Assembly (NCBI GenBank): GCA_004017275.1
Contig: SAKE01000002.1
Span: 189,411 to 253,410 of the forward strand
DNA length: 64,000 bases
Reading direction: 5' to 3'
From: Mesorhizobium sp.
GTDB lineage: Bacteria; Pseudomonadota; Alphaproteobacteria; Rhizobiales; Rhizobiaceae
Shown here: piece by piece, positions 1 to 64,000 of the stretch
Numbering within the stretch: position 1 is the stretch's first letter
How the letters are laid out: each line of letters opens with the position of its first letter
Position numbers and translations under genes: made by a program
The notes under the pieces: model-generated
Database searches by the model: none
The model's input: the letters and a program-made list of their open reading frames with translations, nothing else
What the model was told of the DNA's origin: nothing

Positions 1-570
1 GAGGGTGGCGCTGTCGATGGCCTCGCGAAGCGAGCCGACAAAGCCGGTCCTGACGCCTGCGGCCTGAAGGCTGGGGGTCGATATCTTGAGGACCCAGGCG
101 AGCAGCAGGATCAGGAAGAGATAGAGGTAATTTCGCCGCAGGCGACGGGCCAGCGCGACACGCTGCGACAGCAGGAATTTTGGCGCGCGCAAGCCTTCGC
201 CGACGATGAGCAGCCAATCCGAGGCGAAGTCGGGCTGCGGGGAAAAGATCTGCGCGAAATAGTGGCGCTCGAACTGACGCACGCGCGCCCGATAGAAATC
301 GAAGAACCGATAGCGGCGCGCCTCGATCCATAGCAGCAGCAGGATCAGCAGCATGGCGAATAACAGCACGCCGTGATGCGCACTGGCCGTTGACAGCGAC
401 ACTGAAAGCAGCGCCGCCACCACTGTGATTGCCCAGTTGGTCGTCCTGTCGAGCCGATCGCGCCATCCCGCCATGCGCGCGATCTCGGCACGATGGAAAT
501 GCGACAGCGTGTTGACGCGCTCCGTCGATGAAAGGACGGGGCCAGCGGGCTTTGCCGACGTGTCGTTCAT
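1..570 (-). CDS. DUF2270 integral membrane protein (3' end outside window)
   Basis: The first 190 codons are visible; the gene continues off the left edge. The ATG at 570 has a GGAGG-type ribosome binding site just upstream. The N-terminal segment RAEIARMAGWRDRLDRT (about residues 27-43) matches the signature of DUF2270, a family of predicted integral membrane proteins of unknown function. Hydrophobic stretches lie at about residues 45-62, 67-82 and 148-163, with basic residues between them, so at least three membrane passes are likely. No biochemical role is known. It is transcribed away from the ChaC-like gene to its right. Confidence 0.8.
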   Translation of the reverse strand, partial: MNDTSAKPAGPVLSSTERVNTLSHFHRAEIARMAGWRDRLDRTTNWAITVVAALLSVSLSTASAHHGVLLFAMLLILLLLWIEARRYRFFDFYRARVRQFERHYFAQIFSPQPDFASDWLLIVGEGLRAPKFLLSQRVALARRLRRNYLYLFLILLLAWVLKISTPSLQAAGVRTGFVGSLREAIDSATL

Positions 571-742
571 GGCATCCTCCGGCAAAGACTAGAACAATTT
601 GCTGGCGGCATTGTTCCTTGTCCTCCAGGCCGCGCCAAGCACTAGAATAGATTGGCAGCCCGGCGGCGCGCCCGCCGGGCATCGGCCGCCGAATTTCGCG
701 CCGGTCACATGGACCCTTGAGAATCCCTCTGCCTTCGGCAAC

Positions 743-1507
743 ATGACGGCGACGGTCGAGGGCATGAAAATGAACAAGCCGATTTCCGCTGCGCCGCGCA
801 AGTCCACGCCGCGCAAGGTGCCGATGGCGCTGACCGAGGCGTTGGTCGCGCGCACGATGCGCGCGGTCGAGGATGCCGGGCCGACGCCGGGCATGGTCTA
901 TATGACCGATGCCGACTATGCGCGCATCCGCGACGAGGTGCTGGCCACAGCGCCGGTCGGGCCGGTGAAACTGTTTGCCTATGGCTCCCTGCTGTGGAAA
1001 CCCGCCGGCGAGGTGGGCGGCGGCCAGCGGGCGGTGGCGACGGGCTGGCATCGGTCGTTCTGCTTCACCGTGCAGCGTTTTCGCGGCACAATCGAACAGC
1101 CCGGCCTGATGATGGCGCTCGATCGCGGCGGTCAATGCCAGGGCATGGTGTTCGAGATCGCCGAGCCGGTGGCCGCCAATCTCGAAGCGCTACTGCGCCG
1201 CGAGATGACCATCCTGCCCGCCGTCAACGTGCCGCGCTGGCTGCAGGTGAGAACCGAAGGCGGCCTATGTCGCGCGCTCGGCTTCGTCGTCGATCCCGCC
1301 AACCCGCGCTATGCCGGCAAGCTCGACAAGCAGGTGATCGCGGCGACGCTGGCCACGGCGGTTGGCCATTGGGGCTCGGGTGCCGAATATCTGTTCGAAA
1401 CGATCCGCCATCTCGACGCCTGCGGCATTCGCGATCGCAATCTGTGGCGGCTGCAGGAACTGGTGGCCGAAGAGATCGGGCTGACGTCACAGCTCACCCG
1501 TCCCTGA
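743..1507 (+). CDS. ChaC-like gamma-glutamylcyclotransferase
   Basis: Predicted gamma-glutamylcyclotransferase of the ChaC type, which in characterised members cleaves glutathione to 5-oxoproline and Cys-Gly in the cytosol. The family signature YGSLLW lies at about residues 80-85 from the chosen start, preceded by the typical lead-in with TDADYARIRDEV, and the central EQPGLMMALDRGG and GMVFEI blocks fit the GGCT fold. The start is uncertain: ATG at 743, 764 or 824 are all possible, and the first 30-40 residues look unconserved. The stop overlaps the end of the convergent GH127 gene by 14 bases, so the two transcripts meet tail to tail. Confidence 0.85.
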   Translation: MTATVEGMKMNKPISAAPRKSTPRKVPMALTEALVARTMRAVEDAGPTPGMVYMTDADYARIRDEVLATAPVGPVKLFAYGSLLWKPAGEVGGGQRAVATGWHRSFCFTVQRFRGTIEQPGLMMALDRGGQCQGMVFEIAEPVAANLEALLRREMTILPAVNVPRWLQVRTEGGLCRALGFVVDPANPRYAGKLDKQVIAATLATAVGHWGSGAEYLFETIRHLDACGIRDRNLWRLQELVAEEIGLTSQLTRP

Positions 1508-3485
1508 GCCACACCAGCATTTCGCCGGACTCGCGGTTGTCCCAGGCGAAATAGGGGATGGCGGTCAGCCGCGCCTCTGCGGTGGCAGGCGGCTCGGGCC
1601 TGTAGAGCCCGTTCTGCCAGCCGTCCGCGGCATCGGCCTGCGCGGTGGCCGACAGCGTCACCACGCCGCCGAGAAGCTCCGGCCGGTACCGCGCTTCGAG
1701 ACTGGCCGTCCTTGGCAACGTCAGGCGATGCAACTGGCTGTCATTGTCGGTTGCCTCGACGCAATAGATCAGCGGACCGCGCGACAGCGCCACACGGCCG
1801 GCATCCTGGCGCACCTGCGGGTTGGCGTAGAGCCGCTCGATCGGCATGTCGAGGTCGAGCCGGACCTGATCGCCCTTTTTCCAGGTCCGCCGGATCGCGG
1901 CGTAGCCGTCGCTGGTGGCATCCGCCAGCTTGACCGTTTCGCCATTGATCGTGAGCGCGGCGCTGCTGCTCCATGTCGGGATGCGCAGATGCAGCGTGAA
2001 CGCCACCGGCACCTGCGGCTCGATCGTGATCCCGACGGCGCCGTCCCAGGGATAGCGGCTCGCCTGGGTCAGGCTGACAGGGACGCCTGATATGTCGAAG
2101 CGGGCGGTCGAGTCGCCATAGAGATGGACGGCAAGAGCGTCGTCCGCCAAGCTGTAGAAATAGCTGCCGATCGAGGCGACCATGCGCCCGATATTGGGCG
2201 GACAGCAGGGGCAGCGGTGCCATTTCCAGCGGTTGTGGGCGCCCCGGCTCTCGAGCGGGTTTTCGTAAAAGAACAGCGAGCCGTCGAGCGACAGGCCAGA
2301 GATCGACCCATTGTAGAGGGCGCGTTCCATCATGTCGGCGTAGCGTGCGTTCGGCCCCATGCCGAGCATGCGGCTGGCCCAGAATACCAGACCGACCGAG
2401 GCACACGTCTCTGCATAGGCGCTCTCATTGGGCAGGTCGTAGTCGCTGGTGAAACCCTCATTGTGTGACGATGGTCCCAGTCCGCCGGTGATGTAGAGGC
2501 TCTTGGTGGTGAGATCGTCCCACAGAAGGTTGAGCGCTGCTCGCAGCGTGTCGTCGCCATATTCGGTGGCGATGTCGGCCATGCCGGAATAGAGGTACAT
2601 CGCCCTGACAGCATGACCGACGACCTTGTCCTGTTCGCGCACCGGGATGTGCGACTGGCTGTATTCGTAGGTTTTGAAATGATAGGCTTTCGGGTCGGCG
2701 CCGCGGGCGCGGGCCTCCTCGTCGAAGTAATGCGGTTGCTGCCCACGCTGGTCGATGAAGTATTTCGCCAGCTCCATGTATTTGCGCTCGCCGGTCACCC
2801 GCGCCAGCTTGACCAGCGCCAGTTCGATCTCCTCATGGCCGCAGTAGCCCTTCTTCTTGCCGGGCTCGGGGCCGAGCACCGACGCGATATGGTCGGCATA
2901 GCGGGACATGATATCGAGCAGCTTGCGTTTTCCTGTCGCCTGGTAGTAGGCGACCGCGCCCTCGATCAGATGGCCTGCGCAATAGAGCTCGTGGCAGTCG
3001 CGCAGATTGGTCCAGCGCTTGCCGGGCTGGATGCGCTGGTACCAGCTGGAGAGATAGCCGTCCTCCTGCTGCAGCCTGCCGTACATGTCGATGACGGCAT
3101 CGATCTTCTTCTCCAGTTCGGGATTCTTGCGCCGGTAGAGCGAATAAGCCGCGGTCTCGATCGTCTTGCCGAGATCGGAATCCCAGAACATCTGCGTGGT
3201 CACCGTCGATCCGGTGAATTCCGCGCCCTGGCGATCGGCTTCGTCGGGAGAGGGCGAGTGAAAGGGGATGACGATGCCGGGCGAGGGCCGGTCCGGGTCG
3301 ATCTGCTCCAGCATGCGGGCTTCGACGCAGCGCTCGTAGAGGATATCGGCAGTGCGTGTGGCCACAGCGTCAGCGCGGTCGCCCCAGAAGCCGTGCACGT
3401 CGACCTGCGGCACCGGCAGCGGGCGGAAGGCGAACTTTGGCCTCTTTTCCAGTTTTGCCGCTTGGGCGGATGGCGATGCGGTCAT
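1494..3485 (-). CDS. Glycoside hydrolase family 127 beta-L-arabinofuranosidase
   Basis: 663-residue GH127 (formerly DUF1680) protein, expected to release L-arabinofuranose from beta-linked arabino-oligosaccharides in the cytoplasm; there is no signal peptide. The known HypBA1 active site is readable: general acid/base Glu343 (in HNEGF), zinc ligands Glu359 and Cys361 (in AETCAS), and Cys427-Cys428 (in CPCCPPN), Cys427 being the nucleophile equivalent. Spacing between Glu343 and Glu359 equals that in HypBA1 (322/338). It is the last gene of the lacI-ABC importer operon, starting 14 bases after the second permease, so the imported sugar is probably a beta-L-arabinofuranoside. Substrate is inferred from family and context. 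Confidence 0.92.
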   Translation of the reverse strand: MTASPSAQAAKLEKRPKFAFRPLPVPQVDVHGFWGDRADAVATRTADILYERCVEARMLEQIDPDRPSPGIVIPFHSPSPDEADRQGAEFTGSTVTTQMFWDSDLGKTIETAAYSLYRRKNPELEKKIDAVIDMYGRLQQEDGYLSSWYQRIQPGKRWTNLRDCHELYCAGHLIEGAVAYYQATGKRKLLDIMSRYADHIASVLGPEPGKKKGYCGHEEIELALVKLARVTGERKYMELAKYFIDQRGQQPHYFDEEARARGADPKAYHFKTYEYSQSHIPVREQDKVVGHAVRAMYLYSGMADIATEYGDDTLRAALNLLWDDLTTKSLYITGGLGPSSHNEGFTSDYDLPNESAYAETCASVGLVFWASRMLGMGPNARYADMMERALYNGSISGLSLDGSLFFYENPLESRGAHNRWKWHRCPCCPPNIGRMVASIGSYFYSLADDALAVHLYGDSTARFDISGVPVSLTQASRYPWDGAVGITIEPQVPVAFTLHLRIPTWSSSAALTINGETVKLADATSDGYAAIRRTWKKGDQVRLDLDMPIERLYANPQVRQDAGRVALSRGPLIYCVEATDNDSQLHRLTLPRTASLEARYRPELLGGVVTLSATAQADAADGWQNGLYRPEPPATAEARLTAIPYFAWDNRESGEMLVWLRDG

Positions 3486-3499
3486 GAACTTACTCCATT

Positions 3500-4357
3500 C
3501 TATTTGACGGCCCCGGCCATCAGGCCGCGGATGTAGAAGCGCTGCAGAGCCAGGAACAGGATGAGGCAGGGCACCATCATCACGGTGACGCCCGCCTGCA
3601 CCGCGCCCCAGTCGATGGCGCCGAAGCGGCCCGACTGCAGTGCGGTCATCATCACCGGCAGCGTGAACTTGGACTGGTCGGTCATCAGCACGAGGGCGGC
3701 GAGGAACTCGTTCCAGGCGCCGAGGAAGGCAAACAGCGCGATGGTGACGACGCCGGGCCAGACCAGCGGCAGCATCACCTTCAACAGCATGGTGAGATTG
3801 CTGGCGCCGTCCATGCGGGCGGCTTCCTCGATCTCGCGCGGCACCGCGTCGAAGGCGTTGCGCATCATGAAGATCGAGAACGGCAGCTGCAGCGTCACAT
3901 AGACGCCGACCAGCCCGGTCAGCGTGTTGTGCAGGCCAAGCTTGGTCAGAACCAGGAAGATCGGCGTCAGGATCGACTGGAACGGGATCATGATCGTCGA
4001 CAGGATGAGGATGAAGAACAGGTTCTTGAACGGAAACCGGAAGCGCGAAAAGCCATAACCGGCCAGCACGCTGACGGCGACCGACAGCACGACGGTCATC
4101 ACCGAGACATAGATGCTGTTCTGCGCCGAGACCCAGAGCCCATCGCCGAAGCTGTTGAGCGTGGCATAGTTTTCCAGCGAGAAGCCTGACGTTGGCCAGG
4201 GCGGCAGCGGCGGCAGGCGCGCTTCGGCCGCCGGCTTGAACGCCGACAGCATCGCCCACACGATCGGCGCGGCAAACAGCACCGAGGCAATGATGCCGGT
4301 CGAATGCTCGCCGATGCGGCTCAAGAGCCGGCGGTTGCGGGAAGCGGCCTGCGCCAT
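3500..4357 (-). CDS. CUT1 sugar ABC permease (MalG type)
   Basis: 285-residue inner-membrane permease with about six hydrophobic segments. The cytoplasmic EAA loop that docks on the ATPase is seen as EEAARMDGAS followed by a KVMLPLVWPG block. The start ATG at 4357 shares one base with the TGA of the upstream permease (TGATG), so the two are translationally coupled. It forms a heterodimer with the MalF-type permease. The operon lacks an ATP-binding subunit, so an ATPase encoded elsewhere (MsmK or UgpC type) must be shared. Confidence 0.93.
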   Translation of the reverse strand: MAQAASRNRRLLSRIGEHSTGIIASVLFAAPIVWAMLSAFKPAAEARLPPLPPWPTSGFSLENYATLNSFGDGLWVSAQNSIYVSVMTVVLSVAVSVLAGYGFSRFRFPFKNLFFILILSTIMIPFQSILTPIFLVLTKLGLHNTLTGLVGVYVTLQLPFSIFMMRNAFDAVPREIEEAARMDGASNLTMLLKVMLPLVWPGVVTIALFAFLGAWNEFLAALVLMTDQSKFTLPVMMTALQSGRFGAIDWGAVQAGVTVMMVPCLILFLALQRFYIRGLMAGAVK

Positions 4358-5286
4358 CAGTCGAGACCCTCCGGCTTGCGCAGCAGCCACAGCTGGACAA
4401 GGCTGAGCGCCACCAGGATGACGAGCAGCACCATCGACAAAGCCGCGCCGTAGCCGAGCTTGAACGACACGAAGGACTGGTTGAAGATCCAGTAGACCGC
4501 CGTCAGCGTCTGGTTGCGCGGGCCGCCGCGCAGAATGATGTAGAACTGGTCGAAGGCGAGGATCGAGCCGGCGACCGACAGGATCAGCGCCAGCGCCAGC
4601 GTGCGGCGCATCAGCGGCAAAGTGATCGCCCTGAACCTGGCGAAGGGACCGGCGCCGTCAATAACCGCCGCCTCCTGCAGGTCCTGCGGGATCGATTGCA
4701 GGCCGGCCATCAGGATGATCATGGTGAAGCCGGCGACCTTCCAGACGACCATGGCGATGATCGACCAGAAGGCCGGCTGGAAAGTGGCCAAAAGGTTGAA
4801 CTTCCTGTCGATCAGGCCAAGGTCGTAGGCGGCCGGGCTGAACAGACCGGAATCGACGTTCAACAGCCATGACCAGAGCAGGCTGGCGGAGGCAAAGCCG
4901 ACAACCGCCGGCATGAAGAACATCGTCCGGTAAAGATTGGTCAGCGGCCGCGGCCGTTCGACGAACAGCGCCAGCGGAAACGCCACCACGAAGATCGCGA
5001 TGGTGACGATCACGGTGTAGTAGGCGGTGAAGCGCAGCGCATTCCAGAACCTGGTGTCGCGCAGGATGGCGACATAGTTGCCGAGGCCTATAAAGCTGTG
5101 CTCGCCCATCAAAGGCCAGTTGTGCAGCGACATCCACGCCGTCATGCCGAGCGGGATCAGGAAGAAGACGACGACCAGCGCAACAGCCGGCGCGACATAG
5201 AGCAGGCCGATCCATTGTTGGCGCGCGGCGCCGGCGCGTTTGTGGGCGCTGGGCGGCGCCGTAGTTGCAGCTGTGATGATGGCCAT
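4357..5286 (-). CDS. CUT1 sugar ABC permease (MalF type)
   Basis: 309-residue permease with six predicted membrane spans; the EAA loop reads EAAVIDGAGPFARFRAI. The start is placed at the ATG at 5286 because homology to permeases begins shortly after (ARQQWIGLLYVAPA) and the upstream open frame runs through a repeat. It pairs with the following MalG-type gene. The gene is separated from the binding-protein gene by 173 bases that are mostly a palindromic intergenic repeat, which may raise binding-protein mRNA stability relative to the permeases. Confidence 0.92.
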   Translation of the reverse strand: MAIITAATTAPPSAHKRAGAARQQWIGLLYVAPAVALVVVFFLIPLGMTAWMSLHNWPLMGEHSFIGLGNYVAILRDTRFWNALRFTAYYTVIVTIAIFVVAFPLALFVERPRPLTNLYRTMFFMPAVVGFASASLLWSWLLNVDSGLFSPAAYDLGLIDRKFNLLATFQPAFWSIIAMVVWKVAGFTMIILMAGLQSIPQDLQEAAVIDGAGPFARFRAITLPLMRRTLALALILSVAGSILAFDQFYIILRGGPRNQTLTAVYWIFNQSFVSFKLGYGAALSMVLLVILVALSLVQLWLLRKPEGLD

Positions 5287-5310
5287 GGCTGTTTTTCCGT
5301 TAGCGCTGCG

Positions 5311-5456
5311 TCCCCTCCCCCTTGAGGGGAGGGTCCGGCCGAAGGCCGGGGTGGGGTCCTCTCTGCAGCGCGCCGACATCAAGAAACGTTGAGCACTTCC
5401 GAGGCGACCCCACCGGGCCTGCGGTCCGACCTCCCTCGAGGGGTAGGTGGGGTTGG
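5311..5456. repeat. Composite palindromic intergenic element
   Basis: Contains CCCCTCCCCCTTGAGGGG on the left and a mirrored GACCTCCCTCGAGGGG block on the right, with complementary GGTGGGGTC and GACCCCACC arms. This is the same class of element that recurs near 16.9, 34.5, 40.2, 43.0, 44.5 and 51.1 kb. It sits inside the sugar operon between binding-protein and permease genes. Confidence 0.7.
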
Positions 5457-5459
5457 CGC

Positions 5460-6707
5460 TTACTTCTGCGGCGCCTGGTCGATGATCGACTGCATCGTTT
5501 CCTGCGCATTGGCTATCGCGCCGTCGACATCGTCGCCGAAGAAGACCTCGTTGATCATCTGGGTCCACGGTCCGTTGGCGGAGTTGATCAGGTCGTTGAA
5601 CACCACCGAATAGGGTGTCTTGCCCTTGGCCATGGCCTCGGCGGCGATCTGATAGCGTGGATCGAGATCCTTCAGCGCCTCCTTGGCGATGTCGCCGCGC
5701 ACCGGCAGGCTGCCGTACTTCGCCAGGATGGTCTGGCCCTCGAGCGAATAGGCGAAATCAAGGAACTCCTTCACCACGGGCAGTTTGGTGGTGCCCTTGG
5801 TGACGACGAAATTGTCGCCGCCGGCAAAGGACGACCAGCCGCTGTCCTTGCCCGGCAGGAAGGTGACGCCGTAGTCGATATCGGGATACTGAGTGTTGAG
5901 CGCGCCGATGGCGAAGGCGCCGGACGGCGAGATGCCGATATTGCCTGCGGCGAAGGCGGCAAAGAAATTGGCGCCGGTGTCGGTCTGTGCGCCCGCCGGC
6001 ACCAGGTCCTTTTTGACCATCGACCGGTAAAGATCGATGGCGCCGCGCAATTGCGGGCTGTCCAGCGTCGCCTTCGAGCCGTCCTCGCTCAGGATGTCGC
6101 CACCCGACGCCCAGATCAGCGGCGTGAAGGTGAAGATGTTGCAGCCACCGCAATTGCCGGAGAAGTAGAAGCCCTTGATGTTGCCGCCGAGCGCGTTGAC
6201 CTTCTCGGCATCGGCAGCGATCTCGGCCCAGTTGGCCGGGCCTTTTTCAGGGTCGAGGCCGGCCTGCTTGAACAGTTTCTTGTTCCAGATCAGCACCGAG
6301 GCGTCGGCGGAGAACGGCAGGCCGTAAATGTGGTCCTTATAGGTGCCGGTCTTCACATGCGCCGGTGACAGGCTGGCGAAATAGGGCAGGGACTTGGCCC
6401 AGTCGGTGATGTCCTCCAGTTGGCCGGCTGCGGCGAAGGATGGCGTGTAGATCAGGTCGAGCGACAGCGCGTCGGGCGCGGTACCGCCGGCGGCTGCGGC
6501 ACCATATTTCGGAATGATCTCGGCATTGGGGATGATGTCGAGCTTGATCTGGTTGGTGTGTGCCTTGTTGTAGGCGTCGACGATTCTCGGCATGAAATTC
6601 GAGCCGTCGGCACGCACCCAGATATTGGCCGTTTCGGCGGCGGCAGTGCCGAGACCGCTGCCCAGAACGGCAGCGGCCAGGGTCAGTTTGGCAATCAGGT
6701 TCCTCAT
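5460..6707 (-). CDS. CUT1 sugar-binding periplasmic protein
   Basis: 415-residue extracellular solute-binding protein family 1 member. A Sec signal peptide is visible (MRNLIAKL, hydrophobic core, cleavage near TAAAET). The GLPFSADASVLIWNKKLFKQAG block is typical of the family. The start at 6707 is supported by the very strong GGAGGAGG ribosome binding site. It captures the sugar in the periplasm and delivers it to the two downstream permeases. The clustering with GH127 suggests an L-arabinofuranosyl oligosaccharide ligand. An unusual CGGC cluster (in SGNCGGCNIF) could form a disulfide. Confidence 0.93.
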   Translation of the reverse strand: MRNLIAKLTLAAAVLGSGLGTAAAETANIWVRADGSNFMPRIVDAYNKAHTNQIKLDIIPNAEIIPKYGAAAAGGTAPDALSLDLIYTPSFAAAGQLEDITDWAKSLPYFASLSPAHVKTGTYKDHIYGLPFSADASVLIWNKKLFKQAGLDPEKGPANWAEIAADAEKVNALGGNIKGFYFSGNCGGCNIFTFTPLIWASGGDILSEDGSKATLDSPQLRGAIDLYRSMVKKDLVPAGAQTDTGANFFAAFAAGNIGISPSGAFAIGALNTQYPDIDYGVTFLPGKDSGWSSFAGGDNFVVTKGTTKLPVVKEFLDFAYSLEGQTILAKYGSLPVRGDIAKEALKDLDPRYQIAAEAMAKGKTPYSVVFNDLINSANGPWTQMINEVFFGDDVDGAIANAQETMQSIIDQAPQK

Positions 6708-6768
6708 GTTTTCCTCCTCCAGGTTTGGCCGCTCCGCGGCTTGGCGCCGATCACGCGGCGCTTCGTCT

Positions 6769-7812
6769 TCAGCCATCCAGCGGATGGCCACATGACTGCC
6801 GCACCACCAGCCGGCACGGCAGTTTTCGAATGCCTGGCGCGGCAGGCTTGCCGCCGACCAGCGAAAGCAGGGTCAGCCCGGCCTCGCGCCCAAGTGCGAC
6901 CAGGTTCATGTCGATGGAGGTCAGCGGCGGGCGCGTCGCCTCGGCCACGATCTCCCAATTGTCGAAACCGATGACGCCGACATCGCCTGGAACGTTCAAG
7001 CCGCGTTCGCGCAAGGCATCGATGACGCCACGCGCGATCTGGTCGTTGCCACAGAAGACGGCGTCCGGCCTTTTTTTCCCCCTGTCGAACAGTTGCGCTA
7101 CCGCCTCGTGACCCCAGGCTTCCGACCAGGGGCCGAGCAGCGGCTCGGTCACCGGCAGGCCGTTTTCGATCAGCACGTCGCGGTAAGCCTGGGCGCGGGC
7201 GTGCACCACGGCAAAGCTCGCCGGTCCGCTGACATGCGCGATGCGCTTCCAGCCCAGCCGGCACAGATGCTCGACCGCCAGCCGCGCGCCATCGGCGTCG
7301 TCCGAGACGAAGGCGATGGCGTCGGGATCGGGCTGGGTGAAAGCATAGATGACCGGGACGCGCAGATTGGAGAGGTCGACGGGCAGATGGCGGTCGATGC
7401 GCTTGCCGGTGGCGATGATGCCGTCGACGCGCTTGTCGAGCATGGCGTCGACATGCATCTGGCCCAGCCGAGGATCCTCCTCGACGTTGCACAGGAACAC
7501 CGAGACGCCATTGTCGACCAGCGCGTCCGAAATGCCCGACATCAGCGGCAGCGAGAAGCGGCCATAGGTGTCGTTGGTGAGCAGCCCGACGGTGAAGCTG
7601 CGCCGCCTCAGCAGGCTCTGCGCCAGGCTGTTGGGCCGGAAGCCGAGCCGCCGGGCCGTCTCGCGGATACGCTCGCGCGTCTCGGCGGTCATCCGGCCCT
7701 GGTCATTGAGCGCCTTCGATGCGGTGGCGACGCTGACTCCTGCCTGCGCGGCCACGTCACGTAAGGTGACTGGCTTGGAAAAGACCGGAACAGGCAGATC
7801 GTCCGATGGCAT
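6769..7812 (-). CDS. LacI-family sugar-responsive regulator
   Basis: 347-residue LacI/GalR regulator: N-terminal helix-turn-helix (VTLRDVAAQAGVSVATASKALN, about residues 15-36), hinge helix (SLAQSLLRR), then a periplasmic-binding-protein-like effector domain. The start at 7812 is chosen because the preceding in-frame sequence is low-complexity and unconserved. It is the first gene of the importer-GH127 operon (61 bases before the binding-protein gene), so it most likely represses its own operon through the two palindromes just upstream and is released by the sugar or its breakdown product. Confidence 0.92.
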   Translation of the reverse strand: MPSDDLPVPVFSKPVTLRDVAAQAGVSVATASKALNDQGRMTAETRERIRETARRLGFRPNSLAQSLLRRRSFTVGLLTNDTYGRFSLPLMSGISDALVDNGVSVFLCNVEEDPRLGQMHVDAMLDKRVDGIIATGKRIDRHLPVDLSNLRVPVIYAFTQPDPDAIAFVSDDADGARLAVEHLCRLGWKRIAHVSGPASFAVVHARAQAYRDVLIENGLPVTEPLLGPWSEAWGHEAVAQLFDRGKKRPDAVFCGNDQIARGVIDALRERGLNVPGDVGVIGFDNWEIVAEATRPPLTSIDMNLVALGREAGLTLLSLVGGKPAAPGIRKLPCRLVVRQSCGHPLDG

Positions 7813-7832
7813 CGCGCCGTGATCCTTGTTGG

Positions 7833-7844
7833 GAAAAGGTTTTC
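7833..7844 (-). promoter_or_regulatory. LacI-type operator O1 (candidate)
   Basis: Near-perfect palindrome GAAAAGGTTTTC, of the kind bound by LacI/GalR regulators, 20 bases upstream of the lacI start codon. A position so close to the start would block transcription or early elongation. Confidence 0.6.
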
Positions 7845-7899
7845 TCTTGCTGGCCCCAACAAGGCACGGCATGTGGCCGAACCCGATCAGAGATGTTTG

Positions 7900-7912
7900 G
7901 AAAAACCTTTTC
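7900..7912 (-). promoter_or_regulatory. LacI-type operator O2 (candidate)
   Basis: GAAAAACCTTTTC, an inverted near-copy of O1 with one extra A. The centres of the two sites are about 67-68 bases apart (a little over six helical turns), a spacing that allows looping by a tetrameric or paired dimeric repressor. Confidence 0.55.
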
Positions 7913-8396
7913 TCAACTCAAGGCTAGGCCAGATCCCGTGGCTGTTCAAGGGGAAAGTTGGTTGGGCCTGGGCTTCTCTCCTCCGCGAAGCAATTGTGTA
8001 AAAGCAGCGCCGGCAGACCGAAGCTCAGGGGAAGAGCGTCGGGACGGGTCTGCCCGCTGGAGGCCGCCTATGTCGGCCTGCGCTGGCGTACAGTCGTGAC
8101 CTGCTATCTGTTCACGGTGGTCCGCACCGCGCTCTATGCCGCCAAGGCGGCAGGACGCAACACGCATCTTCAAGCCCGAGGCCGGCGTAAGTGCCGCGGC
8201 CTGAAGCGACGTCAGGAAAGAGTTGCCACGTGTGGTATCTCCTGTTCTGTAGCGGACCGCCATCGGAGAGAATACGCGCCGGGCAAGCCTCTCCAACACA
8301 CATGCTGGCGCGTTCTGAAAATCGCTGCCAAAAATCCTGAACAATCCCTCGGGATTAACCTTTCCGTAAATATTTGACCGCTACTTCAATAGCCAT
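7913..8396. other. Intergenic stretch between lacI promoter and tRNA-Cys
   Basis: About 480 bases without a supportable gene. Short open frames exist on both strands but have no family match, no good ribosome binding site and no consistent codon bias. The last 60 bases before the tRNA are AT-richer and presumably hold its promoter. Confidence 0.5.
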
Positions 8397-8472
8397 GGCC
8401 TCGTGGCGGAGCGGCTACGCTGGAGACTGCAAATCTCTGAAGCCTCGGTTCGATCCCGAGGCGAGGCCTCCA
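8397..8472 (+). tRNA. tRNA-Cys (GCA)
   Basis: A full cloverleaf can be drawn. The acceptor stem GGCCTCG pairs with CGAGGCC, the anticodon stem GGAGA pairs with TCTCT (one G-U), the loop CTGCAAA carries anticodon GCA, and the T arm CTCGG-TTCGATC-CCGAG is perfect. The 3' CCA is encoded. Length is 76 nt. Confidence 0.95.
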
Positions 8473-8605
8473 AAATTTCGCGTCGAACAGCACTCCCATG
8501 TGCCCCAAGGCGGTCAATTCCCAGCGAGCAGATTTGTGCGTTCCAAAAGCGGTGCAGACCGGTCGTTGAAGCAATCCTGTCTTGCATTTGGTGCTATGAA
8601 GGGAC

Positions 8606-8857
8606 ATGAGCGTTCTTGCTCCGCTCTTCCCGATATTCGAGGTCATTTTCGTGCGTGAACCGTCGTTGCTGCCCGTCTTTGGAAAACTTGGCCTCAAGGC
8701 GCCTGTCGCCTTTGTGGCCGCGCCGGCCCGGCCGGCGGGTGTCGTGTCGCGCCTACGGGATCTTCTGGCCGCGCATGGCGGCATGGTGCTGAAACTGTCG
8801 GTCATCGCCTGGACGGTGCTGATCCTGGGCGCCGTGTTCTTCATGATGCAAGGCTGA
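8606..8857 (+). CDS. Small single-span membrane protein, unknown
   Basis: 83 residues, not recognised. The N-terminal half is rich in Ala/Pro/Val; residues about 60-80 (MVLKLSVIAWTVLILGAVFF) form one clear transmembrane helix, so it is probably a C-tail-anchored or single-pass protein. An AAGGGA ribosome binding site precedes the ATG. It lies six bases before the next small gene, so the two may be co-transcribed. Confidence 0.55.
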   Translation: MSVLAPLFPIFEVIFVREPSLLPVFGKLGLKAPVAFVAAPARPAGVVSRLRDLLAAHGGMVLKLSVIAWTVLILGAVFFMMQG

Positions 8858-8862
8858 CCGGC

Positions 8863-9054
8863 ATGGCCAACCGCTACACGCTGCGCATGGAGCTTCCCCA
8901 GAGCTGGAGCATCATCGACGTCTTCACCGGCCAGCTTGCGGTGGTCCGGCAAAAGGTGATGGTCGGGATGGGTGCGCGTGAGGCCGAGAGCATGGTCGTG
9001 CAGATGAATATCCGCGACGTCAAGCGCCGCGAACGGGCCGAGCGCAAGCCCTGA
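8863..9054 (+). CDS. Small hypothetical protein
   Basis: 63 residues, hydrophilic with a basic C-terminal end (VKRRERAERKP). No domain recognised. Codon use is typical of the neighbours, and it follows the small membrane protein with a five-base gap, which supports a two-gene transcript. Confidence 0.5.
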   Translation: MANRYTLRMELPQSWSIIDVFTGQLAVVRQKVMVGMGAREAESMVVQMNIRDVKRRERAERKP

Positions 9055-9091
9055 TCGCCCTGATCGCGGCTAGCGCCTACTCGCCGCGGCT

Positions 9092-9358
9092 TCAGCCGAA
9101 ATCGGCCGCCGTCAGCACATACATGCTCTTGTGGGTGCGGTCGTAGGCCTTCGACGCTACCTCGCGGATGGTGCTGCTCTGCATGTCGAATGTGGCGAGG
9201 TAGCCGGCTTCATCGGCCGCGGCTCCCGGCTGCATCCTGGCCATCGCGTCGGCGGCGACGGAGAAGGAGATCTGGAACATGCCGTCATGGCCGACGAAAC
9301 GGATGCGCTGCCCGGCCTCGTCATAGCTGCGGCTACGGTTGGGGAAGGTGAGACTCAT
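9092..9358 (-). CDS. DUF1488 domain protein
   Basis: 88 residues. The N-terminal pattern MSLTFPNRSRSYDEAGQRI followed by VRFVGHDG-like sequence matches DUF1488, a small family common in rhizobia with no assigned function. The start at 9358 is taken at the conserved Met; the upstream in-frame extension runs into an intergenic repeat and is not coding. Confidence 0.8.
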   Translation of the reverse strand: MSLTFPNRSRSYDEAGQRIRFVGHDGMFQISFSVAADAMARMQPGAAADEAGYLATFDMQSSTIREVASKAYDRTHKSMYVLTAADFG

Positions 9359-9380
9359 GTCTTGGCTCCCTTGTTTTGGC

Positions 9381-9424
9381 GCAATTCCGGACGGAAAACC
9401 GCTGCACACTTTTCCTGGAATTGC
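9381..9424. repeat. Palindromic intergenic element
   Basis: GCAATTCC and GGAATTGC arms flank a 28-base centre containing GGACGGAAAACCGC. This is a hairpin type dispersed between rhizobial genes. It lies just upstream of the DUF1488 start. Confidence 0.6.
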
Positions 9425-9484
9425 TTAGTGCATGTCGCTCAAAAGTAGTACCGGTTTTGAGACAACGACATGCATAGAGACAAA

Positions 9485-9534
9485 GGCCTAAAGCGCATCG
9501 CATCAATCCGTTTCGTTGCGACGCGCTTTAGGCC
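9485..9534. repeat. Hairpin repeat overlapping a stop codon
   Basis: GGCCTAAAGCGC and GCGCTTTAGGCC are perfect 12-base inverted arms 26 bases apart. The right arm contains the TAA of the following leftward small gene, so the element may double as its transcription end signal. Confidence 0.65.
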
Positions 9535-9761
9535 TTCTTGGTCACCCGCTTCTTCTTCGGTGTCGGGTTCAGGGCCTCGGCGACGCGGTCGGCCTCTTCC
9601 TTGGCCAACCTAAGCTCCCTCAGCCTTGCCGTCTTGATCTCCCTGGCCCTTGCCTCGGACATGTATTCGGCGGTTGCCTTGTTTTTCTCCGCCGTCTTCT
9701 TCTGCTTGTCGACAAAGCGGGCTTCAGCTTTTTCCATGATCGTCTGATTGCCTTCGGCCAT
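9528..9761 (-). CDS. Small basic coiled-coil-like protein
   Basis: 77 residues, highly charged and predicted almost all helical (KAEARFVDKQKKTAEKNKA and a later ARLRELRLAKEEADR stretch), ending in a Lys-rich tail (KKKRVTKKA) that suggests nucleic-acid contact. It resembles the small DUF6481-type proteins of alphaproteobacteria, but that assignment is tentative. The start at 9761 has a GGGAG ribosome binding site; the longer open frame has none. Confidence 0.65.
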   Translation of the reverse strand: MAEGNQTIMEKAEARFVDKQKKTAEKNKATAEYMSEARAREIKTARLRELRLAKEEADRVAEALNPTPKKKRVTKKA

Positions 9762-9882
9762 CGAAGAAATCTCCCTTGTGCCTGAAATCGTGAAAATGAA
9801 CTTGTCCGATAAATAGGCACTCGATCGGCAAAATTCAATCTTTTGAATTATTTGCACGAAACGACCGGCCGAAATAATACTT

Positions 9883-9908
9883 TTGAATATTTAATTTGGC
9901 CCATGAAT
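9883..9908 (+). promoter_or_regulatory. Candidate RpoH-type heat-shock promoter
   Basis: TTGAA (9883-9887) and CCCATGAAT (9900-9908), separated by 12 bases, resemble the sigma-32 -35 and -10 elements. They lie directly upstream of CIRCE and would place the transcript start at or inside it. Spacing is one base shorter than the enterobacterial optimum. Confidence 0.4.
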
Positions 9909-9913
9909 AAATT

Positions 9914-9940
9914 TTGGCACTCCTATCTATCGAGTGCCAA
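9914..9940 (+). promoter_or_regulatory. CIRCE operator (HrcA site)
   Basis: TTGGCACTC, nine-base spacer, GAGTGCCAA: a perfect 9-bp inverted repeat that matches the CIRCE consensus with G/C in place of A/T at position three of each arm. HrcA binding here represses groESL. Confidence 0.93.
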
Positions 9941-9996
9941 CAACTCTATAGAGGAGGGGCGTGGCCGCCTGTGCCGGCCTCAGAAAGAAAGTTCCC

Positions 9997-10311
9997 ATGA
10001 AATTTCGGCCTCTCCACGACCGCGTCGTCATTCGTCGCGCCGAAGGCGATATCAAATCCAAGGGCGGCATCATCATCCCCGACACGGCCAAGGAAAAGCC
10101 TGGGGAAGGCGAAGTCGTCGCCGTCGGACCTGGCGCACGCGACGAAAACGGTGCACTTATTGCGCTCGACGTCAGGGCCGGCGACTTCATCCTGTTCGGC
10201 AAATGGTCGGGCACCGAGGTCAAAATCGACGGCGAGGACCTTCTGATCATGAAGGAAGCCGACATTATGGGCATTATCGAGAAGACCATGGCCGCCAAGA
10301 AGGCTGCCTGA
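9997..10311 (+). CDS. groES: GroES co-chaperonin
   Basis: 104 residues, the standard length. The family opening [13 protein letters not shown], the mobile loop around [15 protein letters not shown] (about residues 20-35) and VVAVGPG are all present. The heptamer caps GroEL. The start at 9997 is the conserved Met; the preceding 12 in-frame residues are leader. It is followed by groEL after 33 bases and is controlled by the CIRCE site upstream. Confidence 0.97.
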
Positions 10312-11973
<1,662 letters not shown>

Positions 11974-12265
11974 GATTCAGGTGATGCCGGTCTGCAAACG
12001 GCGGTTTCCTGCGGTTCCGGTGCTCGTATGAAAAGTACGTCCGCTCCGGTTCTCCGAAACCACCTGGTTTGGTCGCTTCGCGCCTCCGTGCCGCTGTCGG
12101 CCTGCCCAGTATTGTTATTATATTAGCCAAGGCGCATATTTGTCGGGCAGCGGGTCCTTGGCCGCCAAAGCGGCCAAGGGCGCCTGCAATCGTTACCGAA
12201 AAAAGCACTTCGTGCCGCTCGAATTATGGAGCAGCCACGAGACAATAACTTTTGGAGGAATACCC

Positions 12266-12580
12266 ATGAAAGTGACTATTTTGGCAAACTATGCGCCTCA
12301 TGCCGCCAAAGGATTGATGCAAGGCTCGGACAGGCAAGCTGCGGTCAAGGCGCTTTTTGAAAGCGTTGGCGGCAAGGTGACCAGCGTGATGTTCACGCGC
12401 GGCATCTATGACGTCGTCGTCAATGGCGAGGTGCCGGACCAGTCAGCAGGGATTGGCATGTCCCTTGCGGTGCGAGCGAGTGGGTCGCTGACCGAGATGG
12501 TTGTACTGGAGGAACTCGATATGAAGGCAGTGCTCGCCGCTGCGAACAAGGCTGCTGGCGCGTACAAACCCGCCGGCTGA
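12266..12580 (+). CDS. GYD domain protein
   Basis: 104 residues. The sequence matches the GYD family (dimeric alpha-beta barrel-like small proteins, function unknown): N-terminal beta strand KVTILANYAP, the KALFESVGGKVTSVMFTRGIYDVVV core, and the MVVLEELDM strand. A strong GGAGGAA ribosome binding site lies six bases before the ATG at 12266; the long upstream open frame is not coding. GYD proteins often occur near stress genes, which fits its position after groEL. A hairpin follows the stop. Confidence 0.85.
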   Translation: MKVTILANYAPHAAKGLMQGSDRQAAVKALFESVGGKVTSVMFTRGIYDVVVNGEVPDQSAGIGMSLAVRASGSLTEMVVLEELDMKAVLAAANKAAGAYKPAG

Positions 12581-12600
12581 TGGACTTGCCTTTCTTGATC

Positions 12601-12637
12601 AAGGCAGCACGGTTCGATCGACGTGCCGTGCTGCCTT
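12601..12637 (+). terminator. Hairpin after the GYD gene
   Basis: AAGGCAGCACGG and CCGTGCTGCCTT form a perfect 12-bp stem with a 13-base loop, 20 bases after the stop codon. There is no T-run, so it may be a weak or Rho-assisted terminator or an mRNA-stabilising hairpin. Confidence 0.6.
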
Positions 12638-12763
12638 ATGTGGGATGGCGCATCTTCTCCGGACTTTCGCGGTGACCAGAATTCACGCTAGTATCGTCTG
12701 GTGGTCGTTTGGAGCAGAGAGCTTGCGGAAACGAAACCGCGGTTCTCGATAGGGAGACAAGCC

Positions 12764-13261
12764 ATGTTTGCGGCCAAGACCATCGACACGTCGGACAAGG
12801 CCGCGTTCTACCGTGACCTCGCCACCCAGCTTAAGGCGCTGCTCGAGGGCGAGCGCGATTCGATCGCCAACGCCGCCAACACAGCCGCGCTGATCTTCCA
12901 GGTGGTGCCGGACCTCAACTGGGCCGGTTTCTACTTCCTGCAGTCGGACGAGGAAATGGTGCTTGGACCGTTCCAGGGCAAGCCGGCCTGCGTGCGCATC
13001 GCCGTCGGCAAGGGCGTGTGCGGAACGGCGGTCGAACTCGGCACCTCGATGCTGATCAAGGACGTGCATGATTTTCCAGGCCACATCGCCTGCGACGCCG
13101 ACTCGCGTTCTGAACTCGTGGTGCTGCTCGAGGACGATGACGGTGTCTTCGGCGTGCTCGATCTCGACAGCCCGCTGCCAGGCCGCTTCGACAAGGCCGA
13201 CCAAGCCGGCATCGAGACGCTGGCGGCAATCTATGCCGCGGCGAGTTCGTTCGAGGACTAG
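12764..13261 (+). CDS. msrC: Free methionine-(R)-sulfoxide reductase (GAF fold)
   Basis: 165-residue single GAF domain protein of the fRMsr (YebR) family, which reduces free Met-R-sulfoxide in the cytosol using thioredoxin. The three redox cysteines are Cys76 (KPACVRI), Cys86 (GVCG) and Cys110 (HIACD); the spacings of 10 and 24 are the same as in the E. coli enzyme. The ribosome binding site GGGAG precedes the ATG at 12764. Together with groESL and the GYD gene it gives this block an oxidative and protein-stress flavour. Confidence 0.9.
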   Translation: MFAAKTIDTSDKAAFYRDLATQLKALLEGERDSIANAANTAALIFQVVPDLNWAGFYFLQSDEEMVLGPFQGKPACVRIAVGKGVCGTAVELGTSMLIKDVHDFPGHIACDADSRSELVVLLEDDDGVFGVLDLDSPLPGRFDKADQAGIETLAAIYAAASSFED

Positions 13262-13292
13262 CTGCTCGGACCATCGTCGCAGAACGCTGCCT

Positions 13293-14356
13293 TCACTGCT
13301 GATACCCCTTTCGCCCAGCCTTCAGCGCGCGATTGAACGCTGCGGTCGCCATCTCGATAAGTTGCGCGTGGATTGCGCCGCGCGACCGTCCGCCGCCATC
13401 GTCGCAAACCGGGTCACCGATCTGTTCTGATGCAATGATCTCGGAAGCGCGGGGCTTGCATTCGCCGAACATGCTGTAGTGGCTCGCATCCTCGATCGTC
13501 GCATAGCTCGCCTTTGAAATCGCTTTTGCGATCTCGGATGCGTCGGCGGTTGCGGGGATTTTTCCTGGCCGGCCAAGATTGACGATATCGACCGGAATTC
13601 TGATGCTGGCGAGGCTTTTGACGTCAAAGACATCGGATGGGGCGGGATCGATCGCCATGGTGAAATGAATGCGTTCATCCCGGTTGTCCCGGCCGGCGGC
13701 CCGCAATCCATGGCGTGCAGATCGACACCGCTTTGCCTGACCCAATCGCAAAGCGAGGCATTGAGCAGGTCCGTATCGCAATAGGCCGCCAGCAGCTTCG
13801 GGTCGACGCGGGCACCGGCTATGGCGAGCGCTGTGTTGCCGCCCATGGAAGGACCGAGGACGCCGACTTTGCCTTGTTCGAGGTGCTCTGCGAAGAAGGC
13901 GTCCTTCGCCATCGCGGTCAGGGCTGCCGTTAGATCGGCCGGCCGCAACTAGAGTTTCATCGTCTCGGCGGCGGATTTGTTTTTCCCCGTATTTCCCGGA
14001 TGTGTGGGAGCGGCGACGACGAAGCCCTGCCTGGCCAGAGGAGTTGCAATCCAGCTGAGGGCTTGCGGCGTTCCCGCAAGGCCAGCACCATGGGAGAGCA
14101 GGATAAGCGGAAATGTTCCGCCTGATATTGGCGCATCGTGCATGGCGGCCGTTCCAACGAAAAGCGCGGTGTCGCCCGACATAATCATCTCACCGCCCGG
14201 TTTCGCCGGATACCAGACCGTCACATCGAGATCGGTGCCGCGCTCCCTTGTCGGGGCCTGGAATTGACGAAAGCCGACATTGTCGCCGGCCTCGGCCGGG
14301 TGTTGCATCAGCATTGTCGAGCCGATGATGGCGCAAAGCATGGTCCAGAATTTCAT
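13293..14356 (-). pseudogene. Broken secreted alpha/beta hydrolase (dienelactone hydrolase-like)
   Basis: The reading starts at 14356 with a clear signal peptide (MKFWTMLCAIIGSTMLM, cleavage near PAEA). It runs through the oxyanion region LILLSHGAG to an in-frame TAG at 13949-13951, probably a former Trp codon. It then resumes in the same frame with the nucleophile elbow GPSMGG and changes frame near 13692-13702, in a GC-rich run, to finish with the His block (IEDASHYSMFGE). Rejoined, it would be a full-length (about 350 aa) lipase/acetylhydrolase-like enzyme. Two independent lesions argue for true decay. The neighbouring regulator is also frameshifted. Confidence 0.75.
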
Positions 14357-14550
14357 TGAGATCTCCGTTGTCGAACGCGTGCGCCATGGCTGGAGAGCTT
14401 GGAGTCTTGAGCTCTCGGGCCAGTTGGCGTTCCGGTTTCTGTGTCGATGCCGCGATTTCAGCGGATCGGAGCGAAGCCCGCGACCTCGATCGCGATCGAG
14501 GTCGTGCTTTATCGCGATTGAGTACTGCTCAACGGAACAGCAGCTGAGGT

Positions 14551-15599
14551 TCAGCGGCCCACAGCGTTCGCTAACGAGAGCGATTGCGCGTTCCGCTGCC
14601 GCCAGGCGAGCGGCGTCATGTCCGTCACGCGGCGGAACTCGCGGTTGAAGTTCGGCTTGGTCTGGAAGCCGACCGCAAGCATGATCTCCGTCACCGACTG
14701 ATCGGTCTCGGTCAGCAGCCGGCAGGCCTCGCTGACGCGGTATCCGTTGACATATTGCGAGACGTTCCTGGCCGTGGCCCGGTTGATCGCCGCCGAAATC
14801 TGCCGTGCCGGAATTCCGGCGCGGCGGGCAAGGCGGTTGAGGTTGAGATTGGCGTCCCGGTAGAGTTTTTTCTCCTGCATCAACTCGTTGACCCTGGCGA
14901 TCATATCGGCGTCTTCGCCGGCGTCGGGTGGGGACTGAGCGTCGGTGGGGTCGGCGGCATTGAGCGGGACATGGCTTTGGCTGGCCGCTGCCGCCGCCAC
15001 GCCGATAATGACGAGCATGAAAAGATTGCCGATGCCGATTAAGGTCGCCGCGCGAGCGCCATCCCCCGACGCCAGATCGAAGGACACCAGCATGTCGACT
15101 ACTCCCGACAGGCACAAAGTAACCGCCGCCAAAAGGATGGCCCTGTAGACAGGGACCGCGCCGTCGAAAGGCGCGAGGCGAAGCCCATCCGCGCCGGAAC
15201 GAAGCAGCCAGAGAATGGCGGCGGCGTAGATAAAGTCAATTGATGTCAGCGCTATGTCGATCGCCTCGCGCCAAAAGATCATCAGCACGATGATGATAAC
15301 GGCAGGCGTTGCGTGGAGCCCCAGCAGCGCCGGCCATTGGCGGTCGCTGTTGCGGACGAGCTTCGAGACGCCGGCATAGAGCAGTGACGGCATGATCGCG
15401 GCGGACACGGGGCGATGTAACCGACTTCACTGATGCCATAGCCCCAGCGCAGTCCCGTGAGTACCGATTGCAGCGCTGCGACGAGGATCAGGCCGAGAAA
15501 CGGCAGGTTCGGTGCTGCTTCATCCTGACGCGTGGCGACGACCCAAAGCAGGACGAACAACGACAGGGCGACGACGAAGGGCAGGGGGACAAACGGCAT
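14551..15599 (-). pseudogene. Membrane-domain AraC-family regulator, frameshifted
   Basis: The C-terminal AraC/XylS DNA-binding domain is intact: LNLNRLARRAGIPARQISAAIN and the SVTEIMLAVGFQTKPNFNREF block with its two helix-turn-helix motifs. Upstream are six or seven hydrophobic segments. The N-terminal part (from ATG 15599, MPFVPLPFVVALSL) lies in another frame and joins near 15408-15416, where one base seems to be missing (GCCCCGTGTCC for an expected CCGGTG). A shorter 285-residue product could begin at the GTG at 15408. It may once have controlled the adjacent damaged hydrolase gene. A sequencing error cannot be excluded. Confidence 0.7.
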
Positions 15600-15684
15600 G
15601 GATTGGGCGCGGACGCGTGTTGATGCGCGGACCCTAGCCGATGTGATTTTGATTCCCAAACACGCGATTGTGCTGCGCTTGGGC

Positions 15685-16740
15685 TCAGGCGAACTTCACC
15701 AGCATCAGGCTGAACCCACCGATAAACAGGAAGGCCGAGAAAGCGAGCGCTAGCGGGCGCAGGCCACGCGAGCGCAGCTGCGAAATGTCGGCCTGCAGGC
15801 CCATGGCGGCTAGCCCCATGGTCAGCATGATTGTGGTGGCGAGCGCCATTGCCGATTTCACCTCGGCCGGCACTGAGACGAGGCTGTTGAGTGCGACGAC
15901 GGCAACGAAGGCGGCGACGAACCATGGCATGGGCGGCCGCGCTGCCGAGTGATCGCTGCTCTTGCGGCGCGCCATCAGGCCGAGCGCGATGACCATTGGC
16001 GCCAGCATGGCGACGCGGGTCAGCTTGGCGACGGTGGCGATCTCGCCGGACTGGGTGCCGTTCTGGAAGCCGGCGCCGATGACTTGCGCCACCTCATGGA
16101 TCGAGGCGCCGGCCCACAGGCCGAAAGCGTGCTGGTCGAGGCCAAGCAAGGGCGCCATCAGGGGGAAGCCGAGCATGGCGACGGTGCCGAACAGGGTGAT
16201 CGAGGCGACGGCGTAGGTGACGTCCTCGTCGCGCGCATCGGTGACGATGTTGGTGGCGACGATTGCCGAGGCGCCGCAGATCGAGGTGCCGGCGGCGATC
16301 AGCTGCGCCAGCTTGGCGTCGACGCCGATCAACCGGCCGAGCGTGATGGTGAAAACGAAAGTGGCGCCGAGGGTCAACGCGACAATGCCGACGCCGCCAG
16401 CGCCGATGGAGACCACCTGGCCGAGCGTCAGCTGGAAGCCGAGCAGCACGATGGCGAAGCGCAGCAGGCGCTTTTGCGAGAATGCGATGCCGGCCTTGGC
16501 GTGTAGCGGCGTGCCGAGCACGTTGGAGTAGATCATGCCTGCGACGACGGCGAGGATCATTGGGCTGAATAGCGCGAAGCCGGAAACATTGCGGGCCGAG
16601 AAGGCGACGGCAGTGATCATCGTGGCCAGGACGATGCCGGGGACGACGCCATTCCATTTGAGGGACTTTCGCCCTTGTGTCAGATCGGCAGGAAACGCGC
16701 TTTTCGGAATATCGTTCGCGAAGGGGGAAACAGAAGACAA
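15685..16740 (-). CDS. YeiH/UPF0324 family membrane exporter
   Basis: About 351 residues with roughly ten hydrophobic segments, of the UPF0324 (YeiH, putative sulfate exporter) family. Characteristic blocks are [29 protein letters not shown] (the family signature with conserved Cys) and [18 protein letters not shown]. There is no early ATG; the TTG at 16740 has a GGAG ribosome binding site seven bases upstream and is preferred over the open frame to 16797. Substrate is not established for most members. It is transcribed alone; the region upstream is a repeat element. Confidence 0.85.
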
Positions 16741-16860
16741 TGCAATGCTCCAGGCGGGTACGCGGGAGGAATGCCATTCCTGAAATAATCTTTCCAACGA
16801 ATTGTTATTATTGGAATGATCGGTTTTAACGATTAATTGCGACTGCCGAAGTCGGCGCTG

Positions 16861-17030
16861 CCCCTCATCCGCCTACCGGCACCTTCTCCCGTATAGTGAC
16901 GGGGAGAAGGTGGCTGGCGATCCTCGGCACCTTCTTGCGACCCTGGTGATTGGCGAAACTGCCGATGAGAGCGTCCCTCTCCCCGTCACTATGCGGGGAG
17001 AGGATGCCGGCAGGCAGGTGAGGGGCGGCG
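16861..17030. repeat. Composite palindromic intergenic element
   Basis: CCCCTCATCCGCCTACCGGC on the left and GCCGGCAGGCAGGTGAGGGG on the right form long imperfect inverted ends. Inner arms CCGTATAGTGACGGGGAG and CTCCCCGTCACTATGCGGGG also mirror each other. The element separates the YeiH gene from the ester-cyclase-like gene. Confidence 0.75.
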
Positions 17031-17043
17031 CACCCGCCCATAG

Positions 17044-17421
17044 CTATAGCTGCGCCTCGATGGCCGCCTTGTCGATCACCGACCAGACGTTCCTGATCCT
17101 GTCGTTGAGGAATTCATAGAAGACGTTCTCGCTGAAGGAGACCTTCCGGCCGTTGATGGGCAGGCCGAAGAAGGTTCCCTTCGGCGTGCAGTTGAACTGA
17201 AGCCGGCTGGCAATGAAGGGCGGTTCGGCGATCAGCAGCTGGATATCGAAATAGAGATCCGGGATTTCCCGAAAATCGCGCTCAAGCATTTCCTGGTAAT
17301 CCGACAGCCCGACGCGGTCGCCATTGTAGTGGACCTCGTCGTGAACGAAGCGATGCAGCTTCTGCCAGTCCTGACTGTTGAGGCAGGCGATGTAGCCTCG
17401 ATAGAGTTCGGTCACGGTCAC
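17044..17421 (-). CDS. SnoaL-like ester cyclase family protein
   Basis: 125-residue single NTF2/SnoaL-fold protein. The pattern LYRGYIACLNSQDWQKLHRFVHDEVHYNG and the later PKGTFFGLPINGRKVSFSENVFYEF block are typical of the ester cyclase (SnoaL polyketide cyclase-like) family. In most bacteria these small cytosolic proteins have unknown substrates. It is followed after 90 bases (upstream on this strand) by the nitrilase-like gene and could share a transcript with it. Confidence 0.82.
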   Translation of the reverse strand: MTVTELYRGYIACLNSQDWQKLHRFVHDEVHYNGDRVGLSDYQEMLERDFREIPDLYFDIQLLIAEPPFIASRLQFNCTPKGTFFGLPINGRKVSFSENVFYEFLNDRIRNVWSVIDKAAIEAQL

Positions 17422-17511
17422 GGCGATGGCTCCAGTGCTTGGTCTCTGTCGAGCAAAAAGATAGAACGACTGCGGAGCCAGTCCAGATGCGACATCGCCG
17501 CCAGCCGATCC

Positions 17512-18510
17512 CTAGAACATGCCGCGGTCGTTGCTGCGCTGGTCGTCTTCCACCAGATGCGGCTGGTAGATTCCCGTCCGCGCCGTTCGCCGCCAGGGCC
17601 GGGCCGGGTCCGCAGGATTGGTGTGGATATCGGCGACGGCAATCGAGGGTGTTCCATCGGCCGGGCATTGCGCCGCCCACCGGCCGCCGGGGGCAACGAT
17701 TCCCGAAGGGGCAGTCAGGCTGTGTTGGGCGGGGAGGGAGAAACTCGCCCAGTAATTGTTGCTTGCCGCGTGTCCCTGCATCTCGACGGCGAATGTCGGG
17801 CCATCGGCGGCAGTGATTGTCGAGAACAAGACACAGTCGACATCGAGCCTCTCATAGTCGATGAAAATCTCGGGAAAGTGCGCTTCCATGCCGAGCGTGC
17901 AGCCGAAGCGGAGCCCGTCGACCTCGAACGTCACCGGGGTCGAACCCGGCGTGTACATGAAGGAGATCTTAGTGTTCGACAGCATGCGCTCGTCATAGCG
18001 CGTCACCAGTTCGCCGCGATCGGAGACGACATACAGGCTGTTGTGCGGCCGGCGCGGCTGGCTGAGCTGATGCACCGAACCGAAGACCGTCCACAGTTCA
18101 AGCTCGCGCGCAAGTGCTGTCGTCGCCGCCAGTTCCTCGCGCAGCACCGTCCATTCGAACCGGCTCCAATCGGCAGGCCCGATATGTTCGCGGCCGCTGA
18201 CCGACATGATGCGTTTGTTTGGGGAGCAGGTAGCGCCTTCGGGAAAGTGCAGCAGTCTCGCGCCCGCCTGCCGGGCCTCCCGCATCAGGCGCCTCATCTC
18301 CAGCCCGCTGTCGCGCAGTTTGCCGATGTCGCGGGGGTCGTCATGGACGGTGCTTTGCGCCACGGCCAGTCGCACCGATCTCACTTGGGGCGCAGGATCA
18401 TCCGGCGCGCCGCGGTGAAAATGCCTGAGAGCAGCCGTATAGGACTCGCCTGTCCTGGCAGCGCGGGCCCGCACTCGACGTTTGAAATTTGTATTTTGCG
18501 TCATTGTCAT
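17512..18510 (-). CDS. Nitrilase-superfamily protein with degenerate active site
   Basis: 332-residue carbon-nitrogen hydrolase fold. The catalytic Glu is present in LLHFPEGA. At the usual Lys position (Y-x-K of family members) it reads YDERML. At the nucleophile motif, where C-x-[DE]-x-x-F-P-E is expected, it reads GMEAHFPE, with a Cys three residues earlier (FGCTLG). So two of the three catalytic residues seem replaced. It may be a non-catalytic paralog, use the shifted Cys, or belong to a divergent subfamily. The N-terminus (KRRVRARAARTGESYTAALRHF) is a basic extension of about 45 residues not found in ordinary nitrilases. Confidence 0.8.
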   Translation of the reverse strand: MTMTQNTNFKRRVRARAARTGESYTAALRHFHRGAPDDPAPQVRSVRLAVAQSTVHDDPRDIGKLRDSGLEMRRLMREARQAGARLLHFPEGATCSPNKRIMSVSGREHIGPADWSRFEWTVLREELAATTALARELELWTVFGSVHQLSQPRRPHNSLYVVSDRGELVTRYDERMLSNTKISFMYTPGSTPVTFEVDGLRFGCTLGMEAHFPEIFIDYERLDVDCVLFSTITAADGPTFAVEMQGHAASNNYWASFSLPAQHSLTAPSGIVAPGGRWAAQCPADGTPSIAVADIHTNPADPARPWRRTARTGIYQPHLVEDDQRSNDRGMF

Positions 18511-18733
18511 GGCCTTTCACGTCCCGGATGGAGTTCCCCAGCAACCACACCCGAAACGATCGGACCAAGATAGCGGCCTGAGACTGGAAAGCCCCTTTGC
18601 CTCCGTTAAAAGACCGGGCTGGGGACGGTCCCTGGAGGTTCGGCGCAGGCCACGCCACGGAGAATGATGCCGATCCGATGCTGCTTCGTCAACCGGGCAG
18701 GCAACCGATCCTGACCGGTCGAAAGGCTCACAT

Positions 18734-18860
18734 CTAATGCCGGTAGCGCAGCGCGTCGACCAGCAGCGAGAACGCTGATGTCGCCTGCCGGGGCCGATGC
18801 GCACCGCGATCATGTCGCGCGCCACCTGTTCGCCCAGCCGCCGCATGGCTTCCGGCCGAC
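18734..18860 (-). pseudogene. Remnant of a LysR-family regulator
   Basis: Leftward translation gives RLGEQVARDMIAVRIGP, the middle signature of the LysR effector domain, followed after a frame change and a deletion directly by SAFSLLVDALRYRH and a stop, the typical LysR C-terminus. The DNA-binding half and about 100 residues of the effector domain are missing. The rest of 18511-18910 shows nothing else. Confidence 0.55.
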
Positions 18861-18910
18861 GGCGCAGGAATATTGAAGGCGCGCGGGATCGTGCCCGGAT
18901 CGGCGGTGCT

Positions 18911-19501
18911 TCAGCTTGAAATCTGTCCGTCCGCGAGCTCACGTCTCGCGGCCGTGAAAACCTCTCGTGCGGCATCCGCGTTCATGACGGCGATTGCGAG
19001 GCCAATGATGATATCGGGCCAGGCCGAGTTCCACACGAATGCCGTGACAAGGCCGGCGGCAATGATTGCGACATTCGCCAGAACATCGTTGCGCGCCGAC
19101 AGGAAGGCTGCACGGGTAAGGCTGCCGCTATGATGGCGATAGCGGGCCAGTATCAGCGCACACGACAGGTTGACCAGGATCGCGCCAGCCGCTGTGAGCG
19201 TTAGCGGAACGGGAGCAGGCGGGACTGGAATGTTGAATTTCTCCCAGGCCGTCCAAAGGGTCGCCAATGCCGGGATCAGCAGTACCCCCGCCAGCGCCAT
19301 TCCGAGCCGCGCTCGGTTGCGGACGGTCCAGCCCAGCGCGACCATGATCAGGAGATTGACCGATGCATCCTCAAGAAAATCGATGCTGTCCGCGAACAGC
19401 GATACAGATCCGATCCAAACGGCTACGGCAAACTCGATCCCGAAATAGGCCAGGTTCAGGATGGCCACCATCCGCACCGCTTTGTTCAGTGTCCCGGTCA
19501 T
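18911..19501 (-). CDS. Short CDF-type cation transporter
   Basis: 196 residues with five or six membrane spans of the cation diffusion facilitator superfamily. Metal-site segments are ADSIDFLEDASVN (second metal helix) and SARNDVLANVAI (fifth helix, here Asn-Asp instead of the His-Asp of zinc exporters). The cytoplasmic C-terminal regulatory domain of classical CDFs is absent, so the protein is about 100 residues shorter than usual. It probably exports a divalent metal or is a divergent member. The ATG is at 19501. Confidence 0.82.
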   Translation of the reverse strand: MTGTLNKAVRMVAILNLAYFGIEFAVAVWIGSVSLFADSIDFLEDASVNLLIMVALGWTVRNRARLGMALAGVLLIPALATLWTAWEKFNIPVPPAPVPLTLTAAGAILVNLSCALILARYRHHSGSLTRAAFLSARNDVLANVAIIAAGLVTAFVWNSAWPDIIIGLAIAVMNADAAREVFTAARRELADGQISS

Positions 19502-19544
19502 ATTTTGTCCATCGATCGATTGCCGTTAGCGCAAAGCATATGCT

Positions 19545-19569
19545 CGCCGGACCTAAAGGCCAGAAGCGC
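19545..19569 (+). repeat. 25-bp direct repeat, left copy
   Basis: Identical to 20077-20101. Read in frame it encodes AGPKGQKR after an ATG, like the beginning of a small rhizobial protein family. The two copies bracket the SnoaL-like gene. Confidence 0.8.
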
Positions 19570-19639
19570 AACATGCATTTCCCATATCGGTCTGAACTCC
19601 TATATGCTTAGCGGAAAGTATGCGCAGGAGACTAGGGTC

Positions 19640-20068
19640 ATGAGCGTGACGACTAGCAAGCCAGAGCATGTCGCTACTGCCTTTGCGAACGCTTGGAACC
19701 GGCATGATATCGATGAGTTCGCATCTCTGTTCGCTTCCGATGCTAATTTCGTCAACGTCGTAGGTGTTTGGTGGAAGAACCGATCCGAGATCGAAGCGGC
19801 GCACCGAGCCACTCATGACACCATGTTTCGGGATAGCCGATTAGAAGGCAATATTTCGTCAGTTGTGGAATTGGCTCCGGGGCTTGCTTCTATTCACTAC
19901 ACTTGGACCCTAACGGGAGCATCTGCTCCGGACGGGTCCCCGGCCGGGGTTAGGAAAGGCATATTGCTTCTGATTGCCCAAGACGGGCAGTCAGGATGGC
20001 GAATCAAGGTGGCTCAGAACACGGATATTGTTCCTGGCACAATCGCCCCAGCCGGCTCGAAAAGCTAA
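19640..20068 (+). CDS. SgcJ/EcaC-type NTF2-like protein
   Basis: 142 residues with the NTF2/SnoaL fold pattern AFANAWNRHDIDEFASLFASDANFVNVVG and a C-terminal DGQSGWRIKVAQNTDIV, as in SgcJ/EcaC-family proteins of unknown substrate. An AGGAG ribosome binding site lies nine bases before ATG 19640. Codon usage (GCT, TCT, GAT, TTC mixtures) is clearly less GC-biased than in the neighbours, and the gene lies between two 25-bp direct repeats, which suggests recent arrival as a small cassette. Confidence 0.8.
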   Translation: MSVTTSKPEHVATAFANAWNRHDIDEFASLFASDANFVNVVGVWWKNRSEIEAAHRATHDTMFRDSRLEGNISSVVELAPGLASIHYTWTLTGASAPDGSPAGVRKGILLLIAQDGQSGWRIKVAQNTDIVPGTIAPAGSKS

Positions 20069-20076
20069 CCCATGCC

Positions 20077-20101
20077 CGCCGGACCTAAAGGCCAGAAGCG
20101 C
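20077..20101 (+). repeat. 25-bp direct repeat, right copy
   Basis: Exact copy of 19545-19569. Here the frame reads MPAGPKGQKRLADMRQ and stops, like a truncated start of the KGPKGEKRPAD-type small rhizobial proteins (recalled family pattern, not verified). Confidence 0.8.
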
Positions 20102-20290
20102 CTCGCCGACATGAGGCAATAGCGATTGGGCGGCCGCCTTGACAACGCTGCAGTTCCTGTTCCAGCTTGACGCCATGTTCGTCTTTGCGCCAGCCATCAC
20201 AAAGCGACGCCGCCCATGCACGGTGCGGAGCGGCGAGGTGATTGCGCGACGACAAAGACCGGCACGATAGACCTGGTTCGTTCGTTCCAG

Positions 20291-20322
20291 CCCCGCCCGC
20301 GAAACCGCCGGCGGGGTTTTTT
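20291..20322 (+). terminator. Rho-independent terminator
   Basis: CCCCGCC and GGCGGGG form a 7-bp stem followed by TTTTTT (20317-20322). It ends a transcript coming from the left, yet there is no gene in the 220 bases before it, and it sits 18 bases before the GNAT start. It may end an unannotated small RNA or act as an attenuator. Confidence 0.75.
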
Positions 20323-20340
20323 GATGTCTGGAGCATTGTC

Positions 20341-20820
20341 ATGACCAACAACTCTTCCATCCGGCTTCGGCCAGCCGAGCCGGCGGACGCCGCTGCGATC
20401 CGGGATATCGTGCGCGCCGCCTATGCAAAATGGGTGCCGGTGATCGGCCGCGAGCCGCTGCCGATGCGCGCCGACTACGACAAGGCCGTTGCCGAGCATC
20501 CGTTCGATCTCGCCGTCGAGGATGATCGGATCGTGGGAATGATCGAAACCATGCTGGCCGACGATCACCTCTGGATCGAGAATGTCTGCGTCGCGCCGAA
20601 TGCGCAGGGCAGGGGGATCGGCCGGCTGTTGCTGGAGCTAGCCGAGCGCAAGGCAGTCGAAGCGGGACGTCCCGAGCTTCGCTTGCTGACCAACGGCGCC
20701 TTCGAGGCGAATGTGTCGCTCTACAAGAGGCATGGCTATATCGTGGACCGGGAAGAGCCGTTCATGGGCGGCGTGACGGTCTACATGAGCAAGCGGCTCG
20801 CGGGATCACCGCCAATCTGA
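20341..20820 (+). CDS. GNAT family N-acetyltransferase
   Basis: 159 residues, one GNAT domain. Acetyl-CoA binding motif A is IENVCVAPNAQGRGIGRLLLELAERKA (about residues 79-105; R/Q-x-x-G-x-G/A is QGRGIG). The start at 20341 is the Met that precedes the conserved beta-1 strand IRLRPAEPADAAAIRDIV. Substrate unknown. It probably forms a two-gene unit with the ACT-domain protein 15 bases downstream. Confidence 0.88.
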   Translation: MTNNSSIRLRPAEPADAAAIRDIVRAAYAKWVPVIGREPLPMRADYDKAVAEHPFDLAVEDDRIVGMIETMLADDHLWIENVCVAPNAQGRGIGRLLLELAERKAVEAGRPELRLLTNGAFEANVSLYKRHGYIVDREEPFMGGVTVYMSKRLAGSPPI

Positions 20821-20835
20821 GGAAGGAGTTCGATA

Positions 20836-21219
20836 ATGGCTGCCACGGTCAGGCTTAAGCAACTCTCAGGGCTTTACGCGGTTTCTCGGCTTGAGGCGGG
20901 CGAAGCTGTTCCTGGTTGGGCGGACGGGCCGGGCTTCGTCAGCATCACAAGAACCGATGACGAACTTTCGATCGTTTGCCTGCAGGATCGCGTCCCACAG
21001 GCCATCAAGCAGGATATCGACTGGGTGGCCTTCAAATTCGAGGGGCCGTTTGCCTTCGACGAAACCGGTATCGTGCTGTCGGTCATCAGGCCGTTGTCGG
21101 AAAACAGGTTGGGCATCTTCGTGGTGTCCACTTTCGATGGCGACCATCTGTTGGTGAAAGCGGCGGATCAGGTCGCCGCGAGGCGGTTTCTGATCGAGGC
21201 CGGGCATATCTTGCTGTAG
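20836..21219 (+). CDS. ACT-domain protein (CASTOR/DUF2241-like)
   Basis: 127 residues. Two ACT-like halves are visible: GLYAVSRLEAGEAVPGW with FVSITRTDDELSIVC, and VLSVIRPLSENRLGIFVVSTFDGDHLLVK. This is the small stand-alone ACT/CASTOR-type family often found beside GNAT genes, and it probably binds an amino acid. A GGAAGGAG ribosome binding site precedes the ATG. Confidence 0.85.
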   Translation: MAATVRLKQLSGLYAVSRLEAGEAVPGWADGPGFVSITRTDDELSIVCLQDRVPQAIKQDIDWVAFKFEGPFAFDETGIVLSVIRPLSENRLGIFVVSTFDGDHLLVKAADQVAARRFLIEAGHILL

Positions 21220-21404
21220 TCGATCCTCACCAAGCCGGTTGCTGGTCCAGCCGCTCCGGATCAATGCGCACTGGCTCCAGCACTTCGGGGGTTGCGTTTG
21301 ACAGTGGCGTTTGTGCATCGTTATCTCCAGTTGCCGGCAGCAAAAGGATACGAGCATTGATTGCGGGGAGCTGCCGGGCGTTTATTGCGTTAACGAGGAA
21401 ATTC

Positions 21405-21776
21405 TTGGCCGTTGTCCGACGAATCCCGGACCAGCCAAAGCTGGAAAGACAAGAGCCCGACGAGAGCCACTACCAAGTTTTTGTCGACGATCATTTTCAC
21501 TATCGGGATGAGAGCCACCGTTACCTCGACGGAAAATTCCCAACCTACGATGAGGCTGTGGAGCGGTGCCGCGCGATAGTCGACAGCGAACTGGACGATG
21601 CTTTCAAACCGGGATTTACTGCCGAAGACCTATTTGAGAAATACAGTTTGTTCGGCTCGGATCCGTTCATAAAAACACCGCCTGGGCTGCGGGTTGATCC
21701 GCCTTTTTCTGCTTGGAATTATGCGCTGGAGCGGTGTGAAACCCTGACTCGCGTCTCTACTGTTCCAAAAGCCTGA
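21405..21776 (+). CDS. Hypothetical protein (FHYxDE family)
   Basis: 123 residues, function unknown. The core SHYQVFVDDHFHYRDESHRY, then TYDEAVERCRAIVDSEL and FTAEDLFEKYSLFGSDPFI, reads like a compact conserved bacterial family that is often unnamed. No ATG precedes the core in frame; the TTG at 21405 with GAGGA five bases upstream is chosen. GC content is lower than that of its neighbours. It lies alone between the ACT gene and the toxin-antitoxin pair. Confidence 0.65.
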   Translation: MAVVRRIPDQPKLERQEPDESHYQVFVDDHFHYRDESHRYLDGKFPTYDEAVERCRAIVDSELDDAFKPGFTAEDLFEKYSLFGSDPFIKTPPGLRVDPPFSAWNYALERCETLTRVSTVPKA

Positions 21777-21842
21777 TTTTGTGCGGCCTCCGGTGCTCAC
21801 GGCTGAGCGCCAGTGGGATTCAGTTGGGCCTGGGTCTTGCCA

Positions 21843-21873
21843 ATTGGCAAATACATACTATATTTCTGCCAAT
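21843..21873 (+). promoter_or_regulatory. Inverted repeat ahead of the Xre-RES pair
   Basis: ATTGGCA and TGCCAAT arms enclose 17 AT-rich bases and end 13 bases before the antitoxin ATG. This is a likely autoregulatory operator for the antitoxin or the complex. Confidence 0.6.
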
Positions 21874-21886
21874 AGCGAGGAGCAAA

Positions 21887-22309
21887 ATGCAGCTTCAGTC
21901 CATCGTCACCACGCCGGCCACGGTCGGCAGCGCCATTTCAGATGAAGAGGCGGGTGCCTTGGCACGCACCACCGTCAATCTGTTCAAGGCCTGGAACCTC
22001 ACCGACCTGGAGGCCTGCGTCCTGCTCGGCGGCATGTCGGCGCGTACCTGGGCGCGCTGGAAGACCGGGGCGAAGGAAGGCGGCGTCGGCAGGATCGACC
22101 GCGACCTGCGCACCCGCATGGCGCACCTGATGGGCATCCACAAGGGCCTGCGCTATCTGTTCACGGAGCCGGCGCGCGGCTACGCCTGGATCCGCAAGCC
22201 CAATGCCACCTTCGGCGGCCAATCGGCTCTCGACCTGATGCTGCGCGGCGAAATCTCCGATCTCTCGGCGATGCGCGAATGGCTCGATGCGGAGCGTAGT
22301 GCATGGTGA
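21887..22309 (+). CDS. Xre/MbcA/ParS-type antitoxin (DUF2384)
   Basis: 140 residues. A helix-turn-helix-like N-terminus (LFKAWNLTDLEACVLLGGMSARTWARWKTG) is followed by the toxin-binding domain, whose C-terminal W-IRKPNATFGGQSALDLML block is the DUF2384 hallmark. It should neutralise the RES toxin encoded downstream and repress the operon. A GAGGA ribosome binding site precedes ATG 21887; the longer open frame has none. Confidence 0.92.
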   Translation: MQLQSIVTTPATVGSAISDEEAGALARTTVNLFKAWNLTDLEACVLLGGMSARTWARWKTGAKEGGVGRIDRDLRTRMAHLMGIHKGLRYLFTEPARGYAWIRKPNATFGGQSALDLMLRGEISDLSAMREWLDAERSAW

Positions 22310-23001
22310 GTGGGCTTGCGGTCCGTCGCCGCGTCGACTGGCAGCAGACCTTTCGCATCATCCGCTCCATTCACCCGCCGATCGACCTCTTCGAGGACAT
22401 TGCCGACCCGCGCGACTGGGAGGCGCTGGCCGCCGTCGAGGCGAAGACCAACCCGCGCATAAGGTTCGAGATCGGCGATCTCGGCAAGGTGTCGGCCGTA
22501 AGGCGGGTTTCGGGTCCCGGCGCCAGCTTCGTGATGGCGCCCTTCGTGCATTGCTCGACGCTCAGGCCAGGCCGCTTTTCGGATGGCAGCTACGGCATCT
22601 ACTATGCCGGCGACAGCGAGGAGGTGGCGCTGGCCGAGACCATCCACCACCATCAGAAATTCATGAGCGCCACCAACGAGGGTCCGGGCTGGACGGCGGA
22701 TTTCCGGGTGCTGATCGGCAGCGTCGACCGCGACCTCGATAACGTGAACGCCGTGCCCGGCGTGCTCGACCCGGACGACTACACCGCCTCGCAGGCGGAA
22801 GGACGGGCGTTGCGGGCTGCCGGCAGCGACGGGCTGGTGTGGAACAGTGTGCGCATGCCGGGCGGCGGCTGCATCGGCATGTTCTGGCCTGACGTCATCA
22901 CCATTCCGGTGCAGGGCCGCCACTACAGCTACCATTGGGACGGCGCCCGCGTGGACTTCGTGCGCCAGCACGATACGGGAAAGGTTCTGGCCGTCACCTG
23001 A
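22303..23001 (+). CDS. RES-domain NAD-consuming toxin
   Basis: 232 residues. The RES signature appears as GRFSDGSYGIYYAGDSEEVALAET (R, S, YG, YY and E) with later SDGLVWNSVR, matching the ART-like NAD-degrading toxins of Xre-RES type II systems. The ATG overlaps the last seven bases of the antitoxin gene, so translation is coupled. It stands 66 bases ahead of arsR, yet has its own operator, so it is probably independent of arsenic control. Confidence 0.92.
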   Translation: MVSGLAVRRRVDWQQTFRIIRSIHPPIDLFEDIADPRDWEALAAVEAKTNPRIRFEIGDLGKVSAVRRVSGPGASFVMAPFVHCSTLRPGRFSDGSYGIYYAGDSEEVALAETIHHHQKFMSATNEGPGWTADFRVLIGSVDRDLDNVNAVPGVLDPDDYTASQAEGRALRAAGSDGLVWNSVRMPGGGCIGMFWPDVITIPVQGRHYSYHWDGARVDFVRQHDTGKVLAVT

Positions 23002-23041
23002 TGGCGAGTGGTCACGCTTTACAGATCGCGGAGAAGCCGAT

Positions 23042-23073
23042 ATCCATAAATCCAAGGACTCGGATATATGGAT
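23042..23073 (+). promoter_or_regulatory. Candidate ArsR operator
   Basis: ATCCATAAATCC, eight bases, GGATATATGGAT: an imperfect 12-bp inverted repeat (11 of 12 positions complementary). The right arm contains the arsR start codon (23068), so the repressor bound here would block initiation. Confidence 0.6.
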
Positions 23074-23400
23074 AAGAAAGACACGTTGAATGCGCTGGCC
23101 GCACTTGGCCAGGAGACGCGGCTGGATGTCTTCCGGCTGCTCGTGCGCGCCGGTCCGGAAGGCATTCCGGCGGGCGAGATCGCGACGAGGCTGGACACGG
23201 TCCAGAATACCATGTCGGCGCATCTGAAGGTGCTCGCCCATGCCGGGCTGATCCGCCCCGAACGCGACGGAAGGATCGTGCGCTACGTCGCCGACATGAC
23301 CGGCTTGCGCGACCTGCTGGCCTATCTGATGGAAGACTGCTGCAATGGCGCGCCGGAGCTCTGCCGTCCCATCATCAATGCCGTGACCTGTGACTGCTAG
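23068..23400 (+). CDS. arsR: ArsR-family arsenic-responsive repressor (first copy)
   Basis: 110-residue winged-helix repressor. The recognition helix is in TVQNTMSAHLKVLAHAGLI. Cysteines sit at the C-terminus: Cys91-Cys92, Cys99, Cys108 and Cys110, a cluster able to bind As(III) rather than the ELCVCDL motif of plasmid ArsR. It heads the ars cluster and most likely represses it through the palindrome that overlaps its start. Confidence 0.92.
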   Translation: MDKKDTLNALAALGQETRLDVFRLLVRAGPEGIPAGEIATRLDTVQNTMSAHLKVLAHAGLIRPERDGRIVRYVADMTGLRDLLAYLMEDCCNGAPELCRPIINAVTCDC

Positions 23401-23422
23401 TCTTGTCTGGGAGCAACCGCCG

Positions 23423-23515
23423 ATGAGCGATCCGACATTCAACGTTCTTTCGCCATGCGCCGGCAATTCGGCCCGGTCTATCCTGGCCGAGACGATGCCG
23501 GACCGCGTCGGATGA
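23423..23515 (+). pseudogene. 30-codon stub of LMW-phosphatase-type ArsC
   Basis: Translates as MSDPTFNVLSPCAGNSARS then ILAETMPDRVG and TGA. The first part is the N-terminus of low-molecular-weight tyrosine-phosphatase-type arsenate reductase, including the P-loop C-x5-R (CAGNSAR). Everything after the first helix is gone. The stop overlaps the aqpS ATG (ATGA at 23512-23515), so the remnant may still serve as a translation-coupling leader. Confidence 0.75.
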
Positions 23516-24210
23516 AGGCGGTGGCGGACGACTTGCCACGCCGCATCGTCGCGGAGGCGCTGGGAACCGCACTGCTGGTCGCGACCGTGGTCGGCTCCGG
23601 CATCATGGCGGCCCGACTGACCCATGACGTCGCCATTTCGCTGCTCGGCAACACGCTGCCGACCGGGGCGATCCTCGTCGTGCTGATCGCGATACTGGGG
23701 CCGATCTCCGGGGCGCATTTCAATCCGGCAGTCACGCTGGTGTTCGCGCTCCGCCGGGAAATCGAGGCGAACGCGGTGCTCGCCTATGTCGTCGCCCAAA
23801 TCGTGGGCGGCATCGCCGGATCGTTTCTGGCGCACGCCATGTTCGAGCTGCCGATCCTGCAGGTTTCCGCGACGGTGCGGACCGGAACCGGGCAGTGGCT
23901 CGCGGAGGCAGTCGCCGCCTTCGGCCTCGTCTTCACCATCCTGGCAGGCCTGCGCTTTCGGTCAGACGCGATCCCTTGGCTGGTCGGGCTCTACATCACG
24001 GCCGCCTATTGGTTCACGGCCTCGACATCCTTCGCCAACCCGGCCGTCGCGATCGCCCGCGCCTTTTCCGACACTTTTTCTGGCATCCGTCCGGTCGACC
24101 TGCCGGGCTTCATTGCCGCGGAATTGCTAGGGGCGTTGCTTGCGATGGCACTGGCGGGCTGGCTGCTTGCCGAAGCGAAACCGATCAAACAGATGAAGGC
24201 CGCGCAATGA
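23512..24210 (+). CDS. aqpS: Arsenic-operon aquaglyceroporin AqpS
   Basis: 232-residue MIP channel with six membrane spans and two half-helices: NPA boxes in HFNPAVTL and FANPAVAIARAFSDTFSGI. In Sinorhizobium meliloti the operon arsR-aqpS-arsC-arsH uses AqpS to let As(III), formed by ArsC, flow out down its gradient; the same order arsR-aqpS-arsC is seen here without arsH. The start at 23512 overlaps the stop of the arsC stub by four bases. The stop overlaps the arsC start. Confidence 0.92.
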   Translation: MKAVADDLPRRIVAEALGTALLVATVVGSGIMAARLTHDVAISLLGNTLPTGAILVVLIAILGPISGAHFNPAVTLVFALRREIEANAVLAYVVAQIVGGIAGSFLAHAMFELPILQVSATVRTGTGQWLAEAVAAFGLVFTILAGLRFRSDAIPWLVGLYITAAYWFTASTSFANPAVAIARAFSDTFSGIRPVDLPGFIAAELLGALLAMALAGWLLAEAKPIKQMKAAQ

Positions 24211-24626
24211 CCATCACAATCTACCACAACCCTGACTGCGGCACCTCGCGCAACACGCTGGCCATCATCCGGCAGTCCGGCGAGGAGCCGGAGGTGATCG
24301 AGTATCTGAAGACGCCACCGTCGCGCGAAAGGCTGGTCGAGTTGATCGCGGCGATGGGCATGACGCCGCGCGAGTTGCTGCGCGAGAAGGGTACGCCCTA
24401 TGCCGAACTCGGCCTTGCCGACCCGAAATGGTCCGACGAGCAGATCCTCGATTTCATGCAGGCGCATCCGATCCTGATCAATCGGCCGATCGTCGTCAGC
24501 CCGCTCGGCGTCGTGCTGGCGCGGCCGTCGGAAAAGGTGCTGGACATCCTGCCCAACCCGGACATTGGCGCCTTCACCAAGGAGGATGGCGAGGTCATAG
24601 ACGCCTCGGGGAAACGCGTCGGCTGA
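24207..24626 (+). CDS. arsC: Glutaredoxin-dependent arsenate reductase
   Basis: 139 residues of the ArsC/Spx-like thioredoxin fold. The catalytic Cys11 is in HNPDCGTSRN, and the arginine block RPIVVSPLGVVLARP matches the E. coli R773 enzyme. It reduces As(V) to As(III) with glutathione and glutaredoxin. ATGA overlap with aqpS shows tight coupling of reduction and export. Confidence 0.95.
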   Translation: MTITIYHNPDCGTSRNTLAIIRQSGEEPEVIEYLKTPPSRERLVELIAAMGMTPRELLREKGTPYAELGLADPKWSDEQILDFMQAHPILINRPIVVSPLGVVLARPSEKVLDILPNPDIGAFTKEDGEVIDASGKRVG

Positions 24627-24690
24627 CGCTATTTCCATATTTTTCGAAATTGGGATTGACGGCGCGAAAAGCGCCGCGTAACTTATTTCC

Positions 24691-25011
24691 ATGAAACTCG
24701 AAAAAGCAGCCTCTCAACTCGAAGCGCTCGGCAATCCGACGCGGCTTCAGCTTTATCGCATCCTGGTGCGCGCCGGCGATGACGGGCTTGCCGTCGGCAG
24801 TGTCCAGGGCAAGCTCGACATTCCGTCCTCGACGCTGTCGCATCACCTCAAGCGGCTGGTCGACACCGGCCTGGTGACGCAGGAGCGGCAGGCGACGACA
24901 CTGATCTGCCGCGCCAACTATCCCGGCATGAATGCGCTGATCGGCTATCTCGCCGACGAGTGCTGTGCCGACGCTGCCTGTGCGCCCGCCGTCGGCAAGG
25001 CACTGGCCTGA
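24691..25011 (+). CDS. ArsR-family repressor (second copy)
   Basis: 106 residues; recognition helix SSTLSHHLKRLVDTGLV. Cysteines at 73, 91, 92 and 97. It differs clearly from the first ArsR in sequence but keeps the Cys-Cys pair at residues 91-92. Two TATTTCCAT/TTATTTCCAT copies (near 24630 and 24682) and a TTTCGAAA core precede it, so it may drive its own promoter for the flavoprotein-MFS half of the cluster. Confidence 0.9.
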   Translation: MKLEKAASQLEALGNPTRLQLYRILVRAGDDGLAVGSVQGKLDIPSSTLSHHLKRLVDTGLVTQERQATTLICRANYPGMNALIGYLADECCADAACAPAVGKALA

Positions 25012-25054
25012 TTTTTTGCGCTTGTAATTCGAAGTTACCGGAAGGATCGAACCT

Positions 25055-26485
25055 ATGAACATGATGACAGACCTTCCCGTCGCGGTGATCGGCGCCGGCC
25101 CGGTTGGCCTCGCCGCCGCGGCGCATCTGGTCGAGCGCGGCATCCGTCCGCTCATCCTGGAGCGCGGCGAGAGCGTGGGTGCTGCACTGCTAGAATGGGG
25201 CCATGTGCGGGTGTTTTCGCCGTGGGAATACAACATCGATGCGGCGGCGCGGGCGCTGCTCGACCGCTCCGGCTGGACGGCGCCTGACAGGCGCGGCCTG
25301 CCGACCGGTGGCGAGATCGTGCGCGATTATCTGGCGCCGCTTGGCCGGCTTCCCGCGATCGCCGCCAATCTGAAGCTCGGCGCCGAGGTCAACGCAATCA
25401 CCCGTCAGGGACACGACAAGGTCGCCAATGACGGCCGCAACGACGCGCCCTTCGTCATCCGCTATCGCGATGCCGGCGGTGAGCACCGCGTTCTCGCACG
25501 CGCCGTCATCGACGCGTCCGGAACATGGTGGCGGCCAAACCCGATCGGCGTCGACGGGCTGCCGGTTCCCGGCGAAGGCGCGGCGTCGGCGCGCATCGCC
25601 TATGGCATTCCCGACGTGGTTGGCGAGGCGAGAGATGATTATGCGGGCAAGCGCGTCCTGGTCATCGGCGGCGGCCATTCGGCCATCAACGTCGCCTTGG
25701 CGCTGATGGAATTGCAGGACGCGGCACCTAGCACCGACATCTTCTGGGCGCTGCGCCATGCCAGCGTCGACAGATTGCTTGGCGGTGGGCTGAACGACCA
25801 GTTGCCGGAACGCGGCGCGCTTGGGCTGGCCGCCAAAAAGGCGATGGCTGACGGTAGGCTGAACATGCTGACGGGCTTCGCCGTCGACCGCATCGAGACG
25901 CAGGGCGAGGGGCTCGTCGTCGACGCTCACCTTGCCGGCAAGCCGTTCAGCCTGGCCGTCGACCGCATCGTCGTCACCACGGGCTTCCGGCCTGATTTGT
26001 CGTTCTTGAGCGAAATCCGCATCGCACTCGATCCCGCCGTCGAAGCGCCGCCGGCGTTGGCGCCGCTGATCGATCCCAATTTCCACTCCTGTGGCACGGT
26101 TCCAGCCCATGGCATTGCGGAGCTCGCGCATCCCGAGCCCGGCTTCACCATTGTCGGCTCGAAATCCTACGGCCGCGCCCCGACCTTCCTAATGGCGACC
26201 GGCTACGAGCAGGTCCGCTCGGTGGTCGCCGACATTGCCGGAGACCATGCCGCGGCCCGCGAGGTGCGGCTGGTGCTGCCCGAGACCGGCGTATGCAGCG
26301 CCGTCGGCGTCGTGACGGCATTGGAAAGCGCCGGCTGCTGCGGCGGACCCGCGCCCGCCGCTATCGATGCCTGCTGCGTCAGGGATGCGGACGCCAAGGC
26401 CAAGGGCGCATCGGGCTGCGGCTGCGCAACCACGCCGGCCAGCACCGAGGGGCGAGAGACGATGGCAGCCAGCGTCGATGCCTGA
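25055..26485 (+). CDS. FAD/NAD(P)-binding oxidoreductase with Cys-rich tail
   Basis: 476-residue flavoprotein. The FAD site GAGPVG is at residues 13-18 and the NAD(P) site GGGHSA at 205-210, as in flavin-containing monooxygenase-like proteins found in ars clusters (ArsO-like). The last 50 residues hold six cysteines as Cys428-Cys429, Cys440-Cys441, Cys455 and Cys457, with an Ala/Gly-rich linker: a plausible arsenic- or metal-binding tail. Catalytic reaction unknown. The last eight bases overlap the MFS gene. Confidence 0.87.
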   Translation: MNMMTDLPVAVIGAGPVGLAAAAHLVERGIRPLILERGESVGAALLEWGHVRVFSPWEYNIDAAARALLDRSGWTAPDRRGLPTGGEIVRDYLAPLGRLPAIAANLKLGAEVNAITRQGHDKVANDGRNDAPFVIRYRDAGGEHRVLARAVIDASGTWWRPNPIGVDGLPVPGEGAASARIAYGIPDVVGEARDDYAGKRVLVIGGGHSAINVALALMELQDAAPSTDIFWALRHASVDRLLGGGLNDQLPERGALGLAAKKAMADGRLNMLTGFAVDRIETQGEGLVVDAHLAGKPFSLAVDRIVVTTGFRPDLSFLSEIRIALDPAVEAPPALAPLIDPNFHSCGTVPAHGIAELAHPEPGFTIVGSKSYGRAPTFLMATGYEQVRSVVADIAGDHAAAREVRLVLPETGVCSAVGVVTALESAGCCGGPAPAAIDACCVRDADAKAKGASGCGCATTPASTEGRETMAASVDA

Positions 26486-27716
26486 CCGGTCCGCCCTGCG
26501 CAAAGCGATCTGGGCGCTCGGGCTGACGCAGATCATCGGCTACGGCACGCTCTACTACAGCTTCTCGATCCTGGCGCCGGCAATGGCCAGCGAGTTCGGC
26601 CTGACGGAAGGCTGGGTGTTCGGCGCCTTGTCGGCCTCGCTGTTTGCCGGCAGCCTGTTCGCGCCGACGGCCGGGCGGTGGGCCGACCGCTTCGGCGCCG
26701 GCCGCATCATGACCGTCGGCTCGGTCGCGGCAGCCGTGGCATTGGCACTGTGCGCCGTCGCGCCCGGCCGCGTGAGCTTCGTTCTGGCATTGTTGGCAAT
26801 GGAGCTGGCCTCGAGCTTCGTCCTCTACAGCGCCGCCTTCGTGGCGATCGTGCAGATAGGGGTCCCCCGGCCGCAACGTAGCATCACCCACCTGACGCTG
26901 ATCGCGGGCTTTGCCTCGACACTGTTCTGGCCGCTGACCTCGGTGCTGCACGCGCATCTGACATGGCGCGAGGTCTATCTCTTGTTTGCCGCCCTCAATC
27001 TCGGGCTCTGCCTGCCGATCCACGCCTGGCTGATGCGCCTGTCGCGCCGCCAGGCGACGGCCACGCAGCAAGGACCTGCCTCCGCCCATGAAGCAGGCGC
27101 GCCGCTCGATCCGAGGCGCAGCCGGGCAGCGTTCCTGCTCATGCTGGCGGGGTTCGCCACCGAGGGTTTCGTGCTGTCGGCGATCCTCATCCACATGGTG
27201 CCGCTGACCGCAGCCCTGGGGCTCGGCACCGCCGGCCTCTTCGTCTCGACCCTGTTCGGGCCGGCGCAGGTCGCCAGCCGGTTGATCAACATGCTGTTTG
27301 GCGGACGGCTTCAGCAAGCGCACCTTGCCGTCATCGCCGCGTCGCTGATCACAGCCGGACTGTGCGCGCTGCTTTTGACCACGCCATGGCTGCCCGGCGC
27401 TTTTCTGTTCGTGTTGCTGTTCGGCCTCGGCTCAGGCCTCACCAGCATCGTCGGCGGCACCTTGCCGCTCGAGCTCTTCGGCCGCGAGGGCTATGGCGCG
27501 CGGCTCGGATGGGCGAGCGCTGCCCGCCAGTTCACTTCGGCCTTCGCGCCGTTCGCGCTCGCCTTCATGATGGCGCGGACATCCGTCGCCAATTCCCTGT
27601 GGGTGCTGGCGGTGGTCGCCGCGAGTGGCGTGATTGCCTTCCTCGCCATCGCGCTACTCAGGCGGCGCGGCCGGGCAGCGTTCGCGATTGGCGGCAGACC
27701 GGAAGAGGCGACCTGA
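26478..27716 (+). CDS. MFS exporter of the ars cluster
   Basis: 412 residues, 12 predicted membrane spans. The start at 26478 overlaps the flavoprotein gene. The loop 2-3 motif is GRWADRFGAGRIM, and the central loop (RRQATATQQGP region) is cytosolic. Its position makes it a candidate arsenical exporter, perhaps like the ArsK-type MFS protein of Agrobacterium, but that equivalence rests on context. No ACR3 or ArsB exporter is visible in the window. Confidence 0.85.
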   Translation: MPDRSALRKAIWALGLTQIIGYGTLYYSFSILAPAMASEFGLTEGWVFGALSASLFAGSLFAPTAGRWADRFGAGRIMTVGSVAAAVALALCAVAPGRVSFVLALLAMELASSFVLYSAAFVAIVQIGVPRPQRSITHLTLIAGFASTLFWPLTSVLHAHLTWREVYLLFAALNLGLCLPIHAWLMRLSRRQATATQQGPASAHEAGAPLDPRRSRAAFLLMLAGFATEGFVLSAILIHMVPLTAALGLGTAGLFVSTLFGPAQVASRLINMLFGGRLQQAHLAVIAASLITAGLCALLLTTPWLPGAFLFVLLFGLGSGLTSIVGGTLPLELFGREGYGARLGWASAARQFTSAFAPFALAFMMARTSVANSLWVLAVVAASGVIAFLAIALLRRRGRAAFAIGGRPEEAT

Positions 27717-27725
27717 CTGCCCGGC

Positions 27726-27843
27726 TCAATGCCGCAGAATCTCGCTCAGAAAAGCGCGGCTACGGTCGGTCTTGGGGTGAGAGAAGAACTCGTCCGGCGT
27801 GCCGCTTTCGACGATGGCGCCGGCGTCCATGAACGCGCCGCCG
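27726..27843 (-). pseudogene. C-terminal fragment of an amino-acid ABC transporter ATPase
   Basis: Leftward translation gives IVESGTPDEFFSHPKTDRS then RAFLSEILRH and a stop at 27726-27728, the typical end of GlnQ/HisP-type ATPases (G-x-I-x-E-x-G-x-P-x-x-x-F). Nothing upstream encodes the Walker motifs; the fragment abuts the LysR gene end at 27880. It marks a deletion or replacement boundary between the ars cluster and the LysR-TauE pair. Confidence 0.8.
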
Positions 27844-27879
27844 TGGCGTTGGCGGCGGCCTGCTGTTCGGCCGCGGAAT

Positions 27880-28746
27880 TCACACCAACGCGGCCGCCAG
27901 CAGCTTTGCCTGCGGCGTCAGCTCATCGAAGCGGCGGGCGCAGAGGTTGAGCTGGCGCGTCGCCCAGTCGTCGGTCAGCCGTAGTGAACGCACCGTGCGG
28001 CGCGCCGCGCTTGCCGGCACGATGGCGATGCCGGCACCTTGGGCGACCAGGCGGCAGACATTGTCGAGACCAGGCACGCGGATGCGAACATGCAGATGGC
28101 CGCCAAGGCGGGCCGCCTGGCGCGTGATGTGCTCCTGCAGCGCATGGCCGGTGCTGAGGCCAACGAAGGACTCGCCGAGAATGTCGGTGAGGCTGATTCT
28201 GCGCAGGCCTTCGAGGCCGGGCCGATTCCGCGCGGCGATCACCACCAGCCGGTCGATGAAGAACGGTTTCTGCTCGAGATGCGACAAGCCGGCCCAGGTT
28301 GCGGCGATGCCGAGATCGGCCGCACCGCTGGCCACGGCTTCCGCGATCTCATGGCTGGGCCGTTCATCGAGATCCACGTCGATCCGGGGATTGGCGACGA
28401 GGAACGCCGGCAGGATGCCGCGCAGCAGTTCGTTGGTGGCGGCGGTGTTGGCCATCAGCCGCACACGGGCGCGCAGGCCGGTGGCATAAGCGGCGAGGTC
28501 GCCGGCCATCGCCTCGATCTGATTCTGCACCGCACGCGCATGATGCACCAGCGCCTGTCCGGCCGCCGTCGGCACCACGCCGCGCCGGCGGCGCTCCAGC
28601 AGCGGCGCGCCTAGGCGCTCCTCCATGCCCTTGATGCGGGCGCTGGCCGAAGCCAGGGCCAGCCCGGCAAGTTCGGCGCCATGGGTGATGCTGCCGCGCT
28701 CGGCCACCAGTAGGAACAGCCTGAGATCGATCAGATCGAAGCGCAT
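27880..28746 (-). CDS. LysR-family transcriptional regulator
   Basis: 288 residues. The N-terminal helix-turn-helix reads DLIDLRLFLLVAERGSITHGAE with the following ASASARIKGMEERLG; the effector domain is of the periplasmic-binding type (ELLRGILPAFLVANPRIDVDL). It is divergent from the small membrane gene and TauE gene, so it probably controls the exporter. The ligand is unknown, perhaps a sulfur compound given TauE. Confidence 0.9.
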   Translation of the reverse strand: MRFDLIDLRLFLLVAERGSITHGAELAGLALASASARIKGMEERLGAPLLERRRRGVVPTAAGQALVHHARAVQNQIEAMAGDLAAYATGLRARVRLMANTAATNELLRGILPAFLVANPRIDVDLDERPSHEIAEAVASGAADLGIAATWAGLSHLEQKPFFIDRLVVIAARNRPGLEGLRRISLTDILGESFVGLSTGHALQEHITRQAARLGGHLHVRIRVPGLDNVCRLVAQGAGIAIVPASAARRTVRSLRLTDDWATRQLNLCARRFDELTPQAKLLAAALV

Positions 28747-28873
28747 TGTTTTGCTCCCTGCAAACGGTTGCGGCTCGCGCTTTCAGCCTTCGCCTTAGCC
28801 GAAGGCTGACAGCGCAATTTCCACATTGTGATCGGGCGAGATATTCGTCAAACAGTTTGCGGGGAGATCTGTG

Positions 28874-29074
28874 ATGAGCGAACGAACATCGGTCCGGCTT
28901 GGCCTCTTGGAAAGCACAGCGATCGTGCTGGCCGTCGCCGTGGCATGCATGGTCATGGCGCGGGCGGAGCCCGTGCGGAGATGCGCGGCGACCATCGCTC
29001 CCATCAGCCGCGATGTTGCGCCGCAGAAATCCGCGCCAGAGGCCGACGCAACCGACATGCTGCTGCATGACTGA
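28874..29074 (+). CDS. Small membrane protein ahead of TauE, unknown
   Basis: 66 residues with one hydrophobic helix (about residues 11-29, LLESTAIVLAVAVACMVMA) and a polar tail. A GGGGAG ribosome binding site lies eight bases before the ATG. It is 21 bases before the TauE gene and in the same direction, so it may be its partner or leader peptide. No family recognised. Confidence 0.45.
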   Translation: MSERTSVRLGLLESTAIVLAVAVACMVMARAEPVRRCAATIAPISRDVAPQKSAPEADATDMLLHD

Positions 29075-29095
29075 TCGCGCACTGAGAATGCGAGC

Positions 29096-29845
29096 ATGCT
29101 GAGCGCCGGAATCCTCGCCTGGATCGGTGCCGTGTTCCTCGCCGCCGGTTTCGTCAAGGGCGTCGTCGGAATGGGTCTGCCGACCGTGGCGATGGGCCTG
29201 CTGGCGGTGACGATGGCGCCGGCCCAGGCTGCCGCGCTGCTGCTGATCCCGTCGCTGGTCACCAATCTCTGGCAATTGCTGACCGGCCCGTCCTTCGGCG
29301 GCCTCTGCAAGCGGCTGTGGACGATGATGGCCGGGGTGGTGCTCGGCACCGTGGCTGGTGCCGGCCTGCTGACCGGCGCGCATACGGGCGTGGCCTCCGT
29401 GGGGCTGGGCGTGGCGCTGGTGCTTTATGCCATCCTCGGTCTCGCCAAGGCCGGCTTCACCACGCCGGCGCGCCACGAAGCCTTGATGTCACCGCTGATC
29501 GGCGTGGCGACCGGGCTGGTCACCGGCGCCACCGGCGTCTTCGTCATTCCGGCGGTGCCTTATCTGCAATCGCTGCGGCTGGGGAAAGAAAACCTGATCC
29601 AGGCGCTCGGCCTGTCCTTCACTGTCTCGACGGCAGCACTTGCCATCGGGCTGTTCAGGACCGGTGCTCTGGCGTCGCCGGCGGCGCAACTGGCGGGATC
29701 GTTCGCAGCCCTTGCGCCGGCGCTGGCCGGCATGTTCGCCGGCCAGGCGCTACGCCAGAAGATGAGCGTCGAGACCTTCCGCACGGTATTCTTCGTAGGG
29801 TTGCTGGCGCTGGGGGTCTATCTCGCGGGAGACGGTATTCTGTAG
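29096..29845 (+). CDS. TauE/SafE-family exporter
   Basis: 249 residues with eight predicted membrane spans. Two repeat halves carry the family signatures FVKGVVGMGLPTVAMGLL (near residue 20) and GVATGLVTGATGVFVIPAVPYLQ (near 140). Members move sulfite or organosulfur anions across the inner membrane; substrate here unknown. Probably regulated by the divergent LysR protein. Confidence 0.9.
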   Translation: MLSAGILAWIGAVFLAAGFVKGVVGMGLPTVAMGLLAVTMAPAQAAALLLIPSLVTNLWQLLTGPSFGGLCKRLWTMMAGVVLGTVAGAGLLTGAHTGVASVGLGVALVLYAILGLAKAGFTTPARHEALMSPLIGVATGLVTGATGVFVIPAVPYLQSLRLGKENLIQALGLSFTVSTAALAIGLFRTGALASPAAQLAGSFAALAPALAGMFAGQALRQKMSVETFRTVFFVGLLALGVYLAGDGIL

Positions 29846-29859
29846 CTTGCGGCGAGCGT

Positions 29860-30378
29860 TCAGGACGCAGCCATCGCCTTGGCGATCGCGGCGAAAGGCA
29901 GGACCAGGGACAATGGCGCGTCATCGAGACGGACCGCACCGTAACCCTCATACCACTGTGCAGCCTGGTCAGCTTTGGCATCGATAAGCAAGGCAACGCC
30001 GCCGACCTCCTCTGCGACTGCCATGCAGCGCTTCCCGGCGGCGAGCAGCAAACCGCCGCCGAGGCCGCGGCCTTGTATCGTACGGTCTACGGCAAGCCGA
30101 CCTAGACGGTAGACCGGCACGTCATAGCGACCAAGGCCGCGTCTGGCGATTGCAGGGGTCCTGGCAAAGTCGATCGAAGCCGGGCTGAGAGAATAGAACC
30201 CGAGGATGCGCAAAGGATCTTGCGCCGTTACGGCGAGGAAAGTTTTCGCTCCACCGCTTTCATGACTTTGACGCGCAAAGCGTTGCAAATAGATGTTGAG
30301 GTCCGCGTCGCCACAGTCGAAGGCGGCACGGTTATGTTGTCTGCCGATCGGCACTTCCTGCCATGTGATGGAGTTCAC
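29860..30378 (-). CDS. GNAT-type toxin (TacT-like)
   Basis: 172-residue GNAT protein. The acetyl-CoA motif is RLAVDRTIQGRGLGGGLLLAA; N-terminal DCGDADLNIYLQRFARQ and C-terminal YEGYGAV are typical of TacT/AtaT-type toxins that acetylate charged tRNA and stop translation. The ATG overlaps the stop of the DUF1778 antitoxin gene by four bases, the usual arrangement. Confidence 0.9.
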   Translation of the reverse strand: MNSITWQEVPIGRQHNRAAFDCGDADLNIYLQRFARQSHESGGAKTFLAVTAQDPLRILGFYSLSPASIDFARTPAIARRGLGRYDVPVYRLGRLAVDRTIQGRGLGGGLLLAAGKRCMAVAEEVGGVALLIDAKADQAAQWYEGYGAVRLDDAPLSLVLPFAAIAKAMAAS

Positions 30379-30650
30379 GCGAGAGTCTGGCCGGCTTTGG
30401 CGGCGCGGATAAGGCGGTTGGTCGGGGAGGGCGGGTTTTCAAGTAGGTCGAGGACGCGCAGACTATCCCGTTCCGACAGCGCAAGATGTTCGGCGCGTTC
30501 GATCGCAGCCTGGGCGTCGCGCAGTGCGGAGCGCGTAACGAACTCGGTCAGGCCGACATTCGACAAGGCCGCCGCACGTGCAATCACGGCTTTCGCTTCG
30601 GGCGGAATCCGGAGATCGATTCGACCGTTGTCACTGACGTTGCGGGGCAT
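30375..30650 (-). CDS. DUF1778 antitoxin (TacA-like, ribbon-helix-helix)
   Basis: 91 residues. The N-terminal ribbon-helix-helix (GRIDLRIPPEAKAVIARAAALSNVGLTEFV) binds DNA; the C-terminal half wraps the GNAT toxin. It is first in the operon, so antitoxin is made before toxin. The perfect palindrome 29 bases upstream is its likely operator. Confidence 0.9.
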   Translation of the reverse strand: MPRNVSDNGRIDLRIPPEAKAVIARAAALSNVGLTEFVTRSALRDAQAAIERAEHLALSERDSLRVLDLLENPPSPTNRLIRAAKAGQTLA

Positions 30651-30678
30651 GGCTATCTCCTTTGCTCTCCATCATACA

Positions 30679-30697
30679 GTACGGATTGAATCCGTAC
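30679..30697 (-). promoter_or_regulatory. Perfect palindrome, TacA-type operator
   Basis: GTACGGATT-G-AATCCGTAC, a 9-bp perfect inverted repeat around a single base. It is located where the antitoxin promoter should be, fitting a ribbon-helix-helix dimer site. Confidence 0.75.
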
Positions 30698-30756
30698 AAT
30701 ATTAACCCTGTCGCGTTAGCCTCTCGGGCATGTGAGGCGCGCGCTGGGCCAATCTA

Positions 30757-31206
30757 TTACCGCACCACCAGAACCGGGATCTTTGTGTAGGACAGCACCT
30801 CCGCCGTCTGGCTGCCGAGAAGCAACTTGCCCAATCCGCGGCGGCCGTGCGAGGCCATGACGATCAGGTCGCAGCCTCGAGCTTGCGACTGCTCCAGGAT
30901 GGCTTCGGCGGGCCGCTTGTCCTCAACATGGATGATTTCGGCGGCGACGCCGGCCGCGTCCGCCGACGCCTTGCACTTGTCGAGCACTTCCTTGGCATAT
31001 TTGCCGGCCTCTTCCTTGTAGGTGACCAGTTCGTCGCCGGAGGCATAGCCGGCCATGGCGCCGCCCCAGGCGAAGATCGGGAATGGTTCAGAGACGGTGA
31101 CGAAGGTGACGGTGGCGCCGATGCCGCTGGCCAATGTCAGGCCCTGGACAACGCCCTTGCCGGCCAGTTCCGATCCGTCGGTGGCGATGAGCAAATGTTT
31201 GTACAT
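30757..31206 (-). CDS. Universal stress protein UspA family
   Basis: 149 residues, single Usp domain. Opens with YKHLLIATDGSELAGKGV and carries the ATP-binding loop G-x2-G-x9-G-[ST] in ASHGRRGLGKLLLGSQ. Expected to bind ATP and accumulate under growth arrest. A single gene; no visible partner. Confidence 0.93.
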   Translation of the reverse strand: MYKHLLIATDGSELAGKGVVQGLTLASGIGATVTFVTVSEPFPIFAWGGAMAGYASGDELVTYKEEAGKYAKEVLDKCKASADAAGVAAEIIHVEDKRPAEAILEQSQARGCDLIVMASHGRRGLGKLLLGSQTAEVLSYTKIPVLVVR

Positions 31207-31413
31207 GACGATCCTGACCTGTTGTGCAAGGGCCGATGCCCTTGTGGTGGCGGGAGCCCTGGTGAGGCTGACCTTGATATAGTTGCGGCGTAGGGCTGAT
31301 CACAGGGCTGGCTCGATGCGGATCAAGGCCAGGCGACCACGCAGTTTTGTACCAACCGGATTCCCCTTTGCGGGATCGTCCCCTAAGGTGTGGGCGACAC
31401 CGAAAGGCATCTC

Positions 31414-31995
31414 ATGAGCAGCACGTATCCCCAAATTCATCTGGTTCGGCATGGCGAGACGGCGTGGAGCCTTTCGGGGCAGCACACCGGCCGCACCGAC
31501 ATGCCGTTGACGCCGGTTGGCGAGACCGCCGCGCGGGGTGTTGCCGAGCGGCTCAAAGGCCTGTCGTTTTCGGCCGTATGGTCGAGCCCGGCGCAGCGCG
31601 CCTACAACACCAGCGTGCTCGCTGGCTTCGGTGCGCAAAGTGTGAAGAAAGACGATCTACAGGAATGGGACTACGGCGCCTATGAGGGGCTGACGACCAA
31701 GCAGATCCTGGCCGAGCGCCCCGGCTGGAGTGTGTTTCGCGATGGTTGCCCGAAAGGCGAAATGGCAGCCGATGTCGGCGCGCGCGCCGACAGGATCATC
31801 GCTGGGCTGCGGGAGGCTGATGCCGACATATTGCTGTTTTCCAGCGCGCACTTCTTGCGCGTGCTGGCGGCGCGCTGGCTCGGACTGCCGCCCGAAGGCG
31901 GCGCGCTGTTGGTGCTCGATACGGCCAGCATCAGCGTGCTCGGCTACGAGCATGATTTGAGCGAGCCGGTCATTCGGAAATGGAACCAGAAGTAG
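31414..31995 (+). CDS. Histidine phosphatase (phosphoglycerate mutase-like)
   Basis: 193 residues of the broad PGM/acid phosphatase superfamily. The catalytic RHGE motif is at residues 12-15 (His13); other pieces are SSPAQRAYNTS, the second catalytic-type block SSAHFLRVLAARWLG and QEWDYGAYEG. A SixA/CobC/GpmB-like role cannot be told apart. The start at 31414 is chosen as the Met ten residues before the motif; it is convergent with the VOC gene. Confidence 0.9.
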   Translation: MSSTYPQIHLVRHGETAWSLSGQHTGRTDMPLTPVGETAARGVAERLKGLSFSAVWSSPAQRAYNTSVLAGFGAQSVKKDDLQEWDYGAYEGLTTKQILAERPGWSVFRDGCPKGEMAADVGARADRIIAGLREADADILLFSSAHFLRVLAARWLGLPPEGGALLVLDTASISVLGYEHDLSEPVIRKWNQK

Positions 31996-32001
31996 GGCGG
32001 C

Positions 32002-32424
32002 TTAGGTTAGCCGCGCCGCTTCCACACTGTCGAACTTCCTGATCGCCCCGGCGGTCACCGGCGTGAAGAAATTCAACAGATTGCCGTCCGGGTCGCGGAA
32101 CAGCAACGAGCGATTGCCCCAGGGCATGGTGGTCGGCTTCTGCACCGTTACCCCGTTGAGGGTGTCCGACAGTCTCTCGAATTCTGCATCGACGTCGCTG
32201 ACGCGAAATTCGATGATCGCCGTGTGGTTGTCGGCGGGGCGGGCGATGTCGCCGCCGAACAGCATCAAGGTGCGCGTGCTGCCGATCGCCAGCGTGCAGG
32301 CCGATGTCGCGAGTTCGGCGAAGTCTTCCGTGTACATCGTCACGGGCATGCCAGTGATCTCACCGTAGAAGCGCACGAGGCGCTGAACGTCTGACGTGAT
32401 GATGCGGACGGAGACGAAATTCAT
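32002..32424 (-). CDS. VOC (glyoxalase/bleomycin resistance) family protein
   Basis: 140 residues, one vicinal-oxygen-chelate domain: VRIITSDVQRLVRFYGEITG at the start, AIIEFRVSDVDAEFERL in the middle and the C-terminal FRDPDGNLLNFF with its metal-type position. Cytosolic; reaction unknown. It lies downstream of the ECF sigma factor gene with a 98-base gap, same direction, and could be a target or a neighbour. Confidence 0.87.
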   Translation of the reverse strand: MNFVSVRIITSDVQRLVRFYGEITGMPVTMYTEDFAELATSACTLAIGSTRTLMLFGGDIARPADNHTAIIEFRVSDVDAEFERLSDTLNGVTVQKPTTMPWGNRSLLFRDPDGNLLNFFTPVTAGAIRKFDSVEAARLT

Positions 32425-32522
32425 CGCACTGTTCCTTGATTGCCGGAGCCGTTGCCGGGCTCCATGAGCGCCTTATAGGCCAGGCCTGCTGACAGCTTTC
32501 CGTCAGGAGATGGATGCGACGG

Positions 32523-33566
32523 TCATTTGTTCGGTTCGGGCCAGACGGCCGGCAGGCCGAAGGCAGCGAACAGGTCGGGACCGAGCGGCGCGACATAGAC
32601 CGTCAGTGAGGCGATCCCGCCATCGGCCGGTTCGATGACATGCAGAGACTGCGCGCGCCATTCGGATTCCTGATGGCGCCGCGCATAGATCGCAAAGGCG
32701 GGCTGACCGTTGGCCCTTATTGTCACGGCGCGATAGCCGGCGAAATTGTCCCAGACGGTTTTGAAGAAACCGTGGATCGCCTGGCGCCCGTGATACCAGT
32801 CGCGCCATGGCGGCATGTGGTAGGTCGCGTCCTCGCGCAGCAGTTCGACGAAGCTGTCGAGATTGGCGGCCTGCCACGCCTGCATGTAGCGTTCGAGCAG
32901 AAGGCTCTCTTCGCGGTTGGGCCGCTCGCGCTGCAGGGGACGACCATGCGGATAGCGCTCGCCTAGCGTTGCACGCGCCCGCTGCAGGGCGCTGTTGATC
33001 GAAGCGGTCGTGCCGCCCAGCAAGTGCGTAGTCTCCAGCGCCGACCAGCCCAGCACGTCGCACAGAAGCAGCGCGGCGCGCTGCCTTGGCGGCAGAAGCT
33101 GGATGGCGGCGACGAAGGCAAGCTGCACGGCTTCGCGGGTCTCGTAGCGTGCGTCCGGACCGGGTGAGCCGTCGACCAGATCCGGCAGCTCGGCGTCCGG
33201 ATAGGGCTCCAGCCAGGCAAGTTCGGCGGCCGGCCCGGCAGCGGCGCGCGCCTCGGTCGGCGGCCGTCCTGGCTGCTCGATGACCCGATGCGCTGACGAC
33301 CTCGCCTTGATGGCGTTGAGGCAACTGTTGGTGGCGATCGTGTAGAGCCAGCCACGCGGCGAGCCGCGTCCGTCGAATTGCGAGCGGCCGCGCCAGGCTT
33401 TCAGGAACGTCTCCTGGACAAGGTCGTCGGCCTCGTGCAGCGAGCCCATCATCCGGTAGCAGTGCAGCTTGAGTTCGCGGCGGTGGGCCGTTGTCAGGCG
33501 CTCGAAGGCCAGCCGATCGAGGATCGGCTGGCCCAGCGGTTCAAGCGGGCCGGGAGCATCTGTCAT
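32523..33566 (-). CDS. ECF sigma factor with SnoaL-like C-terminal domain
   Basis: 347 residues, about twice the minimal ECF length. Region 2 (FERLTTAHRRELKLHCYRMMGSLHEADDLVQETFLKAWR) and region 4 (AIQLLPPRQRAALLLCDVLGWSALETTHLLGGTTASINSALQRAR) are followed by an NTF2/SnoaL domain (YMQAWQAANLDSFVELLREDATYHMPPW). This is the TIGR02960/SigX5-type group, in which the C-terminal domain replaces an anti-sigma factor and is thought to sense a ligand. It is directly downstream of an SDR gene. Confidence 0.92.
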   Translation of the reverse strand: MTDAPGPLEPLGQPILDRLAFERLTTAHRRELKLHCYRMMGSLHEADDLVQETFLKAWRGRSQFDGRGSPRGWLYTIATNSCLNAIKARSSAHRVIEQPGRPPTEARAAAGPAAELAWLEPYPDAELPDLVDGSPGPDARYETREAVQLAFVAAIQLLPPRQRAALLLCDVLGWSALETTHLLGGTTASINSALQRARATLGERYPHGRPLQRERPNREESLLLERYMQAWQAANLDSFVELLREDATYHMPPWRDWYHGRQAIHGFFKTVWDNFAGYRAVTIRANGQPAFAIYARRHQESEWRAQSLHVIEPADGGIASLTVYVAPLGPDLFAAFGLPAVWPEPNK

Positions 33567-33608
33567 AGCGAGCCTGCGGTGCTGATTTCGGCCGGCATCC
33601 TGCGCGCC

Positions 33609-34355
33609 TCATGCCGCCGCCGCAAGGCCGCTGCCGCTGACCGTGAAGGAGACGCCCTGCAGCCTGTCGCCGGCGAGCGTGACCACGGCGCGCCCGACAT
33701 CGGCCGGCGTCTGCACATCGGTCATGCTGGCGAGGAAATCCGCCGGGCTGATGCCGAGATAGGCCGAAACGCCTGAAATGCCGGCCTGACCGACACCGGT
33801 GTCCGCCATGATGCGCATCGGCACCAGTGCCATGAAGCGCAGGCCGAGGCCAAGCCGGTCGGCCTCCTTCTGGCAGTGGGCGGCGAGGAACATCTGCATG
33901 CGCTTGGCGCCGGAATAACCGCCGGAGTTCGGCGGCCCGCCGCTGAGCGCCGCGCCACTGGAGATCAGCAGCACGCGGCTGCCCGGCTTCAGCTGGCCCT
34001 GGAGGGCTGCCTTGCAGAACAGAAACGACGCCTTGACGTCCATGTCCCAGTTCGCGGAGAAATCCTCCCAGCTCTGGTCCTGAACGGGCGCTGAAGGGGC
34101 CAGCGCGCCGGCACAGATCACCAGCACGTCAGGCTGCAGGGCGGCGAAAACCATATCGGGCGCCGTGTCCTGCGTGGCGTCGGCGGCAAGTATCTTCACC
34201 CTGGGGTGCTCCCAGGACAGTTCCTGAAGGGGTTGCGTGCCGCGGGCGACGGCGAGCACCGTCGCGCCCTCGCTCAGCACGGTTTCGACGATGGCGCGAC
34301 CGACACCCCGGCTGCCTCCGACCACAACGACATTTTGACCTTGCAACGATCCCAT
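33609..34355 (-). CDS. SDR-family oxidoreductase
   Basis: 248 residues, Rossmann fold. The cofactor loop GGSRGVG is at residues 13-19, the catalytic Tyr147-x3-Lys151 is in GGYSGAKRM, and Ser132/Ser133 lies upstream. Probably a cytosolic NAD(P)-dependent dehydrogenase of unknown substrate. It is 42 bases upstream of the ECF sigma gene on the same strand, so they are probably co-transcribed. A large palindrome precedes its promoter region. Confidence 0.9.
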   Translation of the reverse strand: MGSLQGQNVVVVGGSRGVGRAIVETVLSEGATVLAVARGTQPLQELSWEHPRVKILAADATQDTAPDMVFAALQPDVLVICAGALAPSAPVQDQSWEDFSANWDMDVKASFLFCKAALQGQLKPGSRVLLISSGAALSGGPPNSGGYSGAKRMQMFLAAHCQKEADRLGLGLRFMALVPMRIMADTGVGQAGISGVSAYLGISPADFLASMTDVQTPADVGRAVVTLAGDRLQGVSFTVSGSGLAAAA

Positions 34356-34484
34356 GGATCACCTCGCTTTTCCGGCCCGGAAGATTCCAGCGCCTGTAGG
34401 TGAGGACAGTGGGGATGGGCAGAAATCATCGGTGGGGGCGAAAGTTTTTTCTGCGGCGCTCTCAAGAACCCACCGCCGAGTTCT

Positions 34485-34525
34485 GTGGCGCCCCCCTCTG
34501 TCCTGCCGGACAGAGGGGGCGCCAC
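34485..34525. repeat. Long perfect-stem hairpin element
   Basis: Left arm GTGGCGCCCCCCTCTGTCC, loop TGCC, right arm GGACAGAGGGGGCGCCAC; 18 bp paired with one bulge. It is the compact form of the CTGTCCTGCCGGACA element found at 40 and 43 kb. It lies between the SDR promoter and the end of the pseudouridine synthase gene. Confidence 0.85.
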
Positions 34526-34550
34526 AAAGCGCTACCTCCAGGCTGTCCAT

Positions 34551-35303
34551 TCAGCCACTCAGCAGCGCCAGTTCCTCCGGTGTCAGATGCCGCGCCTTGC
34601 CCTTGGCGAGGTCGCCGAGCGGCAGGCGGCCGATGGCGATGCGGATGAGGCGCTTGACTTCGATGCCGTGCGCGGCGAGCAGCCGGCGGATGTGGCGGTT
34701 GCGGCCTTCGTCGAGCACGATCTCCAGCCAGGCGGTGCGGCCGCCGCTGCGCAACACTTCGATCGAGCTGGCGATCAGGATGTCGCCGTCGACGGTCACG
34801 CCGGCGCGTAATGTCTCCAGCATTGCCGCGTCGGGCACCGTGCCGATCTGCACGTGGTAGGTCTTGGGCAGATGCGAGGCCGGGTCCATCAGCCGGTTGG
34901 CAAATCGGGTGTCGTTGGTCATCAGCAACAAGCCTTCGCTGGCCTTGTCGAGGCGGCCGACCGGCGAGACGAAGGGCAAATCGAGCCCTTGGAGGCAGGC
35001 ATAGACGGTGTCGCGCTGTTGCGGGTCGTCGCGGGTGGTGACCAGCCCGCGCGGCTTGTTGAGCATGAGATAGACCTTGCGCTCGGCAACCACCGGCCTG
35101 TCGTCGACGACGATGCGGTCGCGGTCGAGGTCGACGCGCAGTGCTGCATTGCGCACCACCTTGCCGCCGACGCGCACGCGGCCTTCGGCGATCAGCACCT
35201 CGGCCTGTGTGCGCGAGCACAGTCCAAGTTTTGACAGGGCGCGGTTCAAGCTGACGCCGGGCGCCGCCTGCCTGCCGCTCTGTTGCGTCTGCCGTGGTGT
35301 CAT
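34551..35303 (-). CDS. rRNA pseudouridine synthase (RsuA/RluB family)
   Basis: 250 residues: S4 RNA-binding domain (about 18-65, SLNRALSKLGLCSRTQAEVLIAEG) then the catalytic domain with Asp119 in GRLDKASEGLLL, and the ARRLL-like end (RNRHIRRLLAAHGIEVKRLIRI). It isomerises a uridine in rRNA. RsuA and RluB/E/F types cannot be separated by eye. The start at 35303 is the Met before the basic N-terminus; the longer frame overlaps the divergent SRPBCC gene. Confidence 0.92.
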   Translation of the reverse strand: MTPRQTQQSGRQAAPGVSLNRALSKLGLCSRTQAEVLIAEGRVRVGGKVVRNAALRVDLDRDRIVVDDRPVVAERKVYLMLNKPRGLVTTRDDPQQRDTVYACLQGLDLPFVSPVGRLDKASEGLLLMTNDTRFANRLMDPASHLPKTYHVQIGTVPDAAMLETLRAGVTVDGDILIASSIEVLRSGGRTAWLEIVLDEGRNRHIRRLLAAHGIEVKRLIRIAIGRLPLGDLAKGKARHLTPEELALLSG

Positions 35304-35462
35304 GCTGCCGTCTGTGTTGGTGAAGCCCAGAGATGCCACGGGCCGCGATGGCTTCGCAAGCGTGGTGCAGCGTTCGTGCGCGGGGCAAGGGGCAATGGCG
35401 GCATCCGCGGTTCTTGGACCGGCGATATTGTCGCCGCCGCATCCGCGATAAACTTGCACCGC

Positions 35463-35915
35463 ATGAGTGAGTCTCCCGACATCTCGCCGATCACTAAGAC
35501 CGTCCTCATCGCCGCCACACAGACAAGGGTCTGGCAGGTGTTGACGACGCCTGAAATGATCCCGCACTGGATGTCCGACGAGGCGCTGATTGTCAGCCTC
35601 GAGAGACATGTCGGCGGCGCGATCTTGATACAAGGAGTGCTGCACGGAATGCCGTTCGAAAACCACGGCACCGTCCGGGCCTTCGAGCCGGAGAGGGCGT
35701 TCGCCTACGGCTACTGGAGCACGCTGTCGGCCTCGCGCCTGGCGGACGTGCCAGAAAACCACACCGTGGTCAGTTTTTCCCTGGCGCCGGCGGATGGAGG
35801 AACGCTGTTAACGCTGACGCTCAGCGACTTCGCCGAACCGGCGATCCGTCCGCATGCCAATCTCTATTGGGGGCCGACCTTGCAGATACTGAAGGCGGTC
35901 TGCGAACGCCGCTAA
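35463..35915 (+). CDS. SRPBCC (AHSA1-like) domain protein
   Basis: 150 residues, one START/AHSA1-like fold: ITKTVLIAATQTRVWQVLTTPEMIPHWM at the N-terminus and TVVSFSLAPADGGTLLTLTLSDF in the middle. These proteins bind a hydrophobic ligand or act on Hsp90-like partners; no specific role can be given. Divergent from the pseudouridine synthase gene. Confidence 0.85.
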   Translation: MSESPDISPITKTVLIAATQTRVWQVLTTPEMIPHWMSDEALIVSLERHVGGAILIQGVLHGMPFENHGTVRAFEPERAFAYGYWSTLSASRLADVPENHTVVSFSLAPADGGTLLTLTLSDFAEPAIRPHANLYWGPTLQILKAVCERR

Positions 35916-35977
35916 GCGAGGGACCGGTCGGTTGGGCCGGAGCACTGCGTCTGGAATGGTCGCAGTCGCCGTAAATA

Positions 35978-36835
35978 TCAACCGTCGTCCGACCCTTGCC
36001 CTGAGGCGCGCCGGGCGAGGGTGCGGATGCGGTCGGCGACGGCGCTGTCGACCGGGTTGTAGACGGTCAGGCTCAGATCCGGCCGGCCGTCGACCGCGAA
36101 GCCCGAATATTCCAGTTCGATATCGCCGAGTTCGGGATGCTTCAGGCGCTTTGTCCCGTCGCCGTGGCTGAGCACGTCGTTTTCCCGCCACAGAGCGTCG
36201 AATTCCGGGCTGGCGCTGCAGAGTTCGTCGACGAGCTCGCGCACCTCGGAGACAGCGCCGGCGCGTGCCGCATCGGCGCGGAACGATCCAACCACGAAAC
36301 GCGCGAGGTTTTGCCAATCGTGCTGCTTGGCGCGGATGACGGGGCTCAGGAACATGAAGCGCAGGATGTTGCGCTGGCCGGGGGGCAGGGCGCTGTAGTC
36401 GGTCAGCACCACTTGCGCGGCGCGGTTCCAGGCAACGACGTCCCAGGTGGCGGTCCTGACCAGGGCAGGGCTGGCATCGAGCGTGTCGATGAGGCGCTGC
36501 AGCCGGGGGCTGACGCCTTCGGCGCCGGTGTAGCGGACCTCGGGCGGGCGCCCCAGCCCGAGCATGAAAAGATGCTCGCGCTCCGCCTCGGTCAGCAGCA
36601 GACCCTTGGCGATGCGGTTCAGGACATCGGCCGAAGGCGCGCCGCCACGGCCCTGTTCCAGCCATGTGTACCAGGTCGGGCTTATGTTGGCGCGCTGGGC
36701 GACCTCTTCCCGACGCAGTCCCGGCGTGCGTCGACGCCCGGAAAACCCGAACGATGCGGGATCGAGCCGCGTGCGCCGGTCTTTCAGGAACGCTGCCAGT
36801 GAGCCGGTGGAATTGGAGGGCATCCTGTTAACCAT
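35978..36835 (-). CDS. HTH regulator with MmyB-like ligand domain
   Basis: 285 residues. An Xre-type helix-turn-helix (TPGLRREEVAQRANISPTWYTWLEQGRG, about residues 37-64) is followed by an MmyB-type PAS-like ligand-binding domain (SPALVRTATWDVVAWNRAA and NILRFMFL). These regulators often bind fatty acyl or aromatic ligands and control an adjacent SDR gene, here divergent at 36914. The start may be 36835 or 36823; neither has a good ribosome binding site. Confidence 0.9.
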   Translation of the reverse strand: MVNRMPSNSTGSLAAFLKDRRTRLDPASFGFSGRRRTPGLRREEVAQRANISPTWYTWLEQGRGGAPSADVLNRIAKGLLLTEAEREHLFMLGLGRPPEVRYTGAEGVSPRLQRLIDTLDASPALVRTATWDVVAWNRAAQVVLTDYSALPPGQRNILRFMFLSPVIRAKQHDWQNLARFVVGSFRADAARAGAVSEVRELVDELCSASPEFDALWRENDVLSHGDGTKRLKHPELGDIELEYSGFAVDGRPDLSLTVYNPVDSAVADRIRTLARRASGQGSDDG

Positions 36836-36913
36836 TATACCATGATAACGTCACTACTTTAATAGAATAATAGACCAGCAATATTACGCAGGCAACTGTG
36901 CAGGAGATTTTGC

Positions 36914-37798
36914 ATGCGTATCTTTCTCACCGGCGCGACCGGTTTCATCGGTTCGGCGCTGGTACCCGAACTCATTCAGGCGGGTCACCAGGTGGTCGGC
37001 GTGACCCGCTCCGACGCCGGCGCCGAGGCGTTGGCTGCCGCTGGCGCCGAGGTGCACCGCGGAACGCTCGAAGAGCCCGGGGGCCTGCGGGACGGCGCGG
37101 CCAAGGCGGAGGCCGTGATCCACACGGCGTTCGACCATGATTTCTCGCGGTTTGCAGAGAATTGCGAAAAGGACAAGCGCGTCATCGCGGCACTCGGCGC
37201 AGCACTCGCCGGCTCCGACCGGCCGCTGGTGATCACCTCCGGCGTCGGCATGGGCAGCCCCGGACATGGCCAGTTGGCGATCGAGGACGTCTTCAACGCC
37301 AGCCATCCCAATCCGCGCATTGCCTCTGAGTTGGCCGGCAATGACTTGCTGGCTGCCGGCGTCAATGTGTCGGTGGTGCGGCTGCCGCAGGTCCACAACC
37401 CGGTTAAGCAGGGCCTCATCTCGCCGCTTATCGAGATCGCGCGCCAAAAAGGCGTCTCGGCTTATGTCGGCGAAGGCCGCAATCGCTATTCGGCCGGCCA
37501 TCTGCTGGACGCGGCGCGGCTTTATCGGCTGGCCGTGGAAAAGCGCGAGCCCGGCGCGCGCTATCACGCGGTCGGCGAGGAAGGTGTCGACGTGCGCGCA
37601 ATCGCCGAGGCGCTTGCAAGGGGCCTGAAATTGCCGGCCGTTTCCATCGCGCCGGAAATGGCGGCGGAGCATTTCGGCTGGATGGCGATGTTCGCCCCCA
37701 TGGATCTGCCGGCCTCCAGCGCGCTGACCCAGGCACGGCTCGGCTGGCAGCCGACCGGCCCGACGCTGATCGCCGATCTCGATGCCATGCAATATTGA
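36914..37798 (+). CDS. Extended SDR (epimerase-like) oxidoreductase
   Basis: 294 residues. The N-terminal NAD(P) loop GATGFIGS is at residues 7-14; the later pattern is that of atypical or extended SDRs acting on small aldehydes or ketones rather than sugars (the canonical Tyr-x3-Lys is not obvious). A GGAG site precedes ATG 36914. Probably controlled by the divergent MmyB-like regulator through the AT-rich 78-bp gap. Confidence 0.9.
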   Translation: MRIFLTGATGFIGSALVPELIQAGHQVVGVTRSDAGAEALAAAGAEVHRGTLEEPGGLRDGAAKAEAVIHTAFDHDFSRFAENCEKDKRVIAALGAALAGSDRPLVITSGVGMGSPGHGQLAIEDVFNASHPNPRIASELAGNDLLAAGVNVSVVRLPQVHNPVKQGLISPLIEIARQKGVSAYVGEGRNRYSAGHLLDAARLYRLAVEKREPGARYHAVGEEGVDVRAIAEALARGLKLPAVSIAPEMAAEHFGWMAMFAPMDLPASSALTQARLGWQPTGPTLIADLDAMQY

Positions 37799-37904
37799 GG
37801 CGCTGACAAAGCGGCGTCAGCCGGGGCTGCAAAGCGGCTAGACTAGAATTTCATCGTTCGCCTCGGTGGAGCAACATTCGGGGTTGGCCGAAGCCTCTAA
37901 ACTT

Positions 37905-38075
37905 CGTCATCCTAGGGCGAAGCGACGTCGCGGAGACCCTGGGATCCATGCCGCGACCTTAGTCGAGGGGCGCAGCGGAGCAGAATTCTGAACCGTTGCG
38001 CTGCTCAGGAGTCCCGGCATGGATCCTGGGGTCTGCGCCGCGTCGCTGCGCTCCTTGCTCCGCCCCAGGATGACG
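37905..38075. repeat. 171-bp palindromic intergenic element
   Basis: Ends CGTCATCCT and AGGATGACG are inverted copies; inner parts such as GGCGAAGCGACG with CGTCGCTGCGC and GGGATCCATGCCG with CGGCATGGATCC also mirror each other. A whole-element hairpin can form. It lies between two convergent genes. Elements with this consensus are repeated in many rhizobial genomes. Confidence 0.85.
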
Positions 38076-38085
38076 ACTTTTCGGG

Positions 38086-38784
38086 TTATGCAGGGATCAC
38101 CGCATAGCGCAAATGGACGAGCCCATGCGCCAAGGCCTCGCAGCTCTTCAGAGACAACTGCATCTTGCCCGCCAGGCCGCTCTCGCCGACCTCGACGAAG
38201 GCCTGGTTTGCCGCGCGCCCATCGATCGCGGGCGCCACGAGAAGGCTCAGTTCATCGACAAACCCGGCCGCGAGGAAAGAACCGTTGATGCCGGCGCCGC
38301 CTTCGAGCAGCAGCCTGCGGATGCCGAGTTCACGGCCGAGAACCTCGAGCATCGCGGCGAGATCGATGCTCTCCGTTTCCGAGACGATGTAGGACACACC
38401 ATCGGATGTGAGCTCGGCCAGATGGCTGTCGGAAACATCATGCCCAAGCAGCACCACGACATGGTCGCCGCCGATGTCGGGTTTGGAAAAATGAAGCTTG
38501 CCGGAGGCATCGAGCGCCACGGCATAGGTTCCTGCATCTTTTTGAGCGAAATGATGGGGCCGGTCGACCTTGCCGGCATTGGCCGGTGGGTGCGCGCCGG
38601 CCTTGCTCATCTCGGCCATGGTGACGCGACCGACCATCCAGGCATCGCCGGCGAGATCATTGTGGATGTGTTCATAGAGGCTCGACCATTCCGCCCGGGT
38701 CCCGTCCGGACTTGTCGTGTAGCGGCTTGGATGGAGGCTGCCGTCGAGTGATGCGAGCATGTGGCAGATGATTTGCGGCTTCAT
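38086..38784 (-). CDS. RibD C-terminal / DHFR-like reductase
   Basis: 232 residues with the dihydrofolate reductase-like fold of the RibD C-terminal family: KPQIICHMLASLDGSLHPSRY at the start, GDAWMVGRVTMAEM, and LLEGGAGINGSFLAAGFVDELSLLVAPAIDG in the middle. It probably uses NADPH; the substrate is not known. Start taken at 38784 where family similarity begins. Stands alone. Confidence 0.9.
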   Translation of the reverse strand: MKPQIICHMLASLDGSLHPSRYTTSPDGTRAEWSSLYEHIHNDLAGDAWMVGRVTMAEMSKAGAHPPANAGKVDRPHHFAQKDAGTYAVALDASGKLHFSKPDIGGDHVVVLLGHDVSDSHLAELTSDGVSYIVSETESIDLAAMLEVLGRELGIRRLLLEGGAGINGSFLAAGFVDELSLLVAPAIDGRAANQAFVEVGESGLAGKMQLSLKSCEALAHGLVHLRYAVIPA

Positions 38785-39136
38785 ACGGGTTCTCCAGATC
38801 ACAAAGGCTTCGCGAGTCAGTCCAAGGTAGTGCCGGCCAGAGGGAATGGAAGCCAGGCGCCTCAGGGAGATGTTGTCTGCGCCGCAAACCAAAAATCCGA
38901 GAATTCCGATAAACTGCCCGGCGGCTCTGTTATATCGATGTTGCACAAATGGTTGACCCTGGGTTAGCATCCCCAGGCAGGCGTCGGTGGGAGGCTCTTT
39001 TTACAGCGGCGGCCAGCTGGAGCGGCATGCGTTTTCGGGCGCAGGGAGGATGCTCCAACACTTTGAACCGACGCATGATCCTTCCTGAAACCGATCCCGG
39101 TTTTCGGGGTCGTGCGTTTTTGTGGAGGAGGATCCC
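38785..39136. other. Regulatory gap before the ribose-type importer
   Basis: 352 bases without a gene. It holds the hairpin ACGCATGATC...GTGCGT at 39071-39117, a palindrome type (with CCGGTTTTCGG in its right arm) widespread between rhizobial genes, followed by TTTT just before the ribosome binding site. The AT-rich section near 38920-38960 could carry the promoter; no regulator gene lies beside the operon. Confidence 0.5.
39071..39117 (+). repeat. Rhizobial hairpin repeat in the importer leader
   Basis: Arms ACGCATGATCC and the opposite GGTCGTGCGT with inner TGAAACCGATCCCGGTTTTC. Followed by TTTT, so it may terminate part of the transcripts or mark an attenuator 20 bases before the binding-protein start. 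Confidence 0.6.
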
Positions 39137-40084
39137 ATGAACAGACGCGAATTCCTGCTGTCGTCGGCGGCCTTTGGCGCCCTGGTGCTTGCCGCACCCT
39201 CGGTGTTTGCGCAGGACAAGCTCACCATCCTGGGCTCGGTGCCCAGTCTCGGCTTTCCGTTCTTCGTGCACATGTTGAACGAGATCAAGGCGGAAGCCGC
39301 CACGCAAGGCGTCAATTTGACCGAAAGCGACGGCCAGAACTCGGCCACCAAGCAGACCGCCGACATCGAGGCGGCCTTGGTGCAAAAGGTCAATGCCATT
39401 GTCATATCGCCGCTCGACGTCAACGCGCTGGCGCCGGCCATCGAGGAAACGGTGAAGGCCGGCGTTCCCGTGGTGACGATTGACCGCCGCGTCGACGGCG
39501 TCGAGGGCATCCTGGCCCATGTCGGCGCCGACAACGTCAAGGGCGGCGAGGCGGAAGCCAATGCCGTGGTGGCGGCGTTCCCCAACGGCGCCAAGCTCTT
39601 TCACCTTCAGGGCCAGCCCGGCGCCGGCCCGGCGATCGATCGCAACAAGGGCGTTCACAACGTGCTCGATCCGCTGAAGGACAAATACCAGATCGTCTTC
39701 GAGCAGACCGCCAACTTCGCCCGGGCCGAGGCGCTGTCGGTGACCGAAGCCGGCCTTGCCGCCAACGGCAAGCCGGACGCCATAGTCTGCGCCAATGACG
39801 ACATGGCACTCGGCGCCATGGAAGCCTGCGCGGCGCGCAACTTCACCGACGTCAAGATCTACGGTTTCGACGCGCTGCCGGAAGCGCTTGTCGCGGTGCG
39901 CGATGGCAAGCTTGCCGGCACCGTCGAGCAATTCCCCGGCGAGCAGTCGCGCACCGCGGTGCGCATCGCGGTCGCCTTCGCCAAGGACAAGACCGAGCCG
40001 AAGGAGAAGCTGGTGTTGTTGACGCCGATCGTGATTGGCAAGGACAATCTCGACAAGGCCGAGCGGATTGGCGAGACGAAGTAG
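39137..40084 (+). CDS. CUT2 (ribose-type) sugar-binding protein
   Basis: 315 residues, periplasmic-binding protein family 4 (RbsB-like). The N-terminus NRREFLLSSAAFGALVLAA is a signal with twin arginines (Arg3-Arg4), so Tat export is possible. The GLAANGKPDAIVCANDDMALGAMEA block is typical. A GGAGGAGG site precedes ATG 39137. The substrate is a pentose or polyol by family, not determinable here. Confidence 0.93.
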   Translation: MNRREFLLSSAAFGALVLAAPSVFAQDKLTILGSVPSLGFPFFVHMLNEIKAEAATQGVNLTESDGQNSATKQTADIEAALVQKVNAIVISPLDVNALAPAIEETVKAGVPVVTIDRRVDGVEGILAHVGADNVKGGEAEANAVVAAFPNGAKLFHLQGQPGAGPAIDRNKGVHNVLDPLKDKYQIVFEQTANFARAEALSVTEAGLAANGKPDAIVCANDDMALGAMEACAARNFTDVKIYGFDALPEALVAVRDGKLAGTVEQFPGEQSRTAVRIAVAFAKDKTEPKEKLVLLTPIVIGKDNLDKAERIGETK

Positions 40085-40103
40085 GCTATATTGGTAAGCC
40101 GGC

Positions 40104-40276
40104 GGGACAGCACCCCCCTCTGTCCTGCCGGACATCTCCCCCTCAAGGGGGGAGATCGGCTGTTCGTTTATTTTTGCCAGTTCTCAAACGTCTAAGGAAA
40201 GGTGCCGCCGGCGACACTGCCAATCTCCCCCCTCGAGGGGGAGATGTCCGGAAGGACAGAGGGGGGCGCTGTCCCG
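40104..40276. repeat. 173-bp palindromic element inside the importer operon
   Basis: Ends CGGGACAGC and GCTGTCCCG are inverted; next to them lie CCCCCCTCTGTCCTGCCGG and its mirror, and inner CTCCCCCTCAAGGGG hairpins. It occupies nearly all of the gap between the binding-protein gene and the ATPase gene. It could protect the upstream mRNA or reduce read-through, giving more binding protein than transporter. Confidence 0.85.
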
Positions 40277-40303
40277 CAGCCTGCCGCAATCCGGGAGCCA
40301 ACC

Positions 40304-41866
40304 TTGCCAGCTGAAGCCGCATCGCCCGAACCCGTCCTGCTCACCGTCGAGGGCATCACCAAGCATTTCGCCGGCGTTACCGCACTGAACAATGTCTCGC
40401 TCGACATCCGCCCCGGCGAAATCCTCGGCCTGCTCGGCGAAAACGGCGCCGGCAAGTCGACGCTCTTGAAAATCCTGTCGGGCGTGATGCCGCCGTCGAG
40501 CGGGCATATCATTTTCGATGGCGCCGAGTACCATCCATCCAGCCCGCAGGATGCCAAGCGGCTCGGCATCGTCACCATCTACCAGGAACTGAGCCTGATC
40601 CCGACGTTGACGGTGGCGGAGAACATTTTTATTGGCCGCGCGCCGGTAGGGCCGCTCGGGCTGGTGAGCTGGAGGCGCATGGAGCAAGAGTCCCGCGCGA
40701 TCATCGCCCGCGTCGGCCTCTCCATCGACCCGATGACGCCGGTCTCGGCGCTGTCGGTGGCCGAGCAGCAGCTGGTCGAGATCGCCCGCGCGCTGTCGCT
40801 GAAGAGCCGGCTGATCATCATGGACGAGCCGACCTCGGCACTGACCGAGACCGAGGTGCAGCGGCTGCTGTCGATCATGGACCGGCTGCGCAAGGACAAG
40901 GTCGCCATCATGTTCGTCACCCATCGGCTGGAGGAGGCGTCGGTCATCTGCGACCGCATGACGGTTCTGCGCGACGGCCGGCTGGCCGGGCATCTTAACC
41001 GCGAAGGCGGGCCAATCGCGCTGCCGAAAATCATCGAGAAGATGGTCGGCCGTGCCGCGTCCGAGCTCTACGCACGGCCGGCGCAACGCGCGGTGGCCGG
41101 CGATGTCGTGTTGTCAGTGCGCGGCTTGCGCACCGTGCGCGACCCCGAGGCGCCGCACGCCATCGTGCTCGACGGCGTCGATATCGACCTCAAGGCCGGT
41201 GAAATCCTCGGCGTCGCCGGCCTCGTCGGCTCGGGTCGCACCGAACTGGCGCGCGCCATTTTCGGCGCCGACCGCATCGCTGCCGGCACCATCACGCTCG
41301 ACGGCAAGCACATCGCGCCGCCGTCACCGGCGGATGCGACTGCGCTTGGCATTGGACTGGTGCCGGAGGACCGCAAGCACCAGGCGATCTTCGCCGCGTT
41401 GGGCATCCTGCCGAATTTCTCCGTCGCGTCGCTTGGGCATTTCAGCAATGGCTTCGGCTTCATGGCCGAACGGCGCGAGCGCGATGCACTGGCGGGTTTT
41501 CGCAAGATGCTGTCGATCCGCATGGCCTCGGCCGAGCAGGCGATCGAGGGCCTGTCGGGCGGCAACCAGCAGAAGGTGATCCTGGCGCGCTGGCTGGCGC
41601 GCGATCCCAAGGTGCTGATCGTCGACGAGCCGACGCGCGGCGTCGATGTCGGCGCCAAGACCGAGGTGCACCAGATCCTGGTGCAGCTTGCGGCGCGCGG
41701 CATTGCGGTGATGATGATCTCGTCGGAACTGCCCGAGGTGCTGGCGGTGTCGGACCGCATCGTCACCATGCGCCGCGGACGCATCACCGGGCAGATGCCG
41801 GGCGTCGAGGCAAACGAGGAAAGACTGATGGAACTGATGGCACTCGACCGCAAGGAGACACTATGA
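40304..41866 (+). CDS. CUT2 sugar ABC transporter ATPase (RbsA type)
   Basis: 520 residues with two fused ABC domains. Walker A of the first is GENGAGKST at residues 45-53, its Walker B is in LIIMDEPTSAL; the second domain has GLVGSGRTEL in place of Walker A and keeps LSGGNQQK and VDEPTRG. No ATG suits; the TTG at 40304 with GGGAG six bases upstream gives the usual length, whereas the longer open frame would read through the repeat element. The stop overlaps the permease ATG. Confidence 0.93.
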   Translation: MPAEAASPEPVLLTVEGITKHFAGVTALNNVSLDIRPGEILGLLGENGAGKSTLLKILSGVMPPSSGHIIFDGAEYHPSSPQDAKRLGIVTIYQELSLIPTLTVAENIFIGRAPVGPLGLVSWRRMEQESRAIIARVGLSIDPMTPVSALSVAEQQLVEIARALSLKSRLIIMDEPTSALTETEVQRLLSIMDRLRKDKVAIMFVTHRLEEASVICDRMTVLRDGRLAGHLNREGGPIALPKIIEKMVGRAASELYARPAQRAVAGDVVLSVRGLRTVRDPEAPHAIVLDGVDIDLKAGEILGVAGLVGSGRTELARAIFGADRIAAGTITLDGKHIAPPSPADATALGIGLVPEDRKHQAIFAALGILPNFSVASLGHFSNGFGFMAERRERDALAGFRKMLSIRMASAEQAIEGLSGGNQQKVILARWLARDPKVLIVDEPTRGVDVGAKTEVHQILVQLAARGIAVMMISSELPEVLAVSDRIVTMRRGRITGQMPGVEANEERLMELMALDRKETL

Positions 41867-42879
41867 GCGTGGCCGGGGAACAGGACCAGCGCGGCGGTAT
41901 CAATTTCGCGCGGCTTTTGATGAGTTTCGGGCCGCTGCTGTTCCTGGTGGCGCTGATCGTCGTCTTCACGGTGCTGAAGCCGAGCTTCATGGACCCGATC
42001 AATCTGTTCAACATCACAAGGCAGATCTCGATCACCGGGCTGATCGCGCTCGGCATGACCTTCGTCATCCTCACCGCCGGCATCGATCTGTCGGTCGGCT
42101 CGCTGCTTGCCTTTTGCGGCATGGTCGCCGCCGTGGTGGCCAAGGGCGGCACGGCCAACACGCTGTCGCTGTCGACCTCCGGCACGCAAGGTTTTGGCTG
42201 GTTCGCCGCCCTGCTCGCCGCCGTCGTGGTGGGTGCGGGCGCCGGCTGTGTGCAGGGGCTTGTCATCACCCGGCTGAAAGTGCCGCCCTTCGTCGTCACG
42301 CTGGGCGGGCTGACGGTGTTTCGCGGGCTGACGCTGACCATCTCCAATGGCGGCCCGATCTCGGGCTTCGACGCCTCGATGCGCTGGTTCGGCACAGGGT
42401 TGATCGGCCCGGTGCCGGTGCCGGCGCTCATCTTCGCGGCGGCCGCCATCCTGTGCCACATCGTGCTGCGCTACACGCGCTACGGCCGCGCCGTCTATGC
42501 CGTCGGCGGCAATGCCGAAGCGGCGCGGCTGTCGGGCCTGCGCGTCGATCGCATCCTGGTTTCCGTCTACGTCATCGTTGGCTTCTTCGCCGGCCTCGCT
42601 GCCTTCGTGCTGTCGGCAAGGCTCAATTCATCGGAAGCGGTGGCCGGCATCGGCTACGAGCTGACGGTGATTTCGGCCGTCGTCATCGGCGGCACCTCGC
42701 TGTTCGGCGGCATCGGCTCGGTCGGCGGCACGGTGGTGGGCGCAGCGCTCATCGGCGTGCTGCAGAACGGGCTGCAGTTCAACAACGTGTCGTCCTACAC
42801 GCAAAGCATCGTCATCGGGCTCATCCTGATCCTGGCGGTGGCGTTCGACCGGTGGCTGAAGTCGCGGGTAAGACGGTGA
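41863..42879 (+). CDS. CUT2 sugar ABC permease (RbsC type)
   Basis: 338 residues, eight to ten membrane spans, with the family blocks LIALGMTFVILTAGIDLSVGS and AVYAVGGNAEAARLSG. ATGA overlap with the ATPase gene. A typical one-permease CUT2 importer is thus complete (binding protein, ATPase, permease); no kinase, isomerase or regulator is linked. Confidence 0.93.
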   Translation: MSVAGEQDQRGGINFARLLMSFGPLLFLVALIVVFTVLKPSFMDPINLFNITRQISITGLIALGMTFVILTAGIDLSVGSLLAFCGMVAAVVAKGGTANTLSLSTSGTQGFGWFAALLAAVVVGAGAGCVQGLVITRLKVPPFVVTLGGLTVFRGLTLTISNGGPISGFDASMRWFGTGLIGPVPVPALIFAAAAILCHIVLRYTRYGRAVYAVGGNAEAARLSGLRVDRILVSVYVIVGFFAGLAAFVLSARLNSSEAVAGIGYELTVISAVVIGGTSLFGGIGSVGGTVVGAALIGVLQNGLQFNNVSSYTQSIVIGLILILAVAFDRWLKSRVRR

Positions 42880-42904
42880 GGGCAAAGGGGGCTGTTAGCG
42901 CCCG

Positions 42905-43064
42905 TACGCCCCCCTCTGTCCTGCCGGACATCTCCCCCTCAAGGGGGGAGATCAGCAGCTTCGTCCTCGCTACTTTCTCTTCAACGTTGAAATTGGCGAA
43001 AGTAATCATGACATCCAATCTCCCCCCGTGTGGGGGAGATGTCCGGCAGGACAGAGGGGGGCGC
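42905..43064. repeat. 160-bp palindromic element after the importer
   Basis: Same outer arms as the element at 40.1 kb: CCCCCCTCTGTCCTGCCGG on the left and the reverse of it on the right, each with a CTCCCCC hairpin. Inner 60 bases differ. Two copies thus bracket the ATPase-permease gene pair. Confidence 0.85.
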
Positions 43065-43146
43065 CTCGCTCTGCCATCGACAGACCCCATCCCATTCCTT
43101 GCAAAACAATCATGCTTTGCTAGAAAGACGTGGGGCGGGTGGCATC

Positions 43147-44457
43147 GTGAGAGACCTCATGTTTGCCGACATCATCAGACCGATCAGCTTGAGTTTTTCG
43201 CTGCTGCTGCGGTTCTGGCCGCAGCTTGTCGCGCTGGTCTTGGCCGGCGTGCTGGTCGGCGATCTCCTGATGCAGCTGGCGGCGAAAGTGGCGCTTGCCA
43301 ATCATTTTGCCGGGCTGGCCATGCTGACGCTGGTGGCGCTGGCGCAGCTGGTGGTGACGGTGGCGATGTTCCATGTGCTGCGCCCCGGCCTGCCGCATGT
43401 GCTTGCCGCGCAACGCGCCGCCGACAAGGCCGCAACCATTGAGGCGCGAACGGAGCCGGGCGCAGCAGTGAACCGGCGCGGCTCGCGGCTGGTGCGGATG
43501 ATCACCATCGCGCTGCTGCCGTTCTTCGCCTATTACGCTGCCTGGGGATTCCTCGGCGACATCGTGCGGCAATATTCGCGCGCCACGCTCGACCAGGCCG
43601 ATTTCGGCCAGAGCGCTGATGTGCTCGACGTGCTCGATTCACGCTGGCTGCTGGTCTCGGTGGCGGTGTCGTGGCTGATCCGCCGGCTGGCCAAGCTCAT
43701 GCAGACCAAAACGAAAGCCGCCTCGTTCTGGCAGATCGTCGTGGTGATCTGCGAGACCAACTGGATCTTCGTCGGTCTCTATGTGATCAGCCGCTGGAAG
43801 GACTCGGCGCTGCAATGGCTGATGAGCCGGAATTTCTGGTCGGCCCTGCAGGCGTCGGCCGACGGGCTGGCGAGCCCTGTGCCGATGGCCTCGGCCGCAC
43901 CGATGGTGCCGGTCGAGATCACTTCGATCGCGCCGTCGACAATCGCGATCAACCTGTTCTTCTACATGCTGCTGCCGCTGATCTGGCTGGTGATGGCGGC
44001 GCTGATCTACGGCTATGACGTGCGCGACGATGCCGCCCTGATGCGCGTGCACGGCCGGCTGGAGCGCGCCGGCCAGCGCTATGCCGGCCTGCCGAAATTC
44101 CTGCGCGATTTCGTCGAGCATTTCATCGCCGGCTACCGCTCGCGCTACCTGCCGATCGCCAACGGCGTGCGGCTGACGGTGAGCTCCAGCCTCGTGCTCT
44201 TGTGCACGCTGGTCGTCGGCTACCGCCTGCTCGACTGGGGCGCTGCGTGGCTATGGCTGGGTGCGACGCGGCTGATCGGCCCGCACGAGCTCGATATCTG
44301 GCAGATTTTTTCGCACGGCGTGACGTTGCTGTTCGGCAGCCCATTCCAGGATTCTTCCACAGGCATCCTGATCGAGCCGCTGCGCATATGCTTTCTCGCC
44401 GCGGTGCTGGAGACTGCGTTTTCGATGGCGAAGGGGGCGGGTGGGGTTGGTGGCTGA
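43147..44457 (+). CDS. Polytopic membrane protein of unknown function
   Basis: About 436 residues, not recognised. Hydrophobic segments suggest eight or nine spans in three groups (FSLLLRFWPQLVALVLAGVL; MITIALLPFFAYYAAWGFLG; IWLVMAALIYGYDV and later), separated by soluble loops including RVHGRLERAGQRYAGLPKFL. The start is uncertain: GTG 43147 has GGGGCGGG upstream, ATG 43159 has only GAGAG. Its stop faces the end of a three-gene operon of other unknown membrane-anchored proteins across a 197-bp repeat, an association that may be functional. Confidence 0.75.
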   Translation: MRDLMFADIIRPISLSFSLLLRFWPQLVALVLAGVLVGDLLMQLAAKVALANHFAGLAMLTLVALAQLVVTVAMFHVLRPGLPHVLAAQRAADKAATIEARTEPGAAVNRRGSRLVRMITIALLPFFAYYAAWGFLGDIVRQYSRATLDQADFGQSADVLDVLDSRWLLVSVAVSWLIRRLAKLMQTKTKAASFWQIVVVICETNWIFVGLYVISRWKDSALQWLMSRNFWSALQASADGLASPVPMASAAPMVPVEITSIAPSTIAINLFFYMLLPLIWLVMAALIYGYDVRDDAALMRVHGRLERAGQRYAGLPKFLRDFVEHFIAGYRSRYLPIANGVRLTVSSSLVLLCTLVVGYRLLDWGAAWLWLGATRLIGPHELDIWQIFSHGVTLLFGSPFQDSSTGILIEPLRICFLAAVLETAFSMAKGAGGVGG

Positions 44458-44469
44458 ATAGCTGGCGCC

Positions 44470-44635
44470 GGTTCCTCGCCCCCACGGATGTGGGGGAGAG
44501 GTGGCTCGGCGAAGCCGAGACGGAGAGGGGGAATGGCTCGGCCTCAAGTGAATTCAGAGCGAACCCGCCGGCGTCGCAGCCCCCTCTCCGACCGCTTCGC
44601 GGCCACCTCTCCCCCGCTTTGCGGGGCGAGGAACC
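44470..44635. repeat. Palindromic intergenic element between convergent genes
   Basis: GGTTCCTCGCCCCC and GGGGCGAGGAACC ends are inverted; inner GGGGGAGAGGTGGC and GCCACCTCTCCCCC likewise, with CTCGGCGAAGCCGAG as a small hairpin. Probably acts as a bidirectional transcript end. Confidence 0.85.
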
Positions 44636-44654
44636 CAAGCCCTGAGAGGAAGGC

Positions 44655-45233
44655 CTATTTCGGCGGCCTCTGAAAACGCAAATACCACGGCCGCTCGCTG
44701 CCTAGCCCGACCGCCGGGCGGATGGTCTTGACGGCGTCCTCGGGCACGATGAAGGTCTCGCCGACGGTGATGACATCGCCCTTTTTGGCGCCGGAGAAGA
44801 TCGCCGAAGTGCAGTTCATCACGCCATCGGGCAGGCTGACGCCGGAGATGAAGTCGGGCAGCCAGCGGCGGCCGGCGACGTCGGTCAGCATCACCTTGCA
44901 GCCCAGCCACTGTTTTTGCAGATCGGGGTCGCGAACCGTGACGGAAAAGGTGGCGATGACGGCGAAGGCATGCTCTGGCAAGCGCCCGGCCTTGCCGCCG
45001 CGCAGGTCGGCCAGCCGCCAGTCGCTGCCGCCGAACGGCACGGACTGGCCGAAATCGACATCCATGGCGATGAGGTCCTCGCCATGCAGCCATTCGCGGA
45101 CGCTGTCATACCCGATCTCGGCCAGCGTCAGCGGCAGCAGAATGGCGAGTGCGACAAGACTGCGCCGTCGCCATTTCTTCTCAGCCTGCCGGTCATAGCC
45201 GGTGGGTTCGATGTCGGTCGAAACTGCGGTCAT
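44655..45233 (-). CDS. Membrane-anchored protein, unknown (third gene of trio)
   Basis: 192 residues, not recognised. A basic cytosolic head (QAEKKWRRRS) is followed by one transmembrane helix (about residues 27-42, LVALAILLPLTLAEIG) and an extracytoplasmic domain of alternating beta-like segments (AFAVIATFSVTVRDPDLQKQ, DVITVGETFIVP). It overlaps the preceding gene by four bases. The predicted Ig-like or DUF4352-like shape is inferred from strand pattern only. Confidence 0.7.
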   Translation of the reverse strand: MTAVSTDIEPTGYDRQAEKKWRRRSLVALAILLPLTLAEIGYDSVREWLHGEDLIAMDVDFGQSVPFGGSDWRLADLRGGKAGRLPEHAFAVIATFSVTVRDPDLQKQWLGCKVMLTDVAGRRWLPDFISGVSLPDGVMNCTSAIFSGAKKGDVITVGETFIVPEDAVKTIRPAVGLGSERPWYLRFQRPPK

Positions 45234-45823
45234 GTCTTTCCTTGCGCCGGGCCGTCGAGATCGTATTCCGGCAAGACATCCGCCGGCTGGCCATCGGCGC
45301 CGGTCGCCAATGTATCAAGGCGAATGCGGGCCTGGGCGTCGAGCGGGCCGAACCGGCGTTCGGCGATCAGCAGGCTGGCGCCGCGGATCTGGTCTTGCGG
45401 CACCTCGAAGACGAACAGTCCGCGTTTATCGAGACCCGGATCGACGGCATGCGGCGGCATGTCCTGGCGATAGCTGAGCCGCTCCGTCTGGCGGTAGCGC
45501 AGGCCGGTCGGGCCTTGCCAAATGCCGTCGGCGACCGCGGTGGAGGTGCTGGTGGCGGTGAGATTGGTCGTCACCACCGCCCACAGGCCGCTGGTGGTCA
45601 ACAGCTTCTCCTGGCCGAACTGTTCGGTCTTCAGCGTGCGGGCGAAGACCACTCTGTCGAGGCGGACATCGAAGCTGCGCGCCCGCATCGTGTCATGCAT
45701 GGCGCCGTCGAGCGGGATCGGCGCGGTCAGCTCGGCATAATGCGGCTTAGAGACCTGCATGCCGTAGCTGAGCGCCACGGTCGTGCAAAGGATCAGGAGA
45801 TTGCCGATGGCCCGGATCTTCAT
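45230..45823 (-). CDS. Membrane-anchored protein, unknown (second gene of trio)
   Basis: 197 residues. N-terminal signal or anchor helix (AIGNLLILCTTVALSYGM), then a beta-rich domain with SFDVRLDRVVFARTLKTEQFG and LLTTSGLWAVVTTNLTATSTST. The pattern of a consequent strand such as GLFVFEVPQDQIRGASLLIAE resembles proteins with a DUF4352-type immunoglobulin fold. Four-base overlaps on both sides (ATGA) make one translational unit with its neighbours. Confidence 0.7.
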   Translation of the reverse strand: MKIRAIGNLLILCTTVALSYGMQVSKPHYAELTAPIPLDGAMHDTMRARSFDVRLDRVVFARTLKTEQFGQEKLLTTSGLWAVVTTNLTATSTSTAVADGIWQGPTGLRYRQTERLSYRQDMPPHAVDPGLDKRGLFVFEVPQDQIRGASLLIAERRFGPLDAQARIRLDTLATGADGQPADVLPEYDLDGPAQGKT

Positions 45824-46401
45824 GAGCCGCTCTTTGATAGGTCGGCGACCGGCAAGGCGACGGTGCCGAGCCGGTAGGGGTTGAACCAGCCGGGCGTGCC
45901 ATAGAGATTGTCGCGCGGCTTGAAGATTTCGGCGGTGACGCCGAAGCGGAGATTTGCCGGCACGGCGGCATCGCCGGCAAGCGGCCAGACATAGGCCATG
46001 CGCTCGGTCATGCCGGGATGCAGTTCCGGCGTCAGCGTGGAATCGCGTGCCAGCGCGACCATCGGCATGGGGTCAGGCAAGATAAGCCCGTCCGGCTTGA
46101 AGACATTGAAATAGGCCTTGTCGGATTGCGCCGTGCGATTGGTCAGGTCGACCTCCAGCACCAGCGCCTTCTGGCCTGGTTTCAACGGCACGCCATAGAC
46201 CTTGGCGCGGCTGACATAAGCGCGCACCGGCTGGACGCGCCAACGCCCGGCATCGATGGCGGCGCCGGGCGGCAATTGCGGCGGGGCGTGCGCGGGCAGG
46301 GCGCCGAAGGCCCCCATCAGGCCGGCGACGAACAGGGCGGCAATGGTTCCCGCGCCGGCCGTTATCCAGGTTTGAAGTCTTGAGCGGGCAGTCTTGAACA
46401 T
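45820..46401 (-). CDS. Secreted or anchored protein, unknown (first gene of trio)
   Basis: 193 residues. N-terminal helix (ITAGAGTIAALFVAGLMGAFGAL) with a cleavage-like PAHAP, then AIDAGRWRVQPVRAYVSRAKVYG and KALVLEVDLTNRTAQSDKAYFNVF, which again suggests a DUF4352-like beta sandwich. It opens the trio. Nothing identifies its partner; the convergent polytopic protein is the only obvious candidate. Confidence 0.7.
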   Translation of the reverse strand: MFKTARSRLQTWITAGAGTIAALFVAGLMGAFGALPAHAPPQLPPGAAIDAGRWRVQPVRAYVSRAKVYGVPLKPGQKALVLEVDLTNRTAQSDKAYFNVFKPDGLILPDPMPMVALARDSTLTPELHPGMTERMAYVWPLAGDAAVPANLRFGVTAEIFKPRDNLYGTPGWFNPYRLGTVALPVADLSKSGS

Positions 46402-46550
46402 TCCAAACTATGCACGTCGAACGATCAGCCACCCCACGCGCAGTTTAGAAAGAAAAGATGGCCGATGGAACCCGCAAATGGCTGGTCCAGGCCACCGTCA
46501 CCAGCGCCGACGCGCGCCCGGCCCTTCGTAAGCTGAGGGCGTTCCGAAGC

Positions 46551-46600
46551 TCGAAAGGCCAAGCAATTGGCTTGTCGGTCGCTACGCGATCCGCTTCTCA
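46551..46600. repeat. CCAAGCAATTGG element, copy 1
   Basis: CGAAAGGCCAAGCAATTGGCTTGTC followed by GGTCGCTACGCGATCCGCTTCTCA. Related copies at 51086-51130 and 52379-52422 carry the same order: A/T palindrome, then a CG-rich palindrome, then CCGCTTXTCA. It contains the stop codon of the next gene. Confidence 0.7.
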
Positions 46601-46956
46601 CCTTCGCGCACCCAGAGAAGGTAGCCGTAGCGGCGGAAGAAGCGCGCCAGCAGGCGCTGCTGCTTGGCTCTGATCAAATCGGGCAGGCGCCGCTCCTGGC
46701 GCCAGCGCGGCATGTTGCGCCAGCAGGCGATGAGACGGACGGCATCCGCGATGGCTTCCTCCGCCGACAGCGCCGGGCCGATCGCGGCCAGGAACAGCGC
46801 CTGGGACGGTTTCAACTCGTCGATCACCGCCTTGCGCCTGATATGATCATGGCGCGCGTGAGCGATGCCGTTGCTGCGGATGGCTTCGAAGGCTTCGAGG
46901 AGGGCAGGGCTGTCGCCAGTGTAACCGCAGGCGCGGGCGAAATCGGCGGCGTCCAT
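46582..46956 (-). CDS. Hypothetical basic protein
   Basis: 124 residues, not recognised. Helical pattern DAADFARACGYTGDSPALLEAFEAIRSNG and a very basic C-terminal half (WRNMPRWRQERRLPDLIRAKQQRL then FFRRYGYLLW). GGGAG lies five bases before ATG 46956. It is divergent from the CxxC gene at 47142 and has the 16-bp shared element 59 bases upstream, oriented towards it. Confidence 0.6.
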   Translation of the reverse strand: MDAADFARACGYTGDSPALLEAFEAIRSNGIAHARHDHIRRKAVIDELKPSQALFLAAIGPALSAEEAIADAVRLIACWRNMPRWRQERRLPDLIRAKQQRLLARFFRRYGYLLWVREGEKRIA

Positions 46957-47014
46957 CGTCACTCCCAGGCTCGATGTGGCAGCGGTTCAAATCCCGACTC
47001 ACATTTGCGAGTTA

Positions 47015-47030
47015 ATATAAGCATAACTCA
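47015..47030 (-). promoter_or_regulatory. 16-bp shared element, site 1
   Basis: On the minus strand it reads TGAGTTATGCTTATAT, identical to 48906-48921. It also forms part of an inverted repeat GAGTTA...TAACTC (47009-47029). It lies in the 185-bp gap between the genes starting at 46956 and 47142. Confidence 0.7.
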
Positions 47031-47141
47031 AATGCATGGAGAAGAAAAACTTTTGGGACTGTTTGAAAACTGCGACTCGACTCCCGGCACAAAACGCAGG
47101 AATATGCGAACAAATCAGGAACAAAAGGGCGAGGAGGGGCG

Positions 47142-47444
47142 ATGGCATTGCCGGGCAAGGAACCAACAATCGCACATGTCGCCTCGATCTCGGTCGAGTG
47201 CGCCGATTGCGGCCGCAACAGGTGGTGGCGGCCCGATCAGCTCAAGCGGTTCGGGGTGACGGGGAATACGCCGCTGTCCGCCTTGTCGGGCCGCATCGTC
47301 TGCTCGGCCTGCCGCGCCGATGGACTGCCGGGGGCGACGGTTACGATCCAGGCGGCGTTTGTCGACGAGCGCCAGCGGGTGCGCAGCGAGGCGCGGATGC
47401 TGAATGAGCGCGAGGTGCCGGTGGAAGGGGCGAGGCGGGCTTGA
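47142..47444 (+). CDS. Hypothetical protein with two CxxC pairs
   Basis: 100 residues. CADC (about 20-23) and CSAC (about 54-57) are spaced like a zinc ribbon, with RNRWWRPDQLKRFGV between them. A GCGAGGAGGGG site precedes the ATG. The C-terminal third is charged and probably disordered. A small zinc-binding regulatory or nucleic-acid-contact role is possible; no family was recognised. Confidence 0.65.
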   Translation: MALPGKEPTIAHVASISVECADCGRNRWWRPDQLKRFGVTGNTPLSALSGRIVCSACRADGLPGATVTIQAAFVDERQRVRSEARMLNEREVPVEGARRA

Positions 47445-47456
47445 GGGAGAGGGCCG

Positions 47457-47768
47457 TCAGGAGGCGTCGTCTTCATCGTCGAGGATGACGTGCCGCCCGC
47501 CGTTAAAGACTCGAAGGATCGTCACCGTCTTGTCTTTGATGGTGAATGCGATCGTCGCCCGCCTGCGATAGCCCACGGTGCGGAGGCCTGGCCTGATATC
47601 ATCGTGGCGCGTCCCGCGCTCAGGAAAAGTGTCAAAGTCCGAACAGTAATCGATGAGGCGATCGACATAGGCTCGTGCAATTCGTTCGCCGGCCTGTGGA
47701 ACCAGATAGATTAGCAAATCGAGCAGGTCTTTCTCTGCAGCGTTGCTGAAGACGACCCTGTGCTTCAT
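47457..47768 (-). CDS. parE: ParE/RelE-superfamily toxin
   Basis: 103 residues: HRVVFSNAAEKDLLDLLIYLVPQAGERIARAYVDRL then GTRHDDIRPGLRTVGYRRRATIAFTI and VTILRVFNGGRHV, the common ParE/RelE fold with the C-terminal strand ending in ILRVFHGGRD-like sequence. It poisons gyrase or ribosome-bound mRNA in relatives; which is not clear. Four-base overlap with the antitoxin gene. Confidence 0.92.
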   Translation of the reverse strand: MKHRVVFSNAAEKDLLDLLIYLVPQAGERIARAYVDRLIDYCSDFDTFPERGTRHDDIRPGLRTVGYRRRATIAFTIKDKTVTILRVFNGGRHVILDDEDDAS

Positions 47769-48055
47769 GCTTGGCGTGAACGCTTACCCGCCAGTGCGTC
47801 AATGCGGTTGTGAAGTCGCTTGCGCACGTCCTCGAGAGGCGAGACGAGCGAAGGATCCTTCTGGAGCGCATCCATCGTTGGCGCAACTTCTTCCCGCAAC
47901 CAGCGATCGACCGCTGCATCGCGTGCGGCGAGAGTTCTCAAGCCATCGCGGATGACTTCGCTTTCAGTGGCGTACTCGCCGGATGAAACCTTGTCCTTCA
48001 CCATCTGAGCCATCTCAAGCGGCAAGGTAATGGTCAGTGGCTGGGTGCTGCGCAT
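47765..48055 (-). CDS. parD: ParD/CopG-type antitoxin
   Basis: 96 residues. The ribbon-helix-helix part is LTITLPLEMAQMVKDKVSSGEYATESEVIRDGLRTL; the C-terminal half binds the ParE-like toxin. First gene of the pair, with a perfect palindrome 23 bases upstream. It should autorepress. Confidence 0.92.
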   Translation of the reverse strand: MRSTQPLTITLPLEMAQMVKDKVSSGEYATESEVIRDGLRTLAARDAAVDRWLREEVAPTMDALQKDPSLVSPLEDVRKRLHNRIDALAGKRSRQA

Positions 48056-48078
48056 TGTCGTTCCTAGGCAAATGAGAG

Positions 48079-48099
48079 GTGTATGACTTAATCATACAC
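48079..48099 (-). promoter_or_regulatory. ParD operator
   Basis: GTGTATGA-CTTAA-TCATACAC, a perfect 8-bp inverted repeat ending 23 bases before the antitoxin start. Typical for ribbon-helix-helix antitoxins. Confidence 0.75.
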
Positions 48100-48148
48100 T
48101 TTTGTACAAGCTATCGCCAGTCGGGGGGCCGGTGGGCACGATGAACCC

Positions 48149-48844
48149 TCAATACCCCAGCAATTCCTTCAGCGGAATCACGCGCCAGACGTGTTTTATC
48201 GCGTAGCGGTTGAAGGTCAGCGTCTTCGCCGGATTGTACTGCTCGACCACCAGCTCACCCGCCGTGCGCTTGACCAGCTTCTTGATGAAGGCCTTGCCGT
48301 TGCGCTCGTTTTCTTCCGGAAACGTCTCGATCACCACGTGGTCGCCGGGTACGGCGTCGCGGCCGCCGCAATAGATCAGGTCGCCGGGTTCGTAGCGCGG
48401 CACCATGGAATCGCTCAGCACGTGCAGTGCGAAGACCTTCGGCAGGTTGCGCACGCCCGGCGGGCGCTGGACGTAACCGGCCGGCTCGCCGTTGAAGGTG
48501 AAATCGCCATCGTCGCCGCCGACGGCCGCGCCCAGCACCTCGATATCCATCGACCCGGCGGGTAGCGGACCGGCATCGGTGACGATCTCGGCGTCGGCGA
48601 CCGGGCCGGCGTCGTCGAGGAAGATGACCTGCCCTTGGCCCAGCGCCACCGGGTCGACACGCAGGAAGGCGGCGGTCTTCAAGAGGTTCTCGGTCTTGGG
48701 CAGGTTGCGGCCGGTTTCCCAGTTGCCGACGGCGGCGACATCGGTGTCGTTGTGCTCGGCAATGTGGCGCATGACCAGGCCGCGCTGCTTGCGCGCCTTG
48801 CGGATCGCCGCCCCGACTTTGATCGACAGTTCCGTTTTTGCCAT
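48149..48844 (-). CDS. Xre helix-turn-helix regulator with S24 peptidase domain
   Basis: 231 residues. N-terminal Xre domain (VGAAIRKARKQRGLVMRHIAE and VAAVGNWETGRN, about residues 10-46), then a LexA/CI-type S24 domain with Ser146 (SDSMVPRY) and Lys188 or Lys189 (KAFIKKL) as catalytic pair. This architecture is that of phage CI-like repressors that may self-cleave after DNA damage; an Ala97-Gly98 pair is one possible cleavage site. The start at 48844 is divergent from the gene at 48922; the 16-bp element lies between them. Confidence 0.9.
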   Translation of the reverse strand: MAKTELSIKVGAAIRKARKQRGLVMRHIAEHNDTDVAAVGNWETGRNLPKTENLLKTAAFLRVDPVALGQGQVIFLDDAGPVADAEIVTDAGPLPAGSMDIEVLGAAVGGDDGDFTFNGEPAGYVQRPPGVRNLPKVFALHVLSDSMVPRYEPGDLIYCGGRDAVPGDHVVIETFPEENERNGKAFIKKLVKRTAGELVVEQYNPAKTLTFNRYAIKHVWRVIPLKELLGY

Positions 48845-48892
48845 GGCGCCCATGTGAGCGATGAAAGCGGCTCTCGTCTATGAAAGAATGAC

Positions 48893-48921
48893 TTGCATCT
48901 GTTTGTGAGTTATGCTTATAT
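48893..48921 (+). promoter_or_regulatory. Candidate promoter with 16-bp shared element, site 2
   Basis: TTGCAT (48893-48898), 17 bases, TTATAT (48916-48921). The 16-bp sequence TGAGTTATGCTTATAT (48906-48921) is identical to that at 47015-47030. Transcription would begin just after the downstream ATG at 48922, so translation probably starts at 48928 or is leaderless. Confidence 0.55.
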
Positions 48922-49335
48922 ATGGCCATGCAAAACCTGTCCATCACCCATGGCGCCGTGGCGCCGGCCTCGCATGAGGCACATCCGGCTGATGTCGCCG
49001 GCCCCCTTCCGTCCCGGTCGTCCTCCTCCCCGGCCGGGGCGAAGTCCGAGGCTCCGTGCTTGACTGCACCGGCCCCGGGTCCGGTCCGCCCGTCACCGGC
49101 GACCGGAACGGCCGGAGCCGCCGCTCCCAGCGGCTCCGGCCCCCAATTAGACCGGTGCGGCGCCGGCCTGCCCGCCAGGTCGTGCATCCGCACGCAGGAT
49201 GGCACGGTCATACTGTTTGAGCCGGCAACGGGCAGGGCGGTTTCCGCGCCTGACAGAAAAACGGCCGAGGCGCGGCTTTCGCACTCGGTCGAGGCTGACC
49301 AGGGGTCCGGCCAGCCTTCGAAAAAACAACCCTGA
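48922..49335 (+). CDS. Hypothetical Pro/Ala-rich protein
   Basis: 137 residues (or 135 from ATG 48928). Low complexity: long Ser/Pro/Ala tracts, then GAGLPARSCIRTQDGTVILF and a charged end. No family was recognised, and the high GC content keeps several frames open, so the call is moderate. It is supported by its promoter and by its position between two regulators of phage type. Confidence 0.45.
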   Translation: MAMQNLSITHGAVAPASHEAHPADVAGPLPSRSSSSPAGAKSEAPCLTAPAPGPVRPSPATGTAGAAAPSGSGPQLDRCGAGLPARSCIRTQDGTVILFEPATGRAVSAPDRKTAEARLSHSVEADQGSGQPSKKQP

Positions 49336-49407
49336 ACCGTGGGGTCGTACCCCAATGCTTGCCTGGCGGCGCGCTGCCGAAGGCAGAACCTTGGATGGAA
49401 CCTGGAA

Positions 49408-50091
49408 ATGGCAAGCTACACCGACGCGGAATTGCAGGAGATCGCCCGCTTGCTGGAGGACGGGCTGTCCGCCTCCAGGGTCGCCGCCGCGTTCAGCGCG
49501 CTGCGCGGCAGTACGGTTTCGCGCGACGCCATCATCGGCATCGTGCACCGCAATGCCCTGCTGGGCGAGATCGGTTTTGCCAATGGCAAGGGACTGCCTG
49601 CGGGCGCCAAGCGCGTTGCGGGCCGGCGCACGGTGAGCAAGCAGGCAGATGGCGTGCCAGCGCATGGCAAAGCGAGCGCCAAGCCGGTCACCGGCGCCGC
49701 GTTCGCTGGCGCCGGCGCACGCAAGGCGGCCGCCAAGCGCGACCCCTCGCAGGCCTGGCTGCCGCCGCGCCTGTTCGTGCGCGAGGTGCTGATCGCCGAC
49801 GGCGAAGCCTATCGTTTCAAAGTTCCGGTGCCGCCGCGTGGACCCGTCGGCCGCCAGCCGCATGGCGTGGCGATGCGCTTCATCGACTGCCTATTCAACC
49901 GCTGCCGCGCGCCGCTGAACCTGACGTTGGAAGAGGACCCGGACATTTCTATTGCCGAAGAGGGGGATGCGCCGGGCAGCCGGCCGGGCGCCGACATGCT
50001 GTGCTGCGGTATGCGCACCAAGGCGCGGAAAAGCTATTGCACGTACCACCAGGCGCGCTTTCGGCGCCGTGTGTTCGAAGCGACGGGGTGA
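49408..50091 (+). CDS. GcrA-family cell-cycle regulator paralog
   Basis: 227 residues. The N-terminal helix-turn-helix TDAELQEIARLLEDGLSASRVAAAF with VSRDAIIGIVHR corresponds to GcrA's W-x-E-G-L-S-A-x-Q-I-A and A-V-I-G-K-V-H-R blocks. The C-terminus ends with CCGMRTKARKSYCTYHQARFRRRVF, the Cys/His end of GcrA (C-G-x-P-x-x-x-x-x-Y-C-x-x-H). It differs strongly from the housekeeping GcrA and looks like the phage-borne type. In Caulobacter GcrA binds sigma-70 and methylated GANTC. Confidence 0.85.
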   Translation: MASYTDAELQEIARLLEDGLSASRVAAAFSALRGSTVSRDAIIGIVHRNALLGEIGFANGKGLPAGAKRVAGRRTVSKQADGVPAHGKASAKPVTGAAFAGAGARKAAAKRDPSQAWLPPRLFVREVLIADGEAYRFKVPVPPRGPVGRQPHGVAMRFIDCLFNRCRAPLNLTLEEDPDISIAEEGDAPGSRPGADMLCCGMRTKARKSYCTYHQARFRRRVFEATG

Positions 50092-50100
50092 GTGAAGCGT

Positions 50101-50132
50101 CCCTTCTCCCGGTCTAGAGACGGGGAGAAGGG
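50101..50132. repeat. Small hairpin element
   Basis: CCCTTCTCCC and GGGGAGAAGGG arms with a 12-base loop, 10 bases after the GcrA-like stop. May serve as the transcript end. Confidence 0.6.
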
Positions 50133-50235
50133 CGTCAGCGCCGAGCTTCTCTGACGAAGGCCGCGTTGCGTCCAATACGCTAAGCGCTGAAGGATTTTTC
50201 AGATGAGCAGAACCAAAGCCGAAACCGCCAAAACC

Positions 50236-50544
50236 CTATTTCGGCATCTGCCGGCCCTGTTTGGGCAGGCCGCTCTGCGCGCTCTTCGCATCCATCGTCA
50301 TTGCCGATTTGCCTCTGTCGACCAATATGCCAGTCACCCGGGCAAAACCGGTGAACACTTTAATGGCGTCTGCTTCGGAAATCTGCGCGGCGATTGCCGC
50401 GCTGCAAGCGTTGAGGGCACTGCGATAGACATGGCCGCGCCGCTCAAGCGGCCATCGTTGCAGGAAATCGGCCGCGTCGCTGACGCTGTCGATTTCTTCG
50501 ATCTGCCCGTCAAGCTCCACTTTGAGAGGCACTCCGGTTTTCAT
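50236..50544 (-). CDS. DUF982 domain protein
   Basis: 102 residues from ATG 50544 (or 108 from 50562). Segments VSDAADFLQRWPLERRGHVYRSALNACSAA and SEADAIKVFTGFARVTGILV fit DUF982, a small family very common in Mesorhizobium and of unknown function. A second, frameshifted member lies just upstream. Confidence 0.82.
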   Translation of the reverse strand: MKTGVPLKVELDGQIEEIDSVSDAADFLQRWPLERRGHVYRSALNACSAAIAAQISEADAIKVFTGFARVTGILVDRGKSAMTMDAKSAQSGLPKQGRQMPK

Positions 50545-50652
50545 CGTACCCACGGCGTTCACCTTCGCTTTGCGCGCGGCTGCAGCTACCGCTTTTATAA
50601 ACGCGCCGTCCCGGCGGGCGGTTGCATCACATCTTCGGCCGTCGCGTGCCTC

Positions 50653-50923
50653 TCACGGGCTGGTCACGGCGTCCAGCCAGTCATGGGCGCGGCTTTTTGG
50701 CTTGGCCATCAGTATGTTCTGTTGCCTGGCCGCCTGGGTGAGGGCGTCGAAGGCGATGCGTTGGCAGCAGGTGCCGTCGACGGCGAGCATAACCAGCCGG
50801 GCCGCCTCGACATAGCTTGTCGGGCCATTGCTGCCCCAGCGCCCTGGCGGCCTCGGCCACCGAGCTGACCAGCATGGTCCTGTTGTCGCAAAAGCGCAGG
50901 GTAACCGGCATGAAGGCTGTCAT
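50653..50923 (-). pseudogene. Frameshifted DUF982 gene
   Basis: From ATG 50923 the frame reads MPVTLRFCDNRTMLVSSVAE then ARALGQQWPDK, a DUF982 start. At about 50820 the natural continuation moves to another frame: TSYVEAARLVMLAVDGTCCQ, then RIAFDALTQAARQQNILMAK, ending at a stop at 50653-50655. A net one- or two-base change explains it. Tandem to the intact DUF982 gene, so probably a decayed duplicate. Confidence 0.7.
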
Positions 50924-51045
50924 CGGCGTGTCTCACGTAGACGCCGCATAACGCCGAAAATTCGCGCTGGTTCCATTCGCTCTGGATGCGGGGTTGCAAC
51001 GATGCTGGCGCAGCGGCGAAGATCTCCGATTCATTGATAGGTCGG

Positions 51046-51265
51046 CGGGACAGCGCCCCCCTGGCCTGCCGGCCGTTCGTCGTTCGGGAAAGCCAAGCAA
51101 TTGGCTTTCCGTCCGCTGCGCGGACCACTCCTCAACCCCCACAAGTGGGGAGATTGGCGGTGCCGTCCGCGCCGCCTCTCCTGCAACGCCGGCGATTGGC
51201 GAAAGCCGCGATGACTTCAATCTCCCCCTCGTGGGGGAGATGCCCGGCAGGGCAGAGGGAGGCGC
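51046..51265. repeat. Composite repeat region (two element types nested)
   Basis: The outer arms CGGGACAGCGCCCCC and GGGCAGAGGGAGGCGC and CCCACAAGTGGGGAG and CTCCCCCTCGTGGGGGAG belong to the element class at 40 and 43 kb. Nested inside at 51086-51130 is the second CCAAGCAATTGG element. The 397-bp gap before the DUF6456-like gene contains nothing else. Confidence 0.75.
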
Positions 51266-51320
51266 GAAGGATCGCCACCTTGCCAGCTTCCCACCCAACA
51301 CCCCAACCGAGGAGCCCCCC

Positions 51321-51923
51321 ATGTCCAGGAAAACCAAATCCGTCAAACCCCAGGCTCCAAAACTGCCGAAGGGCGAGGCCGAGCAGGTGCGCATCCGCCG
51401 CGAGGTCGGCCATGATTTCGCGCTGAAGAACGACGCCTTCGGCCGCAAGCGGCTGGCCGCCGGCACATCCGAGGCAAGGCGTGTCTACGAGGTGTCGAAT
51501 GACGGCTACACCGCAACCGGAGGCATCGTGCGGGTGTGCGCTGTCGATCCGCTCGTCGGCATTACCTCGCTGTCGCGCCAGCAGCGCGAGGCCGGCCTGC
51601 GTTACCGCGAGGATTTCCGCTGCAGCCAGCAGGCCAGTGTAAAACCGATGCACTGGACCGAGCGCGTCGACGGCGGCCGCCACGGCGGCGGCATCGCCGA
51701 TAGCGTGCTCGAAGCCGGCCGCGCGCACGCCGCCGCCACCAGGGCGCTAGGCCACCGGGATATCGCCACCGTGGTGCGACAAGTCTGCTGCGCGGAAGGG
51801 TCGATCAACGGCGTGGCGGAGCAGATCGGCGAGCGCCGGGATCTGGTGACGAAGCTGCTGAAGATCGGGCTGGATCTGTTGGCGGTGCATTATGGGATGA
51901 TGATGGAGCGATGGCTGGGATGA
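51321..51923 (+). CDS. DUF6456-like protein
   Basis: 200 residues. The second half, from QREAGLRYREDFRCSQQA to VVRQVCCAEGSINGVAEQIGERRDLVTKLLKIGLDLLAVHYG, matches the DUF6456 pattern (Arg-x-x-x-D-F, then C-C-x-x-x-x-x-x-V-E and L-x-x-x-L-D-x-L-A-x-H-Y-G) found in small alphaproteobacterial and phage-associated proteins. The first 30 residues are Lys/Pro-rich. GAGGAG precedes ATG 51321. Function unknown. Confidence 0.75.
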   Translation: MSRKTKSVKPQAPKLPKGEAEQVRIRREVGHDFALKNDAFGRKRLAAGTSEARRVYEVSNDGYTATGGIVRVCAVDPLVGITSLSRQQREAGLRYREDFRCSQQASVKPMHWTERVDGGRHGGGIADSVLEAGRAHAAATRALGHRDIATVVRQVCCAEGSINGVAEQIGERRDLVTKLLKIGLDLLAVHYGMMMERWLG

Positions 51924-51970
51924 GAGGCGCAAGAATCCGGCCGGCGATGCCGGCCGGATCACAGGATAGA

Positions 51971-52282
51971 TTATCGGCAGACGCGGATTTCCTCGACGAT
52001 CCTGTGGTGATGGCGCCAGTGCTTGATCAGCTTGATGCGGCAATGGTGGCGGCGGTGGTAATAACGCGGCCGGTAGTCATTGTCGTAGACGTCATACTGG
52101 TAATAGGGGCGGCGATAGACGTAGCGATCACCATAGTCGTAACCGTTGTAATAGTCGTCGCCGTAATAGTCATCTGTATAGCCGCCAATGCCGATTGTGA
52201 TACGGCTGCGGGCTTCCGCAGGGGCGATCATCGCCGCCGCCGAAGCAATGGCGATAACCGAAACAAGCAGGAGCTTCTTCAT
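51971..52282 (-). CDS. Secreted Tyr/His/Arg-rich small protein
   Basis: 103 residues. Signal peptide (KKLLLVSVIAIASAAAMIAPAEA) then a mature part rich in Tyr, Asp and His: GGYTDDYYGDDYYNGYDYGD and YYHRRHHCRIKLIKHWRHHH. Two cysteines could pair. Composition suggests a periplasmic metal-binding or structural protein; no family name can be given. GGAGG precedes the ATG. Confidence 0.8.
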   Translation of the reverse strand: MKKLLLVSVIAIASAAAMIAPAEARSRITIGIGGYTDDYYGDDYYNGYDYGDRYVYRRPYYQYDVYDNDYRPRYYHRRHHCRIKLIKHWRHHHRIVEEIRVCR

Positions 52283-52378
52283 AGCTGCCTCCTTTTCAAG
52301 GTTAGACTAATATAACCCCTGGGATGCGGCCCCGTTCCACAGATTCGTAAGATGTGACGAACGGAGCGGGCCGGGCGC

Positions 52379-52422
52379 GAGAAAGCAACTGGCTTTTCGT
52401 TCGCTGCGCGAACCGCTTTTCA
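52379..52422. repeat. CCAAGCAATTGG element, copy 3 (shortened)
   Basis: GAAAGCAACTGGCTTTTCG then TTCGCTGCGCGAACCGCTTTTCA. A shorter form of the copies at 46551 and 51086, in the same orientation and directly after the acyltransferase stop. Confidence 0.65.
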
Positions 52423-52425
52423 TTC

Positions 52426-54450
52426 CTAAAACAGCGCCCTCTCCAACGGCCCCTCCAGCGTCTCGGCAAAGGCGGTCGCCAGATGGTGCCGGTCTCGAAA
52501 GGCCAGCTTACCTGATATCACAACGTGGCAGGCGGTGGGGCCGCAGAAGCGGTCGGTGAGGTCGATGTAGCGCGTGTCGGGCACGCTTTTCACCACGGCG
52601 CGCTCGGCGGCGGCGATGCTGTCGTTGGCGGCGTCCGCCCTTGGCGTATCGCAGTGCGGCGAGGGGGCTTCGCGCCACCAGAGCGCGCGCGCTACGCAGG
52701 AGTCGGCGAAGCTGGCGTTGATCGGCGTGTCGCGGATGACAGCCGTCTCGACGCCGGCCCGGCTGAAGGCCTGCAATGTCGAGCGCAGGCCGGCCTGCCA
52801 GCGCTCCACCTCTGCGGTGCGGCTGGCGTCGGGCATATCGCGCGTCAGATTGCCGATCGAGAATTCCGAGATTACCACCAGGCGCGGCTTGGCCTGGATG
52901 ATGTCCGATATCGCCTGCTCGCGCCAGGCGTCGCATTCGGTGTAGTCGCGCTTCAGCACCGTGTTGAAGGTGGAAAGCCGCGAGGCGCGGCACGACGATT
53001 TAAGATAGGTCACCACCTTGGTGTCGTTGCGCTTGGCCGCTTCGATCAGCGGCGTCGACCAGTGGTCGGCGTGCGAATCGCCGAACAGCACGATGGTGTG
53101 GGCGGCGTTCGCCGCGCCGAACACGCAGGGTTTGGGCGTCACCGTCTGGAAGTCGAGCAGGCAACTCTTGTCGACGGCGCGAACGATGGAGGGTTGTTCG
53201 GCGGCCTGTACGATGCCGCGCTGCTCGGGGCCGATGTTGTGCGTGGCCAGATGCGCATTGGCGTAGGCGACCGCCACGCCGGTACCGGTCAGCGCCAGCG
53301 CGGGAACCAGAACAAGTCCAGGAAAAGCGCGGAGAGGTCTTGCGCCTTGAATTGCGCTGGGAAAGGAGCGGGCGCCCGCCATCAGCCAGGCGCCGCGCCG
53401 CGCCGGGTTTTCGATCAAATGGTACGTGACCGCTGACAGCGCCAGTGCCAGCACGCCGCAGCCGAGGCGCTGCGGCACGGTGAGATCCGGCACCAGCATG
53501 CCGGCATAGACGATGACCGGCCAGTGCCAGAGATAGAGCGAATAGGAGAGCGTGCCGATCCATTGCAAAGGCGGCAGCGACAAAGCGGTGGCCGGGCCAA
53601 GGGCCTGCCAATTGGCCCGCCCATTGGTCTGCTCTGCGCCTGCACCGCTCAGCAGCACCAGCACGGTGCCGACAACCGGCAGCAGTGCGTACCAGCCGGG
53701 GAAGGGCATGTTTTCGCTCAAGTGCAGATAGGCCGCCGCGATCAGCGCCAGACCGAGCCAGCCCAGTGCGGCCCGCAGCCAGGCGCGGTACTGCAGGACA
53801 GTCATCGGGGCCAGTGTCGCCAGGCCGCCGGCAGCGAACTCCCAGGCGCGCAGCGGTGAGAAATAGAAGGCCCAGGCCGGTGCCGCACTGGTCAGCCACA
53901 GGCAGGTGGCGAAGGAGGCGAGGCCGGCCGCGCCGATCACGATCACGGCCATGCGCCGGCCCGGGCGCAGCCAGGCGGCCAGCAGAAGCAGCGCTGGCCA
54001 GGCCAGGTAGAACTGCTCCTCCACCGACAGCGACCAGAAGTGGATGAAAGGATTGCTGGCGGCGTCGGCGGCGAAATAGTCGAACGACCAGCGCAGCAGC
54101 CACAGATTGATGGCATAGGCGGAGGCGAACATGGCGCCGCGCGAATAGAGCGCCTGCTCCTGCGGCGCCAGGATGAAGTAGCCTGCGGCAAGCGTCGCCA
54201 GGATGACGAACAGAGCTGCCGGCAGAAGGCGCCGGGCGCGCCTGGCATAGAAGCGCCAGAGGTCGAGCCGGCCGGTGTCGCCGATCTCCTGCATGAGGTG
54301 GGTCGATATCAGCCAGCCGGAGATGACGAAGAAGATGTCGACGCCGGCAAAGCCGCCGGGCAGCGCGGTGAGGCCAAAATGATAAGCGACGACACCGCCG
54401 ACGGCGAGCGCGCGCAATCCTTGTATGTCCGGCCGGAACGATGCTGCCAC
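52426..54450 (-). CDS. OafA/YrhL-type acyltransferase with SGNH domain
   Basis: 674 residues. The N-terminal acyltransferase-3 domain has ten to eleven membrane spans with the opening FRPDIQGLRALAVGGVVAYH (His24 the usual catalytic His) and SVEEQFYLAWP. A periplasmic SGNH domain follows, with GDSH at 457-460 and DRHH at 653-656. Such proteins O-acetylate surface polysaccharide or LPS. The GTG at 54450 with GAAGGAA upstream is preferred; the longer open frame has no homology. Confidence 0.9.
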   Translation of the reverse strand: MAASFRPDIQGLRALAVGGVVAYHFGLTALPGGFAGVDIFFVISGWLISTHLMQEIGDTGRLDLWRFYARRARRLLPAALFVILATLAAGYFILAPQEQALYSRGAMFASAYAINLWLLRWSFDYFAADAASNPFIHFWSLSVEEQFYLAWPALLLLAAWLRPGRRMAVIVIGAAGLASFATCLWLTSAAPAWAFYFSPLRAWEFAAGGLATLAPMTVLQYRAWLRAALGWLGLALIAAAYLHLSENMPFPGWYALLPVVGTVLVLLSGAGAEQTNGRANWQALGPATALSLPPLQWIGTLSYSLYLWHWPVIVYAGMLVPDLTVPQRLGCGVLALALSAVTYHLIENPARRGAWLMAGARSFPSAIQGARPLRAFPGLVLVPALALTGTGVAVAYANAHLATHNIGPEQRGIVQAAEQPSIVRAVDKSCLLDFQTVTPKPCVFGAANAAHTIVLFGDSHADHWSTPLIEAAKRNDTKVVTYLKSSCRASRLSTFNTVLKRDYTECDAWREQAISDIIQAKPRLVVISEFSIGNLTRDMPDASRTAEVERWQAGLRSTLQAFSRAGVETAVIRDTPINASFADSCVARALWWREAPSPHCDTPRADAANDSIAAAERAVVKSVPDTRYIDLTDRFCGPTACHVVISGKLAFRDRHHLATAFAETLEGPLERALF

Positions 54451-54703
54451 GACGGTTCCTTCGTGCAAGCCCACAGCCCCGCGCCCAAGCCTCGGCAGTG
54501 TCGGCTGGGTAGGCCGACGTCGCAATGCAACAAATCTTTCGCAGTGCAACATGGCCAGAATAGGGAGGCGGGAATGGGGCGGGCCGCCGGCGAAGCAGAT
54601 GGCTGACCGGCGGGCGTCTGTTGACGGCGATAATGCCGTCACATCCGCAAATGTCGCAGGCTGACCTCGCAGAAAAGAGATCTTTCGCGCCCCACGCCAA
54701 CGC

Positions 54704-54729
54704 AAAACAGCCCCGATCGGGGCTGTTTT
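54704..54729. terminator. Bidirectional terminator
   Basis: AAAACAGCCCCGATCGGGGCTGTTTT is a perfect palindrome of 26 bases with A-run and T-run at its ends, following the stop of the leftward small secreted protein gene. Confidence 0.9.
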
Positions 54730-54749
54730 CTCGACGGTTCGGTGGATTG

Positions 54750-55043
54750 CTACTTGCTGCCGCCGTTCGCTTTCACGCTGCTGCAGAATTCGGGGTGGCT
54801 GTTGGCTGCGTTGGCGTCCTTGGCCTCGTCCTCGCAGGCCTTCATCATCGCGGTCTGGTCGTCCGGCGTCAGGGCCTTCCAGGCCTTCACAAAGTCGTCG
54901 TTGCTAACCATCGTCTTCATGGTGGAGTCGGTGTAGAAGGGCTGCATCTTGGCCGGGTCGTCGAGAGCCGACGTTTTGGCAAACGCCGCGCCGCCGACCA
55001 TCGAAAGTGCCATGGCGCCCAAGCAGATCATTTTGATGTTCAT
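54750..55043 (-). CDS. Small secreted protein, unknown
   Basis: 97 residues. Signal peptide (KMICLGAMALSMVGGAAFA) then TSALDDPAKMQPFYTDSTMK and NDDFVKAWKALTPDDQTAMMKACEDEAKDANA with two cysteines. The pattern resembles small periplasmic hypotheticals of rhizobia. GGAGGA precedes the ATG at 55043. Ends at a strong terminator. Confidence 0.8.
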   Translation of the reverse strand: MNIKMICLGAMALSMVGGAAFAKTSALDDPAKMQPFYTDSTMKTMVSNDDFVKAWKALTPDDQTAMMKACEDEAKDANAANSHPEFCSSVKANGGSK

Positions 55044-55193
55044 GGCGTATCCTCCTGTTGCTTTGAGATCGTCGAGCAACGATCGTCTTAAAAACGACAG
55101 GTCTGGATGAAAGTTCCTGCGGTTTTTGCGCAAAAACGCCCGATAGAAGAAAAATATAGTCGAAAAGCTTGAAATTTTCTCGTTTTTTCCGTT

Positions 55194-55949
55194 TCAGGCG
55201 AGTTTATCAGCCTCGCGTGCGAGACTGACCACCAGTCGATCGACGCTGGTGTCGTCGAGCTTGACGATGTGCGCCATCTGCATTGCCCGTTTCATGCCGA
55301 TCCGGGTGAAGTCCTGCCGCATGATGACCGACACGAGGGCTGGCCCCGATCCGGTGAGCACAATCGCCCTGCCGACCAGAACCGGCTCGGAGATCGGAGC
55401 CCACTGCACGGTTATGATCGAGGGCTCGCTGGTCCGGCGGCGGTTGATGCCGCTGAAATAGATCCAGTTCAGGCGCGAGATCGCCACGCCGTAATGGTTG
55501 CCGGGCACACTCGCTCCGCCCTGGACATCGCCTGGAGCCGGCCGCGTCACCCGCCTGAAGGTGACCAAATCGGCCTCGCGCCGCACGAAGGTGACCGAAC
55601 GCATCAAAAGATCGGTGCGGCCAGGGATCGAAAAGTAGGTGAAATAGGTGCCGCTGGCGATAGCGGGCGACGGCGGCCGCACCATGTCCTCATACAGCGT
55701 CTGGCGCAGCGATGCGTGGGGGTCGCCGCCGGCTGCCGCGGCGGCGGGCTCGCGATACAGCTCATTCTCGTCGATCTTGAAATAATCGCAGATCAAACTG
55801 GCGGTGGCTTTGTTGGGAACCGCCTTGCCCTGCAGATAGCGCTCGAACTGGGTGCGGTTGATGCCAAGCTCCCGGCACACCGCGCTTACGGAAACGTGGC
55901 GTTGGATCAGCCGCCTGAGATTGGCGGCGAGATTCTCCCGAATTGCCAC
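55194..55949 (-). CDS. Helix-turn-helix transcriptional regulator
   Basis: 251 residues. N-terminal Xre-type domain (LRRLIQRHVSVSAVCRELGINRTQFERYLQGKAVPNKATASLICDYF, about residues 12-58), then a long C-terminal domain with alternating strands (SGTYFTYFSIPGRTDLLMRSV; NWIYFSGINRRRTSEPSIITVQW), probably a sensor of unknown ligand. It stands alone with 365 bases of non-coding sequence upstream. Confidence 0.85.
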   Translation of the reverse strand: MAIRENLAANLRRLIQRHVSVSAVCRELGINRTQFERYLQGKAVPNKATASLICDYFKIDENELYREPAAAAAGGDPHASLRQTLYEDMVRPPSPAIASGTYFTYFSIPGRTDLLMRSVTFVRREADLVTFRRVTRPAPGDVQGGASVPGNHYGVAISRLNWIYFSGINRRRTSEPSIITVQWAPISEPVLVGRAIVLTGSGPALVSVIMRQDFTRIGMKRAMQMAHIVKLDDTSVDRLVVSLAREADKLA

Positions 55950-56314
55950 GACATCGCCCCGCGACAGACGTCCGGACCATTATTAGTTATTTCTTATATA
56001 ACATCTCACTCCGTAGCGGCGGCGCAAAGGAGGACCTTTGGCCAATAAAGCACCAGTGGCGCCAAAACTGTACGGTTTTGACAGTCTGGCTATGCAAGTC
56101 GTGCAAATTTCGGTGCCAAGAGCGACCTCACATCGGCCACTCGACATCGTATGATGGAGGGCGGGGCGGCCGCCGAACAGACGGATGCAAGCTCGCAAGC
56201 CTGGAGCATGCCGGGCTGCCGATTGGCCCGTACCAAGCAGCGGATGGCTTTAAAGCACGGCCCGGCGAAGCGACACCATCGGGCAGGCCGGCCGCGCGCG
56301 GCAACCGATCCTGA
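55950..56314. other. Intergenic stretch, no gene seen
   Basis: 365 bases. The first 60 (TATATAACATC and surroundings) are AT-rich and presumably hold the regulator promoter. The rest is GC-rich with short open frames but no ribosome binding site or family match. Confidence 0.45.
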
Positions 56315-57040
56315 TCAGGCCGCGCCGATCTCGCCGAACAGCCTGACATATTCAGCCTCGGCTTCGCCGTAACTGCCATTGGCGAGCTCGATCAGCCCGG
56401 CGCGATCGCGAATGACAATCTCGCCCCGGCGTGCCCGGATCAGGGCGCGGCCTTCGAGCAGTTGGAGGGCGACGGTGACGCCTGGTCGCCTGACACCAAG
56501 CATGATGGCCAGGAATTCGTGCGTGATGGCGAGGTGTTCGCCGGGCACCCGGTCGTCGCACATCAGCAGCCATCGCGCCAACCTCTCCTCAAGCTTCAGC
56601 CGTGCGTTGACGAGCGCGGTGCAGCAGGCCTGAGTCTGGAGCGCGTTGACGAAGCGCAGCAGGAACATGCGCAAGGTTGCGCTTGACGCCAGTGCTGCGC
56701 TGAAAGCGCCGGCTTCGATGCGGATCGCCTCGCCTTCGAGCTGCACGAAACAGGCATGCGGCGCACGGTCGTCGCCCATCACCAGGGAGGATCCCGTCAT
56801 GCCTTCGAAGCCGATGAAGCCCACTTCGGCCTCTTGGCCGCTCGTCGTGCTGGCGACCACCGAGCCGATGCCCTGTTCGATGAAATAGACGGCCTCGATC
56901 GGAACGTTGGGTGTCACCAGCATCATGCGCAACGGCAGGTCGCAGCGCTGCATATGCGGCTCGAGCAGCGCCAGATCGTTCGCAGGCATGCGCCGCAGCA
57001 GCTGATTTCGGTATCGATGGTTCTTGTTGGGATCAGACAT
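56315..57040 (-). CDS. Crp/Fnr-family regulator
   Basis: 241 residues. Cyclic-nucleotide-type beta barrel (PNVPIEAVYFIEQGIGSVVASTTSGQEAEVGFIGFEGMTG, about residues 46-86) and a C-terminal winged helix (LAITHEFLAIMLGVRRPGVTVALQLLE). No Cys cluster for an Fe-S centre is present (only scattered Cys), so it is of the FixK/Crp-like non-oxygen-sensing kind. The start at 57040 is supported by spacing; no clear ligand. Confidence 0.92.
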   Translation of the reverse strand: MSDPNKNHRYRNQLLRRMPANDLALLEPHMQRCDLPLRMMLVTPNVPIEAVYFIEQGIGSVVASTTSGQEAEVGFIGFEGMTGSSLVMGDDRAPHACFVQLEGEAIRIEAGAFSAALASSATLRMFLLRFVNALQTQACCTALVNARLKLEERLARWLLMCDDRVPGEHLAITHEFLAIMLGVRRPGVTVALQLLEGRALIRARRGEIVIRDRAGLIELANGSYGEAEAEYVRLFGEIGAA

Positions 57041-57497
57041 AGCGTGGCCCAATGCAGGGCAAGAGCCATCCGATCTCCCAGCCGTCCGCGCCCGTAAAAA
57101 CGTGCGGACGATGGCCTATGTATAGGGGCTCTGAACGAAGAAAGCTATCAATACGATGTGAAATTCGAAGCACGGCGCCCCCCCAACGCCCGTTCGCATA
57201 TGAAAAGATCGGCCTGAATGTTAGTGTCGGAAGCGTACCAAACGGCGCTTGGTACAAAACCGACATTTGGTTGAGAGCGCCGGATCACGGTGACGGTCGA
57301 TAAAATCCGCCGGCTAACGACAAGGGCGCCATATTGCGCCCGGACCTGTGAGCCGTTCGAAAGGGCGCTCCATACCGGCGGGAGAATTGTACGATTTTTA
57401 CTGTGATGACGCCGATATTGACTCTTGCCGCGCCCGATTTCATTTTTTGATCGACAGCGTCAGGGCAAGTGGGTCGCTGCTCCGGGAGGGGCTTCTC
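57041..57497. other. Intergenic stretch with a small palindrome
   Basis: 457 bases. GTACCAA-ACGGCGC-TTGGTAC (57235-57255) is a perfect 7-bp inverted repeat and a possible operator. An in-frame extension of the next gene runs back to a GTG at 57348 but has no ribosome binding site. Nothing else is supported. Confidence 0.45.
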
Positions 57498-57713
57498 ATG
57501 TCGAGCCTTCATAACCGCAATTCCGGTTTCCATCCTTCCGATCTGCAACTGTGCCAACGCGTCTTCGATCAGGTCTGCTCCGAACGCAAACTTGACCGCA
57601 TGTCGGCGGAGCCGGACGTGCAGCGGCTGGCAGCCACGGTGTTCTCGCTTTTCCAGAATGGCTGCCGAAATGAAAGCGAATTGCTTGAGAGCTTCAGGCG
57701 GACTCGCCAATGA
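57498..57713 (+). CDS. Small hypothetical protein
   Basis: 71 residues. Sequence SGFHPSDLQLCQRVFDQVCSERKL then LAATVFSLFQNGCRNESELLESFR is helical and reads like the small, unnamed rhizobial proteins seen beside response-regulator genes. GGGAGGGG lies seven bases before ATG 57498. The stop overlaps the next start by four bases. Confidence 0.65.
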   Translation: MSSLHNRNSGFHPSDLQLCQRVFDQVCSERKLDRMSAEPDVQRLAATVFSLFQNGCRNESELLESFRRTRQ

Positions 57714-57913
57714 CCAAGGCCAGGATCACGTCCGCGACGCCCGTGGCTGAAAACGAGCCTTACGACATTGCGGCCTTTGCCACAAAATACGGCATGTCGG
57801 AGAAGGCCGCGGAGGTCGTGCTGTCGGCGAACGGACCGTCCAGAACGGCTTGCGACGCTGCCGCCCGCTCTTTTATGGAAGCGGTCGCCCGCAGATCGAA
57901 AAAGCAGCCATGA
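57710..57913 (+). CDS. Small protein, DUF3606-like
   Basis: 67 residues. YDIAAFATKYGMSEKAAEVVLSANGPSR resembles the DUF3606 helix-turn-helix pattern, with a basic end (ARRSKKQP). ATGA overlap with the preceding gene makes a two-gene unit. Function unknown. Confidence 0.6.
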   Translation: MTKARITSATPVAENEPYDIAAFATKYGMSEKAAEVVLSANGPSRTACDAAARSFMEAVARRSKKQP

Positions 57914-58260
57914 ACTGCCAATAAGTGCCGACGATGCACAAGAAACCTGTCACACGTGATGTGCGGAGCAGGGGAAATCTGATCCATGTCGCCCGCCTGA
58001 ACCGGCGTCACTTTTGGGCGTCAGCGGACCCCGTGAACTGTTCGAAAACGTACCCAGTGGCCCGCGCAATTGTTCGCCTGGCGGTAACTCGCTAGCTTCG
58101 CAACGCGGCGGACCTCAGGAGCCGCCTTGGCCGACGCGGGATCCGGCCCCCCGCCCAACGCAACCGCGTCGGCCATCGCCACCTCGATCGGCGGGCGATG
58201 CGTGGAAGGGCGAACCGAAGCGGTCAAGGTCGGCCAACCGGACAGCGACGAAACCCCGGC
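57914..58260. other. Intergenic stretch, no gene seen
   Basis: 347 bases between convergent genes. GC-rich; open frames present on both strands have no start signals or recognised families, and no strong hairpin was found. Confidence 0.45.
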
Positions 58261-59292
58261 TCAGTTCCGGTCGGCCGGCTTGGAGCGCATGCGCGAAACC
58301 GTCTCGCGCTCGGCGCGCTTGGAACGCAGCGGCGGTAGGCCGCGGTCGATCAGATCCATGTCCTCCAGCACCATGTCGCCCATGCGCTTGAAGGCGATGT
58401 CGAGCGCGCCGGCGCGATGGGCCGAGCGCAGGAAGCCGGGCAGCGCGCGCACAGGGTGGTCGCTCGCCAATGGCTCTTCGGGGAAGACGTCGCTGGCGGC
58501 GACGATGTGGCCGTTCTTCACCGCTGCCATCAGGGCGGAAAAATCGACGACGCCGGCGCGGCTGAGCAGGATGAAGGCCGCACCCTTGCGCATTGACGCG
58601 AAGGCCTCGGCGCCCAAAAACCCCTGGTTCTCGCTGGTCACCGAGGCGACGACGAAGACGAAGTCGCTGGTCGACAGCACGTCATCCAGCGAGGCCGGCT
58701 CGACGCCATTGTCGATGAGGATCGACGGCGGCAGCCAGGGGTCGAAGACTTTGGTGCGGGTGCGGAAGCCCGACAGCAGTCGGTTCAGCGCGCGGCCGAG
58801 ATCGCCGAAGCCGATAATGCCGACATCGGCGCCGGACAACAGCCGCGCCGTCTGGTTGCCGTCGCCGCCCCATAGCTCCTGGCCCTGGCGAAAGGCGAGG
58901 TCGGCGTCGACGATGTTGCGGGCGAGGTTGAGCGCCAAGGCAAGGCCAAGCTCGGCCACCGGCTCGGCGAACACAAGGCCGGTGGTGACGACATGGATGC
59001 CGCGCGCAAATAGTGTCTCATAGGGCATGTTGTTGATCAAATTGGTCTCGACATTGAACACGCAGCGCAGCGCCTTCATCTGCTCGAGCGTTTGCGGCGA
59101 TATCGGCGGTTGGCCGACGATGTAGCGGGCCTGCGCCAGCACATCGGCCGGCAGTTTTGCAACGCCGTCGGCGGTGGTCCCGACGATGCGGTATTTCGAC
59201 TTGAGCCGCGCCAGTTGCGGCGATGTGAAGATAAGGTCGAGCGTGCGTGGTTCCGGCGCGCTGATGACCAGCGGCAAGGCGTTGTTGGACAT
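58261..59292 (-). CDS. D-2-hydroxyacid dehydrogenase family protein
   Basis: 343 residues. The NAD(P) loop is GFGDLG (residues 161-166), with the Asp of DPWLPP about 20 residues later (NAD-type); catalytic candidates are Arg245 (LSRAGVVD), Glu272 (VFPEEP) and His292 (RSAHRAG). It reduces a 2-keto acid or oxidises its D-hydroxy acid; the substrate cannot be read. The start at 59292 has GGAGG-like sequence upstream. Confidence 0.92.
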   Translation of the reverse strand: MSNNALPLVISAPEPRTLDLIFTSPQLARLKSKYRIVGTTADGVAKLPADVLAQARYIVGQPPISPQTLEQMKALRCVFNVETNLINNMPYETLFARGIHVVTTGLVFAEPVAELGLALALNLARNIVDADLAFRQGQELWGGDGNQTARLLSGADVGIIGFGDLGRALNRLLSGFRTRTKVFDPWLPPSILIDNGVEPASLDDVLSTSDFVFVVASVTSENQGFLGAEAFASMRKGAAFILLSRAGVVDFSALMAAVKNGHIVAASDVFPEEPLASDHPVRALPGFLRSAHRAGALDIAFKRMGDMVLEDMDLIDRGLPPLRSKRAERETVSRMRSKPADRN

Positions 59293-59330
59293 GGAATTCC
59301 TCCCGGCGCGATCCGCATCGCGTCTTCTCG

Positions 59331-59618
59331 ATGGCAAATTACCGTGGATTGAACGATTTACAACGCGCCTTTCCGGAACGATGGAATGTCGCGCTCACCC
59401 CGTTGCTCGGCCTGCCTGCCGCGCTCGACGTGGTGGCGCGGCCGGATGAGGCGCTGGCTTTCCTCGAACCGGTCTTCACTGTGTGCGAAGCGGTTGGCGG
59501 TGAAGCGCTCGGCGACGTCACCTGCGGCACGATCGGCAAGATTTCCGGACGGGCGCCGACGGCGGCGAATAGACGGCACGTGCGGCTTCCTGTGCGAGGA
59601 AGCACGCAAGGGGGCTGA
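59331..59618 (+). CDS. Possible small protein or gene fragment
   Basis: Up to 95 residues. The middle (LLGLPAALDVVARPDEALAFLEPVFTVCEAVGG) has the codon bias of real genes here, but no family was recognised, no strong ribosome binding site exists and the end runs into a repeat-like sequence. It may be the beginning of a truncated gene. Divergent from the dehydrogenase. Confidence 0.3.
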   Translation: MANYRGLNDLQRAFPERWNVALTPLLGLPAALDVVARPDEALAFLEPVFTVCEAVGGEALGDVTCGTIGKISGRAPTAANRRHVRLPVRGSTQGG

Positions 59619-59714
59619 GGCTGGGGTGAGGTGCCTCGACGCTTCCCTTCTCCCGCAGGGAAGAGAGGAGGAAAGACGCCGTCGCCCTCGATGGCGGATG
59701 GGTGGAAGGACCCC

Positions 59715-60899
59715 TCACGCCATGCCGGGCGCCCGCCGCTGTCCCAGATGCCGCACCTTGCGGCCGATGATCATCAGCTGGCGCGCGGTGTTGTTGCGCA
59801 GGCGCCGCACGCGCCATTCCAGCCCCGTTTCGATGGTGATCGACTTGGCATAGTAACTCACCCGCATGCCATCCTCATCGGTAGCCACCTTGACCGGGTC
59901 GTCATAGAAAGCGTTGATCTTTTCGGCCGCCATGCCCGGTGTTTCGAGCCAGCGCGGAATGTGAACCGAATGCAGCTGGTCGACATCGGTCATCACCCGC
60001 CCGATGCCGACGCCTGGCGTCGGACACGTCGTGCAGAAAGCGTCGCCGATGAAGACAACCCCGTCGCGGCGGTGGCCTTGCGTCGTGTTCAGGCTGATCT
60101 GCCTGACCTCGACAGGACTTGCGACTTCGAAGTTGCCGCATCGCGCGGCGATCTCGGGCATAAGCTCGCAGAGCATCTTTTGCGGCTCCTGGCGGAACGC
60201 CCGCGTCCACGGTTCGGCCACAGTGCGATAGAGGAACATGTTCGCGCGCATCTTGTCGCCGAGGGGAAAGACGCTGATGTAGGCGACACGGTCGGCAGCC
60301 CGCCTGCTATAGCAGGTGACGGACTGATGGCCGAATTCACGCGGCGAGATGGCGAGGTCGAATCCCATCGAGAGCGAATGCGCCTTCGATTGCTCGATGC
60401 GCTCGACCCCGACGGCGCGCCGCACCGCTTCGCCATGGCCGGTGGCCACCACCAGCAGGCGGGCGTGGATGACGGTGCCGTCGGCCAGCACAAGCCGTTG
60501 CCGGTCCGGTCCAGTCGAGACCTCTGTTACCTTGCCAACCGTCAGCGGCACTTGCGCCGGCAAGGCGTCGCGCAGGCCATTGATCAGCGCGCCATAGGAA
60601 AATGTGAATTCCGACTTCTTCTCATGCGCGAAGAATTGGCCAAGGCGGAAGATATGCGTGTCGGTTGTCGAGGTGACGAGACGCTTGACCATCGTATCGA
60701 GGCCGAGCTTTTCGAACAGCAGCATCTGATCCATGCCTATCTTCTCGGCCCGGAACTCGTCGTGATGGACGCGGTGCGGATCGATCAGCGCCACCTTGCG
60801 GCCGGCTTTCCCCAACACCGTTGCCAAGGTGGTACCGGCCATTCCGGCGCCGACGATCGCCACTTCGACTTCGGTTTGGCCGGCTTCTGCGACAGTCAT
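59715..60899 (-). CDS. FAD-dependent monooxygenase (PHBH-fold)
   Basis: 394 residues. FAD loop GAGMAG at about residues 17-22, the RLVLADGTVIHARLLVVATG block (DG motif) and the second FAD contact GDAFCTTCPTPGVG (GD motif) of group A flavin monooxygenases. Likely hydroxylates an aromatic or polyketide-like substrate with NAD(P)H; not identified. Two cysteines next to the GD motif are unusual. Single-gene unit. Confidence 0.88.
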   Translation of the reverse strand: MTVAEAGQTEVEVAIVGAGMAGTTLATVLGKAGRKVALIDPHRVHHDEFRAEKIGMDQMLLFEKLGLDTMVKRLVTSTTDTHIFRLGQFFAHEKKSEFTFSYGALINGLRDALPAQVPLTVGKVTEVSTGPDRQRLVLADGTVIHARLLVVATGHGEAVRRAVGVERIEQSKAHSLSMGFDLAISPREFGHQSVTCYSRRAADRVAYISVFPLGDKMRANMFLYRTVAEPWTRAFRQEPQKMLCELMPEIAARCGNFEVASPVEVRQISLNTTQGHRRDGVVFIGDAFCTTCPTPGVGIGRVMTDVDQLHSVHIPRWLETPGMAAEKINAFYDDPVKVATDEDGMRVSYYAKSITIETGLEWRVRRLRNNTARQLMIIGRKVRHLGQRRAPGMA

Positions 60900-61016
60900 T
60901 TCGTTGCCCCTCCTGGTGGCAATTTTCCATTTCGCAATCTGCGATAGAAATATCTTCCGGGCCTAAATCAACCTCAAGCAACCGGAGCGCGTGTCTGGTA
61001 GTAACCAATGTTTAGG

Positions 61017-62516
61017 TTAATCGCGGACCCGTCGTTTCCAGCGCGGTGCGATCGCCGAGCCATCGATGAACTCAAAACCGCCGGCCTCGTTGAGTGTGTG
61101 AAGCTTGCGGCCACTCCATAGCGCACCAGGATTTAAGATGGTTTCAACGACCTGCTCCATACCGATCAAATCCAATTGAGAAATGCGTGCAATGCCGAGA
61201 GCCGCACCGTAGCTCCTGCGGCAGTCCTGCACCGGGCGCAGCAGCTCGTCACCGCACCTGACCATGCGGCCGGCCGGCCGCGCCGAGGCGATGTCGATCA
61301 ACACGGGATTGTTCGGGTGCGGCATCCAGGGACCGCGAAAATCCGGCGCCGACCACAGATGCAGCGCGTCGGAAAACGCGCCGCCGCCATCGCGGACGGT
61401 GGCGAACAGCCACCAGGCGCCGCTATGCTCGACCAGGGTGGCGTCGCTGGCGACGACGCCGGACAGAAGCGTCGCCTCCTTGACCCATCCGCCGGGAAAG
61501 GCTGTGGCCCGGTAGAGATCGATCGTGCCGTTGGCGCAGCTTTCCGGCACCATCCAGACCTCGCCGTCGCGCTCGAAGACGAAGGGGTAGGAGAGATGGT
61601 AGGGGAGGTCGAGCACCGGTTCAGGGCGTCCGATCGGACCTGCCGGACCGAAAGGCACGGCGGAGATGATGGCCCGGCCCAGCCGATGGATATAGTCCTC
61701 GACGAACAGGGTCAGTTGGCCCTGATACAGGATCGGGAACGGGTCGGCGTAGAAGCGGCTGCCGTCGTCCGGCAGTTCTTGCCAGCCCGATGCCGGATGC
61801 GCGCGCAGGTCGAACAGATCGCGGCCCCCGGTTTGCCGCCAGCCGACCTTCCAGTGCGGCGCGTTGTAGCAAAGGTGATAGATCTTCTGGACGATCCGCC
61901 GCGCCAGTGCCTTGCCGGCTCTGACCCCAAGTTTGCCGGCCGAAGGCATTGGCGGCGGGCTGCCTGCCTGCGCCGGCTCGGGCAGATCAGGCACCGATCT
62001 TGCCGCGCCTGACATCGCCGCGACGATCAGACTTGCGGTGCGCGCCAGCATGTCCTGGAAGGACGCGAGCGCGATGCCGCCATATTCGGTGCCCAGGCGC
62101 CCGGCGGCAACCGCAACGCCGTTCTCCTCGATGCGGGCAAGCGGCGTGCGGCCGGCGAGGATCAAGGCCAGCAAGGCGGCTTCGCCACTGGCGCCGTCAT
62201 AGGTGACGCGCCACACCCGCGTGCCTTCCAGCCTGACATCGCCGCAGAGGTCGATCACCAGGTCGGGCGAAGCAGGGGACTGCGTCCGGTAGGGGGCGAG
62301 CGCCGAAAGCGGCACATGCTTCGCCAGCCCATCATGGGACAGGCCATGTATTGCCGTTTCGAGTTGAAACAAGGCCGCGGCGCTACGTGGAATGCCCCCG
62401 CCCGCGGGTCGGGCATCGACCGACAGCTCGACATCGCCAAGCGCGGCGAGGCGTTCCAGCAGCGCGACATGAAAGGCACGCACGCAGTCGCCGTCCAGGC
62501 GCAGGCTTATCTGCAT
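61017..62516 (-). CDS. GINT1-like polysaccharide-region protein
   Basis: 499 residues. The N-terminal part (ISLRLDGDCVRAFHVALLERLAALGDVELSV, then LVIDLCGDV) resembles a formyl-transferase-like region; the C-terminal half has a five-bladed beta-propeller pattern of GH43 type (FYADPFPILYQGQLTLFVEDY; YPFVFERDGEVWMVPES; SDATLVEHSGAWWLFATV). This arrangement is found in bacterial relatives of glucosamine inositol-phosphorylceramide transferase (GINT1_N domain), often in exopolysaccharide clusters. It is divergent from the chain-length gene across 248 bases. Confidence 0.8.
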   Translation of the reverse strand: MQISLRLDGDCVRAFHVALLERLAALGDVELSVDARPAGGGIPRSAAALFQLETAIHGLSHDGLAKHVPLSALAPYRTQSPASPDLVIDLCGDVRLEGTRVWRVTYDGASGEAALLALILAGRTPLARIEENGVAVAAGRLGTEYGGIALASFQDMLARTASLIVAAMSGAARSVPDLPEPAQAGSPPPMPSAGKLGVRAGKALARRIVQKIYHLCYNAPHWKVGWRQTGGRDLFDLRAHPASGWQELPDDGSRFYADPFPILYQGQLTLFVEDYIHRLGRAIISAVPFGPAGPIGRPEPVLDLPYHLSYPFVFERDGEVWMVPESCANGTIDLYRATAFPGGWVKEATLLSGVVASDATLVEHSGAWWLFATVRDGGGAFSDALHLWSAPDFRGPWMPHPNNPVLIDIASARPAGRMVRCGDELLRPVQDCRRSYGAALGIARISQLDLIGMEQVVETILNPGALWSGRKLHTLNEAGGFEFIDGSAIAPRWKRRVRD

Positions 62517-62764
62517 GGTGGAGACCCGAAAGGGCGGTGTCCGGTCTTGCCGGCCGGCCCGGTCCGGTGAAATTGTAGCCCCATCTAATACGTCTCCGCT
62601 CGCTGCGTAGCCAACACCTCGGTATGTATATTTTTAAGCAAACTGCATGCCAAAATTCACATGACCTCTCAACGTAATTAACAATGTTTTAACAGTTGGA
62701 GGAATAGCTACGGTGGTGCCGCAATCTGATCTTGCCGGCAGATGGGGTATTGTCGGAGGCAGCC

Positions 62765-64000
62765 ATGCAATCATCCCTGCCCATGGTTCCTCAGCAACAC
62801 GCTCCCGATGCGGGATCCGCGGGATCATACGCAGCTTCAACTGTCGAGCTGGGCGATCTGAAGCGCATCCTGGTGCGCCGCCGGTTCTGGATTTTCGGCA
62901 CCGTCGCGCTGCTGACGCTGGTCGCTTTGCTCTACGGTCTTTTCACGCCGGCGCTCTACAGCTCGGCGGCGGAAATCCTTATCGATCCGCAGGACCTGCA
63001 GGTGGTCACCAACGACGTCAATCCCAGCCGTATCTCACCCGATGGCGGCATCACCCAGGTCGAGAGTCAGGTCAGCGTGGTCCAGTCGACAGGTGTGCTG
63101 ATGCGGGCGATCGCGGCGACAAACCTGACGCAGGATCCGGAATTCAACGGGCAGGGCTTGCTGTCGCGGCTACTTGGTTCGGCATCGGCCGAAGGCGACA
63201 GGTCGGCGCAGACGCTCGATGCGCTGCGCCGGCGCCTGGCGGTGAAGCGGGCCGACAAGGTTCTGGTCCTCGACGTCATCGTCACCGCCAAGAGCGCCGA
63301 CAAGGCCGCCCTGCTGGCCAATGCCATCGCGCAGGCCTATCTGGTCGACCAGGCGAGCGCGCGCGCGAAAATGGCCAAGGACGCTTCCGAGTCCATCACC
63401 GCCCGGCTGGACGAACAGCGCAAACGCGTCCAGCAAGCCGAAAACGCCGTCGAGGCCTACAAGTCCGCCAACAATATGGTGATGGCGGCGGGCAATCTGG
63501 TCAGCGACCAGGAACTGACTGAGATCAACACGCAGCTTGCGGCGGCGCAGAGCCGCACGGCGGCGCTGAAGGCGCAAGTCGACCAGATGCGCCGGCAGAG
63601 CGGCACGGCGGACGCAACCTCGGAAGCGATGCGCTCGGCGGTGATCTCGAGCCTGCGGGCGCAGGAGGCGACGCTGGTCGACCAAGTCTCGCAGCTCGGC
63701 ACGGAGCTGGGGCCGCGTCACCCCTCGCTGATCGCAGCTCAGCAGCAGCTGCGCGACACGCGCCAGCTCATCGCGCGCGAACTCGGCCGCATCGCCACCG
63801 CCACCGAGACCGACTACGAACGGGCGCTGGCCAACCAGCAGGCGCTGGAAGCCAAGGTTGCGGGCATGAAGAGCAAGTCGCTCGACACCGACCAGGCCTC
63901 GGTGCGGCTGCGCGAATTGCAGCGCGATCTCGAGGCGCTGCGTTCCGTCTACTCGAACTATCTCCAGCGCGCCCAGGAGACTCGCGAGCAGATCAATGTC
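62765..64000 (+). CDS. Wzz/ExoP-type polysaccharide chain-length protein (5' part)
   Basis: 412 codons seen; the gene continues to the right. N-terminal cytosolic 40 residues, first transmembrane segment (WIFGTVALLTLVALLYGLF, about 46-64), the Wzz domain start SSAAEILIDPQDLQVV and long periplasmic coiled coils (DASESITARLDEQRKRVQQAE; LRELQRDLEALRSVYSNYLQRA). GGAGG lies five bases before ATG 62765. Whether a C-terminal BY-kinase domain follows, as in ExoP, cannot be seen. Confidence 0.9.
   Translation, partial: MQSSLPMVPQQHAPDAGSAGSYAASTVELGDLKRILVRRRFWIFGTVALLTLVALLYGLFTPALYSSAAEILIDPQDLQVVTNDVNPSRISPDGGITQVESQVSVVQSTGVLMRAIAATNLTQDPEFNGQGLLSRLLGSASAEGDRSAQTLDALRRRLAVKRADKVLVLDVIVTAKSADKAALLANAIAQAYLVDQASARAKMAKDASESITARLDEQRKRVQQAENAVEAYKSANNMVMAAGNLVSDQELTEINTQLAAAQSRTAALKAQVDQMRRQSGTADATSEAMRSAVISSLRAQEATLVDQVSQLGTELGPRHPSLIAAQQQLRDTRQLIARELGRIATATETDYERALANQQALEAKVAGMKSKSLDTDQASVRLRELQRDLEALRSVYSNYLQRAQETREQINV

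Follow-up and report, generated by a model that had tools for sequence, protein, structure and literature searches.

Does a group of four genes in a 64,000-nucleotide stretch of DNA from Mesorhizobium sp. (the window) encode the parts of a single membrane assembly, and, if so, of what kind? A gene for a polytopic membrane protein, POLY, lies tail-to-tail with a trio of genes read in the order T1, T2, T3. A preliminary description had proposed a complex of three related subunits facing an eight- or nine-span protein, and we confirmed in the sequence that the three leftward genes overlap by ATGA junctions and encode 192–197 residues each, at the following coordinates.

POLY, 43147..44457, + strand: polytopic membrane protein with 8 predicted spans; GTG start at 43147, conserved ATG at 43159
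POLY–T3 gap, 44458..44654, no strand: 197 bp between both stops
T3, 44655..45233, − strand: 192 aa, trio gene 3; N-terminal anchor and predicted Ig-like β-sandwich
T2, 45230..45823, − strand: 197 aa, trio gene 2; N-terminal anchor and a domain that weakly matches DUF4352 in some relatives
T1, 45820..46401, − strand: 193 aa, trio gene 1; N-terminal anchor and a domain that weakly matches DUF4352 in some relatives

POLY comprises 436 aa from the GTG codon and 432 aa from the ATG, where conservation begins. An inverted-repeat intergenic element (44462–44650) fills most of the gap. Among 13 relatives fetched from the order, the gap spans −53 to +217, and five of them have overlapping 3′ ends. No sigma-70-like promoters were found in 42850–46700.

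POLY is a predicted eight-span protein with no convincing family match

Hydropathy averaged over aligned relatives (36 sequences) gives eight spans for POLY and does not bear out a ninth; with eight spans, both ends would lie on the same side of the membrane. None of five part-against-part profile comparisons within POLY scored above its own 20 shuffles, and so revealed no internal repeat. For T1, T2 and T3 (51, 56 and 52 sequences), hydropathy agrees with the one N-terminal anchor per protein described earlier. The single span is preceded by a short stretch and is richer in K/R on its N side, from which we predict that the trio domains are periplasmic. Two cysteines of T3, C112 and C141, are invariant in 40 sequences, which fits a periplasmic domain. 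T1 carries the motif K-x-x-D-N-L-Y, in which K161, D164 and L166 are invariant and N165 and Y167 occur in at least 90% of 41 sequences. Comparison of the window with nine Mesorhizobium relatives shows purifying selection on all four genes, with dN/dS of 0.10–0.21 for POLY, 0.23–0.36 for T1, 0.16–0.40 for T2 and 0.09–0.23 for T3.

Searches of Pfam and NCBIfam with the four window proteins gave nothing significant (best DUF6406, E = 0.045, T3), and searches of Pfam with all alignments, of NCBIfam with POLY and of PDB sequences yielded no convincing family. PADLOC returned no family at E 0.1 for the four window proteins and four POLY relatives. A clear assignment of the genes to known unrelated families, named earlier as counting against the proposed system, did not emerge. 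MASE4 (PF17158) matched one of 15 POLY members (E = 0.0011), and the other 14, the window protein included, had no match at E 0.1. We discounted DUF6406, DUF1612, DUF5067, 2OG-Fe_Oxy_2, FliO, MASE1, ApaG and others, which matched only one or two members or had E above 0.01. The predicted model of POLY is poor (pLDDT 61.7); it had no Foldseek match at E ≤ 0.001 and a best VIA Z score of 5.2, and both lists consist of unrelated helical proteins. In listings of open-licence papers for DUF4352, YxkC, MPT63/YjhA and AI structural proteomics, and in a passage of PMC4520260, we found no account of the module; of 315 papers containing the string YxkC, the 12 listed were chance matches.

The trio proteins are probably related, and T3 has a predicted Ig-like fold

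We compared profiles of the trio after leaving out near-identical rows and rows below 85% coverage. T1 matched T2 (E = 2.1e-6 over 153 columns) and, more weakly, T3 (E = 2.3e-4 over 87 columns, anchor included), both with scores above all 40 shuffles; no T2–T3 similarity was detected directly, so the proposed relatedness of the three subunits is supported for the first pair, less strongly for the second and not as a direct link for the third. An earlier, shallow comparison (15 sequences each) had given weak results (probabilities of 17, 0.3 and 5.8%), and our claim of kinship is based on the deeper set.

The predicted model of T3 (pLDDT 89.1) had four Foldseek matches at E ≤ 0.001, YxkC and MPT63 among them. 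Its domain (residues 56–190) aligned with YxkC (9a4z) at Z 13.3 and rmsd 2.5 over 124 residues, and the model gave Z 11.1 with YjhA (3cfu), 9.8 with 4les and 9.6 with MPT63 (1lmi). Bacterial sandwich proteins scored 13.3, 11.1, 9.8, 9.6, 8.7 and 8.2, against 7.4 or less for vertebrate Ig domains. These comparisons point to an Ig-like β-sandwich of the YxkC/YjhA/MPT63 type in T3. We take 9a4z, 3cfu, 1lmi, 4les and 5bxg to be one group of DUF4352/MPT63-type Ig-like proteins; DUF4352 is a domain of unknown function. Sub-threshold DUF4352 matches (E 0.1) were found in seven of 41 T2 members (best E = 0.0021) and three of 41 T1 members (best E = 0.00011); DUF4352 is absent from the families listed for 40 T3 members at the same cut-off, and T1, T2 and T3 of the window neither match it (PF11611) at E 1 nor reach the Pfam cut-off. 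The strand-rich domain that had been ascribed to all three proteins is predicted by structure for T3, and some relatives of T1 and T2 have weak DUF4352 matches; the Ig-like fold was modelled for T3, to which profile comparison ties T1 and, by way of T1, T2.

POLY and the trio occur together on chromosomes and plasmids

Of 397 genomes of the order, 14 carry POLY and exactly these 14 carry T2, always adjacent to it. For independent genomes, the odds that two sets of 14 match by chance would be about one in 10^25; the carriers, from eight genera and five families, are not independent. Each of the 13 loci fetched from the order contains all four genes, none separated from the next by more than 217 bases, and no other family is shared at a constant place in the flanks. 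Counting fragments, 99 Mesorhizobium genomes contain POLY in 45, T3 in 45 and T2 in 42, all within the 45 with POLY. In the three genomes with POLY but no T2, G1107, G1112 and G1149, POLY is fragmentary and covers 52, 67 and 207 model positions, and two of these genomes, G1112 and G1149, keep remnants of both module halves together; T3 without POLY occurs once, as a 28-position scrap (G1168). POLY is also present in 41 plasmid records and T2 in 40 of the same 41, one of them a remnant and some broken. Megaplasmid carriers include S. medicae pSMED02 and S. meliloti Ak57 pSymB, and annotated plasmid copies label all four genes 'hypothetical protein'. Across order genomes, Mesorhizobium and plasmids, the co-occurrence of the trio with POLY, named earlier as a check on the proposed system, proved near-perfect. 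Pairwise distances of the four proteins correlate with r of 0.96–0.98 over 53 loci, taken where all four genes exceed 85% coverage. Such correlation also follows from shared history, and co-inheritance may also reflect travel as one cassette.

The module is patchily distributed. A POLY search found it in one of 385 genomes of a class sample (its own genome) and in six of 398 of a phylum sample, all within its own family, and no relative was confirmed among viral contigs. It has apparently moved between families. The whole module is cleanly deleted in G1121. Elsewhere POLY is split beside a whole trio (G1124, G1141), or is whole beside a split T2 (G1128, S. medicae ml29) or a split T1 (Sinorhizobium sp. 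K101); sequencing error is possible for such single broken genes. Only once was a trio seen with no POLY, in a plasmid of Paracoccus yeei, and there T1 is split and T3 truncated.

We rejected two sets of neighbours as parts. S126 (46582–46962; present in five of 33 loci searched) and the sugar ABC operon adjoin the module only in same-site relatives and persist without it. An ATPase/permease pair adjoins T1 in Shinella zoogloeoides and does not recur at a constant place.

The trio has been turned round relative to POLY in two branches

After removal of loci with 90% model coverage or less and of 17 duplicates among 82 sequences, the POLY tree held 65 rows, in 52 of which POLY and the trio are convergent and therefore not one operon. 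In two separate branches the trio is turned round to give a co-directional order, POLY>T1>T2>T3, and a T1 ATG overlaps the POLY stop in all 12 measured loci with intact POLY. As read from the sequence, this layout is a predicted four-gene operon with overlapping frames. For several T1 genes in this layout, alternative start codons are possible. Adjacency is not needed, as G1162 has both halves whole on separate contigs.

A proposed accessory inner-membrane complex and its alternatives

We propose, with a probability of roughly 0.6, that the products of the four genes assemble into a single accessory complex of the inner membrane, made up of POLY and three periplasmic Ig-like subunits, and that it is inherited and exchanged as a unit. 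POLY would be the core. T1, T2 and T3 would be diverged copies of one ancestor, each with a single anchor and a periplasmic DUF4352/MPT63-type Ig-like domain, and would stand beside POLY as a periplasmic collar, with the overlapping reading frames holding subunit amounts in balance. The assembly would be an accessory of the envelope that comes and goes with plasmids and segments of the chromosome. Its most likely role would be to transport a substrate through the inner membrane or to gate its passage, and the Ig-like domains would take up or block that substrate at the periplasmic face. We infer the periplasmic location, coupled translation, transport role and physical complex; the two structure models are of single proteins. 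The data gathered hold no direct pointer to a substrate.

Multi-subunit inner-membrane transporters combine a polytopic core with single-span subunits that have an extramembrane domain, and the module resembles them in its POLY core and its single-span trio with a domain outside the membrane. Unlike them, it has no ATPase or energy-coupling subunit at a constant place, and neither the sequence nor the poor model of POLY gives a convincing transporter match. With DUF4352/MPT63-type proteins the module shares the predicted fold of T3 and the weak matches in T1 and T2 relatives; it differs in placing the domain on a predicted transmembrane anchor, in three divergent copies per operon, tied to one multi-span protein, and no window protein reaches the Pfam threshold. 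The likeness to MASE4 lies in a multi-span membrane protein and the one match among 15 members, against 14 without. Four 'hypothetical protein' genes thus form one co-inherited unit in 45 of 99 sampled Mesorhizobium (fragments included), so that deleting or transferring the four genes at once could test its function, and the dedicated multi-span partner offers a handle on the role of a DUF4352-like domain. We entertain only tentatively the broader proposal that a new eight-span family, obligately partnered with three duplicated, diverged Ig-like ectodomain subunits, constitutes an undescribed membrane machine that, as a self-contained cassette on chromosomes and (mega)plasmids, has spread among rhizobia and paracocci; it would endow the envelope with a trait, be it transport, exclusion or control of the barrier, supplied by no known family.

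Two alternatives give the ectodomains a binding role, and we regard both as unlikely. In an envelope-sensing relay, the three anchored Ig-like domains would bind a periplasmic or cell-wall ligand and switch POLY, which would signal inward; the weak match to the integral-membrane sensor domain MASE4 would suit this, and three divergent ectodomains could mean three ligands. However, that match is confined to a single member and is lacking in the window POLY, neither the order flanks nor the annotated plasmid loci show a kinase, cyclase or regulator as a regular neighbour, and the stretches before the trio anchors are short. In an envelope-enzyme or cell-wall regulator, the domains would bind and control a periplasmic enzyme on a POLY platform, in the manner of YxkC, which 9a4z models with DacA. 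YxkC is the best structural match of T3, and the title of 9a4z pairs it with DacA, but a fold in common shows no function, no family accompanies the module at a constant place, and both names are absent from the main texts of two papers that we guessed to be the source of 9a4z.

The patchiness, carriage on 41 plasmid records, apparent interfamily transfer and repeated decay are typical of anti-phage or conjugation-exclusion genes, and the ectodomains of such a device at the inner membrane would block entry of foreign DNA. We think this unlikely as well, as PADLOC matched none of the eight proteins searched, the viral contigs yielded no relative, and annotated plasmid neighbours include no named defence gene except one toxin–antitoxin pair. 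That POLY and the trio are independent transcription units merely travelling together is very improbable: the convergent arrangement in most loci and the cases of one broken gene next to an intact other half would allow it, but the halves are jointly present in all 14 carriers of 397 genomes, have been rearranged into one overlapping operon in two branches and persist together as remnants in two Mesorhizobium genomes, and the only trio without POLY is itself damaged in T1 and T3.

A conserved four-gene membrane module

The module consists of POLY, the gene for a predicted eight-span membrane protein, and a trio of genes for small, N-terminally anchored proteins (T1, T2 and T3). The preliminary description had placed POLY tail to tail with a leftward trio joined by ATGA junctions, and both the coordinates and the junctions are confirmed in the window.

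42907-43064: GC-rich inverted-repeat intergenic element flanking POLY
43147-44457, +: POLY, tail to tail with the trio
44462-44650: second GC-rich inverted-repeat intergenic element flanking POLY
44655-45233, - (leftward): T3, last trio gene
45230-45823, - (leftward): T2, middle trio gene, overlapping T3 by ATGA
45820-46401, - (leftward): T1, first trio gene, overlapping T2 by ATGA
46582-46962: S126, small conserved gene (126 aa), found at this site in Mesorhizobium both in the presence and in the absence of the module
47457-48055: gene pair, presumably ParD/ParE-like, adjoining the module site

Close relatives lie in 15 Mesorhizobium loci, and dN/dS is far under 1 for all four genes in 9 of 9 comparisons. 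The gene order sugar ABC operon, module, S126 is kept in those close loci that extend far enough; S126 has no match in Pfam or NCBIfam. The POLY–T3 gap is wide in the window because the 44462-44650 element fills it, and both inverted-repeat elements have partial matches elsewhere in Mesorhizobium loci. The ParD/ParE-like pair is patchy: among the 15 close loci it was seen in L008 alone, and further copies lie in L120 and L129 (second gene only in L129).

POLY had been described as an eight- or nine-span protein without an assignable family. Averaged hydropathy gives eight spans, and searches of Pfam, NCBIfam and PDB sequences returned nothing convincing. The charged residues with at least 97% conservation across 36 sequences (R137, R175, E418, D317 and R329) sit close to spans 3, 4 and 8 or within the loop that precedes span 7. 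A structural model of POLY has too low a confidence (pLDDT 61.7) for a judgement on the fold.

POLY and the trio co-occur across the order

Because synteny within a single genus could reflect inertia, we surveyed 397 genomes of the order with profiles built from Mesorhizobium only. POLY and T2 were each found in 14 genomes, the identical 14, spanning 8 genera and 5 families and in every case on one contig and opposite strands; the preliminary description had proposed looking for such co-occurrence, and it holds. An all-frame search of 13 of these loci (the window being the fourteenth) recovered all four genes in each. With starts picked by rule and T3 starts unsure, the T1–T2 overlap is 4 bases in 12 loci and 1 base in the remaining one, T2–T3 spacing runs from a 50-base overlap to a 9-base gap, and the spacing of the T3 and POLY stops runs from a 53-base overlap to a gap of 217 bases, with an overlap in 5 of the 13 loci. 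No further family (ORFs of at least 80 aa) holds a constant place in the flanks of the 13 loci; the widest non-module set reaches six, at variable distances. In Shinella zoogloeoides (L078:9035-10962), an ABC permease/ATPase pair directly precedes T1 and is co-directional with it, and the pair has no constant place outside that locus.

Among 99 Mesorhizobium genomes, POLY occurs in 45, T2 in 42 and T3 in 45, fragments counted. All 42 T2-carrying genomes have POLY, and in the three with POLY but not T2, POLY is reduced to fragments of 52, 67 and 207 model positions. T3 without POLY is a 28-position scrap in one genome, and POLY without T3 occurs once, as the 52-position fragment, which lies at the end of a contig. 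Damage can also strike one gene: G1124 and G1141 have a whole trio next to a POLY broken into two frames, and G1128 has a whole POLY next to a split T2.

Plasmids show the same association. POLY is present in 41 plasmid records (E 1e-5), many of them from strains that belong to the same few genera (18 Sinorhizobium, 9 Ensifer). T2 accompanies it in 40 of the 41 (E 1e-3), the exception being a 61-residue POLY remnant in S. garamanticum. Several genes are broken in Rhizobium sp. CC-CFT758, T2 in S. medicae ml29 and T1 in Sinorhizobium sp. K101, POLY being whole in the latter two. T1 is found in 38 records. One of them, from a P. yeei plasmid, lies outside the POLY set; its trio (L151:764-2426) has a split T1, a whole T2 and a T3 that stops at position 148 of 197 next to an IS6-family transposase, and POLY is absent from the two stretches examined.

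The trio proteins resemble diverged copies of one ectodomain

We compared profiles of 51 (T1), 56 (T2) and 52 (T3) sequences, with 40 shuffles as control. T1 matches T2 over 153 columns (E 2.1e-6, score 45.3; top shuffle 20.9) and T3 over 87 columns of the N-terminal half, including the anchor (E 2.3e-4, score 32.8; top shuffle 19.0), whereas T2–T3 is at noise level (15.4 versus a top shuffle of 23.3). With shallower profiles of 15 sequences each, all three comparisons are weak. In Pfam scans, DUF4352 appears below threshold in 7 of 41 T2 and 3 of 41 T1 members, and the families listed for the 40 T3 members do not include it. PMC4520260 assigns DUF4352 an immunoglobulin fold.

A T3 model built from 27 sequences (pLDDT 89.1) predicts a beta-sandwich together with a single long helix at the N terminus. 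Its top matches are YxkC, a C. difficile sandwich protein, a B. anthracis protein and MPT63 (E 1.3e-6 to 6.7e-4). Z scores by VIA are 13.3 for YxkC, 11.1 for YjhA, 9.8 for 4les, 9.6 for MPT63, 8.7 for YcdA and 8.2 for 5bxg, and at most 7.4 for vertebrate Ig domains.

Together, the profile similarities, DUF4352 matches and predicted T3 fold are most simply read as indicating that the trio are divergent versions of a single anchored Ig-like ectodomain, by model for T3 and by sequence for T1 and T2. The earlier proposal of three related subunits thus stands for T1–T2 and T1–T3 and finds no signal in T2–T3; the proposed shared fold is an Ig-like sandwich predicted for T3, reaching T1 and T2 through profile and DUF4352 matches only. 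T3 is the outlier, and every trio protein retains invariant residues of its own, among them K161, D164, L166 and W172 in T1 and C112 and C141 in T3.

Two layouts and a possible role

On the Shinella plasmid WSD5-1, POLY, T1, T2 and T3 run in the same direction, with one ATGA common to the POLY stop and T1 start; POLY and T2 search matches in Shinella WSC3-e lie on matching strands. A Mesorhizobium clade is likewise co-directional. Of 42 T2-carrying Mesorhizobium genomes, 28 are convergent, 13 co-directional and one, G1162, separate. In all 11 co-directional loci measured (G1124, with its split POLY, and G1159 being left out), a T1 ATG begins 7 bases ahead of the last base of the POLY stop, several of these T1 genes having further candidate starts upstream. 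On a tree of 65 distinct POLY sequences, of which 52 are convergent, 12 co-directional and 1 separate, the co-directional label requires two changes, so the trio was probably inverted twice relative to POLY; a caveat is that the Shinella row has a long branch. The strongest evidence that the four products act jointly is this rearrangement into an operon with tight overlaps. In G1162, POLY and the trio are whole on separate contigs (L118 and L119), each with the outer flank that it has in a convergent relative; a large element or a rearrangement may have come to separate the POLY and T3 stops.

We propose a single polytopic core, POLY, with three Ig-like subunits anchored alongside, which would be produced and inherited jointly. 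Pairwise distances of the four proteins correlate across 53 loci (r 0.96-0.98), as shared history alone could yield. Conserved eight-span cores without enzyme or signalling domains are most often conduits, and for this reason we prefer, as a guess by analogy, a role in transport or gating, in which the core would move or gate a substrate. The module may alternatively be a signalling device, a control on an envelope enzyme or an exclusion device. The patchy distribution and the carriage on plasmids are in keeping with an accessory function in the envelope. The Ig-like fold of the trio domains is already known; we found no description of the POLY family, the four-gene unit or either layout in the literature covered, most subscription journals lying outside it.

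Apparent transfer, and loss

POLY searches matched 1 of 385 genomes in a class sample and 6 of 398 in a phylum sample, with nothing outside its own family. Beyond the order, the module was seen on Paracoccus plasmids only, and none was found in the viral contigs searched. On the POLY tree, the Mesorhizobium G1182 copy groups with Paracoccus plasmid copies, long branches being involved, and the G1132, G1165 and G1183 copies group with a set containing Ensifer plasmid copies, which suggests transfer between families.

S126 is present in 11 of 21 POLY-negative Mesorhizobium searched. In six of eight such loci examined, a distance of 110 to 4,152 bases separates S126 from the same sugar operon, and no module gene was found. 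In G1121, the segment corresponding to window 43155-46381 is absent save 2 bases, leaving the first 20 bases of T1; one deletion removed POLY and the trio jointly.
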